A stretch of 64,000 bases of DNA from Caldifarciminota bacterium (lineage in GTDB: Bacteria > Hydrothermota > UBA3073), in assembly GCA_030606335.1 (NCBI GenBank), contig JAUWGP010000005.1, forward strand, positions 1 through 64,000, read 5' to 3'. Within the stretch, counting starts at the first letter, position 1; each line of letters starts with the position of its first letter. Under the pieces are notes generated by a model that saw only the letters and a list, made by a program, of their open reading frames with translations, did no database searches and was not told the DNA's origin. The position numbers and the translations under genes are program-made. Positions 1 to 64,000 of the stretch are shown one piece after another.

Positions 1-2
1 CA

Positions 3-22
3 TGCATCACCAAGGTGATGCA
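3..22. repeat. Perfect 9-bp inverted repeat with 2-nt loop
   Basis: Positions 3-11 are the exact reverse complement of 14-22 with AA between. No T-run follows on either strand, so it is not a convincing intrinsic terminator; it may be a small palindromic repeat or an operator. It lies just downstream of the alkyltransferase-like gene. Confidence 0.5.
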
Positions 23-69
23 CTCCATTAATAATTTAATCTCCTGCTCATTTAGCTTAATCTCATCAC

Positions 70-378
70 CTAATGAATCCAGAGGAAGCTATTTAAATCG
101 ATGCAATCATCCTCTTTAAAGATTATTCCTTCTTTTTTCAAGAGTTTCTTTTGAAGTTCATATCCATGATGGTGTTTTAATGATATACAGCCTTTGCTGT
201 TTATAACCCGATGCCAGGGAAGATTCTCTTTACGGGAAGAAGAATGTAATATATAGGCGACCTGACGAGCAGCCATGTGATTCCCGGCGTAAGCCGCAAT
301 CTGCCCATAGGTAGCTACTTTACCTTCAGGTATGCCTTTTATAATATCTATTACAATTTTATAAAAAGAATTGCTCAT
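70..378 (-). CDS. Alkyltransferase-like (ATL) DNA-binding protein
   Basis: This 102-residue protein is the DNA-binding half of the O6-alkylguanine-DNA alkyltransferase family. The helix-turn-helix region with the conserved Tyr (about residue 24) and the ARQV arginine (37-40) are present. At the active site the usual PCHRV reads PWHRV (residues 54-58): the alkyl-accepting Cys is Trp. Proteins with this change (Atl1/YbaZ type) bind alkylated guanine, flip it and hand it to nucleotide excision repair instead of reversing the damage. Known of the family: no methyltransferase activity. Length is typical of free-standing ATL proteins. It is a single gene with no clear operon partner in the window. 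Confidence 0.9.
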   Translation of the reverse strand: MSNSFYKIVIDIIKGIPEGKVATYGQIAAYAGNHMAARQVAYILHSSSRKENLPWHRVINSKGCISLKHHHGYELQKKLLKKEGIIFKEDDCIDLNSFLWIH

Positions 379-503
379 TACTGCCTTGTTGATTTCTTTT
401 CGCTGCCTTGCCTATTCTGTTATTTCAGTTTAACAATATTTGCTGGCTTATACCCTTTGGCTTGTGCTGTGTAAAATAAGACATATTACATTTTAGATGT
501 ATC

Positions 504-521
504 CGCAACCTTCAGGTTGCG
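504..521. repeat. Short hairpin, 7-bp stem CGCAACC / GGTTGCG
   Basis: Positions 504-510 pair with 515-521 around a TTCA loop, between the convergent or tail-to-head genes at 378 and 595. There is no long T-run; a weak terminator or an interspersed palindrome are both possible. Confidence 0.4.
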
Positions 522-561
522 TTGTAATTCTCAAGCTGAAGCCTGCATCTACCATATTCTG

Positions 562-594
562 AAAAAAAGCGAAATTAACTTTGCTAACGCAGCA
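562..594. repeat. 33-bp element shared, inverted, with 61746-61777
   Basis: An AAAAAAGCGAAATTAACTTT-type sequence; see the partner near cdaA. The two copies are about 61 kb apart and in opposite orientation. Confidence 0.8.
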
Positions 595-1293
595 CTAGAA
601 TCCAGCAGAAATAGCAAAGGCGCTTACTACCCAACAACAAACCACAAGTGCTGCTAAAGTGGCGAAATAGAATAGGGGTCTCCTCTTTATTAGAACAACA
701 ATAGTGTCCCTTAATCGTGCTCCCACCCAGTATCCTACAGGAAAAAGTATTCCTGAGAAAGTCATCCAAACCAAACCTTCGACTGTAAGAAATGCCTTAT
801 AACCGCCAGGATAGTTGAAGGACATGAGATAACGACATGGGGCTAAATGCATGCCAATAAAGTAGAAAGCAGTAACCGCCAACAATCCTGCTGACATACC
901 ACTTGCTATGCGAAATAAGTTGCCTCTGTCAAGTTTGCGTCTGGTTAGAGTCAACACTCCGGTAAGAGCAAATCCCTGCAACATTACAGCCAGACAGGAA
1001 TTTGCCTTACACATTATCGAGACATGTAGAATGGGCACTACAAGTTGCTTACCTAAAATCGCTACCAATGCAATACCCAAAAGCATTAGTGGCTTTCTAA
1101 AGATACCCATAGAAATACCCATGATACCTATTCCGACTCCGGTCAAAATACCTGCACGGAAAGGAAGTCCTGCATTCCTCATCGTACCGCCTAACATTAC
1201 TTCAGATAGACACCAGAGAGAACCAAGTCCCAAAATGGCGATAGAGACATTGATTAGCTGTAGTCTCATAATATTATCAGTTCTCATTTCCAT
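595..1293 (-). CDS. Multi-pass membrane protein, possibly ECF-type substrate-binding (S) component
   Basis: The 232-residue product has about six hydrophobic segments with small loops and no soluble domain. The size, the small-residue-rich helices and the pattern of a short N-terminal cytoplasmic segment resemble S components of energy-coupling-factor vitamin transporters, but I cannot name a substrate and no ECF ATPase or T component is in the window. A strong AAGGAGG Shine-Dalgarno at 1301-1307 lies inside the longer ORF, six bases before the ATG at 1293, so that ATG is chosen over the one at 1311. A consensus sigma-70 promoter lies about 200 bp upstream (1491-1519). Single-gene unit as far as can be seen. 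Confidence 0.6.
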   Translation of the reverse strand: MEMRTDNIMRLQLINVSIAILGLGSLWCLSEVMLGGTMRNAGLPFRAGILTGVGIGIMGISMGIFRKPLMLLGIALVAILGKQLVVPILHVSIMCKANSCLAVMLQGFALTGVLTLTRRKLDRGNLFRIASGMSAGLLAVTAFYFIGMHLAPCRYLMSFNYPGGYKAFLTVEGLVWMTFSGILFPVGYWVGARLRDTIVVLIKRRPLFYFATLAALVVCCWVVSAFAISAGF

Positions 1294-1311
1294 ACTGAAC
1301 CTCCTTATCAT

Positions 1312-1687
1312 TAATTTGGTATTAATCTATATAAAACATTTGTTAGGTAAAATAAGTTGTTAAAAGGCAAATATGGTTAAGTGAACCAGCTATAAACCTT
1401 TTATCCAATAATAGCAATTGAAAGTATAAAAACAATTTTCTGTAGATTTAATCTTATGCTGTTAATGTGAAAATAATTTTTAATTATTTAATTATATAAT
1501 ATAATTACAAGTTTGTCAACATAAAAATTTTAAAATTCTCCCAGGTAATATTTTTTACATACAGATGGATGTTTAGGGTAATTAACCCGTCTCTCCTGCC
1601 TGATAGCAGGTATACCTATCGGAAGACAGGTCAGTAGATATGTGGACGAAAGGTAGATATAATGGTACATGAAGGTCTGAAAGAATG
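1312..1687. other. Intergenic region with minus-strand promoter and small hairpins
   Basis: No gene is visible. The region is very AT-rich, contains the promoter of the minus-strand membrane protein, and near 1590-1635 carries short palindromic sequence (CCTGCC...GGCAGG type) of the kind scattered through this genome. Confidence 0.6.
1491..1519 (-). promoter_or_regulatory. Sigma-70-type promoter
   Basis: On the minus strand the -35 box TTGACA (1514-1519) and -10 box TATAAT (1491-1496) are separated by 17 bp. It points at the membrane-protein gene at 1293, leaving a leader of roughly 190 nt in which nothing structured is obvious. Confidence 0.8.
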
Positions 1688-2476
1688 TTACCAATCAATA
1701 TATTTCTTTATTAGATTTTCCACTGCTTTGGCTTTTTTCTTTATCTCTTCACTTTCAAAGGGACTGAGCTCAAGTAAATTTACAATAGTATTATGTAGTT
1801 CTTTAAGATTCAGAATTTCAACAAGTTGTTCTTTTATCCATTTGTCATATGCAATTGGATATATTCTTTTTGTGATGAAAAGGGCTTGTAAAAATTCCTT
1901 ATATGCATTGTATAACCTATCAAAGGCTTGAAAATATAAACCCCTGTCTACAAAAAGTGGAATATGTTTAAGATTGTTCTTGCAATATTTTATAACCATA
2001 GCTTTGCGTTTTTCTCTCAATTCTTCTGAATAGTAAGGTATCCAGCGAGTCTTAAGTTTTGATAGATAATCTCCTCTTTTAAAGAGAGGAACGCTGTATG
2101 CCAGATAATTACCAATTTCTAACTCAAAACCATCTGGACCTGAAGTCCAGCTATGGTATTTTGGAGTAAATACACCATTAATAATATCTAAATCCACATG
2201 AGAGTATGCTCCAACTGACTCGAGCTTTTTAATAACGATTTCTTTAGTATATATGGAGTCCCACTGTTCTTCAAATTCGACCTTTCTTTTATTATATACA
2301 TCTGGCTTCACAAGTAGTGCTATGTCAAGGCAGCTATCTTTTGTAGCTTTGTTCCGTGCACAAGACCCTGTAAGCAAAATGGCTTTAATATGGTCATTCT
2401 TAGAGAAATGCTCAATAATAAATGCTGCAGCTTCTGCATGCTCAGGTGTTGGGTATTTAATCTCTGAAGTTTTCAT
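1688..2476 (-). CDS. Nucleotidyltransferase-domain protein (MNT/pol-beta superfamily)
   Basis: The N-terminal part shows the pol-beta-type nucleotidyltransferase signature: a GS motif in TGSCAR about residue 37, followed by a D-x-D-like segment in DSCLDIALL, and a third acidic strand (VDLDII). The C-terminal 120 residues form a helical segment resembling the domain that follows the catalytic domain in DUF4037/aminoglycoside-adenylyltransferase-like proteins. Substrate unknown. The ATG at 2476 avoids overlap with the methyltransferase upstream; an alternative ATG at 2521 would overlap it by 22 nt. Neither has a strong Shine-Dalgarno. It probably belongs to the same transcript as the upstream methyltransferase. 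Confidence 0.7.
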   Translation of the reverse strand: MKTSEIKYPTPEHAEAAAFIIEHFSKNDHIKAILLTGSCARNKATKDSCLDIALLVKPDVYNKRKVEFEEQWDSIYTKEIVIKKLESVGAYSHVDLDIINGVFTPKYHSWTSGPDGFELEIGNYLAYSVPLFKRGDYLSKLKTRWIPYYSEELREKRKAMVIKYCKNNLKHIPLFVDRGLYFQAFDRLYNAYKEFLQALFITKRIYPIAYDKWIKEQLVEILNLKELHNTIVNLLELSPFESEEIKKKAKAVENLIKKYIDW

Positions 2477-2499
2477 ATTACTTCTAAATAGAACCACTT

Positions 2500-3474
2500 T
2501 TACTTTTTTGCTGATAACCATTTATCATTATGCTGCTTGATTTCCGTGAAACCTTGTTTCTGTAACCACTTATTGTAATCTGCAAACGAGTGAACTCCTC
2601 CACCACTGATAGACCATGTGAGCAGTGTGACAAGACAGGATAACTCCTCTGGCTTATCACCTGACATTGGGACATCGATAATGATAATACCGCCTGGAAT
2701 TAGCGCTCTATGAATACGCTTGAAGAGGTCAATATTTTGCTCCGGAGTCAAGTAATCAGTTATTTGACCAAGTAATACTGCATTATAATTCTCTTCCCCT
2801 AAATTTACAGAATTTGTATTTCCAGGGACAAACGTCACCTGTTGAAGAATTTTAAAACGGTCAGCTAAATCTCGAGACACTTTCAACACCTTTTTACTAT
2901 CAATACAGGTAACACGGATTGTTTTATCATCCTTTGCCAAAACAAAACTTTTTATGGCGCATCCACAAGCCAGATCAAGGATATGTAGTCCTTTGTGTTT
3001 ACCGGGTTTAAAGCCAACAGCACGCCACATTTCCAGACTCTCCGCAATTCGCAACTTACGATAACTTTCTAATATAGCATCTTGAGCCCATGGAATATCT
3101 TGATAGGATTGCTCTTTACCCCGCATCTTTTGTAAAATATTATCCCATAACTCAGGGTTAATCTCCATCAGTAACCAGCCACCAACATAGGTCTTTTTAC
3201 CTGGAACCAGAAACCTGGCTGCTGTGGACGTAAGGCTATAGGTTTTATTTTGTCGTTTAAGTAACTTTATGCTATATAAATAATCCAACAAGGCATGTAT
3301 GCCAGTTTCATCACAACCACATTCATTTGCTATTGTATGTGTATCAACAGAACCTTTAGCTAATGGAGTAAATACATCTAACAATAATGCTATTCGTACT
3401 AATTGTGGTTTGAAGATTCCAGTATATAGACTATAAATGAGTTCGGGGTTTATATCATCAGTTGGATTATTCAT
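2500..3474 (-). CDS. SAM-dependent O-methyltransferase, winged-helix plus Rossmann type
   Basis: The 324-residue product has the two-domain layout of small-molecule O-methyltransferases. Residues about 20-100 form a winged-helix dimerisation domain. A Rossmann domain follows with motif I LDLACGCA about residue 168, an acidic residue at the end of strand 2 (TCIDSKK), and the post-motif segment RALIPGGIIIIDV. Family members methylate hydroxyl groups of small metabolites; the acceptor here is unknown. GGAG lies upstream of the start. It sits 91 bp downstream of the GalT/HIT-like gene on the same strand, so could be read from the promoter at 5281-5309. Confidence 0.8.
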   Translation of the reverse strand: MNNPTDDINPELIYSLYTGIFKPQLVRIALLLDVFTPLAKGSVDTHTIANECGCDETGIHALLDYLYSIKLLKRQNKTYSLTSTAARFLVPGKKTYVGGWLLMEINPELWDNILQKMRGKEQSYQDIPWAQDAILESYRKLRIAESLEMWRAVGFKPGKHKGLHILDLACGCAIKSFVLAKDDKTIRVTCIDSKKVLKVSRDLADRFKILQQVTFVPGNTNSVNLGEENYNAVLLGQITDYLTPEQNIDLFKRIHRALIPGGIIIIDVPMSGDKPEELSCLVTLLTWSISGGGVHSFADYNKWLQKQGFTEIKQHNDKWLSAKK

Positions 3475-3565
3475 TTAATTTCTCCAAATGCTCTGAATAT
3501 TTACAAATTAGAAATCGGAGCTTTTATATAATGTTACCAGAATATACGCCACACGTCCAAAGGAA

Positions 3566-4717
3566 TCAATATTTGAACTCTACTTCAGTCAGTTGTTTTT
3601 CAGGGGAAATCCCCACCAACATTAGTTTTACTGTTTCAAGAGTTGCTCTACCAAAAATTTCTCTCTCATTTGTTTCATTCTTGCTATTAACACTTGGTTC
3701 ATAGGATAAAATAATCTTCCCTCCAGCTTCAAAAGTAGCCATAGGTCCCTTTTTCCCCATACCAGCCAGTTTCCTTTTGTCCCTTAATATAATGAATGTT
3801 CGGTATTTATCATCTGTTTTTGTACTGATGATATTTTCTGTATGATATTGTTCATCTATACCGTGCCATTTTATAATAATTTTATCTACTGCATCCTCAA
3901 TTATTATTTTATCTGTTCCTTCAACTATCCAGAGAGGAATATAGTATTTTGGTCGAGAAATCCTTATTCCATTGCTTTCACATACAACATCTTTATTTTC
4001 AACTCGTATTTCTTCGACAGGTAACTCTTCAGATGTTGCCTGCAGATGCTCATGTTCTTCAATTGAGGCTCCTGCCAATGAATTAAATATTGTCCTGAAA
4101 TAACCATTTGTTTTATCTATAAAATCATATGATACCTCGAGTATCTTTTTTCTATATTTTTGGGGTCGATGTTTCGCATTCATTATTGTAAAATGGTTAT
4201 TTACAATATAAGCAAAGTTTGAACCTGCATAATATTTTTCACCAGCAAGCTCGATTTTGAATAAAATCTCCCGGGGATTTTGAACATCAATATTTTCCTT
4301 ACATAGATAACAGGCTTTTCCATTTTTATCTTTATTAACCAACTTTACCTTATCAACATTCTCTGAGATAACACCACGCTTAATAAGCAGTTCATGATTT
4401 TTTCTTAATTCCCAATCTGGATTCCATTGTAGATGAAAAGTAATACCAGTGTTGAGGTCAAAGAACCTTTTCTCTTCTTTCCCGTGAGGTTTTAAAGGAT
4501 CGGCTAATACAAATCCAGTATTAACTTGCTGACGATATAGGGCAAGAAGTGCATAGGCTAAATCTGCCCGTTCTGCCAATATCTCTATATCTTTTAATAT
4601 ATATCCTCGTCTCTCTGTAGGTGTTTCGCTAATCTTTTTGAATAATGATTTATCTTTATCAGAGACATTAAATCTATTGTGTATAACTTCAATATACTTA
4701 TGTCTATCTTTTACCAT
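3566..4717 (-). CDS. GalT/HIT-superfamily nucleotidyltransferase-like protein
   Basis: The 383-residue product carries a Cys-x-x-Cys pair (ACYLCKENI, about residue 137) and a histidine-triad-like active-site segment, IEEHEHLQATSE (about 218-229). This matches the HxHxQ of galactose-1-phosphate uridylyltransferase/DUF4922-type proteins except that the first His position reads Glu-His-Glu-His-Leu-Gln. Known of the family: nucleotidyl or phosphate transfer to sugar phosphates through a covalent His intermediate. The substrate cannot be assigned. Its ATG directly abuts the stop of the DUF3788-like gene (TAAATG), implying translational coupling. Confidence 0.65.
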   Translation of the reverse strand: MVKDRHKYIEVIHNRFNVSDKDKSLFKKISETPTERRGYILKDIEILAERADLAYALLALYRQQVNTGFVLADPLKPHGKEEKRFFDLNTGITFHLQWNPDWELRKNHELLIKRGVISENVDKVKLVNKDKNGKACYLCKENIDVQNPREILFKIELAGEKYYAGSNFAYIVNNHFTIMNAKHRPQKYRKKILEVSYDFIDKTNGYFRTIFNSLAGASIEEHEHLQATSEELPVEEIRVENKDVVCESNGIRISRPKYYIPLWIVEGTDKIIIEDAVDKIIIKWHGIDEQYHTENIISTKTDDKYRTFIILRDKRKLAGMGKKGPMATFEAGGKIILSYEPSVNSKNETNEREIFGRATLETVKLMLVGISPEKQLTEVEFKY

Positions 4718-5146
4718 TTATTTTTTAGGTTTTCGTTTTGATTTCAATAACAATTTTATATCAGATATTATATCAGCCCTTAAGACTCTAATCCAGAGCC
4801 AACGACCGTCATGTAATTGTGGTGTATTGTAAAATATATTTTTTATATACTCTGAAAGATTTTTAAAATCTAATTTATCAATTTCTTTCTTACCCAAAGT
4901 AATAAGAATAGTGAAAGAGCCAATTTCAGGAAAAATTGTGCAGAGTGTCCTGGAACTTTTTCTAAATCTATAACACCAGCCATATTTTTTCCCATAAAAC
5001 ATTAATTCTGGATTAATTTCATATGCATCTTTAATATAATTCCAGATATCGTCCCAAAACAAGGAAATATCATTTCCAATTGTTTGTTTTATCTTACCAA
5101 TGTTTGGAACTAATTCTTTATTTAATAATCTATCATATTTTTTCAT
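4718..5146 (-). CDS. DUF3788-like small protein
   Basis: A 142-residue soluble protein with the pattern of DUF3788: a Trp/Tyr-rich N-terminal half with a WCYRFRK segment, an FPEIGSFTILITLGKKE strand-turn-strand, and the C-terminal HDGRWLWIRV followed by a basic tail. Biochemical role unknown. AGGAG lies at good spacing before the ATG. It is the first gene after the promoter at 5281-5309 and is coupled to the GalT/HIT-like gene, suggesting a joint role. Confidence 0.7.
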   Translation of the reverse strand: MKKYDRLLNKELVPNIGKIKQTIGNDISLFWDDIWNYIKDAYEINPELMFYGKKYGWCYRFRKSSRTLCTIFPEIGSFTILITLGKKEIDKLDFKNLSEYIKNIFYNTPQLHDGRWLWIRVLRADIISDIKLLLKSKRKPKK

Positions 5147-5280
5147 ATTATTACTCCTAAATTCTTAAATAAGCAATGCATTTCGTACAATGTCCCAAAC
5201 ATCACCGAAGTTGCGTGTGTCTTTTTGGATTTAACTTGAGTTTTAGTATTTTGCCGCGGTTGTTTGCTATTTTATATTTT

Positions 5281-5309
5281 ATTATAATGTTAAATGTGAG
5301 AGAAGTCAA
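5281..5309 (-). promoter_or_regulatory. Sigma-70-type promoter of the 5146-1688 gene run
   Basis: On the minus strand TTGACT (5304-5309), 17 bp, TATAAT (5281-5286). It points at the DUF3788-like gene 135 bp downstream and probably serves the GalT/HIT-like, methyltransferase and nucleotidyltransferase genes. Confidence 0.8.
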
Positions 5310-5361
5310 GAAAAAATTATACAAATTGCATTTTTCTTAATAGGGGAATAAAAAATAAAGG

Positions 5362-5670
5362 ATGAGATTGCCACGCTCACTCCGTTCGCTCGCAATGACA
5401 GACACCCGGGAAGAGATTGCCACGACTTCACTTCGTTCAGTCTCGCAATGACAGGCACTCTGGAAGAGATTGCCACGCCTTCACTTCGTTCAGTCTCGCA
5501 ATGACATACTGTTGGGATGAGATTGCCACGCCTTCACTTCGTTCAGTCTCGCAATGACATACTGTTGGGATGAGATTGCCACGCCTTCACTTCGTTCAGT
5601 CTCGCAATGACGGAGGACAATGTTTGTCATTGCGAGGAGTGAGAAGGACGAAGCAATCCCTTTTTGGAGA
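5362..5670. repeat. Tandem array of 53-bp interspersed repeat (left flank of integron)
   Basis: About five units begin GAGATTGCCACG and end CTCGCAATGACA, with period 53 bp where regular (starts near 5466, 5519, 5572); the last part at 5626-5670 is an inverted half-unit. Each unit carries the complementary ends ATTGC/GCAAT. The same family recurs at 12958-13255, 46965-47165, 55752-55815 and 55998-56210. Spacers between palindromes are themselves repeated, so it is not CRISPR. Confidence 0.85.
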
Positions 5671-5871
5671 GATAAAGAATAAGGTATGTGATTACCCTCC
5701 TTACTTAGTTAATTCATACGAATGTATGAACTAAAAAGTATAAGGAAAGTATTTTTTATTGTAGAAGTCCAGACGGTTTCATGATTTCCGATTGTTGAGG
5801 TAGGTTCTCTTATTCTATTAGGTAATCTCTTCAGATCTTATTCCTTTTACTTTCGTTGATTTGATCTGATG
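5671..5871. other. Non-coding segment between repeat array and first attC
   Basis: No ORF, RNA or strong promoter is visible here. It is ordinary AT-rich sequence downstream of the last cassette. Confidence 0.4.
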
Positions 5872-5931
5872 GTATAACATTCGAAATGAGCGGCTTTGCG
5901 GAGTAAAGTCCGCTCCATTGAGTGGTTATAC
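5872..5931 (-). other. attC site of the HEPN-like cassette (60 bp)
   Basis: On the minus strand it starts GTATAAC and ends GTTATAC. The inner arms GGAGCGGAC and GCCGCTCAT pair with offset bases, and the loop is short (TTTACTCCGCAAA). It lies 10 bp after the HEPN gene's stop, the standard position for an integron recombination site. Confidence 0.88.
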
Positions 5932-5941
5932 ATCACAATTA

Positions 5942-6640
5942 TTAAGTTGATTCTTCAGATGGAGTAAGTCCACCCCAAATCCAATCAATGTGCAATTTTT
6001 GTTTATTTTCTTCTCCTTCAGTTCTATAAGCACATTTCCATAGCCAATGTTCATCAAAAACATTTTCAAAAAATTTTAATAATTTACTAATCATATATTT
6101 TAGGGTAGACAATGCCTTTTCTGCATGGATTTCATTTGTTTCAAATGGATTTTTAGGTATTTTAGTTTGAGGATAATGATCTACGCCTGGCAAAATTCTA
6201 AAGTAGGGTACCTCTGGGCCATCACCCCACGAAAAAGTACCATCTTCTTCTGCGTTCACATAAACTCCAGATTTTGCATGCACAAAATCATTCCTTATTT
6301 TTATTAGTTCCTTAAAACTTTGAAAGGGCTCTTTGCCCCTTTCAAAAGTTTTGCCTGGAGGATTTGTTTTTCCACATACCAATGGTGCTAACTTCCATTT
6401 TTCTGGAGTTGATAATTTTTCAATTATTGAGGTATCTTTAGAATCATCCGCTCCAAGATAAAACTCATCATAAACTTTATTGATTAAGGCTTCACTTGCA
6501 AATATTGTTGATAAAATTGAATGCCTTGCAAAAAAAGATTTAAGTTTTGATCTTTCTTCTTTTGCAAACCTAAGAAAAGTCTGTGCATCTCTATAATGCT
6601 GATAAAAATAATTAATTTCTATTGTGGATTCTCTTCTCAT
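5942..6640 (-). CDS. HEPN-like domain protein, integron cassette
   Basis: The 232-residue product is largely helical and contains IRNDFVHAK at about residues 116-124. This is the R-x4-H motif that forms the RNase active site in HEPN proteins. Other family members are toxins, abortive-infection effectors or non-catalytic scaffolds. No N-terminal signal or membrane segment is present. The gene starts 14 bp after the preceding attC and has no Shine-Dalgarno, which is common in cassettes, and ends just before its own attC. Its neighbour upstream is the TIR-like cassette, so an anti-phage role is a reasonable but unproven guess. Confidence 0.6.
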   Translation of the reverse strand: MRRESTIEINYFYQHYRDAQTFLRFAKEERSKLKSFFARHSILSTIFASEALINKVYDEFYLGADDSKDTSIIEKLSTPEKWKLAPLVCGKTNPPGKTFERGKEPFQSFKELIKIRNDFVHAKSGVYVNAEEDGTFSWGDGPEVPYFRILPGVDHYPQTKIPKNPFETNEIHAEKALSTLKYMISKLLKFFENVFDEHWLWKCAYRTEGEENKQKLHIDWIWGGLTPSEEST

Positions 6641-6654
6641 GATTTAATTTTTTT

Positions 6655-6722
6655 GTATAACATTTGAGCTAACCTGCTTTTTTCGTGTAGCGTAAAAAGT
6701 CAGGTTGAGCGATTTGTTAGAC
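6655..6722 (-). other. attC site of the TIR-like cassette (68 bp)
   Basis: Minus strand begins GTCTAAC and ends GTTATAC. The arms TCAACCTGAC and GCAGGTTAGCT are the usual imperfect L''/L' pair. The site begins 1 bp after the stop codon of the TIR-like gene. Confidence 0.92.
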
Positions 6723-6723
6723 T

Positions 6724-7488
6724 TTAGAATGGGAGTTCTTCTACATTATCTTTAGGCTTTTGTAATACAAACTTATCTTTATTAGATAAAGTCCATGACC
6801 ATCCTTTTTCCGTAAAACTGTAGCCCCTGTAGTATTCACCAGTTTCATCTTGATAGTTTTCGCAATTCAAGAATCCTTTTTGAATAAGACTCTTTAATGC
6901 TATTGTTGCAGCAACTTTTGTAAATCCTCCTGTTTCCATATCACGTTTAATTTGAAAAGTTGAAGCATTATCGTCAGGATGATTGAGATTTTCTGCAATA
7001 GCCGCTAATGCATAAACCTCGTGTTGATCGAGCCCTTCAAATTTAGCGACTTTTGACACCTCTGTTATATTTGTCAATTTTTCTGTTTTTTGTAGAAAGG
7101 CTTTAATTTTTGCTGTTATATCTGTTTTTAGCTTTTCAAAATCACTTGTAGAACCAGTAGAATATCTAATTATTGTTCTATGCTGAATATCAAATGGAAA
7201 TTTTGATTGTCTTTCTTCTGAGCAAACTAAAACAACTTCTTTACCGCAAGCAATAGCATAACCTAATTCAAACCATACATTTGGATTATCCATAGTAATA
7301 TCTGCTAAACATAACTTTGATTCTCTTATACCTTTTTCTATGTCTTGTATAGGAATGCTTACTTTTGGATCCTGATCGACTCTGTATGGTTCAAGGTCTG
7401 CATCTATAATTGCGGGAGAAAATACATCTTTAAATCTGTTATCAAATTTACCTCGATCAAAGGGCTGGATAACAAAACATAACAGCAT
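6724..7488 (-). CDS. Nucleoside 2-deoxyribosyltransferase/TIR-like protein with winged-helix tail, integron cassette
   Basis: The 254-residue product begins with a Rossmann-like domain: CFVIQPF at the N-terminus, then CLADITMDNPNVWFELGYA (about 80-98) and KEVVLVCSEE. This is the signature of the family linking nucleoside 2-deoxyribosyltransferases to TIR-like NAD-cleaving effectors; the Asp and the Glu of FELGYA are the expected catalytic or ligand residues. Residues about 150-240 look like a winged-helix domain. A strong TAAGGAGGT precedes the ATG, next to the attI-like core at 7518. It is thus the first cassette of platform A. Defence or nucleotide signalling is plausible; substrate not determinable. 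Confidence 0.7.
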   Translation of the reverse strand: MLLCFVIQPFDRGKFDNRFKDVFSPAIIDADLEPYRVDQDPKVSIPIQDIEKGIRESKLCLADITMDNPNVWFELGYAIACGKEVVLVCSEERQSKFPFDIQHRTIIRYSTGSTSDFEKLKTDITAKIKAFLQKTEKLTNITEVSKVAKFEGLDQHEVYALAAIAENLNHPDDNASTFQIKRDMETGGFTKVAATIALKSLIQKGFLNCENYQDETGEYYRGYSFTEKGWSWTLSNKDKFVLQKPKDNVEELPF

Positions 7489-7517
7489 ATTGACCTCCTT
7501 ACATTATTTTAATTTTT

Positions 7518-7524
7518 GTCTAAC
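7518..7524 (-). other. attI-like core site A (GTTAGAC)
   Basis: GTTAGAC fits the GTTRRRY recombination core. It lies between the intI remnant and the first cassette and is not followed by a paired attC structure, so it is read as attI. The identical flank ACCTAT precedes core B at 12477. Confidence 0.65.
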
Positions 7525-7863
7525 ATAGGTTTATCTGGACTAATGAAATAACAATAACAGCTAATGTTAGCCGTATAAATCCTCTCTCAATTATTCATTT
7601 TATCTAATTACTCTCTTAATTAATAAGCAATTAGATATAAGATATTTAAAAACTCGTGTTCTTATACGGCTTAAATATGGCATATAAAGTGAAATTAATT
7701 TATATCTACTGGAATAGTAGGTAGCAAATGAATGTCTGAAGGTATGACAACTTACCTGTTTTACAATACCTGCCTTTTTTATTGCTTGCTTTATTTCCTT
7801 TGCAAAACTGTCTCATAAATATGATGTCTACGTTTAATACCGGTTCGATGGTCTGTTGATATT
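7518..7863. repeat. Long direct repeat, copy A (attI plus 3' end of intI)
   Basis: About 346 bp align with 12477-12824, with scattered substitutions and small indels across attI-like sequence and the intI 3' end. By eye more than four fifths of positions agree. The copies diverge at both ends, so this is a duplicated integron platform rather than a simple insertion sequence. Confidence 0.85.
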
Positions 7864-7928
7864 CTTGTTGCAGGAAAAATATATTGCCAACCCCACTTAT
7901 ATCCTTGGGCTTTCAAATATAAACCAGG
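7701..7928 (-). pseudogene. intI: Integron integrase (intI) remnant A
   Basis: Translating the minus strand gives WGWQYIFPATR, then [18 protein letters not shown] and, after a frameshift, [11 protein letters not shown]. These are the integron-specific insertion (WQYVFP and RRHH.E) and the tyrosine-recombinase box with catalytic HxxR. The frame is broken after ETVLQ, the N-terminal half is absent, and the C-terminal catalytic Tyr region is missing. It is thus a dead IntI. It is co-directional with the cassettes. Confidence 0.88.
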
Positions 7929-7978
7929 TTATACCGCCAAGGGCCTGTAATTTCTCCGAACCGCCCACGGGTTCTTTT
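7929..7978. repeat. GC-richer segment fused to intI remnant A
   Basis: This 50-bp block is much richer in G and C than its surroundings and replaces the expected upstream part of intI. It may be an inserted small repeat. It could also encode the start of a 32-codon ORF from 7995 on the minus strand, which I do not believe is a gene. Confidence 0.35.
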
Positions 7979-8013
7979 GATTTTCCGTCTCTCATTTCAA
8001 ACTTCTATATATA

Positions 8014-8042
8014 ATAATAATATAAAAACAGGGAAAAGTCAA
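8014..8042 (-). promoter_or_regulatory. Promoter upstream of intI remnant A
   Basis: Minus strand TTGACT (8037-8042), 17 bp, TATTAT (8014-8019). It may be the relic intI promoter and could now transcribe through to the TIR-like and HEPN-like cassettes. Confidence 0.6.
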
Positions 8043-8164
8043 GGAAAAAAAGTTTATAGTGAAGAAAGGGTGAATATATGAGGTAGAACTGGTGTGGAAT
8101 CTACCTTACACTTTAGAAGGAAAGTGGTAATTGAGGTATAGGGGAACAGTCGAATCACATATAT

Positions 8165-8368
8165 TTAGAAGTTATAAACAAAATCTATGTAAGGAAAACC
8201 GGGGAAGGGCATACCTTTACCTAAGGTATTAATTAAAGCGAGATCTACGCTTATCGCTTTACCGAAGAAATGGATTCCATAAGAAATAAGTGGTTGGTCT
8301 ACACCCGGAAAAATCCAGTTTTCCGTAACAAATGCCGCGCGTCGTGAAAATCTCGCCTCACCACCTAA
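8165..8368 (-). pseudogene. C-terminal fragment of a probable outer-membrane beta-barrel protein
   Basis: The last 65 codons read as an alternating amphipathic segment ending in Tyr-Asn-Phe, with a GxxFFG strand and an aromatic terminal residue, like the last strands of an outer-membrane barrel. The reading frame runs without a break into the attC of the RDD cassette: Ala-Leu-Gly-Gly spans the GTTAGGT core at 8363-8369. The 5' part of the gene is absent. The exact join at a recombination core suggests integrase-mediated truncation. Confidence 0.6.
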
Positions 8369-8456
8369 CGCTGTGGCATCAGCGGCCCTACAAAGCCTAC
8401 TTTTCTGGAATTCTACTTTGGAGCGAAGTAGAGTCCTCTGGATGAAGTTGTTATGA
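8363..8456 (-). other. attC site of the RDD cassette (94 bp)
   Basis: Minus strand runs from TCATAAC to GTTAGGT. Arms AACTTCATCCAG and CTGATGCCACAGC show the usual offset pairing, with a second internal stem (CTACTT/AAGTAG) forming the loop. It starts 1 bp after the RDD stop codon. Confidence 0.82.
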
Positions 8457-8457
8457 G

Positions 8458-9048
8458 CTATTGATAGACACAAAAAGAATGAGCAATCATGTCATGCAAG
8501 GCACGTTTTCTATATGTAAAAGCAACCGCAATACAATCAACCAATATAAATAAATTAATGATAGTCTCAATGGGTTTTAAAGGATTTTGTTGCTGCAATT
8601 GTCCTATTTCCAACATACTCGGCGCTGTTTTAAATGCAGGTAATGAAAACAGTGTATAGATGCCTAAAAGACCAACAACGGTTGCTAAAAGAAAGGGTAT
8701 AAACCGAATGTAAGCTGATTTCAAATCTAGTTTTTCCCCGCGTTCATCTATAACTTTTAGCCTTTTTACCATTTTACCTAATGTTGCTCCATAATAGGAT
8801 TCCATGAAGGGTTTGTATATAAGCCCTGGTATACTAAGAACAATTAAGAGAAAATAGCTTTTAATTGAATTGAAAATAATAAAAGAAAGGACTATGATAG
8901 GAATAAACACTAAACCATCAATAAAATAAGCAACGACTCTAATCCAAAACCCAGCCGGTTTTAGATAACTTAGAATTTCTGATCCGCAGTTCGTACAATT
9001 TTTTAGACCATCTTGAACCTCTTGATCGCATTTGCTACATTTTTTCAT
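8458..9048 (-). CDS. Zinc-ribbon plus RDD-family membrane protein, integron cassette
   Basis: The 196-residue product begins with a zinc ribbon, CSKCDQE and CTNCGSE (residues 4-21). An RDD domain follows: FWIRVVAYFIDGLVF at about 33-47 supplies the Arg and Asp-containing first helix, and about three more membrane segments extend to residue 175. The second conserved part is YGATLGKMVKRLKV. RDD proteins are inner-membrane proteins of mostly unknown function, some acting as ion antiporters. The gene begins just after the beta-propeller cassette's attC and ends at its own attC. Confidence 0.85.
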   Translation of the reverse strand: MKKCSKCDQEVQDGLKNCTNCGSEILSYLKPAGFWIRVVAYFIDGLVFIPIIVLSFIIFNSIKSYFLLIVLSIPGLIYKPFMESYYGATLGKMVKRLKVIDERGEKLDLKSAYIRFIPFLLATVVGLLGIYTLFSLPAFKTAPSMLEIGQLQQQNPLKPIETIINLFILVDCIAVAFTYRKRALHDMIAHSFCVYQ

Positions 9049-9074
9049 ATTACACTTCCATTTTTATTTTTCAC

Positions 9075-9218
9075 TCATAACGATCAAGCTTACCTGCCCT
9101 GTGAAATATTTCAAATAATTACAAATAACAATAAATTGTCAAATAAAGCAACTTGAATGAATAGAGTCATAATATTACACTGCTATTTCACGGGGTCAGG
9201 TGCAGCGCCTTGTTAGGC
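9075..9218 (-). other. attC site of the beta-propeller cassette (144 bp)
   Basis: Minus strand begins GCCTAAC and ends GTTATGA. Arms GGCGCTGCACCTGACCCC and GGGCAGGTAAGCTTGATC pair imperfectly, extended by GTGAAATA/TATTTCAC. The long terminal loop is AT-rich, like the large VCR-type attC sites. The nearest upstream stop codon is 205 bp away. Confidence 0.93.
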
Positions 9219-9422
9219 AAAAAGCTCCACCCCGCCGTCTTTTTCTTTTCTTCTGGCCTGCCGAACTATATCATTTCATAAATATGGGAAGCATCCCTTT
9301 CTTTACTGAACATTTGGGTGGGGCGGTTGTTGCCACCCCACCGCAAAGGCATCATTGTCAGACGAAGTGGTCCCGCAACACGCAAAACCAGTGTTCGCCA
9401 GTCTACTTGCTTACTCTGACTC
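9219..9422. other. 3' untranslated part of the beta-propeller cassette
   Basis: It contains a GTGGGG...CCCCAC inverted repeat around 9310-9343 and no convincing ORF. The composition is intermediate between the GC-rich gene and the AT-rich host. Confidence 0.4.
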
Positions 9423-11450
9423 TTATGGTAGCATGATTGTGATGGACTTGTGATAGTCTGAACGATGAATGTAGTTGTAGCCGTCAATCACCCGGTCCCA
9501 CACTCTCAGGTAGAAGGTGTGGGCACACTGCCGGGACGTCGGATCGCCCGGTACGGTGGTATGCCAGGGTGGCGATGGTACTACTGCATTCAGAATGCCA
9601 GACCATGAACCCGGGGGCGTGTAGCTGTCCGAATCTATGACTGCGGCCTTGTTGTCGCCCCATAGTGCTTTCAGTTGCCAGCTTTTCAGGTGACCCTCAG
9701 GATCGTGCGCCGTGATGCAGAAGGTGAATTCGTCACTGCCGCTTTTCACAATGGCACACGTGCCTACTACCACACCATCATGGATGATCTGGTCAATCAC
9801 GGCAGTAGGCCACTGGTTGTCAATCCGCACTTGTATGTCGTTGGTGCTCATCAAGGAGCTGGCATTGGGCGTGCTGTACGGCTTCACCGTGATCGTGTGC
9901 AGGCCGTTGGTCAAGCCAGACGTGTTCAACCTGTACCCTAACCAATGGTTATACCAGAGCTGGTCTGGAGGACGCACCCGAAAGTAACCACTGCCGAGTG
10001 GGTTCATCGTGCGTAGTTCAAAACGTTTGGTGCCGGTGCTCCAGCGGTAATCGCTCCAACCCTGCTTTTGAATTACATTGTCCACAAACACCTTGTAGTA
10101 GCGCGCGCCATCGTTATAGGCGCGTTCATGGTTAATCATCAGTGGCAATGTGCCGCCAAATGGCGCATCCTTCACCTGGAAGAAGTAGCTTGGGTCAACG
10201 GTGGTGTCAGCATAGCCACTGACAATGCGATCCACCGGCACATGACCTATGCCCAGCACGACCGGTCCGGTGGCTACATAGACAGACTCGGTGAGATTTA
10301 GCTCGCTGACCACGCTGTCGCTGCACAGCAATAAGTGGTCTGACGCCACCATGGCGACGCTGGATGGGCGGAAAGGCATACCTACTGCCACGTGCGATAC
10401 ACCTACTGGCGTCTGCGTTAGGTCAACCAATGAGACCCGATTGGCAGGGTCGCGCTCAGTGGTTAGGATACCACCCTCGCCGGTGTCAGCCCAAGTCAAG
10501 AAGAATGGCTGGGCCATGCCAGTAACCAGCACCTCACGCTGACCTGTGTTTAACTCAATACGGCTCACCTGGCCATTGCCAACGCTCGCCTGCTCGCTGA
10601 CATAGGCAAAGCGCAAATCGTCTGTCATAAGCAGGCCGATGGCCCACTCCAAGGTGTTGACCAATACAGTTTGCGCACCGGTCATCAAGTCAATGCGGAG
10701 CAAGCGGCCTGGATTGGCGAATTCCACCACGTAGGCGTGACCACGGGCCTCGTCCAACGCAATCTGGTGCGGCGCCGTCATGCCCGAGCTGACGACCGTC
10801 GCCTGAGAGCGATCAGCATTGGACAGATCCACGCGCAGCAGGTTGCCGCTACGCTCGGTAATGTAGACGTGCTGCCCGTCAGTGCTCACGACAACGTCTT
10901 CCGGATGGGTATAACCTGTGCCGAGCACATAGTATCGAGGATTCAGCCTGTAGGTTCTCCACTGGATTTTGAGGTCGTAGCCGTAGTTGATAACTTGAAC
11001 CTTGGCGTAATTACCGCTGTTGGTGATGACAGCGAAGACATCGTTATTGACAAGCTGGTTCGTGGCATCGTTGTTGCCGTTGAGCGGGGTATCACTGTAG
11101 CTGAGACCCTGCAGTTCAGCAGCAGAGACACCATTGAAATTGACCACGCCGATGTTGGCGATTTTGGCGCTACCTTGAGGGTCCATACTGCGGATGGTAC
11201 TTGTGTGTTGGTGCCAGAAGACATCCGAGACGCCCGCACCTGAACCCTCGGTACCGGTGTCAAAATTGAACTTGTAGGTGCCATGGAGAACAGCTATCCC
11301 GGAAGAGACGACGGAATCCACGGAGCAGACTAAGTCGATGCGAGAGATCTTGCCGTCGTACTCAACAAAGATCAGTTGGTTGCGACTGTTAAGATAGTCG
11401 CAACCGATAGCGCCACCGAGGCCGGTGGCAAGGGGAATAGGTATAGCCAT
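9423..11450 (-). CDS. GC-rich beta-propeller (NHL/SMP-30-like) protein, integron cassette
   Basis: The 675-residue product has about six blade-like repeats between residues 20 and 380, with the rhythm HP.D..V..DG.H.Y.TE....L.R.DL (for example YTHPEDVVVSTDGQHVYITE and APHQIALDEARGHAYVVE). Ig-like or carbohydrate-binding-like beta domains follow. No signal peptide is evident, so location is uncertain. Composition is well over half G+C in sampled lines against about one third in neighbours, and codon use differs, so the gene is foreign. AAGGAGG precedes the ATG. Substrate or partner is unknown. Confidence 0.65.
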   Translation of the reverse strand: MAIPIPLATGLGGAIGCDYLNSRNQLIFVEYDGKISRIDLVCSVDSVVSSGIAVLHGTYKFNFDTGTEGSGAGVSDVFWHQHTSTIRSMDPQGSAKIANIGVVNFNGVSAAELQGLSYSDTPLNGNNDATNQLVNNDVFAVITNSGNYAKVQVINYGYDLKIQWRTYRLNPRYYVLGTGYTHPEDVVVSTDGQHVYITERSGNLLRVDLSNADRSQATVVSSGMTAPHQIALDEARGHAYVVEFANPGRLLRIDLMTGAQTVLVNTLEWAIGLLMTDDLRFAYVSEQASVGNGQVSRIELNTGQREVLVTGMAQPFFLTWADTGEGGILTTERDPANRVSLVDLTQTPVGVSHVAVGMPFRPSSVAMVASDHLLLCSDSVVSELNLTESVYVATGPVVLGIGHVPVDRIVSGYADTTVDPSYFFQVKDAPFGGTLPLMINHERAYNDGARYYKVFVDNVIQKQGWSDYRWSTGTKRFELRTMNPLGSGYFRVRPPDQLWYNHWLGYRLNTSGLTNGLHTITVKPYSTPNASSLMSTNDIQVRIDNQWPTAVIDQIIHDGVVVGTCAIVKSGSDEFTFCITAHDPEGHLKSWQLKALWGDNKAAVIDSDSYTPPGSWSGILNAVVPSPPWHTTVPGDPTSRQCAHTFYLRVWDRVIDGYNYIHRSDYHKSITIMLP

Positions 11451-11827
11451 TTTTATACCTCCTTAGATGTTAGTAAAATTTTCCTCTCATGCAGAGGGAA
11501 TCCTATAGGTAACAGGCCAGATGTTGTGGCGAATACGGCAGCCGTTTCGCCTTCGAACTCAAACCTTTATCATAGGCAGCCACCTCCTTATCCGTCTCTA
11601 TGAAAATGTTGCCTAACGTGAGCATAACCTGCCGCCGCCACTTACGCACAGAGTTTCGAGAGAAGAACGTAACTTGACTAACAAACAAAATTTCAAAATT
11701 CGCGCCATAGCTAGGCGGTCAGGTTAATGCATGGTTAGGCACTTAAACTACACATAAACAAACTATTAAAGTAAATATATTTAGGTTTTAATTGAATTAG
11801 TTTCAGTCTTTTTCAAGAGTAAACACA
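11451..11827. other. Cassette junction: propeller-gene leader and lipoprotein-cassette attC
   Basis: It holds a roughly 160-bp leader of the propeller gene, the 130-bp attC at 11611-11740 and an AT-rich tail. No further gene is visible. Confidence 0.6.
11611..11740 (-). other. attC site of the lipoprotein cassette (130 bp)
   Basis: Both ends match the core consensus exactly: GCCTAAC and GTTAGGC. Arms ATTAACCTGACCGCC and GGCGGCAGGTTATGC pair with the usual bulge. The interior is AT-rich and partly palindromic. Confidence 0.95.
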
Positions 11828-12313
11828 TTAATCTTCTACCCATCCTGACATAGGAAAAGAAAAATGAGCTTGTACAATAACCCAATTATCATTTCGTTTC
11901 TCTAAACCGAATGTGGCTCTAACTCCTTCAAAACTTGTAGGTTTGTCTTGATATATTTCATTTCCATCTTGGATAAATAAAACCCACGCCGATTTACCCG
12001 AAGGATGAATTTTAATAAACTCATCTTTAAATGTGTAGGAAATATTTTCTGAAGAATCAAACCATTTCTGCAAATTTTCTTCGACTGACTTCCATCCTAT
12101 TCCCTTTGTAGAATCAGCATTTATTAAAACTATGTCATCATCAGAAGCGAAAACTTGAGATAACATTCCCAAATTTTCGTTATTTACGGCTTGATGAAAT
12201 TTATCAAGCATAGACTGAATATTTGCTTTTTCAGAATTGATTTCAACTTCATTAGTGCAAGCACTTAAAGATAATAGGGCTACTACCAGAAAAAAAACAA
12301 TTAAGTTCTTCAT
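11828..12313 (-). CDS. SnoaL/DUF4440-like lipoprotein, integron cassette
   Basis: The 161-residue product starts with a lipoprotein signal, MKNLIVFFLVVALLSLSAC, with a lipobox LSAC ending at Cys19. The mature part is an NTF2/SnoaL-like fold: a helix with FHQAVNNEN, then FASDDDIVLI, a Trp-Lys turn, and C-terminal strands including WVIVQAHFS. This matches DUF4440/calcium-calmodulin-kinase-association-like ketosteroid-isomerase folds; function unknown. AAAGGAG lies eight bases before the ATG at 12313, so this start is preferred to one 16 codons upstream. It is the first cassette after attI-like core B. Confidence 0.8.
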   Translation of the reverse strand: MKNLIVFFLVVALLSLSACTNEVEINSEKANIQSMLDKFHQAVNNENLGMLSQVFASDDDIVLINADSTKGIGWKSVEENLQKWFDSSENISYTFKDEFIKIHPSGKSAWVLFIQDGNEIYQDKPTSFEGVRATFGLEKRNDNWVIVQAHFSFPMSGWVED

Positions 12314-12476
12314 GGTAAAACTCCTTTTGTTAATAAATAAAATATGTTTAATGTTATCCAAGAAAGTCTACTAATAATCAATGTAATTAACTTAAATTGC
12401 TTAAAAAATAAAATTTAAGATCCTATAATGAACATATGACTATTTATGAACTGTTTTTTACACAAATTTTAGTAGT

Positions 12477-12483
12477 GCCTAAC
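12477..12483 (-). other. attI-like core site B (GTTAGGC)
   Basis: GTTAGGC matches GTTRRRY exactly and is preceded by ACCTAT as at core A. It lies directly upstream of the lipoprotein cassette and downstream of the intI remnant. Confidence 0.7.
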
Positions 12484-12824
12484 ATAGGTTTATCCGTACT
12501 AATAAATTAACAATCACAGCTAAAATTAACCGTATAACACTCTCTCTTACTTATCTTTTTATTTTATAACTCTCTTAACTTGTAAGTATTTAGATATAAG
12601 ATATTTAAAAAACTAGTGTTCTTATACGGCTTAAATATGGCATATAAAGTGAAATAAAATTATATCTGCTGGGCTAGTAGGTAGCGAATGAATGTCTGAA
12701 AATATGACAACTTGCATGTTTTACAATTCCTGTCTTTTTTATTGCTTGCTTTACTACCTTTTGCAAAACTGTCTCATAAATATGATGTCTACGTTTAATA
12801 CCGGTTCGAGGGTCTGTTGATATT
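12477..12824. repeat. Long direct repeat, copy B
   Basis: Counterpart of 7518-7863. The best conserved block is the intI coding part; the attI-proximal part is more diverged. Confidence 0.85.
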
Positions 12825-12847
12825 TTCTCTTTAATGCATTTTATCAC
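12674..12847 (-). pseudogene. intI: Integron integrase (intI) remnant B
   Basis: An open frame from a GTG at 12847 encodes [16 protein letters not shown], then LQKVVKQAIKKTGIVKHAS and IFRHSFATY before a TAG. These are the IntI-specific RRHH.E segment and the recombinase HxxR box. The N-terminal two thirds are missing, and after HSFAT the frame is lost where HLL...GYDIRT would be expected, so the nucleophilic Tyr is gone. The remnant is inactive. Confidence 0.88.
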
Positions 12848-12902
12848 TACGGAGCCATATATACAGGCACGTGAAAGGCAGGATATAAAGTCAGTTTCTA
12901 TA

Positions 12903-12931
12903 ATTATACAACAAAAAACCGATTTTGTCAA
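12903..12931 (-). promoter_or_regulatory. Consensus promoter upstream of intI remnant B
   Basis: Minus strand TTGACA (12926-12931), 17 bp, TATAAT (12903-12908): a perfect match. It probably now transcribes the cassettes, since the intI remnant is on the same strand. Confidence 0.8.
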
Positions 12932-12957
12932 GGAAAAATCAGAAATCCCTATGGGTA

Positions 12958-13255
12958 AAAATGATATAAGGGAAGAGGTTGCCACGTTCATTTCATTCAC
13001 TCGCAATGACGGACACTCTGGATGAGATTGCCACGCCTTTACTTCGTTCAGTCTCGCAATGACAGACACTCGGGAAAAGATTGCCACGACTTCACTTCGT
13101 TCAGACTCACAATGACGGACACTCGGGAAGAGATTGCCACGACTTCACTTCGTTCAGACTCGCAATGACGGACACTCGGGAAGAGATTGCTTCGTCCGTC
13201 CAGAAAAACGACGGACTCGCAATGACGGACACTCTGGATGAGATTATCATATAAT
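12958..13255. repeat. Tandem array of the 53-bp interspersed repeat (right flank of integron)
   Basis: About six degenerate units of the family at 5362-5670 lie in the same orientation, each with GAGATTGCCACG and CTCGCAATGAC ends and a variable GACACTCGGGAA linker. Confidence 0.85.
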
Positions 13256-13314
13256 GACAAAAGTATTAAAATCAGTATTGGATACTACAAACCCATTTAT
13301 GTGGAATTTTTTTC

Positions 13315-13343
13315 TTGACAATTTTGAAATGTTGTTGTATAAT
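13315..13343 (+). promoter_or_regulatory. Consensus promoter for gmhA-ispE
   Basis: TTGACA (13315-13320), 17 bp, TATAAT (13338-13343), 42 bp before the gmhA start codon. Confidence 0.88.
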
Positions 13344-13384
13344 TGAGACAGAACATCGAATTGTTAAAAGCCAAGGAAACATAA

Positions 13385-13954
13385 ATGGTGGATACAAAGC
13401 GAAAGGCACTCGAGATTATAGCCGATAGTATAAGTGTTAAGAAACAACTTAAGTCTGAGGTAGAACACATAGAAAAGGCTTCTAAGGTTGTATTAGATGC
13501 ACTTAAAAAGGGTAAAAAGATATTACTTTGCGGAAATGGTGGAAGTGCAGCTGATGCACAGCATATTGCTGCAGAATTTGTCCATAAGCTAACAAAAAAA
13601 AGAATACCTTTACCAGCCATCTCCCTAACCACCAATACATCCCTCCTGACTGCTATTTCTAACGACGAATCATTCAACGATGTTTTTTCCCGTCAGATAG
13701 AGGGTATAGGAAGGTCTGAGGATGTTTTAATAGCAATCTCCACAAGTGGCAACTCCCCTAATATAATCTCAGCAGTTGATAAGGCAAAATCTCTTGGTAT
13801 AAAGACTATTGTATTAACTGGTAGAGAAGGAAGGTTAAAGGATATAGCTGATGTGGCGATAAGTGTTCCATCTACAAATTGCCAGAGAGTTCAGGAGTGC
13901 CATATACTTATCGGACATATCATAGCAGAGGTGATTGAGGATGCTTTCTCTTAA
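13385..13954 (+). CDS. gmhA: Sedoheptulose-7-phosphate isomerase
   Basis: The 189-residue product is a single SIS domain with the family signature CGNGGSAADAQH at residues 49-60, the catalytic Glu in AAEFVHK and the second phosphate-binding loop ISTSGNSPN. The C-terminal His-containing helix QECHILIGH supplies the other catalytic residue. GmhA converts sedoheptulose 7-phosphate to D-glycero-D-manno-heptose 7-phosphate, the first step toward ADP- or GDP-activated heptose for surface glycans. Cytoplasmic tetramer. It overlaps ispE slightly and has its own consensus promoter. The remaining heptose genes are not in the window. Confidence 0.93.
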   Translation: MVDTKRKALEIIADSISVKKQLKSEVEHIEKASKVVLDALKKGKKILLCGNGGSAADAQHIAAEFVHKLTKKRIPLPAISLTTNTSLLTAISNDESFNDVFSRQIEGIGRSEDVLIAISTSGNSPNIISAVDKAKSLGIKTIVLTGREGRLKDIADVAISVPSTNCQRVQECHILIGHIIAEVIEDAFS

Positions 13955-14777
13955 GGCTTTTGCAAAGGTTAACTTTGGACTTTCAGTTCTTGAAAAGAAA
14001 AAAGATGGCTTTCATGATATAGAGAGCATCTTTCAAAAGATAGATTTTTACGACGAAATATTTATTGAAAAAACAGATAAGAAAATAACCTTTGACACAG
14101 ATACTCCACCTTATGGTGATGAGAATATATGCCATCATGTAATTGAAAAGTTTTTCAAGGACTTAGAACTTAATGGTGGAGTAAAGATTTACTTGAAAAA
14201 AAATATATGGCAGGGAAGTGGACTTGGCGGAGCAAGTTCAGATGCTGCTGTACTTCTTAAAGGTTTGAATCAGATATTTGACTACCCACTTAAAAAGGAT
14301 GCACTTTTTGATATAGCACTCTCACTCAGCAGTGATGCTCCATTCTTTCTTTATGGGAATACGGCGATTGTTAGAGGTCGTGGTGAGAAGATTTCTCCAA
14401 TAAACCTGAATATTCCAATATATCTCGTTCTGGTTTATCCGGGCTTTAAGATTGAAACTGCCCATGCATATAACTTGCTTGATGAAGAGAAGAACAGAGA
14501 AAAGAGAGATTTGGGTATAATTATTGAGTCACTTAAAGGTGGTAATATAGACGAATTTGCCACCTCTCTATATAATGATTTTGATAGGGTTGTAATAAAG
14601 AAATATCCTGAACTTGCTAAGATAAAAGAGAGATTATCAAACCATGGCTGTATTGGCATTTGTTTGTCAGGTTCAGGTAGTGTTGTATATGGTATTATTA
14701 AAGAGAGAGACGATAAAAATAGATGGGAGAAAATTATTGGGTTAGAGGATGTGCGGATTGTAGAATGTCTGATGTAG
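13941..14777 (+). CDS. ispE: 4-diphosphocytidyl-2-C-methyl-D-erythritol kinase
   Basis: The 278-residue GHMP kinase has the N-terminal AFAKVNFGL strand, the phosphate-binding loop GSGLGGASSDAA and the C-terminal GICLSGSGSVVYG loop. IspE phosphorylates CDP-methylerythritol in the non-mevalonate route to isoprenoids, including the undecaprenyl carrier used by the nearby polysaccharide locus. The ATG at 13941 is preferred because GAGG lies about nine bases upstream; an in-frame TTG at 13935 is the alternative. It overlaps the end of gmhA by 14 nt. Confidence 0.95.
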   Translation: MLSLKAFAKVNFGLSVLEKKKDGFHDIESIFQKIDFYDEIFIEKTDKKITFDTDTPPYGDENICHHVIEKFFKDLELNGGVKIYLKKNIWQGSGLGGASSDAAVLLKGLNQIFDYPLKKDALFDIALSLSSDAPFFLYGNTAIVRGRGEKISPINLNIPIYLVLVYPGFKIETAHAYNLLDEEKNREKRDLGIIIESLKGGNIDEFATSLYNDFDRVVIKKYPELAKIKERLSNHGCIGICLSGSGSVVYGIIKERDDKNRWEKIIGLEDVRIVECLM

Positions 14778-14904
14778 TTTTGGAGCAGAAAAGAGAATTA
14801 AATTTAGGTGATTTTAAGAATTACAGAGTCTATAAAAGTTGTTTGATATAACCTTTGGACTCTGTGATAGGTTCTGTTTTATTATGTTATTGCAGGGAGG
14901 ATGC

Positions 14905-15162
14905 ATGGAGATTACAGATGTAAAGATATTCCCTCGTGGAGAGACGAAGTTGAAGGCATTTGCCTCAATTACCTTCGACGACTCCTTCAGAGTGAAGGGT
15001 CTGAGAGTAGTGGAAGGAAGTAATGGTCTATTTGTCGCTATGCCATCAAGGAGACTGCCTGATGGAAGTTTCGAGGATGTTGCACATCCCCTAACAAGAG
15101 AAATGAAAGATATTATACAGGATAGGGTCCTTGAAGAATATAAGAAGACTAGTAAGGAATAG
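14905..15162 (+). CDS. spoVG: SpoVG-family RNA/DNA-binding regulator
   Basis: The 85-residue product matches SpoVG over its full length: MEITDVKIFP at the start, the central KAFASITFDDSF, and the strongly conserved LFVAMPSRR about residue 50. Known of the family: nucleic-acid binding and global regulation. GGGAGG sits four bases before ATG 14905; a longer in-frame ORF upstream is not translated on this evidence. It follows ispE by 127 bp, the same order seen in several bacterial groups. Confidence 0.95.
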   Translation: MEITDVKIFPRGETKLKAFASITFDDSFRVKGLRVVEGSNGLFVAMPSRRLPDGSFEDVAHPLTREMKDIIQDRVLEEYKKTSKE

Positions 15163-15201
15163 ATAGACCAATTATAGCATTTTATATTCAATTTATAAAT
15201 C

Positions 15202-15273
15202 TCGGGGGTCGTCTAATTGGCAGGACACCGGCCTTTGGAGCCGAGAATTGGGGTTCGAGTCCCTGCCCCCGAG
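15202..15273 (+). tRNA. tRNA-Gln (UUG)
   Basis: The acceptor arms TCGGGGG and CCCCCGA pair fully. The D-arm contains AATTGGCAGGAC, the anticodon loop is CTTTGGA (anticodon TTG), and the T-loop is TTCGAGT with stem GGGG/CCCT-type pairing. The outermost anticodon-stem pair (C-A) is mismatched. Discriminator G; CCA is not encoded. Confidence 0.93.
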
Positions 15274-15446
15274 AAGATATCTGAATTGGATGTATATTAA
15301 TGCAGTAGAAGGTAGTAATTAAGTTATTAAGTAATTTTGTGATTTCAGTATATTACATAGAGTTATTATTTTAATAACTTAATGACCAAATTACTCAATA
15401 ATTTAATATAACAGGGTCGATTGACGCCTGAAAACGGGAGGCTTAT

Positions 15447-16529
15447 ATGGTAACAAGAGAACAAGTTCTCGAGCTTGTTGATTTTAAGGGGGATAAACAT
15501 CCTGTTATAAGTTTGTACCTTTCCCTTAGTCCTGAAAGGTTGAAGAATAGAGGATTTTTAGTTGAAGCCAAGAATTTACTGAGAGTGATAGAGAATAATC
15601 CTGTACTTGAAGGTGAACATAAGAGAATATTAGATTTTCTTCAAACAAAATTTGACCCATCATCCCGGTCGATTGTAATATTCACATCACCCAAGGATAA
15701 CTTCTTTCAAATTTATAACATACCAATACCTGTAAAGAATGCCTGTATTGTCAGCAGAGAACCTTACATCAAACAGCTAATATGGCTTCTTGAGCAATAT
15801 GAGAAATATTGTCTTGTACTGGTGGATGCAAAGAAGGCAAAGATTTTTTCTATACATATGGGAAAGTTAGTAGAACACACATCTATACTTGACGAGGTTC
15901 CAGGATGGCATAAACAGGGGGGATGGTCACAGGCGAGATTTCAGAGACATATTGAACAGCACATTTACGAACACATGAAAAAGGTTGCAGATACAGCCCT
16001 TTATTTTTTTAAAAGAGAACATCTTGATAGGCTCATCATAGGTGGACCACATGAGATTGTAACACATTTCAAGAATATCCTTCATATATACCTTATAAGG
16101 AGGTTTGTTGGATTCTTAGTTGTTGATATTGAGGCGAGTACACAGGAGGTAGAAAAGAAGGTGTTATCACTTATTAAGAAGATTGAGGTTGAAGATGATT
16201 ATAAACTTATGAAGCGCGTGCTGGATAATATGGGTAAAATGGCTGTTGCAGGTGTTGAAGATGTAATAGGGATGTTAAATCAGGGAAGGATACAGGTTCT
16301 TCTTGTGAATCCAGAATTAAAGATGAAGGGATGGTTATGTTCAAAATGTCATACGATTACAACTGTTCAAAAGCCTTGTGAGATTTGCGGTCGAGATTTA
16401 GAGAAAAGTGGAGATATTATTGAAAACATAATAGAGCAAAACTTTGAACTCTCTGGCGAAGTTCATTTTTTGGCTAATAATAAGAAACTGAAGGAACTTG
16501 GCAGTATTGCCGCAATCCTGAGGTGGTAA
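15447..16529 (+). CDS. eRF1-like (bacterial archaeo-eukaryotic release factor, baeRF) protein
   Basis: The 360-residue product has the three-part eRF1 layout. An N-terminal domain is followed by a central Rossmann-like domain (LVLVDAKKAKIF) with the conserved GGWSQARFQRHIEQH at about 152-166. The C-terminal eL30-like domain starts near 245 and contains a zinc ribbon, CSKCHTI and CEICGRD, and ends GSIAAILRW, like eRF1's terminal strand. In bacteria the family is proposed to act on stalled ribosomes or peptidyl-tRNA; unproven here. It is cytosolic, with GGGAGG before the start. It stands between tRNA-Gln and the exporter genes. Confidence 0.8.
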   Translation: MVTREQVLELVDFKGDKHPVISLYLSLSPERLKNRGFLVEAKNLLRVIENNPVLEGEHKRILDFLQTKFDPSSRSIVIFTSPKDNFFQIYNIPIPVKNACIVSREPYIKQLIWLLEQYEKYCLVLVDAKKAKIFSIHMGKLVEHTSILDEVPGWHKQGGWSQARFQRHIEQHIYEHMKKVADTALYFFKREHLDRLIIGGPHEIVTHFKNILHIYLIRRFVGFLVVDIEASTQEVEKKVLSLIKKIEVEDDYKLMKRVLDNMGKMAVAGVEDVIGMLNQGRIQVLLVNPELKMKGWLCSKCHTITTVQKPCEICGRDLEKSGDIIENIIEQNFELSGEVHFLANNKKLKELGSIAAILRW

Positions 16530-16671
16530 AGACACCTGCAATGTATTTTTATCTGGATTAATTGAAGAATCTCTTTCCAGTGGGACATCTCTTCTCCTGC
16601 CTCTTGTCCTGTAGTACAACCTGGACCCTTAGAATATTATATATCATCAGTGTTTTTAGAGATACTATATT

Positions 16672-17460
16672 ATGTCTTTTTTAAGAAACATAAGAGAACT
16701 CATAAGATATAGAGAGCTTGTTTTTATGTGGAGCGCAAGGAGTGTTAAAGTCAGATATAAGCAGACACTGCTTGGGATATTGTGGGCTATTTTTCGTCCG
16801 TTTGCCACCATGGTGGTGTTTACAGTTATCTTTTCAAAATTCTTCCAGGTTCCCAGCGAAGGTATTCCATATCCAATATTTTCATACAGTGCCCTTGTAC
16901 CATGGATGTTTTTTGCGACATCCATAACAACAGGAGTACCAAGTTTGGTCTACAATATTGGGATTGTCACGAAGATATATTTTCCAAGGGAGGTAATTCC
17001 CCTTTCATCCATTGGTGCTGCTTTTGTAGATTTTGTCATAGCTTTTATTATTCTTATTGGTATGATGATATTCTATAATGTTGCTATAACCCTTTGGATA
17101 TTCCTTCTGCCTGTGCTTATTGTAATACAGGTAATGCTTGCAGTGGGAATATCTTTATTTGCTTCAGCAGCCAATGTCTTTTATAGAGATGTACGATTTA
17201 TATTTGAGGTTGGTATGCAACTCTGGATGTATCTATCTCCTGTTATCTATTCAGTTGAGGCAGTCCCTCAAAAATTTATTTGGCTTTATATGGCAAATCC
17301 AATGGCTCCAATTATAGACTCATACAGAAGGATACTTATTGCAGGACAGCCTCCCCAGTGGAAATTTCTTATAATGGCAGCAAGTATCAGCCTGGTTATA
17401 TTTTTAGGTGGATATAGTTACTTTAAGAAGATGGAGGAGAAATTTGCGGATATTATTTGA
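16672..17460 (+). CDS. ABC-2-type polysaccharide exporter permease (Wzm-like)
   Basis: The 262-residue product has about six membrane segments. The N-terminal amphipathic stretch WSARSVKVRYKQTLLGILWAI is characteristic of ABC-2 permeases of the Wzm/TagG/KpsM group, which pass undecaprenyl-linked glycans across the inner membrane. The C-terminal helix ends in the usual short basic tail (YSYFKKMEEKFADII). Its ATPase partner is the gene at 17846. The two are normally adjacent, but here a four-helix-bundle ORF and repeats lie between them. Cell location: inner membrane. Confidence 0.92.
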   Translation: MSFLRNIRELIRYRELVFMWSARSVKVRYKQTLLGILWAIFRPFATMVVFTVIFSKFFQVPSEGIPYPIFSYSALVPWMFFATSITTGVPSLVYNIGIVTKIYFPREVIPLSSIGAAFVDFVIAFIILIGMMIFYNVAITLWIFLLPVLIVIQVMLAVGISLFASAANVFYRDVRFIFEVGMQLWMYLSPVIYSVEAVPQKFIWLYMANPMAPIIDSYRRILIAGQPPQWKFLIMAASISLVIFLGGYSYFKKMEEKFADII

Positions 17461-17523
17461 GAAAGGTCGAAAAGTTAAAAGGTTGAAAAGTCAAAAAGTC
17501 GAAAGGTCGAAAAGTTGAAAAGG
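17461..17523. repeat. GTCGAAAAG-rich repeat, left arm of inverted pair
   Basis: Several degenerate copies of a 9-10-bp GTCGAAAAG unit are present. The reverse complement of this sequence occurs at 17804-17837, so the two arms flank the small ORF at 17532. A similar run is at 54571-54600. Confidence 0.7.
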
Positions 17524-17531
17524 AGGAGATT

Positions 17532-17774
17532 ATGAAAGCAGAAAGCTTTGAAGATTTGAATGTGTGGCAAAAGGCACGAGAGCTTTGTTCAATGATATAT
17601 ACTTTAACTAAAGGTAAGGAATTTGAAAGGGATTTTGGGCTCGTTAATCAGGTAAGAAGAGCCTCAGTTTCTGTTATGTCAAACATTGCTGAGGGTTTTG
17701 AAGGAGGAGGAGATAAAGAATTTATTAGATATTTGTATATTGCAAAAGCTTCCTGTGGAAGTGTAAAGGAGTAA
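17532..17774 (+). CDS. Truncated four-helix-bundle (23S rRNA intervening-sequence) protein
   Basis: The 80 residues match the N-terminal two thirds of the S23/four-helix-bundle family: FEDLNVWQKARELC at the start, LVNQVRRASVSVMSNIAEGFE in the middle and FIRYLYIAKASCGSVKE at the end. Full-length members are about 115-125 residues; here the last helix, usually beginning GSxxEL, is lost to a stop. The family pentamerises and is common as stand-alone genes in uncultured bacteria; function unknown. GGAGG precedes the ATG. Inverted repeats flank the gene, so it may be mobile and decaying. Confidence 0.75.
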   Translation: MKAESFEDLNVWQKARELCSMIYTLTKGKEFERDFGLVNQVRRASVSVMSNIAEGFEGGGDKEFIRYLYIAKASCGSVKE

Positions 17775-17803
17775 AGAGTAAATAAGTTTTTTTAAAATAA
17801 TCA

Positions 17804-17837
17804 CCTTTCGACTTTTGGACTTTTTGACTTTTAAAAC
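17804..17837. repeat. CTTTCGACTTTT-type repeat, right arm of inverted pair
   Basis: This is the imperfect reverse complement of the run at 17461-17523. The pair could form a very large hairpin across the four-helix-bundle ORF or mark the ends of an inserted element. Confidence 0.65.
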
Positions 17838-17845
17838 TTTATATC

Positions 17846-19054
17846 ATGCCTGCTATAGTATTCAATAATATATCCAAAAAATATGAAATTGGGCTCAGGT
17901 TGGGTAGTATTCGAGACAATATCCCGATGATGCTCAGAAAACTCATCGGAAGGAATCCCAAACGTGAATATATCTGGGCTCTCAAGGATGTGAGCTTTGA
18001 TGTAGATAGGGGTGGGGCTCTTGGTATAATTGGACCAAATGGTGCAGGTAAGACCACAATCTTAAAACTTCTATCCAGGATTACCAAACCCACAAGTGGA
18101 ACTATTAAGACTGAGGGTAGAGTATCAGCCCTAATAGAACTTGGTGCAGGATTCCACCCTGACCTGACTGGAAGGGAAAATATATACCTTAATGGTGCAA
18201 TACTTGGTTTGAAAAAGCGGGAGATAGACGAGAGATTCGATAAGATTGTGGCATTTTCTGAGCTTGAAAAGTTTATAGATACACCTGTTAAATACTACTC
18301 ATCCGGGATGCATGTCAGGCTCGGTTTTTCTGTTGCTGCGCATATAAATCCCGACATTCTGTTAATAGATGAAGTACTTGCAGTTGGAGATATGTCGTTC
18401 AAACGTAAGAGTCTTAAGAAAATGACTGAGTTGCGTAACAATGATACAACAGTTGTATTTGTATCTCATGACCTTAGGTCAATAGAAATTATGTGTAAAG
18501 AGGCATTATTTATTGCTAACGGTAGAATAATATCAAAAGGAGATGTAAGGGATGTTGTAACTGCATATCAAATGTATGATATGGAAAGAATAAATGTTAT
18601 GAGAGAAAAATCGGATACTTCAGATATTCCAGATGAGGTTTTTATTACTGATATACATTTCCTTGATATAAATGGAAATGAACGTGATACTCTTTACTCT
18701 GGTGAAAAGACAACTGTAAGAATTGATTATTATGCACCCAAAAGGATAGAGAAACCTATTTTTGCAATGAAGGTAGAGAGAGCAGATGGGCTTATCTGTT
18801 TTTTGGTAAGGACACGGCATTCAGGAATTGTAATGGAAGATTTAGAAGGAGAGGGACACATTGATGCGGAATTTGAAAATTTTAATCTAAATGCAGGTAG
18901 CTATAATATGCAAGTATTTGTTAATGATTCGAAAGATATACTGCTTTACGGAAGCCGCAATAAATCCTTTAGGATAATTAACAAAGATGTTGATTTTGGT
19001 ATTAATTCCGGAATATACTTTCCAGGAATTAATTGGAGGCAATTTAGAAAATAG
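17846..19054 (+). CDS. ABC exporter ATPase with C-terminal glycan-binding domain (Wzt-like)
   Basis: The 402-residue product has Walker A GPNGAGKTT at 63-71, an ABC signature YYSSGMHVRLGFS near 150, Walker B ILLIDEVLAVGD and the H-loop VSHD. Residues about 255-400 form a separate beta-rich domain like Wzt-C, which recognises the finished O-polysaccharide end group and so couples chain completion to export. It works with the permease at 16672. Together they imply an ABC-transporter-dependent O-antigen or capsule pathway. No strong Shine-Dalgarno is seen before its ATG. Confidence 0.93.
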   Translation: MPAIVFNNISKKYEIGLRLGSIRDNIPMMLRKLIGRNPKREYIWALKDVSFDVDRGGALGIIGPNGAGKTTILKLLSRITKPTSGTIKTEGRVSALIELGAGFHPDLTGRENIYLNGAILGLKKREIDERFDKIVAFSELEKFIDTPVKYYSSGMHVRLGFSVAAHINPDILLIDEVLAVGDMSFKRKSLKKMTELRNNDTTVVFVSHDLRSIEIMCKEALFIANGRIISKGDVRDVVTAYQMYDMERINVMREKSDTSDIPDEVFITDIHFLDINGNERDTLYSGEKTTVRIDYYAPKRIEKPIFAMKVERADGLICFLVRTRHSGIVMEDLEGEGHIDAEFENFNLNAGSYNMQVFVNDSKDILLYGSRNKSFRIINKDVDFGINSGIYFPGINWRQFRK

Positions 19055-19131
19055 GTCCAGAATATTTTGTTTTAATGAGATTTTTAAAAAAAGAGTTAAA
19101 TATATTTATCAGAGGTTATTGAGAGAAGGTT

Positions 19132-19965
19132 ATGACTAAAAATAATTTACCAAGTGTCAGTATAATTATGCCAACATATAATGGAGAAAGGTATATAGCT
19201 GAGGCAATTGATAGTTGCTTGAAACAGACATTTAACAATATTGAATTAATTATTTTAGACGATGGCTCGACAGATAATACCTCAAATGTTGTTAAAGAGA
19301 TAAACGATTCTCGCATTAGGTTAATATCACTTAATCATAATTCTGGTTTGGCTTTAGCACTGAATCAGGGTTTTATGTGCTCAATAGGTGATTATCTTAC
19401 CTGGACATCTGATGATAACACCTATGAGCCTGAAGCGATTGATATTATGGTGGATTACCTTGAAAAAGATAGGGAAGTGGATTTTATCTATTCAAATTAT
19501 TATCTTATAGATGAAGAAGATAAGGAGATAAAACCTATTTATGTTGACTTTCCTTATAATTTGCTTGAAGGTAATTGTATAGGTCCGTGTTTTATGTATC
19601 GCAGGAAAGTGTATGAACAGATTGGGGATTATAACCCTAAGTTCTTTTTAGCTGAAGATTACGATTACTGGATAAGGATTTTCAAGTCTGGATTAAAAAT
19701 GATGTCTATAGATAAGTTTCTCTATAAATATAGACTTCACCAGTATAGCAAGACTGCAAAATATGGAGCAGATGTTTCATTTAAGCAAGCAATGAAAATT
19801 CGAAGTAAATATTTCAAGGGTTATTGTTTTAAAAAATTTTTCATTTCTCGTTCTGATGTATTAAGAGGAATATTTATATGGAGAAGAGAATGGCTCAAGG
19901 AAAAATGTCCCATTATTGTAAAATCGCTTACAAGTATGAAAAATGAACTCAAAAGGATCAAATAA
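19132..19965 (+). CDS. GT2 glycosyltransferase
   Basis: The 277-residue GT-A-fold enzyme starts with VSIIMPTYNGERYI and has LDDGSTDNT near 45, a second acidic cluster TSDDNTYEPEAI that may replace the usual D-x-D, and the acceptor-side loop AEDYDYWIRI. It transfers an unknown sugar from a nucleotide donor. No membrane segment, so it acts at the cytoplasmic face. Its end overlaps the next gene by 23 nt. Confidence 0.9.
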   Translation: MTKNNLPSVSIIMPTYNGERYIAEAIDSCLKQTFNNIELIILDDGSTDNTSNVVKEINDSRIRLISLNHNSGLALALNQGFMCSIGDYLTWTSDDNTYEPEAIDIMVDYLEKDREVDFIYSNYYLIDEEDKEIKPIYVDFPYNLLEGNCIGPCFMYRRKVYEQIGDYNPKFFLAEDYDYWIRIFKSGLKMMSIDKFLYKYRLHQYSKTAKYGADVSFKQAMKIRSKYFKGYCFKKFFISRSDVLRGIFIWRREWLKEKCPIIVKSLTSMKNELKRIK

Positions 19966-21298
19966 AACAAATATACTCTACATATCTCACCTCTCAGAAC
20001 TGCATGGAGCAGAAAGGGTTTTACTACTTCTTCTTAAACATATAGACAGAGGTAGGTTTAATCCCTATGTTATCTTACCCGCAGATGGTCCTCTAAAGGA
20101 GAAGTTAGAGGCATTCAGAATTGAGACTTTTATAATTCCAATAAAACCCTGGATATGTCCGTCAGGCTTATCAGATGAAAGGTTTATTTCTTCAATTGGC
20201 TATTTTCTAAAAAAGAATGTATCAAAACTGGTAGATATGATAATAGAGAAAAAAATAGATCTTGTTCACACTAATACATCAACAATAATAGACGGTGCAT
20301 TTGCATCTGTATTAACAGAGACACCCCATATTTGGCATTTACATGAGATTCTCAGAGGTAATCCGGGTTTTAAGAAGATTATTAATACTAATAAGATATT
20401 CGATGCTATATCCGGACTATCAAGTAAAGTGGTTTCAGTATCTAAAGTAGTTGATAGTCAGTTTAAAGACACACCGATTGCTAAAAGGACTGTTATACAA
20501 AATGGCATAGATATTGATAGATTTTCAGGAAAAACCTCAGGTGATATCCGAATGAAGTTGAATATTAAAAAAGAAACATCAATAGTCCTGAGTGTAGGTG
20601 CTATAATTAAAGAGAAGGGTTATAGGTATTTAATAGATGCTATACCAGGGATAATCTCATCAAGGTGCAGTGATGTTCATTTTCTGATAGCTGGTGGAGT
20701 GGTTGATGAAAATGTTTATAAAGAACTCAAAGACAGTATCGAGGATAAGGGACTTGATAATCATATCTCTTTTCTGGGTTATAGGGATGATCTACCATCT
20801 ATTTTAAGAGAAGCAGATTTGTTTGTATTACCTTCCGTAAAGGAGGCATTCCCCTTGAGTCTTCTTGAGGCCATGGCATCATGTACACCTGTAATTGCGA
20901 CCAGATGTGGTGGTCCAGAGGAGATGATAGTTGATGGGAAAACAGGTAACCTTGTACTAACCTGCTCTGCTTTGGCAATTGAAAATGCAATTGTAGAACT
21001 TTTAAAAGATAAGGATAAGGCAAGACAGATGGCAGAAAGGGCCAGAAGAAGGGTACAGGATTTTTTCGATATAGATATCTTTATAAATAAGTGGCACAAT
21101 TTGTATGAAGATGTGTTGGAAGATACGCGAAAAAGCACTTATGATAAAAACAGGGTAATAGAAGTAATTCTTGATCTGTTAGAGATAAGTGGTGATAAAG
21201 GATTATCACTGATTGTAATAAATGAACAGCTAAGGGGCTTCATGAAAAGAGTAAAAGGCACTTTTATTTATAAACTATATAATTTTTTCAAGACATAG
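19943..21298 (+). CDS. GT4 glycosyltransferase
   Basis: The 451-residue GT-B enzyme has an N-terminal ISHLSELHGAERVLL segment and, about residue 300, the donor-site motif KEAFPLSLLEAMASCTPVIA containing the E-x7-E pair of GT4. The 60 residues after the core (from about 390) are an extra helical tail without a match I recognise. It starts inside the GT2 gene and its stop abuts the next ATG, so these are translationally coupled. Confidence 0.9.
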   Translation: MNSKGSNKTNILYISHLSELHGAERVLLLLLKHIDRGRFNPYVILPADGPLKEKLEAFRIETFIIPIKPWICPSGLSDERFISSIGYFLKKNVSKLVDMIIEKKIDLVHTNTSTIIDGAFASVLTETPHIWHLHEILRGNPGFKKIINTNKIFDAISGLSSKVVSVSKVVDSQFKDTPIAKRTVIQNGIDIDRFSGKTSGDIRMKLNIKKETSIVLSVGAIIKEKGYRYLIDAIPGIISSRCSDVHFLIAGGVVDENVYKELKDSIEDKGLDNHISFLGYRDDLPSILREADLFVLPSVKEAFPLSLLEAMASCTPVIATRCGGPEEMIVDGKTGNLVLTCSALAIENAIVELLKDKDKARQMAERARRRVQDFFDIDIFINKWHNLYEDVLEDTRKSTYDKNRVIEVILDLLEISGDKGLSLIVINEQLRGFMKRVKGTFIYKLYNFFKT

Positions 21299-23173
21299 AT
21301 GACCATTAGTATTGTTATAAGTAGTTACAACGGTGTACATCTATTGGAAAAATACCTACCTTTTCTCTTTAAGGCAATAGGTATTTTTAAATATGAGATT
21401 ATTGTTGTTGATGACGGTTCAAAAGACGGAACTTTCAAGTTTATAAAAAGGGAATACCCATCTATTAAATTGGTAAGATTAAATGGAAATAAAGGCTTCC
21501 CTGTTACGAGTAATACAGGAGCAAGAGCGAGTTCCGGGGATATTATTCTCTTCTTGAACAACGATGTGAAGGTAACAGGAGATTTCTTAGCCCCATTATG
21601 CCATCATTTTGATGACCACAACGTTTTTGCTGTTAGTCCGAAGGTTCTACTCCCTGAATATAAAAATAATATCAACGAAGGTTTATCAAAGGCGGGTTTT
21701 CACAGAGGTATGTTTGTACTTGAATTTTTAGAAGCAGATGGGAAAAGATTATATTCTCAATCTGTATTTTCTTTATATGCCTCAGGTAGTGCTATGGCAG
21801 TTGATAGAAAAAAATTTCTTTCAATCGGAGGATTTGACAGTATGTTCAGTCCATTCTATTGTGAGGATATGGACTTATGCTACAGGGCATGGAAGAGAGG
21901 ATGGAAGATAATATATGAACCAAAGTCCATTGTATATCATCATCATCAATCTACTATAGGAAAACTTCTAAGTCAAAAGAAAATAGATGCGGTGATTGGC
22001 AGAAATCAACTCCTATTTATGTGGAAGAATCTTACTGACAACAGTCTTTTCCTTAAGCACTGGTTGTGGCTGCCAAGAAACATCATAGGTGGTCTTAGAA
22101 TGAGAAGTTATTCATGCTTAAGAAATTTTTTAAATGCCCTTCCAAAACTACTTAAGGCACTAAGGGCAAGAGAGCACGAGAAAAGATTTGCAATAAGGGG
22201 GGACAGGGAAGTTCTCAAAATATTTTCTTCCGATGAGGTCCTTAAGACTAAAACAAGGCTTACCACAAGGATAAATACCAGGAGTAATAGCAATAAAGTT
22301 CTTATAATTATGCCGCAGAGTTTTGGTGATGTATATCGAATGACAGGTATAGTGGATAGTCTGAAGAGGAAATATCCTGATAAGAAAATAGATTTTATGA
22401 CTAAAAGGAGATACTTTAGCATATTAGAAGAAAATCCATTCATTGAAAAGATTATACCATATCCAGAAAACAACAAGAGTACTAACTATGCAGTAGAATT
22501 TGATAGACTGCCTGGAAAAGATGAGATGTTAGAAGATTACTGTCATATCTATACTCCATATTATGGGTTTCAGTTGTCATATGATGAGTTATTGAGGAAT
22601 AAAAGTACTGGTAAAAATGTCGTTGAGATTTTTGCGGAGTTATGTGGATTAACGAAGGATAAAATAGGGAGACCCTGCATAAAAGAAGAAAAGTTTCCTA
22701 TAGATGAGAATAGTTATATCATTATTCACCCAAGAACGTATGATGATTCAAGAAACTGGGACTACTTTCCATACCTTGTAAAATTATTAGTTAAATATGG
22801 ATATACAGTATGCCAGGTTGGTTTGGATAACGATGAGCTTATAAGTAATTGTAGAGATTATAGAAAGATTTCTTTGAGTAAGTTTTCGTATCTTTTAAAG
22901 AACGCCCTTGCCTTTATTGGAGTGGATTCTTTCCCTGCACATTTATCAGGAGGTGTTGGAACTGCGACAATTGTCCTCTATGGTGGAACAGATGCAGTCT
23001 TTTCAAAACCTTATTGGGGTGATGTTGTGACACTTGAGCCAGACAGGATAAAATTTGGCTGCCAGGAGGCATGCCATGCCAAAAATTGTTCAAAGAGAAG
23101 AAAATGTATAAACGGTATTAAACCAAAAGATGTGTTGGAAAAAGTACTGATGATGATTGAAGGGAAAAGGTAA
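21299..23173 (+). CDS. Bifunctional GT2-GT9 glycosyltransferase fusion
   Basis: Residues 1-270 form a GT2 domain with VVDDGSKDGT, FLNNDV (the D-x-D-like site) and CEDMDLCYRAWKRGW. A basic linker (about 270-330) leads to a GT9/heptosyltransferase-like domain: VLIIMPQSFGDVYRMTG at about 338, IIIHPRTYDDSRNW and GVDSFPAHLSGGVGT. It ends in a Cys-rich segment (CQEACHAKNCSKRRKC) often seen near the end of GT9 domains. The fusion suggests two successive sugar additions by one polypeptide. GT9 use of ADP-heptose would fit gmhA nearby; that is inference. Confidence 0.88.
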   Translation: MTISIVISSYNGVHLLEKYLPFLFKAIGIFKYEIIVVDDGSKDGTFKFIKREYPSIKLVRLNGNKGFPVTSNTGARASSGDIILFLNNDVKVTGDFLAPLCHHFDDHNVFAVSPKVLLPEYKNNINEGLSKAGFHRGMFVLEFLEADGKRLYSQSVFSLYASGSAMAVDRKKFLSIGGFDSMFSPFYCEDMDLCYRAWKRGWKIIYEPKSIVYHHHQSTIGKLLSQKKIDAVIGRNQLLFMWKNLTDNSLFLKHWLWLPRNIIGGLRMRSYSCLRNFLNALPKLLKALRAREHEKRFAIRGDREVLKIFSSDEVLKTKTRLTTRINTRSNSNKVLIIMPQSFGDVYRMTGIVDSLKRKYPDKKIDFMTKRRYFSILEENPFIEKIIPYPENNKSTNYAVEFDRLPGKDEMLEDYCHIYTPYYGFQLSYDELLRNKSTGKNVVEIFAELCGLTKDKIGRPCIKEEKFPIDENSYIIIHPRTYDDSRNWDYFPYLVKLLVKYGYTVCQVGLDNDELISNCRDYRKISLSKFSYLLKNALAFIGVDSFPAHLSGGVGTATIVLYGGTDAVFSKPYWGDVVTLEPDRIKFGCQEACHAKNCSKRRKCINGIKPKDVLEKVLMMIEGKR

Positions 23174-23229
23174 AAGGAAAAAGGATAAATGGGAAACAAC
23201 GAATAACCAATAATAAATTATTATGTCTT

Positions 23230-24612
23230 ATGAATAAACGTGATTATATAATTTTTTTTATAGCCTCTATATTCTTTATCTCTCCAAACTTCGTACACCT
23301 AAGAACCACCTTGAAGTCTCAATTTCCCATATATTTTGAACTCTCTCACAGCTATGTAGGTGACGATCTTCACTATTTACCTATTGTGGCAAGCATAATA
23401 AGAGATTTTGATATTGAGATATCCAATAACTATTATAATGCCATGTGGAAAGGTACAAATGATGTTGGTGATGTGTATGCTAACAGATGGCTTGACCATC
23501 ACACCCTGTTGATTGACACTGATACTAAAAAGGCGTATGATTGGCGAAAGGTTGTTGATTTTGAGTGGAGTGATCTAATGAAACCTCCATCCCGGGTTCC
23601 ATTCAGGTTTAAAGAAGATTATAGGCATCTAAATGGCAAAAAATTACTTGAATATCCCCAACATGACCTTGGTCTTTCTATTTTCCTCTCTTTATTTTTA
23701 TGGCCATTTAGATGGTTCCCATATTCTTTGCTATTTGATAGCTGTGCTATGTTGATAATTTCACTTTTTTCAGTTTTGGCATTATATCTTCTATGGCAGG
23801 TATTATCTCATTTTGTAGATAAAGGTAAGGCTCTTTTATTCGCTTTGGTATTCTCATTTTGTACACCAGTATGGTGGTACTCCAAGGCATTATTCCCTGA
23901 GTCTCTTATGTTTATTATACTTGTTATTTCAATATGGTTTCTTCTATTGAAAAAAAACTATGTATTACCAGGAATTTTACTTGGATTTGCTATAATTTTA
24001 AAACCTTATTTTGGTATATTTGGAGCACTTACATGTATATGGCTTTTGTTAACAAAGAGGTTTACAGTGTTAGTTAGGTTTATAATACCTTTTTTAGTTC
24101 TTGGAGTAGTACAGTTTGCAATAAATTACCATATTATGGGCAGTATTATAAAGTTTACTCACATGAATTCATCACAAATCTTTTTAAAGACATATCAACA
24201 TTGGACTCAGACAATATTTAAGAGAATCAATATACTTGCAGATGAGACTTATGGCTTCCTGATGTTCTCACCCTTTTTGATATATAGTCTTATTGCTGTG
24301 TTTCGGTTCTGCTATAAGAGAAAAACACTCTTGATATCCTTGTTTAGTATAGTCTTTTTTATGTTGGTATGGTTAAACGGCTGGATGGCGATAGGATATC
24401 AATATGCTGGAAGGTTATTGGTTCCAATTATACCTCTTTTTGCTGTGTCAACCTTCCAGTGGTATAACCTGTCTCGAAAAAAGATATTAAAAATAATATT
24501 TTGGTTTTTGGTTGTTATTTCATTTTGGATTAATTTTCAGGCTACTTTTATGTATGGTGGTGCTGCATCCAAGCCACCATGGTTTGTGGTAGATATTTGG
24601 AGAAATCGGTAA
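23230..24612 (+). CDS. GT-C-like multi-pass membrane protein (GT39-type)
   Basis: The 460-residue product has an N-terminal membrane segment, a large first periplasmic loop containing YVGDDLHYLPIVASII near 40 with the paired Asp expected of GT-C enzymes, and about ten further membrane helices. GT-C enzymes use lipid-linked sugars to glycosylate glycans or proteins on the outer side of the inner membrane. The donor and acceptor are unknown. A related protein is encoded at 34544. Confidence 0.7.
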   Translation: MNKRDYIIFFIASIFFISPNFVHLRTTLKSQFPIYFELSHSYVGDDLHYLPIVASIIRDFDIEISNNYYNAMWKGTNDVGDVYANRWLDHHTLLIDTDTKKAYDWRKVVDFEWSDLMKPPSRVPFRFKEDYRHLNGKKLLEYPQHDLGLSIFLSLFLWPFRWFPYSLLFDSCAMLIISLFSVLALYLLWQVLSHFVDKGKALLFALVFSFCTPVWWYSKALFPESLMFIILVISIWFLLLKKNYVLPGILLGFAIILKPYFGIFGALTCIWLLLTKRFTVLVRFIIPFLVLGVVQFAINYHIMGSIIKFTHMNSSQIFLKTYQHWTQTIFKRINILADETYGFLMFSPFLIYSLIAVFRFCYKRKTLLISLFSIVFFMLVWLNGWMAIGYQYAGRLLVPIIPLFAVSTFQWYNLSRKKILKIIFWFLVVISFWINFQATFMYGGAASKPPWFVVDIWRNR

Positions 24613-24618
24613 CCTAAT

Positions 24619-25737
24619 ATGAGAATTGGAATTGATACAAGACTTCTCCAGTCATCAATCTTAAGCTCAGGAATTGGTGTATATACATATAACCTTGTAA
24701 AGAATATATTAGAAATCTGCGAAGATGATGTTGTTCTATACGCATTAGATGATAAATCAAATCCAATTAATGAGTTATTTAAACATTCAAGGATATGTTA
24801 TCTACCAAGATACAAAAGGCTTAACTGGTTTTTTCAGCAGTTGTTAAGATTCAATACGGATGTAGATGTATACCATATTCCTATGGTTTTTGGTCCATTA
24901 AGGGATGTTGTACTTCCCATTTTCCCACCACACAATACGGTTGTCACCATACACGATTTAATACCATACCACCTTAACGATGCATGGTCTGTTTATTTGA
25001 GGAACACAAGAGATTATAGACTTCAGTTGGGGGGTATCAAGCGGGCGAAAAAGATTATTACAGTTTCTAATGCAACGAAGAATGATATAATTGAAATTAT
25101 AGGGGTTGAAGAGAATAATATCAGGGTTATATATGAGGGAGTAGATAGAGAATTGTTTAATCCCCTGACAGATAAAATAAGTTTAAAGAATTATTTAAAG
25201 GGTCGTTTTGGTATACAGAAACGATATCTGCTATGTGTTGGGACTGTTGAAAATAAAAATCTTTATAACGCAATAAAGGCTTTCCAGAGACTGAACGAGA
25301 AGGAACTGCAACTTGTAGTAGTGGGAAATATGGAGAATATTTCTTCTAAACTATTAAAATCTATGGTTTCTATAGATGATATAGTTTTGACAAATGAACT
25401 AAATACTCAGGATACTTGTATATTATATAACTGTGCAGAACTACTTTTGTTTGTTTCCACAATGGAGGGTTTTGGACTTCCGATTTTAGAGGCATTTGCC
25501 TGTGGATGTCCAGTAATTACTTCAAATACATCTTCACTTCCCGAGGTTGCAGGAGATGCAGCAGTTTTGGTAAATCCAACGAATGTTGAGGAGATAAAAG
25601 AGAAGATAAAGGATGTTGTAAATAACATCGAGTTGAGAGAGTCACTGATAGCTAAAGGTTTGAAACGAGTAAAAAAGTTTTCCTGGCTGAGGTGTGCTGA
25701 AGAGACACTTGATGTGTACAGAGAGATAGTTGGTTAG
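24619..25737 (+). CDS. GT4 glycosyltransferase
   Basis: The 372-residue GT-B enzyme opens with MRIGIDTRLLQSS and has the GIGVYTYNL acceptor loop, HDLIPYHLND in the interdomain region, and the GT4 donor signature MEGFGLPILEAFACGCPVI at about 279-297. This subgroup often uses GDP-mannose or related donors. It begins six bases after the GT-C gene. Confidence 0.9.
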   Translation: MRIGIDTRLLQSSILSSGIGVYTYNLVKNILEICEDDVVLYALDDKSNPINELFKHSRICYLPRYKRLNWFFQQLLRFNTDVDVYHIPMVFGPLRDVVLPIFPPHNTVVTIHDLIPYHLNDAWSVYLRNTRDYRLQLGGIKRAKKIITVSNATKNDIIEIIGVEENNIRVIYEGVDRELFNPLTDKISLKNYLKGRFGIQKRYLLCVGTVENKNLYNAIKAFQRLNEKELQLVVVGNMENISSKLLKSMVSIDDIVLTNELNTQDTCILYNCAELLLFVSTMEGFGLPILEAFACGCPVITSNTSSLPEVAGDAAVLVNPTNVEEIKEKIKDVVNNIELRESLIAKGLKRVKKFSWLRCAEETLDVYREIVG

Positions 25738-25982
25738 GGAGTGAAATCAATTAACAATGTAAAATTAGCAATTAGCAATGCAAAATTGAGGGGAATAGAG
25801 AAGAGCGTAGAGTGTAGTGCGTAAGGCGTAGTGCGCAAAGAAGAGTGAAGAGAGAAGAGCGTCCCGATAGAATAGCTGCGCATTCTACGGGATAAATAAA
25901 GCGTAGAGTATGAAGTAATCGGTGATAAGGTTAACTTAGTTATAAAAAGGTAATAGCGCAAGAAAAGCAAAAAGAACTAAAT
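25738..25982. repeat. Repetitive intergenic segment
   Basis: It contains AATTAGCAATTAGCAATGC-like direct repeats (also at 47714-47752 and inside wecB) and purine-rich GAAGAGTGAAGAGAG and GTAGTGCGTAAGGCGTAG runs. No gene. Confidence 0.6.
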
Positions 25983-27167
25983 ATGAATATACTCTATATT
26001 TCAACAATGTATGGTCAAGGACTTGGTGGAAAGGAAAATTATCTGTGGAAAATAACACAAGAGATGTCAAAGGTTCATAAAGTTAGGATTGTAGCGAGGT
26101 TTGATAAAAGGGTAGATTTCTGGGATTCCTGTAAAAGATTCACTTCATCACTGAAAGAAAGAAGTTATTTTAATGGAAATGTAGAGGTTAACATCATTGG
26201 GATTAATCTTTTTGAGAAAGTATGGCTTCTTCCAAATTATAAACTACATTTTTATGGTGTATTAAGTAAAGTTGCAGTTTGGATGTTCAATAAGGTATTT
26301 TCAAGGAAAATAATAGAGTTTATAAGATGGTCGGATATTATTCACTACGACGGAACAGGTATGGAACTTATTGGATATACATCTTCAATTCTTGCAAAAG
26401 GGTTCAAGAAACCATTTATCGTTGTTCCACACTGTCATATAGGTTATTGGGGAGATGCTCCCATTGATATAAAATTATACAATGAAGCAGATACTATAAT
26501 AGCAAAAACAGAATACGAGAAGAAGGTGTTGGCAAGCAAGGGAGTAGTGGAAGAGAAAATAAAGGTTATCGGTAATGCACCAATATTGTCCCCCAATTAC
26601 GATGCAGAATGGTTTAGAAGAGAATATAATGTAAAGAGGTATATGGTCTTGTTTGTTGGAAGGAAGGAGAGAAAGAAGGGATATTATGTATTGAGAGATG
26701 CTGTACATATTGTTTGGAAAAAAATTCCAGAAACGACTTTTGTATTTATAGGTTATGGTAAATCTCTGTCTCAAGAGGAGGGTATCCTTGAACTTGGCGA
26801 GATGGATGAGTTTGCAAAAACAAGCGCCATTGCAGCCTGTGATGTGTTATGTGTACCCTCAAAAGCAGAGGCTTTTGGGATGGTTTTTGTTGAAGCATGG
26901 TCTATGGGAAAGTCGGTAATTGGGGGAGATATACCTGCAGTTCGCGAAGTGATAAATGAAGGAGTAGATGGGCTTCTAACTATTCAGAAACCCATAGAAA
27001 TTGCTGATAAGATAGTATATTTACTGAAGAATGGAAGAATGCGAAGGGAGATGGGAGAGAGTGGAAGAGAAAAGGTGGAGAGAAATTATACATGGGGAAT
27101 AATTGTAGAGAAAACAGAAGAAGTATATGAAGGGGCAGCGAGAAATAGGGTACAGCGCGGTGCGTAA
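25983..27167 (+). CDS. GT4 glycosyltransferase
   Basis: The 394-residue GT-B enzyme begins MNILYISTMYGQGLGGKE and carries VGRKERKKGYYVL at the start of the donor domain and the signature SKAEAFGMVFVEAWSMGKSV. Its last dozen residues (AARNRVQRGA) are encoded by the CAGCGCGGTGCGTAAAGC-type intergenic repeat, so the native stop has been lost and the protein extended by repeat DNA. Confidence 0.88.
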   Translation: MNILYISTMYGQGLGGKENYLWKITQEMSKVHKVRIVARFDKRVDFWDSCKRFTSSLKERSYFNGNVEVNIIGINLFEKVWLLPNYKLHFYGVLSKVAVWMFNKVFSRKIIEFIRWSDIIHYDGTGMELIGYTSSILAKGFKKPFIVVPHCHIGYWGDAPIDIKLYNEADTIIAKTEYEKKVLASKGVVEEKIKVIGNAPILSPNYDAEWFRREYNVKRYMVLFVGRKERKKGYYVLRDAVHIVWKKIPETTFVFIGYGKSLSQEEGILELGEMDEFAKTSAIAACDVLCVPSKAEAFGMVFVEAWSMGKSVIGGDIPAVREVINEGVDGLLTIQKPIEIADKIVYLLKNGRMRREMGESGREKVERNYTWGIIVEKTEEVYEGAARNRVQRGA

Positions 27168-27548
27168 AGCGTAGGGCGTAGGAGCGACTTCCCAGTCGCG
27201 ATAGAAGAAACATTAAATGTTAGATGTTGAATGTTAAATGTTTTATGTTGAATGGAATAAGAGTTAATTAGTTGAAAAGTTAATTGGTTGATTAGGTTGA
27301 ATGTTACATGTTTAATGTTAAATGTTTGATGTTGAATGTGAAATGTTGAATGTGAAATGTTGAATGTGAAATGACGAATGTGAAATGTTGAATGTTAGAT
27401 GTTGAATGTTAAATGTTGAATGTTAGATGTTGAATGTTAAATGTTTTATGTTGAATGGAATAAGAGTTAATTAGTTGATTAGTTGAATAGTAAATTATGA
27501 AAAGATGTTATGACTCTATGACCCTAAGACTCTATTTATAAACTAGAT
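27168..27548. repeat. Minisatellite of TGTTGAATGTTAAA-like units
   Basis: A copy of a 30-bp palindromic element at 27178-27207 is followed by roughly fifteen degenerate 13-15-bp units of the type ATGTTGAATGTTAAA/GA, then GTTGATTAGTTGAATAG runs. No coding potential. The same unit appears briefly at 60375-60415. Confidence 0.8.
27178..27207. repeat. 30-bp interspersed element
   Basis: Identical to 47672-47701; it begins 8 bp after the stop of the GT4 gene at 25983-27167, whose final codons lie in related repeat sequence. Confidence 0.85.
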
Positions 27549-28418
27549 ATGATAGAGATTTCAGTAATAATTCCAACATATAATAGGGAAAAACTCCTTG
27601 TAAATGTTCTCGAGTCACTAATAGAGCAGAAACTATCCCAGGATTTATACGAAATAATCGTAGTAGATGATGGTTCTGAAGATATAATTGCAGATGTTGT
27701 AGAGAAATTCAAAGGCAGGATAAAATATCTAAAATATCTATACCAGGAACATAAAGGTCTACCGTCTGCAAGGAATTTTGGGATAAAGAATGCAAGGGGT
27801 AGGTTTGTTGCATTTACTGACACAGACTGTATTGTTAATAAAAACTGGTTATATGCAATTCTTGAGGGTTTTAGAAATAGTAGTATTGTGGGAATTACAG
27901 GTAAAGTTATAACAAACTTAGAGTCTACTACTCCATTTACACATCAAGTTATTACAAAAGGAAGAGATGCTGTTGGTTGTAACATGGCATTCAGGAAATC
28001 CACACTGATGGAAAGTGGGGGGTTTGACGAGGAATATGCCTTTGTTTGTGAAGATACTGATTTTTTCCTGAGAGCTCAGAAATATGGAAGCATTCTTTTT
28101 AATAAAGATATGATAGTGAGACACCCACCCTTACAACAGACCCCTGCTCAGTTTATCAAAAAGATCGGTAAGATATGTGAAGGACAGTTTATGTTATGTA
28201 AGAAACACCCTACAGTTTTTCTGTATCGTAGACCTCTTCTTGGTGTTATAAGAGTTGTTGGTATAAGAATGTTTTGGGAGGATCTTAGGAGGAATAAACG
28301 TTTTTTTTCTCATAACCCATTTTTGTATCTTTTTTATTTTTTTTCATTGCTATGTCAGAGAATCTATTTCATATATTTTCTCTTTCTGAACTATAAAAGG
28401 TTAAGTAAGGGTGGTTAA
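27549..28418 (+). CDS. GT2 glycosyltransferase
   Basis: The 289-residue enzyme has VSVIIPTYNREKLL-like start, VVDDGSEDI, the D-x-D-type TDTDCIV near 96 and the C-terminal FVCEDTDFFLRAQKYG loop. The last 30 residues are hydrophobic and aromatic and may anchor it to the membrane. The donor is unknown. Confidence 0.9.
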   Translation: MIEISVIIPTYNREKLLVNVLESLIEQKLSQDLYEIIVVDDGSEDIIADVVEKFKGRIKYLKYLYQEHKGLPSARNFGIKNARGRFVAFTDTDCIVNKNWLYAILEGFRNSSIVGITGKVITNLESTTPFTHQVITKGRDAVGCNMAFRKSTLMESGGFDEEYAFVCEDTDFFLRAQKYGSILFNKDMIVRHPPLQQTPAQFIKKIGKICEGQFMLCKKHPTVFLYRRPLLGVIRVVGIRMFWEDLRRNKRFFSHNPFLYLFYFFSLLCQRIYFIYFLFLNYKRLSKGG

Positions 28419-28448
28419 TTTCGGCTAATTTAAATAGATAAATAATCC

Positions 28449-29588
28449 ATGAATATTCTATGGATACCCCATATGCCCAGAACAAAGGGTTTTAAGCACA
28501 GAAACGAGCATATCATTGATAAACTTAAAAAAAGGCATAGGCTACATATTATTGAATGGGATACATTCTCTGATACACTTAAAGGTTTAATAGGGATAGC
28601 AGGGAGTATAACCTACTATTATAAATACCAAAATGGGGTTTACTATCATCACATTGTAAGATTCTATGATGCGGTTAGAAGATTGTCAAGGGATAAATCA
28701 AAGGCTTCTATATTTAATGAAGGTATATTTCAAAAACAGATAAGATATATTATAAAACGTTTTGATATTGACATTATGGTTGCAGGACCCTCATCTTATC
28801 TAACAGGGTTTCCTCCCTTCAATACAAATATTCCACTTATATTTGACTACCTTGATTGTGCAGATTGGTCTGTAGATAATAATTGGAAAAAAATAGATAT
28901 AAATTATATAAGTAGAGCAACAGCAGTTATAGCTGCCTCTAATATTGGCTTTAAACAGGCGAAACTATATAACAAAAATGTGTATTATGTACCCAATGGT
29001 GTGGATGTATACAGATTTCAAGGTATTAGTGGTAAAAGGGTTAGAAAAAAGTATGGACTGACAGATAAGAAGATTGTAAGTCTAATAGGTATTACATGTG
29101 ACCCCTCACTATATTTTATTGACGCATTAGGTGAATTGAATAAAGAGAGAGGTGACCTGAGATGTCTGATAGTAGGCGATGCAACTGTTATTCCAGAGAT
29201 AAGGAGAAGAGTAAAACAGTATAAAGATACGTTTATACTAACCGGACCGGTAGTATACGCAAGAATTCCGGAGTATTTTGCTGCAACTGATATTGGCTTA
29301 TATCCACAATATGAAGGATTATACTATCATGCAATGAGTCCTATTAAAGTTTTTGAATATACTGCTTCTGGAAAATGGATTGTTGTGAGCCCAGAACTTG
29401 ATGAGGTTGCTCGCCTTGGGTTTTCTAATGTCATATTCTCTAAGCCAGATTCAATTTCCCTTGAGAAGGCAATTGGAAGTTGTCTCGATAGAGAACCACC
29501 AAAGGTTACCCAGGATATATTTGATTATGACTGGCAAAAGCTTGCAGATAAATTTGAAAATATATTACATTGGGTGAGTTGCAAGTAA
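28449..29588 (+). CDS. GT4-like glycosyltransferase
   Basis: The 379-residue GT-B protein begins MNILWIPHMPRTKGF. The donor half starts near KKIVSLIGITCDPSLYF, and the signature region reads GLYPQYEGLYYHAMSPIKVFEYTASGKWIVV, where the first Glu of E-x7-E is displaced. This is a divergent GT4 arrangement of the kind also seen in the GT at 33357. Confidence 0.8.
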   Translation: MNILWIPHMPRTKGFKHRNEHIIDKLKKRHRLHIIEWDTFSDTLKGLIGIAGSITYYYKYQNGVYYHHIVRFYDAVRRLSRDKSKASIFNEGIFQKQIRYIIKRFDIDIMVAGPSSYLTGFPPFNTNIPLIFDYLDCADWSVDNNWKKIDINYISRATAVIAASNIGFKQAKLYNKNVYYVPNGVDVYRFQGISGKRVRKKYGLTDKKIVSLIGITCDPSLYFIDALGELNKERGDLRCLIVGDATVIPEIRRRVKQYKDTFILTGPVVYARIPEYFAATDIGLYPQYEGLYYHAMSPIKVFEYTASGKWIVVSPELDEVARLGFSNVIFSKPDSISLEKAIGSCLDREPPKVTQDIFDYDWQKLADKFENILHWVSCK

Positions 29589-29660
29589 TTAAAAAGATAT
29601 AGATTTGGTGTAGAGCCATAACCTATAATTTTTAAACTTTCGAGTCTTTGATTTTTATCT

Positions 29661-31076
29661 ATGAAATTTTCTAACATAAAAAAGATACCACTTATTTTGA
29701 ATGAAAGAACCACAAGTAGACTTCTATTTCCACTCTTTATTGCTGCTGCATCATTTTTTATTGGTAAGGCAATAGTAGATATGAACATAAGAATTGCCAT
29801 AATAACTGTATTGATGTTTGTTATTGGTGTTTGTTGTTTAAGAATACAGACTGGAGTCTTTGCCCTTCTCTTATACCTGCCCTTTATGGCATTCCTCAGA
29901 AGGTATATATATGTATATAACCCTTATGTAAGCTTCGACCCAATACTTATTATATCTTCTATATTCACGATATTCATGTTTTTATATCTTGTGGTCTTTC
30001 ATCTTAATACAATTGCTGGTTCCTTCAAAGAGAAACCTGTAATAAGATTTGTAAATCTACTTTTTATTTGGTTTTTCTTAGAAATGCTCAACCCAATACA
30101 GGGAGGATTAATTGTTGGTATCACTGGCTCTTTATTTTTCATTATTCCAATAATCTGGTTCTATTTTGGCAGATTCATTGATAAAGAAAGATTGAATCGT
30201 ATTCTATACCTTACTGTATTTATTGGGCTTATTGTAGCCCTGTATGGATTGAAACAAAATTTTCTTGGCTATACTACATTTGAGAAGTATTGGGTCGAAC
30301 TTGGAGGTTATGGGGCACTTTCGATACGAGGTTGGTTAAGACCAGTATCCACATTTGCCAGTTCTCAAGAATACACAACATATATTATGATTGCCGGGAT
30401 AATATCTTTTGCTCTTGCCACAAGGAACATAAGAAACCTACCCCTTCTTGCTGTTCTTTGCGTTATATTATATGCCCTTGTAATGTCTGCCACAAGGGGT
30501 GCCCTACTTGGTCTTATACTTGGTATGGGAATCTATACGATATTAGGCCTAAAAAGACCTAAGATTATAGCTCTTGCTTTTCTGGTTATAATATTCGTAT
30601 ATATAGGATTGGCTACTAAGATATCTATTCCGTATATAAATGTTACAACCCCTGAGGCTGCCTATCTTTCTCATACAACCTCGGGTATTTTTGACCCATT
30701 TGCAAAGGGAAGCACGCTCTGGTTGCATTGGAAGGGCATAATGCAAGGTTTCTTGATGATGTTTAAGTATCCCGTTGGTCATGGCCTTGGGTCAAGTACG
30801 CTTGCAGCAGCGAAGTTTGGAGGGGAAGGAGTATCAGGAGAAGGATTTATGGTCTCCCTTTTTTCTTCTACAGGTATCATTGGGGCTATGCTCTTCTTTA
30901 CTTTATTATACTTTTTGTTACGTAATTCATTCATGCGTTATGTTAGCAACAGTGACTTTTTCTCAAAACTCATTTTTGTTATAGCATTCGAAATACTCCT
31001 GACAATTGATTTACGTCTTTACTCAGTAGGTCCTCTGGTATGGTTGCTATTAGGTTATCAGGCTTATCGCAGTTAA
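29661..31076 (+). CDS. O-antigen ligase/polymerase (Wzy/WaaL-like)
   Basis: The 471-residue product has about eleven membrane segments and a large periplasmic loop. The O-antigen-ligase (Wzy_C) core is visible around MSATRGALLGLILGMGIYTI, followed by a loop containing FKYPVGHGLGSST. It either polymerises repeat units or transfers finished glycan to its acceptor on the periplasmic side. Because the locus has an ABC exporter, ligase is the simpler reading. Confidence 0.85.
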   Translation: MKFSNIKKIPLILNERTTSRLLFPLFIAAASFFIGKAIVDMNIRIAIITVLMFVIGVCCLRIQTGVFALLLYLPFMAFLRRYIYVYNPYVSFDPILIISSIFTIFMFLYLVVFHLNTIAGSFKEKPVIRFVNLLFIWFFLEMLNPIQGGLIVGITGSLFFIIPIIWFYFGRFIDKERLNRILYLTVFIGLIVALYGLKQNFLGYTTFEKYWVELGGYGALSIRGWLRPVSTFASSQEYTTYIMIAGIISFALATRNIRNLPLLAVLCVILYALVMSATRGALLGLILGMGIYTILGLKRPKIIALAFLVIIFVYIGLATKISIPYINVTTPEAAYLSHTTSGIFDPFAKGSTLWLHWKGIMQGFLMMFKYPVGHGLGSSTLAAAKFGGEGVSGEGFMVSLFSSTGIIGAMLFFTLLYFLLRNSFMRYVSNSDFFSKLIFVIAFEILLTIDLRLYSVGPLVWLLLGYQAYRS

Positions 31077-31094
31077 AACGAACTCAGGAGATTT

Positions 31095-32201
31095 ATGTAT
31101 AGGGTCCTTGTAATACAGAGTTATGGAAACCAGAAAGGAGGAAGTGCAAGGTTTCTCCTGAATCTATTATCAAGTATTAATAGGGAAATCTTTGATATTT
31201 GTGTCCTGTTTCTCTCACCTGGCTATCTTATTGAAAAGATAAGAGAGTTGGAAATACCCGTATATCTTGGGAATTCAGGAAGGCTCTTAAATATTTTTTG
31301 CCTTATACGTTCTGTAAGATTGATTATGACTGTAATAAAAAAAGAGAAGATAGATATTGTGTTCAGTAATGATGTGAGAAGTCACATATATGGTGGGATT
31401 GCAGCACGTCTGGTAAAGGTTTACTCACTGTGTTATTGGCATGGTATATTTAATAGAAGAGACACTGTTTCAAAGGTTGCTGTGGCAATTCCTTCGAATG
31501 CCTTTGTCTTCAACAGTGAATTTAATAGAGATAGATTTTTATCAACATATCCAGAGATTACCCCCAGAACATATACAGTATACCCAGGAATATATCCAGA
31601 AGATAATAAAGTCAAAGCTCTAAATGGATTTGATAGTTCTTTAAATTATATTAGTATGATTGGATTACTTATGAAATGGAAAGGTCAGGAGTATTTTATA
31701 AAGGCTGCACAGCAGATTGTCGAGAAATTTCCCAAAACGAGGTTTCTTATAGTTGGAGATATTCAATCTCAAAAGGATATTTTATACAAAAAATATCTTA
31801 AAGATTTGGTTTCAAGATTACAACTTGAAGAATGTATTTCTTTCACAGGATATAGAGAAGACATATATAGCATTATTCGAGCATCAAATATTATAATTCA
31901 TGCTTCAACGTCTCCGGAACCCTTTGGTATGGTTATAATAGAGGCTATGGCATGTGGAAAACCTGTGGTCGCAACAAACATGGGTGGACCAGTGGAGATA
32001 ATTGATAATGGAATAGATGGAGTACTTGTTCCATTTGGAGATGAAAAAGCAATTGCAGATGCCTGTATAAAACTTCTCGAGAATCAGAGTCTTGCAAAAA
32101 AAATCGGGGAAAGAGCAAGAATGAAAGTTGAAAGACAATTTACAGCAAAAAATATGTCAGAAAAGATGGGTTCTATATTTGAATCAATTATGCCCGGTTA
32201 A
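31095..32201 (+). CDS. GT4 glycosyltransferase
   Basis: The 368-residue enzyme starts MYRVLVIQSYGNQKGGSARFLL and has the GT4 donor signature SPEPFGMVIIEAMACGKPVVA at about 274-294 followed by GGPVEII. GGAG lies before its ATG. It is the first of three consecutive GT4 genes. Confidence 0.92.
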   Translation: MYRVLVIQSYGNQKGGSARFLLNLLSSINREIFDICVLFLSPGYLIEKIRELEIPVYLGNSGRLLNIFCLIRSVRLIMTVIKKEKIDIVFSNDVRSHIYGGIAARLVKVYSLCYWHGIFNRRDTVSKVAVAIPSNAFVFNSEFNRDRFLSTYPEITPRTYTVYPGIYPEDNKVKALNGFDSSLNYISMIGLLMKWKGQEYFIKAAQQIVEKFPKTRFLIVGDIQSQKDILYKKYLKDLVSRLQLEECISFTGYREDIYSIIRASNIIIHASTSPEPFGMVIIEAMACGKPVVATNMGGPVEIIDNGIDGVLVPFGDEKAIADACIKLLENQSLAKKIGERARMKVERQFTAKNMSEKMGSIFESIMPG

Positions 32202-32227
32202 TCTAATTAAAATCTTTTTACCTTTTT

Positions 32228-33367
32228 ATGCATATAGCATTTGTTACACATAGGTTTATGAGGGATGAGGGACAGGGACGAATACAGTATGAACTTGCAC
32301 GTTATCTTGCCAGAAAGGGATATGTTATAAATCTCTTTGCGATAGAGGCAGAGAGGGATATAGTAGATTTAAGCAATGTTTCTTTTTATCGCATCCCCAT
32401 TCCCAACCTACCGCATATAATAAAAGATCTATTTTTTATGTTATTGATAAATATAAAACTTAGCAGGAAGAGTTATGATGTACTACATATAACTGGAACT
32501 GTAATTTTACATCCATATCATATAAACAACTGTCAGTTTTGTCATTCTGCCTGGAAGAAAATTGAAAAGTCCGTATGTTATGAACCTGGTGTAAAGGGTT
32601 TGTATCATCGATTTTTTACTTCACTCAATTCGAACCTCGAAAAAGTTGTCTATGGAAAACATGGAATAATAACAGCTGCTTCTAATAAGATCAGGAATGA
32701 ACTTATTAAATATTTAGATGTTGATAAAGAGAAGATACATATAGTGTACAATGGAGTTAATACAGATGAATTTACAGCTACAGGTAGGGATATGTGTAGA
32801 AAGCGGTTACTGGATGAGCTTGGTCTTTCTAATGAGGATATTCTTGTCCTTTTTATAGGTGATCTTCGTGTAAAGAGGAAGGGTGCCGAGTTCCTACTCG
32901 AGGCATTTCGTAAGATAAAAGATGAGAGAATAAAACTTTTGCTTATTGGTCCGCAACGGGGTAGGCACTATGTTAGATATATCAAAAGATATGGTCTTCA
33001 AAAAAGGGTGATACCTATGGGTTTCAGAAAGGATACCGCTGCTCTCTATCGAGCATCGGATATATTTGTATTTCCAAGTCTTTATGAGGCATGTAGTATT
33101 GCAGTGCTTGAGGCAATGGCATCAGGTCTTCCCTGTATTGTGTCAAAAGAGACTGGTACAGCTGAAGTTATGGAAAATGGAGTGGATGGGATAATACTAA
33201 ATAATCCTAAGAATGCAGTTGAGATCTCACAAAAAATAAAAATTCTTGCAGAGAATTATGAAATCAGGAAAAGAATAGGTGAAAATGCCAGAAAGAAAGC
33301 GTTACAGTATAGATGGGAGAGAATGGGATTAGAATATGAGAAGCTGTTGTTAAGCTATGCCAAATAA
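32228..33367 (+). CDS. GT4 glycosyltransferase
   Basis: The 379-residue enzyme begins MHIAFVTHRFMRDEGQGR and shows VLFIGDLRVKRKGAEFLLEA at the start of the donor domain and SLYEACSIAVLEAMASGLPC as the E-x7-E signature. The layout resembles lipopolysaccharide-core and capsule glucosyltransferases. It overlaps the next gene by 11 nt. Confidence 0.92.
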   Translation: MHIAFVTHRFMRDEGQGRIQYELARYLARKGYVINLFAIEAERDIVDLSNVSFYRIPIPNLPHIIKDLFFMLLINIKLSRKSYDVLHITGTVILHPYHINNCQFCHSAWKKIEKSVCYEPGVKGLYHRFFTSLNSNLEKVVYGKHGIITAASNKIRNELIKYLDVDKEKIHIVYNGVNTDEFTATGRDMCRKRLLDELGLSNEDILVLFIGDLRVKRKGAEFLLEAFRKIKDERIKLLLIGPQRGRHYVRYIKRYGLQKRVIPMGFRKDTAALYRASDIFVFPSLYEACSIAVLEAMASGLPCIVSKETGTAEVMENGVDGIILNNPKNAVEISQKIKILAENYEIRKRIGENARKKALQYRWERMGLEYEKLLLSYAK

Positions 33368-34469
33368 AAGAACAAATATTTTATTTCTTGTTAACAAAGG
33401 TTACGGAAGTGTCTTTGGAAGAAGAGTTAGAGCCTTTGAGGAACATCTAAGACCGTATTATCAGATATCAATATATTATAAGTCCGAAAGTAGATATGCA
33501 GCGATTTTTTATTTTATAAAGAGATGTTATAAAGAGAAACCGCATATTTTATATATTATAGATATTGGTATAGCCACATTCGTTGCTGGTTTATTTTCAA
33601 AGTTATTTCTTGGTAGTAATATTGTATTGGATACTGGCGATATCGCCAGCGATCTTATGCGGGTTTTATGGAAGGTTAGCAATATAGAAGTAGAGATAGT
33701 GCAGATTTTAGAGAGGTTTTTTTGGAAGATATGCGATGTTATCATTGCACGTGGTTCTCTCTATACAAAATATCTAAAAACAAGAGTGCAATATAGGAAA
33801 AAAGACAGAGTTTACTTTTTGCCAGATGGAGTGGATACTGAAAAAATGCACCCGGTAGAATCAATAAAATTAAGAAAGAAACTAAAACCTAAGGCTGAAA
33901 TCACTATAGGAACAGTAGGCTCTATTGTATGGAGTGAAGTCCTTGGTATATGTTATGGTTGGGAAGTGGTGAGAGCTATTGGTCTTCTGAAAGATGAACC
34001 AGTAAAGGGGATAATTATTGGTAATGGAAACGGGGTGCCTATTTTACGTGATAAGATAAGGGAGTTTAATATAGAGGATAAGATTATATTTACAGGAGAA
34101 ATTGCGCATTCTGAACTACCTGAATATTTAGCGGTTATTGATATTTGCCTTTCAAGTCAGACAAATGATAGGATAGGAAATTTTAGAACAACTGTAAAGC
34201 TGCCTGAATATATGGCTTGTGGAAAGTATATATTAGCAACAAGAGTCGGTGAGGCTAAATTCGTTCTCCCCGAGGATATGCTTGTCGATTACTACGGAAA
34301 AATAGATATGGGTTATCCACTAAGGATTGCAGAAAAAGTAAGATATATCCTGGCCCATCGTGAGGTGTTAGAGAAGGGTAAGGAGAACGTAATAAAGGCA
34401 AAGGAGATTTTTGAGTATAGAGTACTTGGACACCGACTCTTAACCATATTGAGATCTTTATTAGAGTAG
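33357..34469 (+). CDS. GT4-like glycosyltransferase
   Basis: The 370-residue GT-B protein has VGSIVWSEVLGICYGW at the start of its donor domain and a divergent signature, TTVKLPEYMACGKYILAT, lacking the first Glu. N-terminal residues IVLDTGDIASDLMRVLW supply the acceptor-side loop. It starts inside the preceding GT4 gene. Confidence 0.82.
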   Translation: MPNKRTNILFLVNKGYGSVFGRRVRAFEEHLRPYYQISIYYKSESRYAAIFYFIKRCYKEKPHILYIIDIGIATFVAGLFSKLFLGSNIVLDTGDIASDLMRVLWKVSNIEVEIVQILERFFWKICDVIIARGSLYTKYLKTRVQYRKKDRVYFLPDGVDTEKMHPVESIKLRKKLKPKAEITIGTVGSIVWSEVLGICYGWEVVRAIGLLKDEPVKGIIIGNGNGVPILRDKIREFNIEDKIIFTGEIAHSELPEYLAVIDICLSSQTNDRIGNFRTTVKLPEYMACGKYILATRVGEAKFVLPEDMLVDYYGKIDMGYPLRIAEKVRYILAHREVLEKGKENVIKAKEIFEYRVLGHRLLTILRSLLE

Positions 34470-34543
34470 AATAGTAGAATATAAACTTTCAGTATCTTGC
34501 CGTTTTATATAAGATTTTTGGTAATACTTGAAATATAAATAAT

Positions 34544-36013
34544 ATGAGTAAAACCATTACTGTACCTCTTTGGATATTCATCTCCTTCGTTTCACTCTAT
34601 ACCCTTACTATGAGTGGACACATATATTCATATGATGATGTTATCAAACTTAAAGTTACGAAAAGCATTATTGAGAGAAGAACAATAGCTATTGGTGAAC
34701 CCGGTGAAGATAAGATGGTCTATTCACCTTTTCCTATAGGTCCTTCGATTGCTTACATACCATTATATCTACTTGGGGGATTTATCTCTTCACATAATTC
34801 TTCCTTTCCAGCAGAAGAGATTACTGAGTTCTGTGTATCCTGGTATAATATTCCGATAACAGCGCTGATTATTGTGTTTTTCTATTTTTTACTCATAGAT
34901 GTAGGATATAATAAAAAGAGTAGTCTACTAGCCGGTGTAATACTGGGTTTGGGAACTCAATTATGGCCTTATTCAAAACAGTTATGGTCAGAGCCTACAG
35001 TTGCACTTTTATTAATTATCAGTCTCATAATATTCAATAAGTATAAGAGAATGCCGTGTGTGTCCAAAGCACTTTTTCTGGGTATTTTTGTTGGCCTTTG
35101 CGGATGTTTTAGACCTGAAACAATAATATGTGGTATTCCTTTTATTGTTGCAGTTTGTGTTATACCAAAGAACACAAGATTTGATAAAAGATTGATATAC
35201 CTTGTGTCTTTTATAATAGGAATAGCAATCTTCTACTCCTCAAACTTTATTTATAACTATGCTCGATATAACAGTTTTTTTAACTTTGGATATTCAACAT
35301 CTACTGACAAACTAACTTCAGTTACTACCTATTTTAGTATTAAAATCTTAGAAAGAATTGGACGATTAATTTTCAGTTTAAGTAAAAGTATATTCATATT
35401 TTCTATACCTATTATTTGTTTTTTCTTTTCTATCAAGAAATTTTATTCAGAAAATAAGATACTTACATTTGTAATAACTTCTATAATTATCATTGTTTTA
35501 GGTTTTTTCTGTCTTCTTGGTAGTTCCACCTGGGCATGGGGAAACAGATATTTTGTATACATAATTCCTCTTTTCATGCTGCCAGTAGTGAGCTTGATCC
35601 AAAATTCTTTACAAAGAATCAGGACATTGGTATGGTTAATGTTTATGATCGGATTGTTAATTAATGTATTGGGTGTTTCTGTTAGCCATACAGTAGTTAT
35701 GGAGAAAATACTTAAAGAGGAGGGAGAAGATGTTCTAAGGAAGTCCTATTCTGCTGTTCTTCCTCATCCTGAATATAGTATGCTTTACAGGACAGGCAAG
35801 GAGTTCATCTATTACCTGAGCTGGGACAACCTAAAACCTTCAGATGACCTCACAGATACCGAGATAAGATACAACACATTTGATTTCTGGTTTACACTTG
35901 GATATTTCAAAGGAGTCCCATTATTCCTGATAGTTATAGGTTTGTTTTTATGTATAAGCGTTATGGGTATATCTATTTGGAGATTAATAAAAGCATTACA
36001 ACCTCATATGTGA
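34544..36013 (+). CDS. GT-C-like multi-pass membrane protein (GT39-type)
   Basis: The 489-residue product has about twelve hydrophobic segments. The first periplasmic loop contains GHIYSYDDVIKLKVTKSII near 26-44, with the Asp pair expected at a GT-C active site, and later GTQLWPYSKQLWSEP, a pattern shared with the protein at 23230 (TPVWWYSKALFPES). The two are thus paralogues. Likely a lipid-linked-sugar glycosyltransferase. Confidence 0.7.
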   Translation: MSKTITVPLWIFISFVSLYTLTMSGHIYSYDDVIKLKVTKSIIERRTIAIGEPGEDKMVYSPFPIGPSIAYIPLYLLGGFISSHNSSFPAEEITEFCVSWYNIPITALIIVFFYFLLIDVGYNKKSSLLAGVILGLGTQLWPYSKQLWSEPTVALLLIISLIIFNKYKRMPCVSKALFLGIFVGLCGCFRPETIICGIPFIVAVCVIPKNTRFDKRLIYLVSFIIGIAIFYSSNFIYNYARYNSFFNFGYSTSTDKLTSVTTYFSIKILERIGRLIFSLSKSIFIFSIPIICFFFSIKKFYSENKILTFVITSIIIIVLGFFCLLGSSTWAWGNRYFVYIIPLFMLPVVSLIQNSLQRIRTLVWLMFMIGLLINVLGVSVSHTVVMEKILKEEGEDVLRKSYSAVLPHPEYSMLYRTGKEFIYYLSWDNLKPSDDLTDTEIRYNTFDFWFTLGYFKGVPLFLIVIGLFLCISVMGISIWRLIKALQPHM

Positions 36014-36263
36014 ACAAAAATAGTGAATATTATCTTCGCATATTTAAATATGCAAACATTTGAATAGTTGCAGAAACTCAAATATCGTTCGATTTAAGAC
36101 TGTTAACGGAAATGTTTTTTATAGAATAAAAAATACTAGGGTGAAAGAACTGATATTATCTGCTGAAGCAAGTGTTTGATAGGTATAAATCTTCTAATGT
36201 TTGAATATTAGCATCTTCAAATGTTTGAAGATTGGAAGATGGATTTTGGTTGTTGGTGGTGTT
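36014..36263. other. AT-rich intergenic region
   Basis: It includes short direct repeats (TGTTTGAATATT / TGTTTGAAGATT at 36198-36235). No promoter of the consensus type is seen. Confidence 0.4.
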
Positions 36264-37007
36264 ATGGATAAAAAGAAAAGAGAATTAGAACGAAGTTTTT
36301 TTGATAGGCTTTCTGAGGATATACAAAAGGTTGAATTACCTAAAGCTTTAGATTCTTATACCAAATCCGCATATAGAATACTTGGTGACCTGCATGGAAA
36401 AAGGATTCTTGATATGGGATGTGGAGATGGTACAAATACATATACTATGGCAGCAAAGGCAAGTTACGTCTTTGGAATAGATATTTCACTGGGGATGTTA
36501 AAGCGAGCAAAAACCTTTAAGGAAGATAGAAAAAATGTTTCTTTTTTTGAAATGGACTTAGAAATTATGGGTTTTAAAGATGGTGTATTTGACTTAATAT
36601 TTGGCAGTTATATCTTGCATCATGTAGACATCATATATAGTTTGAGAGAGGTTTGCCGTGTTTTAAAAAAAGGAGGTATTGGCGTCTTTATTGAGAACTT
36701 TGCATTCAATCCAATCATTATCTTTTTTCGAAGATACTTTACAGGAAGGTTTGGTATTCCAAGATATGGAACTGTAAGTGAACATCCCCTTACACACAGA
36801 GATTTAATGGTTGCTGAATCTTTATTTTATAGAATAGAAATCAGAAATCCTGATTTAAACTTTATGAAACTCCTGGATCGTCAGATATTCAAATATCGTT
36901 ATCCTACCATCTCAAATGTTTGTAATATATTTGATAGTTGGATATATCATTCATTCAAGGGGTTAAGAAAATTTTCATACACACATATATTACTGTTGCA
37001 GAAGTAA
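36264..37007 (+). CDS. SAM-dependent methyltransferase (type 11)
   Basis: The 247-residue class-I methyltransferase has motif I ILDMGCGDGTNT near 48-59, the acidic strand-2 end in VFGIDISLGMLK and the post-I DLIFGSYILHHV motif. This subgroup methylates small molecules or sugars; within this locus a glycan or glycolipid methylation is plausible, including a chain-terminating modification read by Wzt-C. That role is inference. The ATG at 36264 is chosen; the longer frame begins with a TTG inside repeat-like sequence. Confidence 0.85.
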   Translation: MDKKKRELERSFFDRLSEDIQKVELPKALDSYTKSAYRILGDLHGKRILDMGCGDGTNTYTMAAKASYVFGIDISLGMLKRAKTFKEDRKNVSFFEMDLEIMGFKDGVFDLIFGSYILHHVDIIYSLREVCRVLKKGGIGVFIENFAFNPIIIFFRRYFTGRFGIPRYGTVSEHPLTHRDLMVAESLFYRIEIRNPDLNFMKLLDRQIFKYRYPTISNVCNIFDSWIYHSFKGLRKFSYTHILLLQK

Positions 37008-37108
37008 TTTTTTAAATGCAGATTAACCTCGATTTATGACATTATAGATTACATACAATTAAGCATTTATCTTTTTCAAAAAGCTATTTATTCAGCGAGT
37101 TATTACAT

Positions 37109-38230
37109 ATGAAAAAGGTTCTAATTATAACACCTGATTTCCCACCTTTAAAAGGGGGAATTCAGTCATTGCTCTGGAACGTAGCGAGTAATATCAAAGG
37201 CTTATATATAATAGTGATTGCACCACATTGTATAGGTGATAGTGATTTTGACAGCAAGACGCATATAAGGATAATCCGCACAAACCCAAACAGGATATTA
37301 TTTTTAGTTCAATCGCTTCTATATGCTACCTTTCTATTGCCTGATATTGTGTTTTGTGGACATATAGTAACTGTACCTGTAGGCCTGATTTTAAGGTGGT
37401 TTTTAAATAAGCCTTTTGTTGTGTCCACCTATGCGCTTGAGATAATGACAAGGAGAAGAGAAAGGATATACTCTTTTTTTCTCCATTATGCTAAGAAAAT
37501 TATTACTATCAGCGGATTTACTAAGAATAGATTGGTTTATCTGGGAGTAGAGAAATCCAGTATTGAGATAATCCCACCATCTGTAGATACCGAAAGATTT
37601 AGGCCTGGAATTGGAACCAGATTATTAAAAAAGAGGTTTAGTTTAGATAAAAAGAAGATTCTTCTCACAGTTGGTAGAATGGATAGAGAAGAGAGATACA
37701 AAGGTCATGACAGTGTAATAAATATTTTATCATATATTCTAAAAAAGCATCCAGAGGTTGTTTATCTCATAGTTGGAGATGGAGATGATATGGATAGATT
37801 AAGAAGTCTTGCTATAGAGAATAGAGTGGGTGAGAATGTAATCTTCACAGGAAAGGTGACAGAAGAAGAACTGCCTGTCTACTATAATCTGTGCGATTTA
37901 TTTGTTATGCCATCAAAGAAAATAAGTATGAAAGATTCAGTAAAGGCAGAGGGATTTGGTATAGTCTTCCTTGAGGCAGGAGCATCTTGTAAACCTGTGA
38001 TTGGTGGAAAGTCTGGGGGAATTATAGATGTAGTAGTAGATAGGATAACAGGAATTCTTGTTGAGCCAGATAATCCAGAAGAGTTGAAAAACGCTGTAAT
38101 AGAGTTACTGGAGGATACCAGTTTAAGGAGAAGTTTTGGAAACAATGCAAGGAAAAGAATAGAGAGAAAATACTCCATAGAAAAGATAGTAGAGCATACA
38201 GAAAATCTTTTACTCTCTATTTCAACATAG
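37109..38230 (+). CDS. GT4 glycosyltransferase
   Basis: The 373-residue enzyme begins MKKVLIITPDFPPLKGGIQSLLW, typical of the PimB/WbaZ-like GT4 group that has often been linked to mannosyl transfer. The donor domain has LLTVGRMDREERYKGHD and the signature AEGFGIVFLEAGASCKPVIGG. The substrate is not determinable. Confidence 0.92.
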   Translation: MKKVLIITPDFPPLKGGIQSLLWNVASNIKGLYIIVIAPHCIGDSDFDSKTHIRIIRTNPNRILFLVQSLLYATFLLPDIVFCGHIVTVPVGLILRWFLNKPFVVSTYALEIMTRRRERIYSFFLHYAKKIITISGFTKNRLVYLGVEKSSIEIIPPSVDTERFRPGIGTRLLKKRFSLDKKKILLTVGRMDREERYKGHDSVINILSYILKKHPEVVYLIVGDGDDMDRLRSLAIENRVGENVIFTGKVTEEELPVYYNLCDLFVMPSKKISMKDSVKAEGFGIVFLEAGASCKPVIGGKSGGIIDVVVDRITGILVEPDNPEELKNAVIELLEDTSLRRSFGNNARKRIERKYSIEKIVEHTENLLLSIST

Positions 38231-38314
38231 GTTATTTAGCCCCTGCTGGTTCATTTGACCTTTAATATAGCAGGTTTCAGCAGTCTTTCCTGGAACTACT
38301 ATTAGAAAATTTTC

Positions 38315-38343
38315 TTGACAAGTTAACCAAAAAATGGTATAAT
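38315..38343 (+). promoter_or_regulatory. Consensus promoter inside the polysaccharide locus
   Basis: TTGACA (38315-38320), 17 bp, TATAAT (38338-38343), 30 bp before the GT2 start at 38373. The mRNA leader would be only about 20 nt. It separates the locus into at least two transcription units. Confidence 0.88.
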
Positions 38344-38372
38344 AGACCCATTGGAATATTTTTTATCTTCCT

Positions 38373-39323
38373 ATGTATAGAGAAAAATCCATATGTATTG
38401 TTATCCCTGCCTATAATGAGGAAAAACTTATAGGAAAGGTTATTGAGACAATGCCTGATTTCGTTGATAGGATTATTGTAGTTGATGATAGGAGTAGAGA
38501 CCATACAGTCGAGATTGTGCATTCATATAAGCAAAGGGCTCCTGAGAGAATAATAATAATTGGACATGAAAAGAATCAGGGTGTGGGCGGTTCAATAGTC
38601 ACGGGCTATAAATGGGCAAGAGATAATAATATGGATGTCACCTGTGTTATGGCAGGTGATGCACAGATGAATCCGGATGACCTTATACCCCTTATAGAGC
38701 CTGTTATAAGTGGTGAAGTTGATTATACAAAGGGTAATAGACTATTTACACCTGATTCATGGAATAATATACCAAAGGTGAGATTTCTTGGGAATTCTAT
38801 ACTTTCCCTACTTACTAAAATAGCATCAGGATACTGGCATGTAGCCGATACTCAATGTGGTTATACTGCTGTCTCTTTAAGAGTATTAAGAACATTGGAT
38901 CTGGATAATATTTATAGGAGGTTTGGGGTACCAAATGATATACTGGTAAGATTAAATGTTCATAGCTTTAAGGTTAGAGATATTCAAATACTACCAGTCT
39001 ATAGAATTGGTGAGAAATCAGCAATGTGGATTCCTAAGGCAGTTTTTAGTATATCCTGGCTGCTCTTAAGACGTTTTTTCTGGAGATTAAAGGAGAAATA
39101 TATTATCAGAGATTTTCACCCTCTTGTATTCTTTTATACTCTTGCGATATTTCTTATATTAGCCTGTCTTCCACTTGGGATTAGAATGGTGGTAATGTGG
39201 ATAGGAAATGGTATAATCCCTAAAGTGAATGCTCTTGCATTAATGTTCTCTTTTGTAGCGGGTCTTCAGTCCCTATTCTTTGCAATGTGGTTTGATATGG
39301 AATATAATAGGGACTTAAGGTAG
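38373..39323 (+). CDS. GT2 glycosyltransferase with C-terminal membrane anchor (polyprenyl-phosphate type)
   Basis: The 316-residue product has IVIPAYNEEKLIGKVI at the start, VVDDRSRDHT, the D-x-D-like AGDAQMNPDD near 95 and two hydrophobic segments near 255-310. This is the layout of dolichyl- or undecaprenyl-phosphate mannosyl/glucosyl transferases, which make lipid-linked donors. Such a donor is what the two GT-C-like proteins in the locus would use. It has its own promoter. Confidence 0.87.
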   Translation: MYREKSICIVIPAYNEEKLIGKVIETMPDFVDRIIVVDDRSRDHTVEIVHSYKQRAPERIIIIGHEKNQGVGGSIVTGYKWARDNNMDVTCVMAGDAQMNPDDLIPLIEPVISGEVDYTKGNRLFTPDSWNNIPKVRFLGNSILSLLTKIASGYWHVADTQCGYTAVSLRVLRTLDLDNIYRRFGVPNDILVRLNVHSFKVRDIQILPVYRIGEKSAMWIPKAVFSISWLLLRRFFWRLKEKYIIRDFHPLVFFYTLAIFLILACLPLGIRMVVMWIGNGIIPKVNALALMFSFVAGLQSLFFAMWFDMEYNRDLR

Positions 39324-39417
39324 AATTGGATTAATTAAAATTGCTTAATTTATTAACAATACACATTATTTACTATTTAATAACTTATAATGATGCAACA
39401 CCTTTGGGCTTTTTTTT

Positions 39418-40458
39418 ATGAAAATTCTTATAGATGTCGGTCATCCAGCTCATGTGCATTTATTTAGGAATGCAGCTTTCGAATTTGAGAAACAGGGACA
39501 CAGGATATTCTGGACAGCAAGAGAAAAAGATGTAACGCTCTATCTTCTAAAACATTATGGAGTGAAATTTGATGTAGCGAGTAAGGCACGAGCAGGTTTG
39601 GTGGGTCTTTTTAGAGAATTGGTTGAACACGACTACGGAGTATACAAAATAGCTAAAAGGGAAAAGTTTAATTTATTACTTGGATGTTCTGTTAGTATAG
39701 CGCATGTTAGTAAATTCATCAAGGGGAGATCTATTGTTTTCAATGACGACGATGCTAAATGTGTAAAAATTTTCGCTTCTATTTCCTATCCTTTTGCAGA
39801 TACCATAGTTACACCAGATTGCCTTATAAATGATAATTTTGGTAGAAAACATATAAAATACGAAAGTTATCACTCGCTGGCATACCTGCACCCCAATCGT
39901 TTTTCCCCGAATCCTGATGTTTTAAATGAAATTGGTTGTAGTGAAAATGAAGTATATTTTCTACTAAGATTTGTAAACCTTGAAGCTGCACATGATATCG
40001 GCCATAAAGGAATAGAGTATAATTTTAAAAAGAAATTGATAAAGAGGCTTTCTAAATATGGTAAAGTTTTTATATCCAGTGAGGGTATAATAGAAGAAGA
40101 ATTTGTAAAATATGCCATAAGGGTTCACCCGGAAAAAATTCATGATGTTCTATATTATGCTACACTTTATATAGGAGATAGTCAGACAATGACTGCTGAG
40201 GCTGCGGTTCTTGGAACTCCTGCAATCAGATGTAATTCATTTGTAGGTAAAATCTCTTATTTAGAAGAATTAGAACATAAATACGGCTTAACATACGGGT
40301 TTTTACCCTCAGAAAAAGATAAGATGTTAGACAAGATAAGTAAGTTGTTGAGTATGAAAAATTTATCTATAGAATGGCATAAAAGGCGTAGGCAAATGCT
40401 GTCTGAAAAGTTAGATTTGACCTCATGGTTGGTGGATTTTATTTTAAACTATACATAA
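39418..40458 (+). CDS. DUF354-family protein
   Basis: The 346-residue protein starts MKILIDVGHPAHVHLFRNAA, the family hallmark, and has an E-x-x-x-L-type C-terminal GDSQTMTAEAAVLGTPAI resembling the donor end of GT-B folds and of UDP-GlcNAc 2-epimerases. DUF354 genes occur in archaeal and bacterial polysaccharide loci; their reaction is not established. The ATG directly follows a T-run. Confidence 0.88.
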   Translation: MKILIDVGHPAHVHLFRNAAFEFEKQGHRIFWTAREKDVTLYLLKHYGVKFDVASKARAGLVGLFRELVEHDYGVYKIAKREKFNLLLGCSVSIAHVSKFIKGRSIVFNDDDAKCVKIFASISYPFADTIVTPDCLINDNFGRKHIKYESYHSLAYLHPNRFSPNPDVLNEIGCSENEVYFLLRFVNLEAAHDIGHKGIEYNFKKKLIKRLSKYGKVFISSEGIIEEEFVKYAIRVHPEKIHDVLYYATLYIGDSQTMTAEAAVLGTPAIRCNSFVGKISYLEELEHKYGLTYGFLPSEKDKMLDKISKLLSMKNLSIEWHKRRRQMLSEKLDLTSWLVDFILNYT

Positions 40459-40530
40459 AAAGTGTTACGGAATATAAATATTCAATAATTTCAATTGTCA
40501 TATCTTTATTCGATAATCTGTTTTTGATAT

Positions 40531-41436
40531 ATGAATCGTTCAATGATAAAAAGAGTTATTTCCTTTGCTATAATAATGTTGGCCTTTTATTTCCTGGGTC
40601 GAGTATTAGTTCGAAACTGGCAGAAGGTAGATACAGATTATATTTCATTCAATTCCCTAAACCTTATATTTTCATATATACTTCTAATAGTATCCTGTCT
40701 TCTATCTTTTCAGATATGGCGTTTAATTTTACATTTTTTAGGTGAGAATATTACTTATTTCGAGGCATTCAGTATTATATCAGTAAGCAGGATTGCTAAA
40801 TATATACCTGGTAAAATCTGGGGACCTATTGGTAGATTGTATCTTGCTAAGAATGTTGGTATATCATATGAAACGGGTTTTACAAGTATAATATTAGAAG
40901 ATTCACTAAATGTTCTTTCAGGGTTATTTGTTTTCTTTATATGTTTACCTTTTGTAAGAAGTAATTTGATTGCATCGGTGTATTTTTATTACATCATACC
41001 CATTTTTATCTTACTTTTAATCTTTATTCATCCATCGATATGGGGACGATTTATTAATCTTTTACTTCGTAAGTTTAATAAACAGCAAGTTTATATAGCT
41101 ATAAGGTATCCCAAGGTTTTATTACTCCTGTCATTCTATATTTTTGTGCGTTTAATACATAGTCTTGGTTTTTTTTATCTTATAAAATCTTTTTATTTTA
41201 TTGGGTCAGATTCATTATTACCTGTTATGGGTTTTTATTCACTTGCTTGTGTGATAGGTTTATTGATTTTTATTTTACCTGCTGGACTTGGAGCAAAAGA
41301 GGGTTCATTATCTTTTTTCCTCTCACTCGAAATACCGGCTTCTGTGGGAGTTCTATGTGCATTACTTGCACGTATATGGTTTGTTAGTGTTGAGATTTGT
41401 CTATTTCTTTTTTCCTTCAGGAAGGTTAAGATATAA
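40531..41436 (+). CDS. LPG-synthase-TM/UPF0104 membrane protein
   Basis: The 301-residue protein has about eight membrane segments and the family motif YIPGKIWGPIGRLYLAK near 91-107. It also has the late LPAGLGAKEGSLSFFLSL, the conserved loop seen in AglD/MprF-N-like proteins. The family includes flippases and proteins attaching or moving lipid-linked groups. In this context a glycolipid flippase or accessory role is likely but not shown. Confidence 0.85.
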   Translation: MNRSMIKRVISFAIIMLAFYFLGRVLVRNWQKVDTDYISFNSLNLIFSYILLIVSCLLSFQIWRLILHFLGENITYFEAFSIISVSRIAKYIPGKIWGPIGRLYLAKNVGISYETGFTSIILEDSLNVLSGLFVFFICLPFVRSNLIASVYFYYIIPIFILLLIFIHPSIWGRFINLLLRKFNKQQVYIAIRYPKVLLLLSFYIFVRLIHSLGFFYLIKSFYFIGSDSLLPVMGFYSLACVIGLLIFILPAGLGAKEGSLSFFLSLEIPASVGVLCALLARIWFVSVEICLFLFSFRKVKI

Positions 41437-41465
41437 TTATTATAATAGTATAGTGTAGTGGTGAA

Positions 41466-42638
41466 ATGAGAGCCAAAAGAATATTAATATCTGCATATAT
41501 AGGTTCGGCTAATGTAGGTGATGAGGCAATTATTTCCTCAATAATCTCTCAAATAAGGAGTAAAATAGAACCTGTTAAAATTACCGTATTTTCGTTAAAT
41601 CCGTCCCATACCTCATCATCGTTTGGAGTCAGGGTCTTTTCGTCTTGGTCGATATTAAGGGTAGTATATGAAATATTCAAAACTGATGTATATATTTGTG
41701 GAGGAGGGGGAATAGTCCAGGATGAAACCAGTATATTTAGCTTACCACTGGTACTCTGGAAACCTTATTTAGCATCTTTACTTAACAAGAAAGTAATGTT
41801 TTATGCAATTGGGATAGGACCATTGAAAAACAATTTTGGAAAAATACTCACAAGATTCGTTTTAGAAAAATCTTCTAAAATTTCTGTTAGAGATACCGAT
41901 TCAAAGAAGTTGCTTATAAGTGTAGGTATAAAAAATAGCAAAATAATTATAGCTGCAGATTCGGCAATTAACCTAAAGCCTTGTGGATGTCAAGATGCAT
42001 GCCAAATAATGGAGATAGAAAAAATACCCACAGATAAAAAACTTATTGCAGTCTGCTTGCGTTATTGGTTTTACAAGGGTAAAGGAATTCCAAATAGTAT
42101 TTTCGAAAGGCGTGCTTTCGCTAAAGGGAAGCATTTGGAAAGTTACTATAATTTTATTAGAGAAACAGCAAAGACGCTCGATTCAATAATTGAGAGTTAC
42201 GATGTCAATTTTCTATTCATACCTTTCTACTATGGGAGAGATGTTAAGATACATAATGATATTATTGATAATTTGGTTCATCAAGAAAGGGTCTATCGTA
42301 TACTAAGGAGATATAAGGCTTCAGAGATTTTGGGTATAATTAGTAATGTACATTTTGTTATTGGCATGAGATTACACTCACTTATTTTTGCTACTATAGC
42401 CAAAGTACCCATGATAGCCATTAAATATAGTGAGAAAATAGAAAGCTTTATGAAGCTTATTGATTTATCTCAATATCAATTAGAGTTGGAATATTTTACT
42501 GCTGAGACTTTTTTTCAAAAATTTCGTATGACCTGGAAAGATTATGAGAATATAAAAGGACGCATGGAAGATTGTATAAAACCATTAAGGACGTTAGAGT
42601 ATTTAAATATGAGTAATTTGTTAACTCTTATTAGATAG
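41466..42638 (+). CDS. Polysaccharide pyruvyltransferase (CsaB-like)
   Basis: The 390-residue product has an N-terminal ISAYIGSANVGDEAII and the glycine-rich CGGGGIVQD at 78-86, then VIGMRLHSLIFATIAKVPMIAI near 298-319, all characteristic of the pyruvyl transferase family. CsaB-type enzymes ketalise glycans with pyruvate from PEP, creating the site bound by S-layer-homology domains. No SLH protein is in the window. Residues CGCQDACQI near 177 look like an unusual Cys-rich insert. Confidence 0.88.
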   Translation: MRAKRILISAYIGSANVGDEAIISSIISQIRSKIEPVKITVFSLNPSHTSSSFGVRVFSSWSILRVVYEIFKTDVYICGGGGIVQDETSIFSLPLVLWKPYLASLLNKKVMFYAIGIGPLKNNFGKILTRFVLEKSSKISVRDTDSKKLLISVGIKNSKIIIAADSAINLKPCGCQDACQIMEIEKIPTDKKLIAVCLRYWFYKGKGIPNSIFERRAFAKGKHLESYYNFIRETAKTLDSIIESYDVNFLFIPFYYGRDVKIHNDIIDNLVHQERVYRILRRYKASEILGIISNVHFVIGMRLHSLIFATIAKVPMIAIKYSEKIESFMKLIDLSQYQLELEYFTAETFFQKFRMTWKDYENIKGRMEDCIKPLRTLEYLNMSNLLTLIR

Positions 42639-42644
42639 TATAGT

Positions 42645-45600
42645 ATGATTTTTGGATCTATAATGTATAAAAGTAGAACAACATTAATAATTGTTTTGTT
42701 ATATCCATTATTACATACTATATCGCTTTTTGGTGCTACGTGGACTCAGTCTGTATGGGCGATTCCTGAGAATGTTTTTTTCGAGGATACAACGTTCTAC
42801 CTCATATCCAGGAACATTAATTCCATTCATGATTATTCCTGTTTAACCCTTTCAATATCAACAACTTTACAGGTGCTACAGATGGGTCAAAATATCAATA
42901 TAAGGGATTTTGAGCGTGTTCAGGACACTCTGATTTACTTGTGCACAGGCGATGATTCTGTATGTGTTTACAAATCATCAGATGAGGGCGACTCCTGGCA
43001 AAGGGTTTTTTCATATGACGGTTGGCAATCGGCGTATTCAATGTTATGGGATAATGATACATATTTATATCTTGGCATTGAACATACTACTTTGCCTGAT
43101 GGATATTTGAAGAGGTCGGGTGATATGGGTTATACCTGGCCAGGTAGTAGTGCCATGGTGGGTGTCGAAAAGATCCATAGTATATTGAGGATGAATGATT
43201 TGATATATGCGGGAGGTGGAGACAGTGTAGCAATAGTATATACTGGGAGTATGGACAATTGGATGGAAAACTATTTTGATGATAATGCTATACTTGCACT
43301 ATACTCTTTTTCTGACACACTCATATTAGCCTGCACAGGTTATGAAAATGGTTTAGTTTATAAGTCTAATGATAATGGAAATACATGGATAGAGTGTAGT
43401 GATCTACCCGGTGCGAAGTCAGTTTTTTGTCTTTCTATAGGTGGAGATTCAGCCGTATATGCCGGTACAGATACAAGCGGAATTGTATACAAAACCATAG
43501 ATACAGGAGATACATGGGCTGAATGTGGTGATTTACCATTTGCTGAGAAAGTCCGCTCACTGATATTTATCCCTGAAAATTCAGTGCTTATAGCTGGATG
43601 TGAGTGTGTTGATGATACAGCAAGAGCCTATATTTCAATGGATAATGGTACATCCTGGATTCCATTTGGTACTTTACCAGGTGCCTTATCTACATACTGT
43701 TTACTCTATACTTATCACAGTTCACTCCTTGCAGGAACAGACTTTGATGGTGCTATCTTCAGAATGGTCGGTTTTGACTCAACTGGATGGCTTATCTCAT
43801 CTCTATATAACACCAGGGTAGATAATGGTAGTACTCAATTCGGGATAATGTCCTGGAATGCGGAAGAAAACGAGCAGCAGATAATATTACGAGTTAGAAC
43901 ATTTCCACCAGGAATTGATTCTATCACGCTTGACTCCCTTGCACAAGATACACTGTGGTTGGACTGTGATACAATTGTAAATGGGCAGGACATATCAGAT
44001 ATAGGTTCAGTGAATGATGGTGACCAGTTTATCCAATACAGGATTGACCTGCTTACCGATGATCCTTATCATACACCTATATTTGAAGAGATAGAAATTG
44101 AGTATTTTTCTGATACTATAGGTGCGCATCTCACAGGTGCTATAGCATATGGTGGAGAAATTTTTGAGGGAGATAGTGTAGCACCCAATGATAGGATTGT
44201 AATTTCCTTTGATGAACCAACCAATCTTTTTATTCCTGATGCAAATAATATAGATTCAATACTGAAACTCTCCTCTGATCATACTTGGCTGGATAGTATG
44301 GGTTATCTTGGAACGATCAATTGGACTTTAGATAGTGTGATTATGACCATATATCTTGGTGGTGCAATATGGAATAATATGGTTGCACCTGGTGATACTA
44401 TATTTTTACAGCCTATTGGTATTGGAGATAAATGGTTAAATTATGATACCTCTTCGTGTATTATTACAGGAACATTTGCTCCCTTCATCGATTCTATTGT
44501 TGCATATGAGTATATTGATTCCATTGAAGGAATTGACAATGATGATTATGTGATGCTTTACTTTTCCAAGCGAACAAATATGCCTGATATTGGGGATTCT
44601 CTTATCGACAGTATACTTGCTGTAAAATCAGGAGATTCAAACAAGACCTGGTTATCTGGAGATGGAAACATTAGAGCAATCCACTGGGATTCCATTGGTT
44701 TTACCCTCACCTGCTCGTTATGTGTTGATGGAGGAAAACCTACAATCTCTACAGGAGATTCTGTGTTTCCTGATGGAGAAACAATAAGGGATAAATTCAA
44801 TAAATACCCGGTATTATCTCCATGTGTTATAACAGGAGATTTTGGAGACTATGGACCAGTAATAGATTCAGTACTCGCCTTCTTTGATTCAATTCCTTTA
44901 CAACCCTATGATGATGACTGGGTGATTCTATTTTTCAATGAAGAGACAAATGTACCAGATTTAGATGCCTTAAATATAGATGATGTACTCAGTCTTTCAG
45001 GAGGAAATTCCTGGAATATAGATTCTTCCTATTTTGTAAATACCTGTTGGTCACTTGACAGTACAATTTTATTGGTAAACTGGTGGGAAATAGGCATAGA
45101 GGACACGGTCAGTCGACAGTTACCAATTACCAGTTACCTATATCAGAACTTTCCCAATCCGTTTTTATTCAATACAGTGATTATTTATGCAATTGGTTGT
45201 AAGCAGTATAAAGTAAGAAGGAGTGAAGGTTTAGGGATCCCTTCTTCAAACTTGACTCTTCACTCCTCACTTCTTTCTTCTCCGGTTGCTGTTGGTGATA
45301 CCATATATCCTGATTCCATTACCATTCAGGACTTAAAGGGACACCCCTGTGTGAAACCAGCAGTTATAAGAAGTGCCTATGGGAAGAAGGCAAGCAGTGT
45401 AAGGCGAGAATTTAACTTTATGGAATATGGTGATGATGCACTAAACTGCGATATTCTACTCACTACTCACTACTCACCATTTATCCCGTTGAATAAGTTT
45501 ACTATTCCATCGGGACTTACTACCTCCATCTTTATATATGACCTTGCAGGAAGGCTTGTTAGAAGGTTAGTTGATTCACCACATTCTCCTGGAATATATA

Positions 45601-45719
45601 GAGTAGAGTGGGATGGTAAAGATGATGAAGGTAACAATGTGAGAAACGGTATCTATTTCTACTGTCTTGAGATAGATGGCAGGATAATCAGAAAGATAAA
45701 AATGGTAAAAGTCCATTAG
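42645..45719 (+). CDS. Secreted BNR-like/beta-repeat protein with FlgD-like C-terminal domain
   Basis: The 1024-residue product has a signal sequence within the first 35 residues (a start at 42663 is equally possible). Residues about 100-390 contain several SxDxGxTW BNR-type repeats (SSDEGDSWQ, SNDNGNTWI, TIDTGDTWA, SMDNGTSWI). Residues about 490-910 contain three related 120-residue beta domains with the FDEPTN/FSKRTN/FNEETN pattern. The last 70 residues form a FlgD-like Ig domain (IYDLAGRLVRRL... RNGIYFYCLEIDG), which serves as a sorting or anchoring tail in related bacteria. Positions about 45095-45285 and 45420-45500 look like intergenic repeat DNA read in frame, interrupting the third beta domain and splitting the FlgD region. 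Confidence 0.72.
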   Translation: MIFGSIMYKSRTTLIIVLLYPLLHTISLFGATWTQSVWAIPENVFFEDTTFYLISRNINSIHDYSCLTLSISTTLQVLQMGQNINIRDFERVQDTLIYLCTGDDSVCVYKSSDEGDSWQRVFSYDGWQSAYSMLWDNDTYLYLGIEHTTLPDGYLKRSGDMGYTWPGSSAMVGVEKIHSILRMNDLIYAGGGDSVAIVYTGSMDNWMENYFDDNAILALYSFSDTLILACTGYENGLVYKSNDNGNTWIECSDLPGAKSVFCLSIGGDSAVYAGTDTSGIVYKTIDTGDTWAECGDLPFAEKVRSLIFIPENSVLIAGCECVDDTARAYISMDNGTSWIPFGTLPGALSTYCLLYTYHSSLLAGTDFDGAIFRMVGFDSTGWLISSLYNTRVDNGSTQFGIMSWNAEENEQQIILRVRTFPPGIDSITLDSLAQDTLWLDCDTIVNGQDISDIGSVNDGDQFIQYRIDLLTDDPYHTPIFEEIEIEYFSDTIGAHLTGAIAYGGEIFEGDSVAPNDRIVISFDEPTNLFIPDANNIDSILKLSSDHTWLDSMGYLGTINWTLDSVIMTIYLGGAIWNNMVAPGDTIFLQPIGIGDKWLNYDTSSCIITGTFAPFIDSIVAYEYIDSIEGIDNDDYVMLYFSKRTNMPDIGDSLIDSILAVKSGDSNKTWLSGDGNIRAIHWDSIGFTLTCSLCVDGGKPTISTGDSVFPDGETIRDKFNKYPVLSPCVITGDFGDYGPVIDSVLAFFDSIPLQPYDDDWVILFFNEETNVPDLDALNIDDVLSLSGGNSWNIDSSYFVNTCWSLDSTILLVNWWEIGIEDTVSRQLPITSYLYQNFPNPFLFNTVIIYAIGCKQYKVRRSEGLGIPSSNLTLHSSLLSSPVAVGDTIYPDSITIQDLKGHPCVKPAVIRSAYGKKASSVRREFNFMEYGDDALNCDILLTTHYSPFIPLNKFTIPSGLTTSIFIYDLAGRLVRRLVDSPHSPGIYRVEWDGKDDEGNNVRNGIYFYCLEIDGRIIRKIKMVKVH
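45095..45285. repeat. Repeat-like insertion read in frame within the FlgD-tailed protein
   Basis: The segment has CAGTTACCAATTACCAGTTACC-type direct repeats (near 45116-45138) and an inverted pair GAAGGAGTGAAG / CTTCACTCCTC around 45218-45268. Both look like this genome's non-coding repeats. It falls between NWWEIG and VAVGDTIYPD, which are contiguous in the two sibling beta domains. Confidence 0.55.
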
Positions 45720-45752
45720 AAGAAATTAAACGATAACCCTTTAGCTTAAATT

Positions 45753-46898
45753 ATGAAACTATTCCTTGTTGCTGGAGCAAGACCCAATTTTATGAAAATT
45801 GGTCCACTTGTTAAAGAGATGGAAAAGTTTAAGGAAATCAAACCTGTTATTGTCCATACAGGACAGCACTATGATTATGAGATGTCAGCTATTTTCTTTA
45901 AGGATCTTGATATACCGAAGCCACATATATATCTTGGTGTTGGTTCTGGTCTTCATGGTGAACAGACCGGCAAAGTTATGATTGAGATGGAGAAGCAAAT
46001 AATAAAACATAGACCCGATGTGGTAGTGGTAGTCGGTGATGTAAATTCAACACTTGCGACAGCAATCGTGGCATCAAAGTTACATGTTCCTGTTGCCCAT
46101 GTTGAGGCAGGATTAAGGTCATTTGACAAAACCATGCCAGAAGAGACAAACAGAAAAGTAACCGATGTTCTTTCAGAATACCTTTTTACGACAGAAGAAT
46201 CAGGAAATGAAAACCTCAGGAGGGAGGGTGTATTAGATGATAAGATACATTTTGTTGGTAATATAATGATAGAGGCAATAATAAATGCAAAATGTAAAAC
46301 CCAGCCCCGCTTAACGGAGCTGGGTGGGATGCAAAATGTAAAATTATCAATCAATAATCTTCAATCTACAATCTCCAATCTACAATCTCCTTATGCCCTT
46401 CTCACTCTCCACCGCCCATCCAATGTTGATAACAGGGATAATCTTATAAGGATTCTCGATGCTATTGTTGAGATTTCCAGAAGGATTCACCTAATATTTC
46501 CTATGCATCCAAGAACGAGCAAGATGATTAGAGAATTTAAGCTTTTAGAGAAATTAAATTCATTGTATGTAATTAAACCACTTGGTTATCTTGAATTTAT
46601 TGCACTTGAGGAAAGGGCAAAGTTCGTATTAACAGATTCAGGAGGTATGCAGGAGGAAACTACATATTTTGGGATTCCCTGTCTTACGATAAGAGAGAAT
46701 ACAGAGAGGCCTGTCACAATTATCAAGGGAACAAATAAACTCGTTGGAACCAATAAGGAAAAGATAATTGAAGAAAGTTATAAAATCCTCGATGGTTATG
46801 GAAAGAAGGGAAGTATACCACCTCTTTGGGATGGGAAGACAGCAGAGAGGATAGTTGATATATTACTCCATTCGTCGCCAGGATCGAGTGCAGAATAG
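45753..46898 (+). CDS. wecB: Non-hydrolysing UDP-GlcNAc 2-epimerase, with in-frame insertion
   Basis: The 381-residue product has GARPN (8-12), HTGQHYD (35-41), GDVNST (95-100), EAGLRS (118-123) and HRPSNVDN (220-227), plus the C-terminal LTDSGGMQEET. It interconverts UDP-GlcNAc and UDP-ManNAc, supplying a donor for the glycan locus. Family members run straight from the VGNIMIEA strand to YALLTLHRPSN with a short link; here about 34 residues (179-212) are inserted. Their DNA resembles intergenic repeats, including a GC-rich hairpin. Its effect on activity is unknown; the site is a surface loop between domains, so it may be tolerated. Confidence 0.93.
   Translation: MKLFLVAGARPNFMKIGPLVKEMEKFKEIKPVIVHTGQHYDYEMSAIFFKDLDIPKPHIYLGVGSGLHGEQTGKVMIEMEKQIIKHRPDVVVVVGDVNSTLATAIVASKLHVPVAHVEAGLRSFDKTMPEETNRKVTDVLSEYLFTTEESGNENLRREGVLDDKIHFVGNIMIEAIINAKCKTQPRLTELGGMQNVKLSINNLQSTISNLQSPYALLTLHRPSNVDNRDNLIRILDAIVEISRRIHLIFPMHPRTSKMIREFKLLEKLNSLYVIKPLGYLEFIALEERAKFVLTDSGGMQEETTYFGIPCLTIRENTERPVTIIKGTNKLVGTNKEKIIEESYKILDGYGKKGSIPPLWDGKTAERIVDILLHSSPGSSAE
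46287..46388. repeat. Palindrome-containing repeat inserted in frame in wecB
   Basis: Two ATGCAAAATGTAAAA copies flank a CCCAGCCCCG...CGGAGCTGGG hairpin, followed by CAATCTACAATCTCC repeats (46361-46390). The same motifs occur in non-coding DNA at 25749-25785 and 47714-47752. Confidence 0.7.
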
Positions 46899-46964
46899 GC
46901 AAATTTGGAATGCACACCTTTTAATGACATGTAAGGCATTTGTTGTTGCGAGTTCCGAGAGCTA

Positions 46965-47165
46965 TGTGAGCGCTGCAATCTCATACCTGGTATCTGTCAT
47001 TGCGAGTGAATATAATGAGCGCTGCAATCTCATCTTCATTGCTCAATATCATAAAATGCGATTGCTTCGCCTACGGCTCGCAATGACATATGGGAACGAT
47101 TTCTTCGCCTACACGCAGACAGGTGGTTTACACTCCTCGTAATGACATATGGGAACGATTGCTTT
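46965..47165. repeat. Degenerate copies of the 53-bp interspersed repeat
   Basis: GTCATTGCGAG and CTCGCAATGACA halves recur in both orientations, with GAGCGCTGCAATCTCAT variants. Confidence 0.75.
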
Positions 47166-47265
47166 TTACAGTTAGAGCAGGCATTGGCTTGAATAAGAGT
47201 CTAAAAAACCTATTATATTTAATTACCTAAAATTTTTTATGGTAGTGTCAAATAGAATATGAAAG

Positions 47266-47460
47266 TGAAAATGTAGGGGTTCGATTTATCGAACCAGCAA
47301 GGTAAAGCATAAATGTAGGGGTTCGATTTATCGAACCCAAAAGGTAAAGCGCAAATGTAGGGGTTCGATTTATCGAACCAGCAAGGTAAAGTGAAAATGT
47401 AGGGGTTCGATTTATCGAACCCCTAAAAGAAACGGGTCGGATGAATCCAACCCCTACAAG
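47266..47460. repeat. Tandem array of a 42-43-bp unit with GGTTCGATTTATCGAACC palindrome
   Basis: Four copies of TGTAGGGGTTCGATTTATCG plus AACC, each followed by a near-identical AGCAAGGTAAAGCATAAA-type linker. A fifth degenerate palindrome has GGGTCGGATGAATCCAACCC. Linkers are not unique, so this is not CRISPR. Confidence 0.85.
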
Positions 47461-47671
47461 AATCAGGAGGAAAAGTGTAGTGCGTAAGGTGTAGAGAGTG
47501 AAGCGGAGAAACGGAGAGGAGAGAAGAGAGAAGGGAGAATGACCCTGATGAAATAGATACTCATTTCACCATAATGTAATAAAGAGAAACATTACACATG
47601 GCAAGCAGGGTAAACTAATTTCTAATGACTAATGAGAGGATAGGAGTCCGTCGATTGACGGACGATAATGG

Positions 47672-47701
47672 GTAGGAGCGACTTCCCAGTCGCGATAGAA
47701 G
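47672..47701. repeat. 30-bp interspersed element (GGAGCGACTTCCCAGTCGC core)
   Basis: All 30 bases are identical to 27178-27207. The core contains the imperfect palindrome GCGACT...AGTCGC. Confidence 0.85.
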
Positions 47702-47993
47702 AGAAGAGCGACCTCAATTAACAATGTAAAATTAGCGATTAGCAATTCAAAATAGCTTGTGAGGGAAGAGAGAGGAATAGTGATAATTGAATATTGACCC
47801 TGATGAAATAGATACTCATTTCACAGGGTAAACTATTGACTATTGAGGAACACAAATTGGGATGCAATCGTAAATCGACAATCGAAAATAGTAAATTAAA
47901 AGTAGGAGCCCCGCATCTGGCGGGGCGAAGAGGGTGTAGGGTAGGTCTGTGATTAGATTTTTTAACACAACATTTTATTGAAAGGATAGAAAA

Positions 47994-49475
47994 ATGAAAA
48001 AAAAGTTTGCACTTATAAGTACATACAACAAAGATGGTCTAATGCCCCTTGTTGATACATTAATAAAGCACAATTATACATTGATTGCCACTTCTGGCAC
48101 GGCTGATTTTCTTAAAAAGAATGGTTTGGATGTCGTAACAGTGGAAGAAATAACCGGTTTTCCTTCAATGCTCGGTGGCAGGGTTAAAACTCTACACCCT
48201 TTGGTTTTTGGCGGTATTTTAGCAAAAGGGGGGGAAGAGGAAGTCAAAAGATATAATATACCCTTAATTGATATTGTGGTTGTTAATCTCTACCCATTTG
48301 ATAAAGAACCCTCAATAGAAAACATCGATATAGGAGGTATTTCTCTAATAAGAGCAGCAGGAAAGAACTATAGACGTCTAACCTGTTTAACAGATCCAGA
48401 AGATTATGATATGGTAATCAAAGAGCTTAACGAAAATAGTACTATATCACCTGATACAAGGATATATCTTGCAAGGAAGGCCTTCGCGCTATCCACTTGT
48501 TTTGATACAAAGGTCTCTTTATGGCTTGGGAGTCCTGAGCTTTATATGCCTTTTAGTAAAGTAGAAGACCTGAGATATGGCGAGAATCCACATCAGAAAG
48601 CAACACTTTTCAGAGAGACAGGTTACAAAGGAATATCAATTATAGATGCTTATAAAATACAGGGCAAAGAGCTGTCATATAATAATATATGTGACCTTGA
48701 CACCGTTCTCTCAGTATTATGCACTTTTAAAGAAACTACCGCATGTATTTTAAAGCACTCAAGTCCATGTGGTATTGCAGTTTTCCCCAGATTAATAGAT
48801 GCCTACAAAAGGGCGAAGAGTTGTGATCCGATCTCAAGTTTTGGGGGTATTGTTGGCGTTAATCGTGAAGTTAGTGGAGAACTAGCCAAAGAACTATCTT
48901 CAACTTTTATTGAGGCTGTTTTAGCACCGTCCTATAATGAAGAAGCAAAGAATATACTTTCGAAAAAGAAGAGACTTATTTTACTTAAACTTCCATTGGA
49001 TTGTAGTCTATCCACTGTTTCCTATAGATATATCAATGGTGGACTTATAAGACAGGATAGTGATAACAGCCTGGATAATATTAAGGATTATAAGGTTATG
49101 TCAAAAAGAAAACCCACAAAGAGGGAATTAAATGCCATGAATTTTGCGTTTAATGTGGTGAAGTTTATAAAGTCGAATGCTGTATGTATAACAACAGATA
49201 GAATGACTGTAGGTATTGGGGGTGGTCAACCGAACAGGGTGGGTGCCTTAGAGATTGCAATTAGAAACAGGAAAATATTTGGTTTTAAGGATGGGATAGC
49301 ACTTGCCTCAGATGGATTTTTCCCATTCAGGGATTCTATAGACCTTGCTGCAAAAGAGGGTATCAAGGCTATAATTGAGCCTGGAGGTTCGATAAGGGAT
49401 AAAGAGGTGATAAAGGCTGCTGATGAGCACAACATTAGTTTGATATTCACAGGAAGAAGACACTTCAGACACTAA
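47994..49475 (+). CDS. purH: Bifunctional AICAR transformylase / IMP cyclohydrolase
   Basis: The 493-residue product has the IMP cyclohydrolase half at the N-terminus, with an MGS-like fold (ISTYNKDGL, ATSGTADFL) and GGRVKTLHP at 61-69. The transformylase half has RYGENPHQKA near 193, LKHSSPCGIAV near 254 with the Lys-His pair, and VGIGGGQPNRVGA. It performs the last two steps of purine synthesis. Length is close to typical. AAGGA precedes the ATG. It stands alone after a long repeat region, with no other pur gene nearby. Confidence 0.95.
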   Translation: MKKKFALISTYNKDGLMPLVDTLIKHNYTLIATSGTADFLKKNGLDVVTVEEITGFPSMLGGRVKTLHPLVFGGILAKGGEEEVKRYNIPLIDIVVVNLYPFDKEPSIENIDIGGISLIRAAGKNYRRLTCLTDPEDYDMVIKELNENSTISPDTRIYLARKAFALSTCFDTKVSLWLGSPELYMPFSKVEDLRYGENPHQKATLFRETGYKGISIIDAYKIQGKELSYNNICDLDTVLSVLCTFKETTACILKHSSPCGIAVFPRLIDAYKRAKSCDPISSFGGIVGVNREVSGELAKELSSTFIEAVLAPSYNEEAKNILSKKKRLILLKLPLDCSLSTVSYRYINGGLIRQDSDNSLDNIKDYKVMSKRKPTKRELNAMNFAFNVVKFIKSNAVCITTDRMTVGIGGGQPNRVGALEIAIRNRKIFGFKDGIALASDGFFPFRDSIDLAAKEGIKAIIEPGGSIRDKEVIKAADEHNISLIFTGRRHFRH

Positions 49476-49509
49476 AATTGATTCTTCCACAGCTGCTGCA
49501 ACTTTTTTC

Positions 49510-49538
49510 TTGACAAATTGAATAATATATGATATAAT
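49510..49538 (+). promoter_or_regulatory. Consensus promoter for the S1-domain gene
   Basis: TTGACA (49510-49515), 17 bp, TATAAT (49533-49538). The start codon is at 49716, leaving a leader of about 170 nt, long enough for autoregulation as in other rpsA genes; no specific structure is assigned. Confidence 0.88.
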
Positions 49539-49715
49539 AAGCGACCTTAGATACATTAAGTGATTTGATAATTGTTATATATAGTGGTTTTCAGTATAAC
49601 ATCATTAGATGTTACAATATCTTCTGTTATTAAGGCAATATCGTTTTAATGACAGTTATAACTAACCAAAGAATCTAAAAAGAAAAAAATATTCTTATAT
49701 AAGGAGGTGTAATTA

Positions 49716-51836
49716 ATGGACGAGGATATCATAGGAATGATAGATGAATCAATGAAGATTAAAGAGGGGGAAATAATAAAGGGTAAAGTTGTAAAGGTAA
49801 CCGGAGGTGATGTGCTTGTAGATGTTGGTTTGAAATCAGAAGGTATAATACCATCCTCGGAGTTCAAAAAGACTACAGTCCCAGATGTTGGTGATGAGGT
49901 ATTAGTTTTACTTGAAAAGATAGAGAACGACGAAGGTATGGTGGTTCTGTCAAAGGAGAAAGCAGATATAATGCATGTATGGAACACTGTGCGCGAGTCG
50001 TATGAAGCTGGTGGGTATGTAGAAGGTAAAATTGTAAAAACCGTCAAAGGAGGTTTTCAGGTTGATCTTGGTGGTATAAATTCTTTTCTTCCTGGTTCTC
50101 AGGTTGATTTTCAGCCTGTAAGTCCAGAAGATTACATTGGTACTATACATAACTTTAAGATATTGAAACTTTCAGAGGGTAGAAAAAATATAGTTATTTC
50201 AAGAAGGGCAATTCTCGAAGAAGACATGGAGAAAAAACGTGAGGAGACATGGCAAAAGGTTGAAAAGGGAGCTATCCTTGAAGGTAAGGTAAAAAATATT
50301 ACAGATTACGGTGCATTCATAGATTTAGGTGGTGTAGATGGTCTTCTTCATATAGGTGATATAACATGGGGTAGATTGTCTCATGCCTCAGAGGTACTCA
50401 AAATAGGCGATACAGTAAAGGTCCTTGTTCTGGATTGTGATAGAGAACAACAAAGAATTGCACTCGGGAGAAAGCATCTCTCTCCACATCCGTGGGAAGA
50501 TATAGATAAGAAATATAAGGTTGGGTCAATTGTAACAGGTAAGGCTGTATCCATTACAGACTATGGTGCATTTGTTGAATTGGAGCCAGGAGTTGAGGGA
50601 CTTGTTCATATATCCGAATTTTCATGGACACAGAAGGTTCGAAAACCATCTGAGTTTATTTCTCTTGGTGATATAGTTGAAGTGAAGATCCTGAGTGTAG
50701 ATAAAGAACAACAGAGGATGTCGCTGTCTATAAGATCACTGGTAGAAAATCCCTGGGTTGGTGCTACTGAAAGACATCCGGTTGGGTCGAGTGTTAAGGG
50801 AATTATACGTAAATTTACAAACTACGGGGCTTTTGTTGAACTTGAAGATGGTATAGAGGGTCTCCTACACATTAAAGATATTTCATGGACTAAACGGATT
50901 TCACATCCAGCTGATGAACTTAAGTCAGGACAGGAGATAGAATGCAAAGTTCTCTCAATAGATCAGGAGACACATCGGTTATCAGTTGGTTTAAAGCAGA
51001 TAGAAGAGGATCCTCTTAAGAAATTTGTGGAGGAACATGCTATAGGTGATATAATACCAGATGCAATTATAACCAGGGTGCTTGATAAGGGGATTGTAGT
51101 TGATATTGGAGTAGAGGGTTTTGTCCCGTACTCCCAGATGCAGGACCCCCCATCTGAACTTAGACGTCGATATAGTATTGGAGATAAGATTGCAGTAAGA
51201 CTGATTGAGATTAATGAAGAAAAAAGAAGGCTAATATTCTCTCAGTCAGGTTATGAGCCACTTTTAGAAAAAGAAAAAGGAAAACCAAAGATCAAGAGGG
51301 AGGATGAGGAAGAAAAGGTAGCAAAAGAGATGAAGGTAGAGATTGTGGCAGATAAGGAGAAGGAGGTAGAGATTGCGGCAGATAAAGAGAAGGAGGTAGA
51401 GATTGCGGCAGATAAAGAGATGAAGGTTGAGATTGCGGCAGATAAGGAGAAGGTGGTAGAGATTGCGGCAGACAAAGAGAAGGAGGTTGAGATTGTGGCA
51501 GATAAGAAGAAGGTGGGAACAGCTAAAAAGAAAGTTAAAGGCAAGAAAAAGGATAAAGCTAAAGTAAAAAAGGAAGATAGAGATAAGGATGTTAAGAAAG
51601 ATAAGGGGAAGAAGAAGATTATAGGTAAGAAAAGCATCAAGGACAAAGAGGAGGATAAAGAGAAGAAGAAGGTAAAAAAGAAGAAAGTTGATGTCAAAAA
51701 GAAGAAGGATTTGGAAGAGGATAAGAAAACAAAGGGGAGAAAAAAATCAAAAGAGAAAGGAGAAACAGAAGATAAGAAGAAACCAAAGAAGAGTAAAAAG
51801 AAGACAAGTAAGATAAAGGCGAAGAAAAAGGAATAG
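49716..51836 (+). CDS. rpsA: Ribosomal protein S1-like, six S1 domains with lysine-rich repeat tail
   Basis: The 706-residue product has six S1 domains over residues about 15-515. Each has the KGKVVKV... VDVGLKSEG.IP type pattern; domains 3-5 are the best matched (ITDYGAF and GLLHI). From about 525 the tail is almost entirely Lys, Glu and Asp, beginning with six ten-residue EVEIAADKEK-like repeats (30-bp DNA repeats at 51333-51510) and then Lys-rich sequence. S1 binds mRNA on the 30S subunit. The tail is disordered and positively charged, likely giving extra RNA or ribosome contacts. AGGAGG lies seven bases before the ATG. Confidence 0.9.
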   Translation: MDEDIIGMIDESMKIKEGEIIKGKVVKVTGGDVLVDVGLKSEGIIPSSEFKKTTVPDVGDEVLVLLEKIENDEGMVVLSKEKADIMHVWNTVRESYEAGGYVEGKIVKTVKGGFQVDLGGINSFLPGSQVDFQPVSPEDYIGTIHNFKILKLSEGRKNIVISRRAILEEDMEKKREETWQKVEKGAILEGKVKNITDYGAFIDLGGVDGLLHIGDITWGRLSHASEVLKIGDTVKVLVLDCDREQQRIALGRKHLSPHPWEDIDKKYKVGSIVTGKAVSITDYGAFVELEPGVEGLVHISEFSWTQKVRKPSEFISLGDIVEVKILSVDKEQQRMSLSIRSLVENPWVGATERHPVGSSVKGIIRKFTNYGAFVELEDGIEGLLHIKDISWTKRISHPADELKSGQEIECKVLSIDQETHRLSVGLKQIEEDPLKKFVEEHAIGDIIPDAIITRVLDKGIVVDIGVEGFVPYSQMQDPPSELRRRYSIGDKIAVRLIEINEEKRRLIFSQSGYEPLLEKEKGKPKIKREDEEEKVAKEMKVEIVADKEKEVEIAADKEKEVEIAADKEMKVEIAADKEKVVEIAADKEKEVEIVADKKKVGTAKKKVKGKKKDKAKVKKEDRDKDVKKDKGKKKIIGKKSIKDKEEDKEKKKVKKKKVDVKKKKDLEEDKKTKGRKKSKEKGETEDKKKPKKSKKKTSKIKAKKKE
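51333..51510. repeat. 30-bp in-frame coding repeats in rpsA tail
   Basis: Six near-identical units encode EVEIAADKEK variants, so the number of units could vary by slippage without breaking the frame. Confidence 0.85.
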
Positions 51837-51865
51837 GCAACAATCCTAAAAAGATAATTATTATT

Positions 51866-52930
51866 ATGATACTGCTTTTTTTAATAGCCAGCTTTTCTAT
51901 TTCTGCATATGATACACCTAATGATGCAGGTAGTAGTATAACGCTTAAATTCTCATCTTCACTTCCCTTTATTTCTGGTGAAGTGATGCGTAAGAACAGT
52001 GATGGGGAATTTGAGAGAATGGCAAGCATTTGCTCGTCCGATAGCAGTTGGATGGACAACTTCACTGTTGATGGAGTGGAATATTTCTATAAGATTGTTT
52101 TGACCACAGAGGAAGGTATAGTTACATCTGAAACCGTTTCGGCAGTATCAAGTCCACAATGGTTCCACAAAGGACGGACTATTATGCTTGTTATGGTCAT
52201 TTTGGTTTGCGGATTTATTCTATTCTTTATTAGAGAAGCAAGAGGTGGAAAGGAACTTTATGTAAGGCCGATAGCAGGGATTGAAGCCTTAGATGAGGCA
52301 GTAGGAAGAGCAACTGAGCTTGGAAGACCCATAATGTTTATTACAGGCATAATGGATATGGATGATCTCCAAACAATTGCAGGTATAACGATACTAAGGC
52401 GGGTGGCAAAAAAGGCTGCAGAATATGAAGCACAGGTTTTAGTACCTACATCAAGATCACTTGTTATGACCGCAGCCCAGGAAACCGTAAAAGAGGCGTA
52501 TTACGATGCTGGACGGCCAGATATATTCAATCCTGATAATATATTCTATCTTACAGATGACCAGTTTGGTTTCGCTGCAGGATGTGATGGTATAATGGTG
52601 AGAGAAAAACCCGGAGCTATATTCTTTATGGGGAGTTTCTATGCAGAATCTCTTATACTTGCTGAGACCGGTCATTCCACAGGTGCAATACAGATTGCAG
52701 GAACAGCCATGCCATCACAGCTGCCATTTTTTGTAACAGCATGTGATTATACACTTATAGGTGAGGAATTTTTTGCAGCATCAGCATATCTTTCAAGAGA
52801 TCCTCTTCAGCTTGGCAGCCTGAAGGGTCAGGACTGGGGTAAGTTAATATTTTTTGCACTTATAGTAGTTGGGACTGTTCTTATGACATTCGGCATAACA
52901 GTGATAAGGAACATCCTGATGGTTAGATAG
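51866..52930 (+). CDS. DUF6754-like membrane protein
   Basis: The 354-residue product starts with a signal-like hydrophobic segment, then a fibronectin-III-like domain (about 20-85). A membrane helix (about 105-125) follows and then a soluble domain with RPIAGIEALDEAVGRATELG, GITILRRVAKKAAEYEAQV and GAIFFMGSFYAESLILAETG. The protein ends in a second membrane helix at about 325-348. I believe it matches DUF6754, whose role is unknown. It is followed, six bases on, by a six-helix membrane protein. Four such genes (51866-55204) form a cluster. Confidence 0.65.
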   Translation: MILLFLIASFSISAYDTPNDAGSSITLKFSSSLPFISGEVMRKNSDGEFERMASICSSDSSWMDNFTVDGVEYFYKIVLTTEEGIVTSETVSAVSSPQWFHKGRTIMLVMVILVCGFILFFIREARGGKELYVRPIAGIEALDEAVGRATELGRPIMFITGIMDMDDLQTIAGITILRRVAKKAAEYEAQVLVPTSRSLVMTAAQETVKEAYYDAGRPDIFNPDNIFYLTDDQFGFAAGCDGIMVREKPGAIFFMGSFYAESLILAETGHSTGAIQIAGTAMPSQLPFFVTACDYTLIGEEFFAASAYLSRDPLQLGSLKGQDWGKLIFFALIVVGTVLMTFGITVIRNILMVR

Positions 52931-52935
52931 TTACT

Positions 52936-53556
52936 ATGAAAAGACAAATTCCTCTCTTAATAACATTCATAGTGGGTATAGTAATGGTTGTCCAGTATTT
53001 CATACCAAGACAGCCATTTGCAGGATTATTTGATACCTTCAACCAGTGGTTCCTTATAATTGCAGTATTTGCACTAATTCTCGGGCTCATGAATTTGGTC
53101 AGACTTCATGTACAAAAATTGAGGAGAATGAAAGGGGGCTGGGGATACTCTATTATCCTTTTGTGCGGTCTTGTTGGTACGATTTTTACTGGAGCACTAT
53201 GGGGAATTGGCACAGGAAGTCCATTCAATTACGTATTTGTAAATATACAGCAGCCAATGGGTGCAACCATGTTTGCCCTTCTTGCATTTTTCATTGCCTC
53301 TGCCTCTTTCAGGGCATTCCGTGCCAGGAACTTGGATGCAACACTTCTTTTAGTTGCTGCGGTACTTGTAATGATTGGAAGGGTAACTATCGGAGCCCTA
53401 ATCTGGAACAAACTTCCTCATATTGCTGAATGGATTATGTCTTACCCAAATATGGCTGGACAGCGTGCAATAATGATAGGTATTGCATTAGGTACTGTGT
53501 CGTATTCCCTGCGTGTCATACTCGGTATCGAGAGGACGTATCTTGGAGGAGAGTAA
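52936..53556 (+). CDS. Polytopic membrane protein of the 51866-55204 cluster
   Basis: The 206-residue protein has about six membrane helices and a central positively charged loop (LHVQKLRRMKGGWGYS). I do not recognise the family. It begins six bases after the DUF6754-like gene and is almost certainly co-transcribed. Confidence 0.65.
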   Translation: MKRQIPLLITFIVGIVMVVQYFIPRQPFAGLFDTFNQWFLIIAVFALILGLMNLVRLHVQKLRRMKGGWGYSIILLCGLVGTIFTGALWGIGTGSPFNYVFVNIQQPMGATMFALLAFFIASASFRAFRARNLDATLLLVAAVLVMIGRVTIGALIWNKLPHIAEWIMSYPNMAGQRAIMIGIALGTVSYSLRVILGIERTYLGGE

Positions 53557-53701
53557 TAAAATGTCAAATTTCCAATATCCAATGCCAAATAAAATGTCAA
53601 ATATGAAAAATAGAAGAGGAATGTTAATCTCTGGACTATAATTAGACTTTTGGAATTTTATTAGTAATTAGAAATTAGGATTTTGAAATTCTTTCCCCGG
53701 T
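53557..53701. other. Intergenic spacer with repeat-like CAAATTTCCAATATCCAATGC sequence
   Basis: Short direct repeats (AATGTCAAAT, AAATGTCAAATATG) of the type scattered in this genome are present. No promoter is seen. Confidence 0.4.
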
Positions 53702-54523
53702 ATGTTAGATAAGTTACTTAAAATAGACAGGCGTATCATATTTTCCATAATTGGGATTGTGGTAATCATAGCGATACTCTTTCCTATGGGGCTTGTAGTT
53801 CATGTGAGTGAACCAGTAGAGAAAATTTATAGAGAGATCGAATCCCTTTCTCCGGATTCTTATGTCTTTTTATCCTTCGATTACGACCCGGCAAGTATGG
53901 CTGAGCTTGACCCTCTGGCACTTGCTGTTATAAGGCACTGCTTCAGGAAGGATCTGAAGATAGTAAGTCTCGGTTTGTGGCCACAGGGAGTCTTATTGGG
54001 ACAGGCAAATCTTGAAATAGCGGCAGAGGAATATGGTAAGGAATACGGAATAGATTTCGCTAATCTTGGCTACAAGACAGGAGGAATAGTTGTTATCTCA
54101 GGAATTTCTACGAACTTAAGAGATATTTTTCCTCAGGATTATATTGGTAATAATGTAGATAGTCTGCCGATGTTGGATGGGATAAATAATTTGGACCCAT
54201 TTAAGTTAATAATTACTTTTTCGGCGGGTGATCCAGGTGTAAGACACTGGGTAATGATTGCACAGGCAAGATATGGTAAGAAAATAGGTTTAGGAAGCAC
54301 AGCAGTACAGGCACCTGCCTTCTATCCTTATCTCCAGGCAAATCAACTTGTAGGTCTTGCGGGTGGAATGAAGGGTGCGGCAGAATATGAACAACTCATT
54401 AAGATACCCGGTCTTGCTACTGCAGGGATGGATGCCCAGTCACTCGCGCATTTAGTTATTGTATTATTTATAATATTCGGGAATGTGATATTCCTTCTTA
54501 AGAAGAGGAGTAGTAGTAGTTGA
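53702..54523 (+). CDS. Membrane-anchored protein of unknown function, cluster gene 3
   Basis: The 273-residue protein has one N-terminal helix (about 14-36), a soluble domain of about 200 residues and a C-terminal helix (about 248-267) followed by a basic tail. Features include LSFDYDPASMAELDPLALAVIRHCF near 58-82 and ITFSAGDPGVRHW. The fold, between two membrane anchors, parallels the DUF6754-like protein. Family not recognised. Confidence 0.6.
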   Translation: MLDKLLKIDRRIIFSIIGIVVIIAILFPMGLVVHVSEPVEKIYREIESLSPDSYVFLSFDYDPASMAELDPLALAVIRHCFRKDLKIVSLGLWPQGVLLGQANLEIAAEEYGKEYGIDFANLGYKTGGIVVISGISTNLRDIFPQDYIGNNVDSLPMLDGINNLDPFKLIITFSAGDPGVRHWVMIAQARYGKKIGLGSTAVQAPAFYPYLQANQLVGLAGGMKGAAEYEQLIKIPGLATAGMDAQSLAHLVIVLFIIFGNVIFLLKKRSSSS

Positions 54524-54570
54524 TGAAGTGTTATTTGTTGTTAGTAGATTTGAATTTTTAGATTTTTTAA

Positions 54571-54600
54571 CTTTTAGACCTTTCTACTTTTTGACTTTTA
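54571..54600. repeat. CTTTTAGACC / TTTTTGACTTTT repeat
   Basis: Another copy of the GTCAAAAAG-family sequence seen around 17461-17837. Confidence 0.5.
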
Positions 54601-54604
54601 TACT

Positions 54605-55204
54605 ATGGTTCAGATAATAGGCATATGGGTAGCGTCATTACTAACCCTTTGTATATTTTCTTTTCTCTATAAGGATAACCCGTTTTATAAGTTTGCCGAG
54701 CATCTTTTTGTTGGAGTTTCCGCAGGATACTGGGCAATGTATTCATGGTATAATATCTTGGTTCCGAATCTTGGTAGACCTCTTTTTATAGAACACGAAT
54801 TTATATTAGTTATCCCGCTTATTCTGGGTATATTGATGTTGCTTCGTTTATTCCCCAAAGTTGGCTGGTTATCAAGATGGCCACTTGCATTTATCGTTGG
54901 AATGACATCAGGATATTATCTTGTAACATTTCTACAGACTAACGCCCTTGAACAGGCAAGGGCAACCATAATTCCCCTTAATCATATCAACAACATAATT
55001 CTTATAATAGGTGTATTAACCGGTCTTCTATATTTCTTTTTCTCAACTCGGCATAAAGGGGGGATTGGTTTTGCAGCGAGGATTGGAAGAATGTTTTTAA
55101 TGGTTGCATTTGGTGCATCATTTGGTTATACAGTGATGGCAAGAATTTCCCTCCTGATTGGCAGAATGTACTTTCTACTTGGTGAATGGCTCCATATCAT
55201 TTGA
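54605..55204 (+). CDS. Polytopic membrane protein, cluster gene 4
   Basis: The 199-residue protein has about five or six membrane helices and no large loop. It opens MVQIIGIWVASLLTLCIFSFLYKDNPFYKFAEHLFVG in outline, with FAEHLFVGVSAGYW as a conserved-looking motif, and carries a PKVGWLSRWP loop. It is not recognised. By position it ends the four-gene cluster. Confidence 0.65.
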   Translation: MVQIIGIWVASLLTLCIFSFLYKDNPFYKFAEHLFVGVSAGYWAMYSWYNILVPNLGRPLFIEHEFILVIPLILGILMLLRLFPKVGWLSRWPLAFIVGMTSGYYLVTFLQTNALEQARATIIPLNHINNIILIIGVLTGLLYFFFSTRHKGGIGFAARIGRMFLMVAFGASFGYTVMARISLLIGRMYFLLGEWLHII

Positions 55205-55215
55205 TAGAAATGATT

Positions 55216-55635
55216 CTAAGGTTTTTCAGATATTGGGATTATTTGAATTACAACCCTTCTTTTTGACCTCGGCCCATCAAATTCACAGAGCATTATTGCC
55301 TGCCAGGTTCCCAATCCAAGATGACCATCTTTCATAGGTATACTAACAGACGAACCAATAACTGCTGATTTAATATGGGCATGTGCATTGTTATCAATTC
55401 TATCGTGTAGGTAGCCGGCATGACGAGGTATGAATCTATCAAGTGCTGAGAGAAAATCTCTCTTGATATTGGGGTCAGCACTCTCATTTATTATTATACC
55501 AGCAGTTGCATGCGGCACGTAAATCAAGCAAACTCCATTATGTATATTGCTTTTTTGAACTACATCTTCAACATTGTGTGTTATATCTATGAGTTCTTCA
55601 GAAGACCTTGTTGTGACGATGAATTCAAAATACAT
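55216..55635 (-). CDS. yjbQ: YjbQ/UPF0047-family protein
   Basis: The 139-residue protein covers the whole UPF0047 family: VDVVQKSNIHNGVCLIYVPHATAGI, an HAHIKSAVIGSS segment with the His pair, and GTWQAIMLCEFDGPRSKR near the end. YjbQ homologues have low thiamine-phosphate-synthase activity and are annotated secondary thiamine-phosphate synthase; the natural role is unclear. It is convergent with the membrane cluster, leaving 12 bp between stops. Confidence 0.9.
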   Translation of the reverse strand: MYFEFIVTTRSSEELIDITHNVEDVVQKSNIHNGVCLIYVPHATAGIIINESADPNIKRDFLSALDRFIPRHAGYLHDRIDNNAHAHIKSAVIGSSVSIPMKDGHLGLGTWQAIMLCEFDGPRSKRRVVIQIIPISEKP

Positions 55636-56289
55636 AAAACCCCCAGATAGTAAAATTAAAAATCAAATATCAAATATCAAAAATTAGACGTTGTCCTAAA
55701 GTGTTGTGATGATAGATAATATGAAACCTTTTATTGTGTGCTATAGCGTTGTAATCTCATCCCTTTTTGTCTGTCATTGCGAGCGAACGCAGTAAGCGTG
55801 GCAATCTCATCCTTTAATATCATTACTACATATTGTAAGAACTTCTGGGCAATAAAGCTCTTATCTACCCCGCCAAAGGTGTGCAGACAGATTGATTTGA
55901 AAATTATTGATATCCAATATATATGGCTTTAACGCTATCACGAAACTTTGGGACATTCTCAAAAATTAAACAATTTCCCATAGTTACGCGATACGGATCT
56001 GGTCGGTCATTGCGAATCCGTCCACGGACTCGTCAAAAGGATCTCATAAGAGTCCACGACATGAGGACATAAGCTCCGTATCCATACGGATCTTGAGATG
56101 GATACGGATGAAGCAATCGCTTTTTAGTGAATTATATAAAATATGAGATTGCCACGTTCATCCCCCAATTCCTAAAAGAATGGGGCTTCACTCGCAATGA
56201 CAGGCATCCTCTTGTATATCATTAAGATAGTTTGGAACATTTAAAAAATTAAATATCATACATGAAAGATATAGATTAGTTATTCTTTT
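55636..56289. repeat. Non-coding region with 53-bp-family repeats
   Basis: Copies at 55752-55815 and 55998-56210 carry GTCATTGCGAGC and CTCGCAATGACA ends and GCGTGGCAATCTCATCC linkers. One part, 56030-56100, includes an inverted ATCCGTATCCATACGGAT palindrome. No gene is seen. Confidence 0.75.
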
Positions 56290-57816
56290 TTATAATTTCT
56301 CAGGTCGCTGTATAAAAAGTAAACTTAAAATTCCCACAAAAGAAAATAAAAGCATGATGTACGAAAACACATCCCCGTATCTTGTATAGAAGGTTTCCGT
56401 ATGATTTAGATATATATTGTCAGATATAGAAGCCCTTTCAAAGAGTTTTGTAGTATGTTTTATTAAACCATCAGGATTAACTATATATGATATTCCTGAA
56501 TTTGCACATCTTATAAAAGGTTTTCTTGTCTCAACTGCCCTTAACAATGCCATCCTCGAGTGTTCGTATGGTCCGACAGTTCTCCCAAACCAGGAATCAT
56601 CGGTTATATTAACCATAAAGTCTGCTCCTTCCTTAACAAATTTGTTTACATGTCTCGGGAATGTTGATTCGAAGCAGATAAGCACGCCAAATTTTACACC
56701 ATTCAGCTCGAAAAGAGTTCTCCTATCGCCCGGGGAATACCCCCCCTGTCCAAATTCAAGCCTTTTAAGAACAGGAAAAAAATCATCGAAGGGTAGCCTC
56801 TCTCCAAAGGGAACAAGATATATTTTATCATAGAAATCTACAACACCCTTATATGGTTTCACCAGGACTGACGAGTTGTAAACCTTGATAATTTCCTCAT
56901 CGTAGGAAAGCCTTGTACCACCAGTCAGGACTGGAGTTTGAAGTGAATCCACAAGCTCTCTTGTTAACCTCTCTGGTTTCGAGCCCTCTATCATATAGCC
57001 TGGTAGTGCTGATTCCGGCCAAATTATAAGGTCATGTCTTGAATCAGATTCAGAAAAACTTTTAAAGATGTTAATTCTGGAAACTATATCTCCTCTTCTC
57101 TTTACTTCGTGTGAGATATTCGGTTGTACAATTAAAATAGATATTTCTGATTGCTGTATGTCAGAATCTTGCATTAATTTATTAATTGATTTTATTCTCA
57201 GTTTACTGTAACCCATGACACTTGAGAGTATAATTAGAAGGGGAATTATTATTTTGGGTCTTGTAAATGAGTTATACAGTAGTATATTGGTAAGGATAAC
57301 AATAAAAGATAAGCCGGCTATACCTGTAATATCTGCTATCTGAATAAAGTATCTTTGTGGTACAAGTGTATAACCGATTGTTCCCCATGGGAATCCAATC
57401 TCTCGAGTAAGAGACCTTAGAAATTCGAGGGAGACAAAGAAAGCAGCAGAGATTATCCAACCAACAACGCCAGTTTTTATTAATAGTAATTTTGTAATAT
57501 AACACCATAATCCGTAATATAGTGAAAGATATAACCATAGAATAAATACACCCAGATAGAGATAGAATCTGATTGGAACCTCCATTACCAATATAAAATA
57601 AAGCAGTGGTATATAAAGGGTAAAACCAGCAATCAGACCGTAGTAGAAGAGTCTTTTTGGAGAGGATTTATCTATAAGAAATAATAAGGGTAAGAAAGCT
57701 ATAAAAGATAGATAAGGTAGGTATACAAAAGAGGAAAATAGAAGAATTCCTGATAATACAGAGAAAAGTATTCCTAAAGGGGGAGAAATCTCGGATTTTG
57801 ATATGTGAATTTGCAT
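56290..57816 (-). CDS. lnt: Apolipoprotein N-acyltransferase
   Basis: The 508-residue product has about seven N-terminal membrane helices and then a nitrilase-fold domain. Catalytic Glu is in IIWPESALPGY near 252; Lys in YDKIYLVPFGE; Cys in GVLICFES near 372. A final membrane segment follows near 485-505. Lnt N-acylates the N-terminal Cys of outer-membrane-bound lipoproteins, which supports a two-membrane cell. It lies 23 bp downstream of the M23 gene. Confidence 0.95.
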   Translation of the reverse strand: MQIHISKSEISPPLGILFSVLSGILLFSSFVYLPYLSFIAFLPLLFLIDKSSPKRLFYYGLIAGFTLYIPLLYFILVMEVPIRFYLYLGVFILWLYLSLYYGLWCYITKLLLIKTGVVGWIISAAFFVSLEFLRSLTREIGFPWGTIGYTLVPQRYFIQIADITGIAGLSFIVILTNILLYNSFTRPKIIIPLLIILSSVMGYSKLRIKSINKLMQDSDIQQSEISILIVQPNISHEVKRRGDIVSRINIFKSFSESDSRHDLIIWPESALPGYMIEGSKPERLTRELVDSLQTPVLTGGTRLSYDEEIIKVYNSSVLVKPYKGVVDFYDKIYLVPFGERLPFDDFFPVLKRLEFGQGGYSPGDRRTLFELNGVKFGVLICFESTFPRHVNKFVKEGADFMVNITDDSWFGRTVGPYEHSRMALLRAVETRKPFIRCANSGISYIVNPDGLIKHTTKLFERASISDNIYLNHTETFYTRYGDVFSYIMLLFSFVGILSLLFIQRPEKL

Positions 57817-57839
57817 TCTATCATCTGAAAACGTATAGC

Positions 57840-58742
57840 TTAGTATATTATATTGCCCAACATTATGTAATCCCTGGGATTTACTGCCTTTCCATGTTTA
57901 AATATAGAATAGTGAAGATGTGTGCCTGTAGATCTTCCTGAACTTCCCATATAGGCTATTATATTACCTCTCTTAACCTTTTCACCAACCTTAACAGTTG
58001 AGTTTTTAATATGTCCGTAAAGTGATTTATAGCCATAACCGTGATTTATCTTTACACACAAACCGAGTCGACCCATTCTTCCAATATAAACAACCTCGCC
58101 AGATGCGGCTGCAACTATAGGTGTGCCTGTCTTGTTAGCTACATCAATTCCATTATGGAATGTCCGCTTACCAGTAAATGGATCTCTTCTCCATCCAAAA
58201 CCCGATGTTATTCTTCCCCATGTGGGCATAATGGAGGGAGTATGCTTGAGTTCATCTCTTGAGCGAAGTAGGTTGAATTCAAGGTCAGAAAGGCTCCTCT
58301 CTTCAATTTTTTGTTCTATTTTTATCTTGTCCAATTTTTTCCTTAATAAGACCACCTTCCTGTCAAGTACTGTGTTCGATTCGTCAGGAAAATATCTACC
58401 ACCTGTTCCAAGCATTCTTACTTCGTCCTGTGATGGGATATCCAGACCTAATCTTAGGATCTCATCATGAAAAATTATTTTTGAATATCTTCTTTCAAGG
58501 CTCTGTAACATTCGATCGATTTGCGAAATTTCCTTCATAAACCTTGATTTCTGTCTTGATAACAATGCACTATTTGTATTGTTGATTATGGTGTTTATTA
58601 TATTCCCAGAAGACCACCCAGAGTATCCCAAGAGAAAAATAAATGGCAGAAATATTAAATAAATCTGCCATTTTGATAAAGTGATGTTCTTTCTACTAAT
58701 TATTACAGTCCATTTTTGCATTAGTATAGCTCCAGTTTTCAC
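57840..58742 (-). CDS. M23-family peptidase, membrane-anchored
   Basis: The 300-residue product has one N-terminal membrane helix (about 28-48), a coiled-coil region (about 65-165) and a LytM/M23 domain. The zinc ligands are visible in FHNGIDVA (HxxxD) and GTHLHYSIF (HxH), with the conserved GRMGRLGLCVKINHG. It is probably a periplasmic murein endopeptidase or an EnvC/NlpD-like activator. The start could be an internal ATG eight codons on. It shares a promoter with lnt. Confidence 0.92.
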   Translation of the reverse strand: MKTGAILMQKWTVIISRKNITLSKWQIYLIFLPFIFLLGYSGWSSGNIINTIINNTNSALLSRQKSRFMKEISQIDRMLQSLERRYSKIIFHDEILRLGLDIPSQDEVRMLGTGGRYFPDESNTVLDRKVVLLRKKLDKIKIEQKIEERSLSDLEFNLLRSRDELKHTPSIMPTWGRITSGFGWRRDPFTGKRTFHNGIDVANKTGTPIVAAASGEVVYIGRMGRLGLCVKINHGYGYKSLYGHIKNSTVKVGEKVKRGNIIAYMGSSGRSTGTHLHYSIFKHGKAVNPRDYIMLGNIIY

Positions 58743-59051
58743 ACGTGAAAGATTACTTAACGTTATATTTATTAGAAATTCTTCTTATACACTTATATAA
58801 ACAAAAAGAGAAAAAGTTACCAATGCAGTGTATTTGTATGAGAAAAAATTTTTTCAAACCTTGGAATATATTCTTTTACACTCCTGGTTAATATCTCCTT
58901 GTTTACTAAACACTTTTATTAATCAATTATACAATAAAAACTCGAGTTTGTCAACAAAAAAATTTCAAATTTTTAAAAAAATTTAGATTTTATTGACTTT
59001 TTCAGATGAAAAATTAAAAAAATGTAAACGTGGTAGATTTTGACGAAAATA
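58743..59051. other. Intergenic region with M23-lnt promoter
   Basis: Contains the minus-strand promoter at 58926-58954. Otherwise a very AT-rich stretch; no gene. Confidence 0.6.
58926..58954 (-). promoter_or_regulatory. Consensus promoter for the M23-lnt genes
   Basis: Minus strand TTGACA (58949-58954), 17 bp, TATAAT (58926-58931); leader about 175 nt. Confidence 0.85.
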
Positions 59052-59123
59052 AGCGGGGAACGGGACTCGAACCCGTGACGACCTGCTTGGCAAGCAGGCA
59101 TTCTACCACTGAATTACCCCCGC
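59052..59123 (-). tRNA. tRNA-Gly (GCC)
   Basis: On the minus strand GCGGGGG pairs with TCCCCGC. The D-loop has TTCAGTGGTAGAAT, the anticodon stem CTGCT/AGCAG closes a TTGCCAA loop with anticodon GCC, and the T-loop is TTCGAGT. CCA is not encoded. Confidence 0.96.
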
Positions 59124-59133
59124 AAGTGTTTAT

Positions 59134-59162
59134 ATATTAACATAAATTTAGAGATTTGTCAA
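59134..59162 (-). promoter_or_regulatory. Promoter of tRNA-Gly
   Basis: Minus strand TTGACA (59157-59162), 17 bp, TAATAT (59134-59139). The expected start is about 4 bp before the mature tRNA 5' end. Its -35 overlaps an inverted repeat shared with the promoter at 59183. Confidence 0.85.
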
Positions 59163-59182
59163 GAAAATTTTAAAAAATTTTC

Positions 59183-59211
59183 TTGACTTTTCGGGCATTG
59201 TGTGGTAGAAT
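59183..59211 (+). promoter_or_regulatory. Promoter directed at parB
   Basis: TTGACT (59183-59188), 17 bp, TAGAAT (59206-59211). The leader to parB at 59574 would be about 355 nt, with no ORF that I believe. Confidence 0.75.
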
Positions 59212-59573
59212 AAATACAAATCCTGAATTATCTTAAGTATTGTTATTATAGTGTAATTTTTATTTAAAAATCCAACATAATAGATTAATATAAAATACTC
59301 GAGTCTTTTAAATGAAAGGGTAAAATTTAGCTTGACTATAAAAGACTAAAATTAACCACAGAGGACACAAAGTATCTTTGAGGTAGAAAATTAAGAAAAA
59401 AATAGAAAACCTCTGTGCTCTCTTCTATTGAACCCAAAGTTTACAAGAGTTGAGCTACAAGCAAGAAAAACGCTGATAGATAATTTGAGTACACAGAGAA
59501 AAATAAATATTATCTCTCTGAGCCCTCTGGGGATAAATTTTGCATACTACCACGAATTTCAACAGGAGTATTA
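59212..59573. other. Long leader or intergenic region before parB
   Basis: Holds a short inverted CACAGAGG... CCTCTGTG pair (59356-59412) of a repeat type seen again at 60510. No gene, and no parA, lies between the tRNA and parB. A GGAG lies just upstream of the parB start. Confidence 0.5.
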
Positions 59574-60374
59574 ATGTCAAGGAAGGCATTAGGTAAAGGT
59601 ATTGATGCACTTCTTCCTGAGGAAAAAGGTAGACTTATACAGATAGAAATAGACAGTATAAAATATAATCCTTATCAGCCAAGAAAAAGTATGGGGTCTC
59701 TCGACGAGCTTGTTCTTTCCATAAAGGAGAATGGTGTGATTGAACCAATTATTGTTAGGACTATTGATGAGGGTTATGAAGTCATATGTGGTGAGCGAAG
59801 GGTACAGGCTGCCAAGCAACTTGGGATGGATTATATTCCAGCTGTGGTAAGAGAAGCATCAGACAGAGAGATGCTTGAGCTTGCATTAATAGAGAACCTT
59901 CAGAGAGAAAACCTTAATCCCCTTGAAGCAGCAGAGGCGTTTACTATTCTTATTAAAAGTTTTGGTCTCTCACATCAGGAAATTGCCAAAAGAGTAAGTA
60001 AAGATAGAGCAACAGTCACGAATACACTTAGACTTTTAGGGCTTGAAGAGGAGATTAAGGAACTTATATGGAATGGCAAGTTGAGTGAAGGACATGCCAG
60101 AGCGATTCTATCCTTAAAGCCAGGCAAGAACAGGATAAAAGTAGCAAAAAGAATAGCAGAATTGGGGCTTACTGTAAGAGAAACTGAAAAGATCGCAAAA
60201 AAAAGGACTTCCCTTTATCCAGATTTAGAAAATATTTTAACACAGTATATTGGGAACCCAGTAATCATAGTGGAGGGTAGGAATAAGGGAAGGATCTCTG
60301 TAGAATATTACGGGGAAGATGACCTTATGCGTATAGTCGGGCTGTTCAGGGATATCACCTATAAGGTTGAATGA
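59574..60374 (+). CDS. parB: ParB/Spo0J-family partition protein
   Basis: The 266-residue protein opens with the ParB-typical LGKGIDALLPE and has the nuclease-like CTP-binding fold (PYQPRKSMGSLDEL and GERRVQAAKQLG). The ALIENLQRENLNPLEAA helix and a helix-turn-helix (LSHQEIAKRVSKDRATVTN) follow. ParB loads onto parS sites and with ParA segregates the chromosome. No parA is adjacent and no parS-like sequence was spotted. It is followed by a SPOR lipoprotein. Confidence 0.95.
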   Translation: MSRKALGKGIDALLPEEKGRLIQIEIDSIKYNPYQPRKSMGSLDELVLSIKENGVIEPIIVRTIDEGYEVICGERRVQAAKQLGMDYIPAVVREASDREMLELALIENLQRENLNPLEAAEAFTILIKSFGLSHQEIAKRVSKDRATVTNTLRLLGLEEEIKELIWNGKLSEGHARAILSLKPGKNRIKVAKRIAELGLTVRETEKIAKKRTSLYPDLENILTQYIGNPVIIVEGRNKGRISVEYYGEDDLMRIVGLFRDITYKVE

Positions 60375-60560
60375 GATGTTAAATGTGAGATGTTGAATGT
60401 TAAATGTTTAATGTCTAATGACGAATGACTAATGTCTGATGACGAATGACTAATGGGAAGGTAGGAGCAACTCCCTGGTTACTTTTCCCTCTTCCCTTTT
60501 CGCAAATCGCTCTCTGTGGTTTTATTTTTGATAATACTCTGAAATATAATGGGAGGTTAT
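60375..60560. repeat. Short minisatellite of TGTTAAATGTGAGATG / CTAATGACGAATGA
   Basis: Two families of 7-15-bp direct repeats similar to those at 27206-27470. Non-coding. Confidence 0.65.
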
Positions 60561-61001
60561 ATGCGGCATATATTATGTGCTGTGTTCTTGTTATTTTTTC
60601 TATCCTGCTCAGTTAAAGAAACAGCACCAATAATAGAGATACTCCCCGAGGAGGAGGAGATTGTACACGAAAGAATCGATACCGTTGATGTAGTAGTATT
60701 TTCAGAGACTCCTGTAGTGGAAATTAAATTTGAAGAAACTGAAGAAGTTATAACTCAGAGGGAAGATGTAGAGAAGTTATATCAATTTAGTATACAGATA
60801 GGTGCTTTTTTTATATATAAAAATGCAAACAAACGTAGGCAGGAGGCTGCAAAGTTATTATCAGGTGAGGTTTTTATAGAGATTGTAGGTAACTATTACA
60901 AGGTCAGAGTGGGAAGGTTTAACAAAAAGTGGGAAGCAGAAAATAAAATAGAGGGAATCAGAAAAGTATATCCGGACGCATTTATAGCTGATTTAAAATA
61001 A
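60561..61001 (+). CDS. SPOR-domain lipoprotein
   Basis: The 146-residue product has a lipoprotein signal ending LLFFLSC, a Glu-rich linker of about 55 residues and a C-terminal SPOR domain (YQFSIQIGAFFIYKNANKR ... YYKVRVGRFNKKWEAE). SPOR domains bind denuded peptidoglycan at division septa. GGGAGG precedes the ATG at 60561 by four bases; an ATG at 60549 is in frame. Confidence 0.88.
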   Translation: MRHILCAVFLLFFLSCSVKETAPIIEILPEEEEIVHERIDTVDVVVFSETPVVEIKFEETEEVITQREDVEKLYQFSIQIGAFFIYKNANKRRQEAAKLLSGEVFIEIVGNYYKVRVGRFNKKWEAENKIEGIRKVYPDAFIADLK

Positions 61002-61033
61002 ACAACATAGGTTTCCACAACTTCCTAATTCTA

Positions 61034-61648
61034 ATGAGTCTTATGGTGAAAGTGGTGATCGCTACAAGGAATAAGGATAAGTTCAGGGAGATAGAAGCCG
61101 TACTTAGTGGGATTCCTATCGAGTTATCTTCATTATTTGACTATTCTTCTATTCCTCCAATTAAAGAAGATGGAAATACCCTGCTGGAGAATGCACTCAA
61201 AAAGGCAAAAGATGTACAAAAAGTAACGGGCCAATGGTGCATTGCTGATGATACTGGTCTATTTGTAGATATATTGAACGGTGCTCCGGGAGTGTGTTCT
61301 GCAAGGTATGCTGGAGAAAATTCTACTTATGAACAGAACCGCAGGAAGCTTCTTTTAACCCTTAGTGATGTTCCAATAAAAGAGAGGACTGCAAGGTTTG
61401 TATGTTGTGTTGTTCTTGTTATCAATTCCAATAAGATAGAGGTGTTTGAGGGATCGGTTGAGGGGTATATAACCCATAGGGAGATTGGTACTGGTGGATT
61501 TGGTTACGATTCGATATTTATGATTCCGGAGATTGGAAAGACATTTGCACAACTTTTGTTTGATGAAAAGAATAGGATTAGCCATAGGGCAATTGCACTG
61601 AATAAATTAAGGTCAAGACTTGAGCAAATCACTCCACAATATGTTTGA
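61034..61648 (+). CDS. rdgB: XTP/dITP (non-canonical purine NTP) pyrophosphatase
   Basis: The 204-residue product has the family start VVIATRNKDKFREIEAVL, the active-site segment WCIADDTGLFVDILNGAPGV in outline near 69-88 and TGGFGYDSIFMIP with the usual Ser and Asp. It hydrolyses dITP and XTP to monophosphates, keeping damaged purines out of nucleic acid. An ATG at 61043 (three codons in) is as likely a start. Confidence 0.95.
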   Translation: MSLMVKVVIATRNKDKFREIEAVLSGIPIELSSLFDYSSIPPIKEDGNTLLENALKKAKDVQKVTGQWCIADDTGLFVDILNGAPGVCSARYAGENSTYEQNRRKLLLTLSDVPIKERTARFVCCVVLVINSNKIEVFEGSVEGYITHREIGTGGFGYDSIFMIPEIGKTFAQLLFDEKNRISHRAIALNKLRSRLEQITPQYV

Positions 61649-61654
61649 TAATCG

Positions 61655-61720
61655 ACTATTCAACTAATTAACTAATCAACTAATTAACTAATCAACTAAT
61701 TAACTAATCAACTTATATGT
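61655..61720. repeat. ACTAATTAACTAATCA tandem repeat
   Basis: About four to five units of ACTAATCAACTAATTA. Non-coding tract before the cdaA leader. Confidence 0.75.
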
Positions 61721-61745
61721 CTATCTGGTTTGTTTGATTTATCTG

Positions 61746-61777
61746 GTGCTGTGTTAGCAAAGTTAATTTCGCTTTTT
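61746..61777. repeat. 32-33-bp element shared, inverted, with 562-594
   Basis: Reverse complement of the sequence at 562-594 with one mismatch; the core is TTAGCAAAGTTAATTTCGC. It sits between rdgB and cdaA. Confidence 0.8.
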
Positions 61778-61802
61778 TACTTTTGCCTTTTTACTTCTAA
61801 AT

Positions 61803-62540
61803 ATGGGTTTTCTCAGATTTACCTTTATTGACCTTATCGATATAGTCGTAATTGGTGTACTTGTCTATTACTTCCTGAGGTATATAAAGGGGACAAGGGC
61901 ACTTCAGATGATGGGAGGACTCATAATACTATTTGTTACAGCATTTATTGCTGAGTTTCTTAGTCTACAGGGGTTTTCTTGGATTATGACTGCCTTTAAA
62001 ACTGCTTGGATCGTCGCATTTGTAATACTCTTTCAACCTGAGATAAGGAGTGCGCTTGCATCAATTGGTAAAACAAGGTTTTTAAGAGCATTTATAAGAG
62101 AGGAAGAGATTATAATTACTGAGATAGCAAATGGTGCTATAGAGTTGTCTGAGAAGGGAATAGGTGGGCTCATCGTAATAGAAAGAGAGGTAGGACTAAA
62201 AAACTATGTCGATACTGGAATATCATTAGATGCGAAGGTAAAAAGTGACCTTATTACGACCATTTTTACACCCTATTCCCCATTACATGACGGTGCTGTG
62301 ATAATAAGAAGTAGCACCATTGTAGCTGCATCCTGTATTCTTCCACTCTCAGATAATCCAGAATTACCTCATACTATGGGTACTCGTCATCGTGCAGCTC
62401 TTGGGATTGCAGAGGAATCCGATGCAGTTGCAATTGTAATATCCGAGGAGACAAGAAAAATATCATTGGCATATAATAGGAATTTAAGAACAAATATTAC
62501 ACGAGAAAATCTAAAAGAAGAACTAAAAAGGCTTCTTTGA
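61803..62540 (+). CDS. cdaA: Diadenylate cyclase (CdaA/DacA type)
   Basis: The 245-residue protein has three N-terminal membrane helices and a DAC domain with LHDGAVII (the DGA motif, near 160-167) and RHRAALG (RHR motif, near 198). It makes c-di-AMP, which controls potassium and osmotic balance and the cell wall. The usual accessory YbbR gene is not adjacent. Length is normal. Confidence 0.95.
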   Translation: MGFLRFTFIDLIDIVVIGVLVYYFLRYIKGTRALQMMGGLIILFVTAFIAEFLSLQGFSWIMTAFKTAWIVAFVILFQPEIRSALASIGKTRFLRAFIREEEIIITEIANGAIELSEKGIGGLIVIEREVGLKNYVDTGISLDAKVKSDLITTIFTPYSPLHDGAVIIRSSTIVAASCILPLSDNPELPHTMGTRHRAALGIAEESDAVAIVISEETRKISLAYNRNLRTNITRENLKEELKRLL

Positions 62541-62581
62541 GTGTTTTTTTCATTTATGTTTTAGTATAGTACGGAGGTTAT

Positions 62582-64000
62582 ATGGAAAATAGAGAGAAGA
62601 TATTGGCTTTCTTTTTGGTTTTTGTTTTCGTGTTTGGCTTTTATCTCTATACAATGCAACCCACAGCCTCTTTCTGGGATGCTAGCGAATATCTTGCATG
62701 TGGATATACTCTTGGTGTCCCACATCCTCCTGGCTCTCCACTTCATGTGCTTTTAAGAAGGTTATTCTCGTTCCTTCCTTTGGGTAGCGATCCTGCATTC
62801 AGTATGAATTTATTATCTTCTCTTCCTTGTGCCCTTGCAGCTGGTCTTCTTTTTCTTATGGTTATTACTATTCTATCTGAGTGGCGTCCTCCAAAGAGAA
62901 GAATCGATAAATCAACAATCTATTCTCTCGGATTCGTTAGTGCGTCAGTTGCAGCATTTTCATTTACTCCATGGTGGAATGCGGTTGAGGCTGAGGCATA
63001 TGCTCCTGCTACCTTTATGTTTGTATTTTCACTGTGGTTGGCATTCCTGTGGAGACACCACATTGGTAGACCCGACTCAGGAAGGATGATAATTCTTATT
63101 GCATATCTCCTTGCCCTATCAGTAGGGGTACACCTTATACCTCTCTTAGCAGCCCCAGGTATACTTATTTTTGCTCTTCTCGTTAATCAAGATTACTTGA
63201 AAGATAAGAGGTTTTTGATATTTGGTGTACTTGCAGCCTGGGTTATTATGATTATATTACTTATGGCTCTTAAAGGTTCTCTGGGAGAAGATTACTCCTC
63301 TGCAATAGGTATGGTATCTGCGGTTATTCTACTTGCACTTCTTCCTAATATAAAAACATTAAGATCACCCCTCTTGCGTACTCTTATAGTTTTAATTATT
63401 CTTGTTGGTTTCACTACCCATTTTTATCTTTTGGTGAGGGCTAATCTTCATCCAATGATAAATGAGACAGCACCAACAACCTTTAGTAAATTGTGGGATG
63501 CATTTTCGAGAAAACAATACGGTCCTTCAGATGTAACTGCACAGCTTTTCCCCAGAAAAACTGCGATGGAAACAGGGTATACACTACCTGTAGCTTTGTT
63601 CTGGCAATTTATGTTCTATGCCAGGTACTTTATCTGGCAGTTTACACCATGGCCAAGGGAGGCTATTATCTTGCAAACCTTATCGCACCAGTTGATTCAG
63701 ATTTTATCGGCAATTGGAACAACTGCTATGACGATTTTAGGTCTTCTTGGTATGTTTTCAATGTACAAAAGGGATAAAAACTACTTCTGGTTGTTTTTTA
63801 CTGCATTTTTCCTTGCCAGTTTGGGAATGGTTCTTTATATGAACTTCAAGTTTTCACCCTCAGATTCAAACCCGTTTCATCGTCCAAGGGAGGTTAGGGA
63901 GAGATTCTATTTCTTTGGACCATCTTTCCTTATGTTCGGATTTTTTATTGGGTTTGGACTATTTGAACTATTTAAAAGGCTTAGGGTATGGACAAAGTAT
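62582..64000 (+). CDS. DUF2723-like membrane protein, partial (runs off right edge)
   Basis: The open frame covers 473 codons and continues past the window end. It begins with a membrane helix, then TASFWDASEYLACGYTLGVPHPPGSP near 25-50, the characteristic first periplasmic loop with the Asp-Glu pair. At least eight further membrane segments follow. The pattern matches DUF2723 proteins, relatives of protein O-mannosyltransferases of the GT-C class. GGAGG lies four bases before the ATG. Substrate unknown. Confidence 0.85.
   Translation, partial: MENREKILAFFLVFVFVFGFYLYTMQPTASFWDASEYLACGYTLGVPHPPGSPLHVLLRRLFSFLPLGSDPAFSMNLLSSLPCALAAGLLFLMVITILSEWRPPKRRIDKSTIYSLGFVSASVAAFSFTPWWNAVEAEAYAPATFMFVFSLWLAFLWRHHIGRPDSGRMIILIAYLLALSVGVHLIPLLAAPGILIFALLVNQDYLKDKRFLIFGVLAAWVIMIILLMALKGSLGEDYSSAIGMVSAVILLALLPNIKTLRSPLLRTLIVLIILVGFTTHFYLLVRANLHPMINETAPTTFSKLWDAFSRKQYGPSDVTAQLFPRKTAMETGYTLPVALFWQFMFYARYFIWQFTPWPREAIILQTLSHQLIQILSAIGTTAMTILGLLGMFSMYKRDKNYFWLFFTAFFLASLGMVLYMNFKFSPSDSNPFHRPREVRERFYFFGPSFLMFGFFIGFGLFELFKRLRVWTKY

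Follow-up and report, generated by a model that had tools for sequence, protein, structure and literature searches.

The window (the whole stretch of 64,000 nucleotides that was analyzed, from genome G000) carries on its minus strand an integrase remnant, an attI-like stretch, three gene cassettes encoding SnoaL-like, NHL-like and RDD proteins and then a gene fragment. Beyond the fragment, a further integrase remnant and a further attI-like stretch precede two additional cassettes. The features, in minus-strand order, are as follows.

12677-12829, minus strand: integron-integrase remnant 1, C-terminal part only (TIGR02249 59.6 bits versus XerC 27.2).
12477-12690, minus strand: attI-like stretch 1, whose core heads the SnoaL-like cassette; its position suggests the attI role.
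11611-11740, minus strand: attC of the SnoaL-like cassette (gene 11828-12361).
9075-9218, minus strand: attC of the NHL-like cassette (gene 9423-11450).
8369-9080, minus strand: RDD gene cassette (RDD protein 8458-9048; RDD domain match, 80.4 bits).
8363-8457, minus strand: attC of the RDD cassette, R'' CTCATAAC, closing on its own cassette start, with the core supplied by the target.
8363-8369, minus strand: core G|TTAGGT at the junction of the RDD cassette attC and the gene fragment; homology to the full-length genes begins at the G, with none before it.
8165-8368, minus strand: C-terminal 67 codons plus stop of a barrel-like, outer-membrane-like protein of ~300 aa (no Pfam family), recognized by amino acid identity to relatives.
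8020-8164, minus strand: 3' flank of the fragment, also present in UBA3073 (identity at 83 of 100 aligned bases).
7717-7904, minus strand: integron-integrase remnant 2, frame-shifted (integrase profile match).
7518-7730, minus strand: attI-like stretch 2, head of the second array.
6724-7488, minus strand: second-array cassette, attC 6655-6722.
5942-6640, minus strand: second-array cassette, attC 5872-5931.

Both integrase remnants end near RHSFATY and are followed by a conserved attI-like stretch of ~190 bp and by cassettes. The first stretch ends at the core GTTAGGC (G at 12483) and recurs at 7531-7730 as well as in two other genomes, G001 of the same genus and G002 (WOR-3 bacterium UBA3073) of another genus in the same family. 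Judged from these matches, the segments 12477-12829 and 7518-7904 are two tandem degraded integrons. The only traces of intI beside the attI-like stretches were the remnants at 12677-12829 and 7717-7904, and no intact integron integrase scored above the TIGR02249 cut-off in 147 WOR-3 genomes. The C9 tyrosine recombinase was considered as an integrase and rejected: its best match was a XerA-like model (214 bits, just under the cut-off of that model), TIGR02249 gave 212 bits, below the cut-off, and the TIGR02249 matches skip positions 180-229. The window resembles CALINs and integrons with a degraded integrase in having an attC array without a working intI nearby. It differs from them in that attI-like stretches and intI remnants stand at the head and a fixed gene fragment at the end.

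Attachment-like sequences were also seen elsewhere. An attI-like piece of ~55-60 bp (TTATACGGTTAAG...GATAAACCTATG) is repeated within one array, locus L131 (G001:C7), each time separating an attC end from the cassette that follows, on the minus strand near 7790-7735, 5243-5187 and 2985-2925, and similar partial matches occur on C11 of G000. At locus L125 (G000:C53) a ComM/YifB-type Mg-chelatase-like gene (ChlI and Mg_chelatase domains; 6192-7307, minus strand) lacks its C-terminal part; the break lies ~650 bp upstream of another attI-like stretch and not at a GTT core, and Mg_chelatase_C had no match in the G000 genome. In the window, the arrays are bordered at 12950-13290 and 5360-5660 by clusters of a short repeat (GTCATTGCGAG..GAACGAAGTGAAG type).

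The attC scans, for which core patterns and energy thresholds were chosen ad hoc, do not amount to a census. All five cassettes of the window close, the attC R'' being the reverse complement of the cassette's own first core. The RDD cassette starts at 9080, after the core GTTATGAG (G at 9081), and its R'' CTCATAAC is the reverse complement of this start in 8/8 bases; the other four close on 7 bases. As it stands, the RDD attC folds weakly (z -1.03; equalled by 27 of 200 shuffles). Joining the two ends of the cassette to each other lets the R boxes pair over 8 bp. The two second-array cassettes (6724-7488 and 5942-6640) code for a nucleoside-deoxyribosyltransferase/TIR-like protein and a protein with weak HEPN likeness, and are possibly defence genes.

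On the minus strand, the junction of the last cassette and the fragment reads ...GATGCCACAGC|GTTAGGTGGTGAGGCGAG..., with the core at 8369-8363. The RDD attC ends in ...CACAGC, followed by GTTAGGTGGTGAGGC. A full-length relative of the fragment exists in the same genome; this C7 gene is intact, 302 codons long and separate from the fragment. It reads ATG|TTAGGTGGTGA at the matching point, the bases aligned to the junction being GTGAT GTTAGGTGGTGAAGC. From the core G onward the window and the C7 gene are identical at 12/12 and 21/24 bases, versus 0/12 and 3/24 before it, whereas the full-length C7 and G001 genes agree on both sides of the point (18/24 upstream, 19/24 downstream). Since homology starts at the core G, and since the start of the RDD cassette pairs 8/8 with its attC R'', TTAGGT comes from the gene and the cassette ends at the G, as integrase cleavage predicts. 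The fusion of the fragment to the last cassette is confirmed at the sequence level and is base-exact at the predicted integrase cut. The initial annotation had correctly placed the start of the fragment at the RDD attC core, its length being 67 codons plus stop instead of 65. The Leu-Gly-Gly that it had read in frame through GTTAGGT is present but incidental, because the UBA3073 fragment has TAA at the core in that reading frame.

The fragment is 72% identical in amino acids to the C7 gene, 76% to the G001 gene and 85% to the G002 fragment, and 25 of 147 WOR-3 genomes contain matches to it (E <= 0.001). No relatives were found among 109 pattern matches in IMG/VR, and there was no match in plasmids. 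For the comparison of full-length relatives, 46 loci were drawn from GTDB genomes; the readings at L031, L032, L037 and L041, taken from the wrong strand, were left out. Intact relatives run unbroken through this point, where many read PM[VI]M|LGG. The initial annotation had suggested looking there for GTTAGG, and both same-genus genes, C7 and G001, do carry GTTAGGT. G|TTAGGT, of the G|TTRRRY form of a secondary-site crossover, stands at the junction as well as in these two genes, and neither the C7 gene (906 bp) nor the G001 gene (912 bp) has another GTTRRRY on its top strand; the chance that a random break would fall at a sole GTTRRRY is about 1 in 900. Among the full-length relatives, an exact GTTRRRY at the cut point was otherwise found only in one Bacteroidales gene (L081). 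It occurred in 1 of the 17 genes of a second set, to which C7 and L081 do not belong, and most other full-length relatives have GATCGGx, GCTCGGC or similar at the point.

The AlphaFold model of the G001 protein (pLDDT 74) has a helix at the N terminus, a small domain rich in strands and a group of strands that resembles a barrel. In this model the cut, before residue 237, falls within the beta strand 234-242 and not at a domain edge. Foldseek found nothing in the PDB beyond weak matches to porin-like structures (best E 2.2e-3).

The divergence inside the fragment that would speak against a recombinational origin was not seen; homology breaks at the core. As it follows an attC immediately, in the way of a cassette, the fragment might itself have been captured as one, or a deletion unrelated to recombination might have ended at the core by chance. 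Both readings are highly improbable: no attC was detected from the fragment to integrase remnant 2, or to the next gene in G002, and the break is at the core to the base in two genomes.

The second of these genomes is UBA3073 (G002). Its C-terminal fragment is cut at the same base, although the core there, GTAAGGA, does not fit GTTRRRY, and it ends an array headed by the same attI-like stretch (79% identity). The genes of this array are FMN-reductase-like, methyltransferase, TPR and barrel-like (the last without a Pfam match and read from the sequence), and none of the cassettes is among those of the window. The last cassette closes 8/8 on its own start, and its attC folds weakly as it stands (z -0.20; 73 of 200 shuffles as good). 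What the two genomes have in common is the fragment with its 3' flank (273 of 311 aligned bases identical). At four-fold sites the fragments agree in 23 of 27 positions and glyA (SHMT), the sole chromosomal gene used as a divergence yardstick, in 56 of 163 (Fisher p 8e-7). In G002 the glyA gene and the fragment are ~5 kb apart, whereas the glyA of G000 is on contig C30; the gene following the G002 fragment is absent from the other four family genomes, and the two loci are apparently non-syntenic. The excess of four-fold identity over this one yardstick gene suggests that the fragment and the array end were probably shared horizontally or came from a common donor.

The 5' half of the gene was searched for with the full-length protein in G000 and 59 relatives and was not found; the search yielded only full-length copies, C-terminal fragments, a match at a contig edge (G022) and a weak partial match (G013). 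Neither G000 (90.4% complete) nor G002 (91% complete) yielded the 5' part, so the other half of the target was not found beyond the array in either. This bears on a simple insertion, in which circular cassettes entered this chromosome's copy of the gene, whose 5' part either disappeared afterwards or is hidden in the tenth of the genome that is not assembled. Such an insertion would be a known reaction (attG integration, Loot et al. 2024, as cited in the available parts of PMC12444791 and PMC12901181), and the completeness of 90.4% leaves space for a hidden 5' part. We consider it unlikely, as the 5' part would be expected on the far side of the insert in G000 or G002, the array comes with an integrase remnant and an attI-like head of its own and so is more than inserted cassettes, and the intact C7 gene is a separate one. 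The proposal of the initial annotation that the event seeded cassettes into a resident gene was not borne out: besides the missing 5' part and the intact resident copy, which is a different gene, this junction is also present in another genus, at the end of a different array and apparently at a different locus.

Between G000 and G002 the fragments differ at 7, 4 and 7 of 67 first, second and third codon positions (dS 0.185, dN 0.072, w 0.39). The difference between synonymous and non-synonymous changes gave p of 0.04-0.14, varying with rounding. Non-synonymous divergence is lower than the divergence of the 3' flank (Fisher p 0.012-0.023), which would be surprising had a single old event left both of them as dead fragments ever since. 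Conserved residues are broken once in the window fragment and twice in that of G002, versus 0-5 times in 21 full-length members, thus no clear decay is visible. With non-synonymous divergence this low, a shared gene that was still intact may have been cut on two separate occasions. In that case a full-length gene, acquired by horizontal sharing and situated downstream of arrays in both lineages, would have been targeted twice at its single GTTAGGT, and part of the divergence would have accrued while the gene was intact. The site is the sole top-strand GTTRRRY in both same-genus genes, and the cassettes before the fragment are wholly different in G000 and G002, which also fits. The gene would, however, have to be cut, and lose its 5' half, twice over, and the fragments also share ~145 bp of 3' flank in the window, so we regard two independent events as rather doubtful.

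We propose that an integron integrase recombined an array attC with the GTTAGGT inside the gene, and that the junction is very likely a natural scar of off-target recombination. This agrees with the initial annotation, which had invoked recombination by IntI between attC and a GTTRRRY-like site within a gene; it is the best explanation, GTTAGGT lying at the exact point in two same-genus full-length genes. The junction, exact to the base, its counterpart site in intact relatives and the closure of the cassettes are directly observed; the enzyme would be an IntI. It would join the attC to the GTTAGGT of the barrel-like protein gene by cutting G|TTAGGT, leaving the last 67 codons behind the last cassette of the array. 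If the attC and the in-gene site were in direct orientation, the 5' half would leave with the excised DNA in a single step, as in a deletion; alternatively, the joined end may have moved later without the 5' half. One event may lie behind both genera, with ordinary excision and insertion changing the cassettes before the same right-hand half core. As no 5' part was found, the resident copy is a different, intact gene, and the second genus has the junction in a different array at an apparently different locus, with the two copies far more alike than the glyA genes, the cut probably happened once, possibly in another genome, the joined end being inherited or transferred, or else an array-gene deletion took place.

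In favor of recombination between attC and the in-gene site we counted the junction at the same base behind different last cassettes in the window and UBA3073, the sole GTTRRRY of C7 and G001, the unbroken relatives and the cut inside a strand. The integrase remnants and five closing attCs of the window argue for an integrase, as do the blaVEB-1 precedent and other off-target rearrangements at GTTRRRY-like sites. Counted against it were the lack of an intact IntI above the TIGR02249 cut-off in 147 genomes, the weak folding of the two terminal attCs, the G002 core GTAAGGA, the few relatives with an exact GTTRRRY, the failure to find the reciprocal 5' product and the low non-synonymous divergence.

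As described in the available part of PMC3518468, the aadB attC recombined in the laboratory, as seen once, with GTTAAGT within blaVEB-1 and truncated it. The truncated veb1 cassette resembles our case in the pairing of attC with a GTTRRRY in coding sequence and in the removal of the 5' end, but it lost 11 codons in an assay, whereas here ~3/4 of a gene was lost naturally and the scar is found in two genera. Integration of cassettes at genomic attG sites, as those citing reports present it, likewise involves a chromosomal site other than attI/attC; it would be expected to retain both flanks, whereas here only the 3' flank was found and the site is a full GTTRRRY. In plasmid R388, off-target integrase inversions between GTTRRRY-like sites also disrupt genes (PMC10127599, as far as its available text goes), but there two secondary sites were inverted under drug selection, whereas here one of the partners is an attC and the 5' part is missing. 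The scar adds a new natural instance of an already known reaction. No paper combining integron, WOR-3 and attC was found in the literature search, and nothing similar to gene fragments at array ends was present among the literature matches listed.

A more speculative idea, to which we give little credence, is that the fragment is the fixed right end of a travelling integron module of this WOR-3 family, with an attI-like head, interchangeable cassettes and a distal boundary that off-target recombination made once and that has moved between genera together with the array, or that the single GTTAGGT of this gene family is a hot spot used repeatedly to end arrays.

Altogether, integron cassettes and integrase remnants are demonstrated in candidate division WOR-3. 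Laboratory assays and plasmids have already revealed off-target integron recombination; the scar described here would be a natural case, exact to the base, from uncultured bacteria. Because the target gene can be compared with its intact relatives and a second genus carries the scar, the lasting genomic cost of integrase activity, and likewise the movement of whole array ends, may be studied from sequence.

Follow-up and report, generated by a model that had tools for sequence, protein, structure and literature searches.

The wecB gene of a WOR-3 bacterium carries a linker built from repetitive DNA in two layers differing in age, an array of 7-bp units and a younger 30-bp palindrome nested within it (about 46285–46393 of the window, by which we mean the whole 64,000-nucleotide stretch analysed). 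Our preferred reading, to which we assign a probability of roughly 0.78, is that this segment is neutral repeat DNA that came to occupy a tolerant loop in two steps, its translation yielding a disordered spacer; no function is needed to explain the insert. A first-pass annotation had described an insert in wecB that keeps the frame, bears a palindrome and derives from repeats, and this description held, as the gene is intact and relatives show empty and filled sites. What it took to be one insertion is a real insert but is better read as two nested events, an older family-wide array and a younger genus-specific palindrome.

An intact epimerase gene with a repeat-built linker

The wecB gene (45753–46898, plus strand) encodes a 381-aa non-hydrolysing UDP-GlcNAc 2-epimerase in an intact frame, as previously claimed. 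In profile searches, TIGR00236 covers the entire protein at 338.6 bits against a cut-off of 210 and PF02350 scores 362 bits, and the family-invariant residues are retained. Foldseek matches of the AlphaFold model in the PDB are WecB and related epimerases. The model is confident (mean pLDDT 88.7) except at residues 186–202, where pLDDT is below 50, and at the last four residues, and the insert is predicted to form a disordered loop between the two domains. In this protein 39 residues separate the blocks VGNIMIE and YALLTLHRP, where other WecBs have about 24. A same-genus genome also encodes a second WecB (G001:C140:283-1359), with 55% identity to the one studied here, which is apparently missing from the window's own genome.

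Read along the plus strand, the segment is made up of two ATGYAAA units, the palindrome ACCCAGCCCCGCTTAACGGAGCTGGGTGGG, two more ATGYAAA units, a short junction and a run of AATCTNC units. The left units (ATGCAAA-ATGTAAA) occupy 46285–46299, and the palindrome follows at 46299–46328 (or equally 46300–46329), contributing 10 codons. The right units (ATGCAAA-ATGTAAA-ATT) lie at 46329–46345, and the second array, at 46346–46393, encodes NLQSTISNLQS; 24 of 28 positions there agree at lag 7, which was reached in 0 of 20,000 shuffles. The palindrome's arms (46299–46309 and 46315–46325) form a 27-bp stem-loop spanning 46299–46325, and with short flanks this hairpin folds at z = −3.5, a fold equalled by 0 of 200 shuffles. 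A search of Rfam returned nothing at E ≤ 1 in 45600–48000.

Empty and filled sites in related genomes

All genomes compared are draft MAGs. Two belong to the window's genus, namely the window's own WOR-3 MAG (G000, in which the window is contig C49) and the WOR-3 isolate RS_17_14 (G001, JAGMCL01), and three to its sister genus (G002, G003 and G004). In all five family genomes checked, a degenerate 7-bp array (ATGYAAA, AATCTNC) replaces the usual linker of about 24 residues, while the next relative, G012 (locus L007), and other aligned WecBs have an ordinary linker and no array. The extra 30 bp occur at this site only in G000 and G001, between ATGYAAA units 2 and 3 and with the 7-bp phase preserved on both sides. 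G002, G003 and G004 have a clean empty site of four uninterrupted ATGYAAA-type units, so that the alignment with close relatives proposed by the first-pass annotation finds the sister genus without the palindrome. The G001 protein is 97% identical to the window's WecB and has the insert at the identical position with six codon differences within it; this second insert is of the same length but repeat-built, and it changes faster than the rest of the gene, so that the conserved, non-repeat insert named by the first-pass annotation as a refutation is not what this relative shows.

Because the array is found in the family and the palindrome at this site only in the window's genus, the array is the older layer. 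Insertion within this genus is the parsimonious direction, and precise loss from the sister genus is less likely, since a deletion between the 15-bp direct repeats that bracket the hairpin (46285–46299 and 46329–46343) would leave one copy of the repeat, not two. We considered these 15-bp repeats as a target-site duplication and rejected that reading, as the same array units already stand in the empty site. The empty/filled alignment likewise revealed no duplication around the palindrome, of the kind expected of a MITE, beyond the pre-existing array units, and no target-site duplication pointing to any transposase. In the preferred two-step reading, the genus's ancestor would have acquired a 30-bp palindrome from a small family-specific repeat family, placed exactly between two 7-mers; the frame was kept because 30 bp is a multiple of three, and the protein probably tolerated the addition because the linker is predicted to be disordered. 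The site thus offers a clean empty/filled pair for the entry of a palindrome into a conserved enzyme gene.

A small palindrome family

Pattern search and a covariance model agree on eight copies of the palindrome in four genomes (one in G000, two in G001, three in G002 and two in G003), with none in 17 other genomes and none found outside the WOR-3 family. Within G000, the wecB hairpin has no second copy at up to three mismatches or by the covariance model. The family is tiny, and the wecB copy is its only member well inside a recognised gene, the others being intergenic or near ORF ends. A comparison of indels between G000 and G001, whose sampled contigs overlapped by just 37 kb, showed no further palindrome insertion in recognised genes, and it is one empty/filled comparison that suggests the palindrome to be mobile. 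All eight copies have in common an A-rich sequence on their left and one resembling YGGGRTG on their right, and because these flanks are shared, the likeness of the element's ends to the array may have guided its insertion. Covariation was dropped as support for the palindrome after RNAalifold on the eight copies favoured a shifted stem and found no compensatory changes.

One alternative, which we consider unlikely, would make the palindrome a miniature transposon of the REP type that a RAYT (Y1 tyrosine) transposase mobilises and that lands preferentially at heptamer arrays. Every family member does have Y1_Tnp genes (five matches in G000), and GTAG-tagged hairpins are common: of 45 such hairpins, 17 are no more than 30 bp from a heptamer array, where random intergenic points gave 3.1 expected and a maximum of 9 in 500 draws. 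In the window, such a hairpin is followed by ATGTTAA-type arrays at 27178–27457 (plus strand), an intergenic example of a palindrome beside an array, and a GTAG hairpin adjoins two Y1_Tnp genes of the sister genus. The wecB palindrome itself, however, has no GTAG next to its stem on either strand; in the flanks as read, neither GTAG nor CGTC stands at the stem ends of any of the eight copies, and the covariance model placed no copy alongside any of the Y1_Tnp genes found.

Heptamer arrays across the genome

For the older layer, we propose that in the ancestor of the WOR-3 family, and by a mechanism that we infer, the ordinary inter-domain linker gave way to repeated 7-bp units free of stop codons, an array of the class also found at many intergenic sites. 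A scan for fixed-lag matches in 714 kb of G000 (about 29% of this genome) recovered 83 tracts at lag 7; lags 8 and 9 yielded 17 and 10, and lags 4–6 and 10–13 gave 0–1. G001 and G002 have comparable array densities and the small f5 sample a higher one, while samples of other WOR-3 families contain few arrays or none; heptamer arrays also occur at some Bacteroidales, Cloacimonadota and Desulfobacterales loci. With ORFs called mechanically, 17 of 114 arrays fell within ORFs of at least 150 aa that cover 81% of bases (binomial p about 1e-51), and at least one strand was free of stops in 13 of the 17 arrays in ORFs versus 44 of 97 outside (p = 0.03). Since arrays are so strongly depleted in genes, copies that broke the frame or struck structured parts were presumably lost.

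Two intergenic copies of the AATGTAAAATTA/AATGCAAAAT motifs (repeat families D17 and D18) lie on the plus strand at 25739–25786, where the hairpin is absent, and at 47706–47753. The first-pass annotation had linked the insert to repeats at 25749 and 47714, and the link stands for the heptamer motif but not for the hairpin, which has no other copy in G000; the likeness of the wecB segment to 25756–25779 (83% over 24 nt) and to 47723–47746 is confined to the A-rich 7-mers. That the wecB array arose instead by local slippage in this gene alone, unconnected to the genome-wide arrays, strikes us as improbable. An A-rich linker could give rise to degenerate A-rich 7-mers and no donor copy was identified, yet dozens of arrays in G000 and unrelated genes have period 7 in common, and this points to one shared process.

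In-frame arrays in other conserved genes

In-frame arrays are also present in LepA (TIGR01393, 864 bits), a NuoL-like membrane subunit, an AddA/RecB-like helicase and a GltD-NuoG-like fusion. Across five species, the NuoL-like loop is built from four different units (GTCGAAA, ATCAAAA, ATCCGAA and ATCAAAT), with none in G011; LepA orthologues use either GTCAAAA or ATCAAAA, and the AddA-like helicase of G001 is longer than that of G000 by one 19-aa unit. Replication slippage and unequal recombination probably lengthen and shorten the arrays and switch their units, because the same loops bear units that are uniform within each array but differ between species. As some loops differ in their 7-mer unit between sister species, the rate and mechanism of in-gene array turnover become measurable. 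In the GltD-NuoG-like fusion, the array is conserved between genera, and some arrays could therefore be kept for function.

The AddB-like gene of G002 contains CCTGCCTGCCGGTAGGCAGG (folding z = −5.0) with ATCAAAA units on both sides, and its relatives have unrelated inserts in that loop; the palindrome is a second case, independent of the one in wecB, of such an element among heptamers in a gene. A GC-rich segment between heptamers in the G003 LepA was considered as another such palindrome and rejected, as its fold (z = −0.4) is no better than that of shuffles. These loops could be landing pads in a stronger sense, with an active process writing or rewriting 7-bp arrays at fixed loops of LepA, NuoL-like, AddAB-like and WecB proteins and palindromes then inserting specifically between 7-mers, to yield recurrent heptamer-palindrome-heptamer cassettes that diversify protein loops; we regard this as speculative and doubtful.

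Two further observations concern neighbouring and related loci. A Y1_Tnp-domain gene directly adjoins the NuoL-like gene in three genomes (G000:C17:1565-1819, G001:C142:15670-15921 and G004:C55:2089-2343). In C-terminal sorting-type domains (YPNPF...IYDLSGRL), heptamer arrays of the GTTATCA/ATTACCG type, sometimes in opposed orientations, recur in one loop (ORF C-termini L102, L121, L124, L128, L132 and L135).

Change within the insert and the question of function

Between G000 and G001, codons differ at 6 of 33 positions inside the wecB insert and at 11 of 348 elsewhere (Fisher p = 0.0017), and amino acids change at 4 of 33 codons in the insert versus 6 of 348 outside. This excess of amino-acid changes speaks against co-option of the loop, in which repeat-encoded residues or an RNA hairpin would serve regulation (as an antisense terminator or through translation pausing) or protein contacts. 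Two species do keep the insert, and the minus strand has an intrinsic-terminator-like site by score, formed by the palindrome and the TTTACATTTT that follows it; 1.1 such sites are expected by chance, however, so that one is unremarkable, the insert is predicted to be disordered, and the sister genus manages without the palindrome. We consider co-option very unlikely. An assembly or binning error is less credible still, even for a window derived from a MAG, given that the independent MAG JAGMCL01 has the insert with its own substitutions and that three other MAGs share one empty site.

Relation to known intragenic repeats

The palindromic elements of Rickettsia and Wolbachia (RPEs; Ogata 2000, as described in PMC3767692) form named families of 100–150 bp that lie in frame in conserved genes, where they are translated and tolerated, and different elements can occupy the same gene site across species (PMC3767692). 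The first-pass annotation had drawn an analogy to these elements in an unrelated group, and as an analogy it is sound: the wecB palindrome forms a stable stem-loop (z = −3.5) in frame in a conserved gene, and different inserts occupy the same gene loop in different species. Unlike RPEs, it measures 30 bp rather than 100–150 bp, the array around it is older and separate, and it is not high-copy, with one copy in G000 and eight over four genomes; its nesting in a heptamer array, in WOR-3, sets it further apart from RPEs as described. The wecB element behaves like a Rickettsia palindromic element, yet it is not one.

The setting is also less isolated than a comparison with Rickettsia implied, as intragenic palindromes are known beyond that genus. 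REPs tagged with GTAG/CGTC, palindromes of 20–40 bp, occur inside ORFs of several species, often in replication or repair genes (PMC3733652). The 27-bp wecB stem-loop falls in this size class and a repair gene (AddB-like) is affected here too, but its family is very small, has neither the GTAG nor the CGTC tag and has no copy beside the Y1_Tnp genes found. Heptameric simple repeats of Nostoc and Xanthomonas are dispersed, some of them intragenic, and depleted in coding regions (PMC4692102), and dispersed 7-bp arrays, sometimes in genes, are known as the heptanucleotide elements of Geobacter (PMC2700814). The WOR-3 arrays are likewise tandem, dispersed and depleted in genes. The Nostoc and Xanthomonas heptamers, in which one unit dominates, are rich in G and have the potential to form quadruplexes (PMC4692102), whereas the WOR-3 units are A+T-rich and many, with a nested palindrome.

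Intragenic REPs and intragenic heptamers have thus each been published before. In open papers we found no description of the nested heptamer-palindrome combination with ordered steps in WOR-3, a weak indication of novelty, and searches by title and abstract returned no relevant literature on tandem or palindromic repeats in WOR-3. The invasion of coding loops by repeats, for which Rickettsia is the best-known case, here takes a layered route in an uncultured phylum, and several conserved genes of these bacteria offer a natural record of repetitive DNA settling in working genes. For annotators, they are a warning against taking such loops, which derive from repeats, for domains.

Further repeats in the window and its relatives

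Several other repeats were recorded. A 30-bp coding repeat (GGCAGATAAGGAGAAGGAGGTAGAGATTGC) lies at 51287–51526 in a 707-aa ORF, where G001 has 90 bp less than G000, and at 47262–47427 a 42-bp unit with the hairpin GTAGGGGTTCGATTTATCGAACC is repeated four times in tandem, part of this array being absent from G001. Palindromic repeats of the form GTCATTGCGAG...GCAATCTCATC are dispersed over 5287–5632, 12898–13243, 46970–47034 and 55768–55816, in part as 53-bp tandem arrays. The segments 7499–7863 and 12458–12824, 4.96 kb apart, are 80–98% alike depending on the stretch compared. Finally, a 26-bp perfect palindrome, CCCCGCACCTATGCATAGGTGCGGGG, is nearly unchanged across two genera (L105:18591, L126:11575, L158:7233, L168:724 and L144:177).
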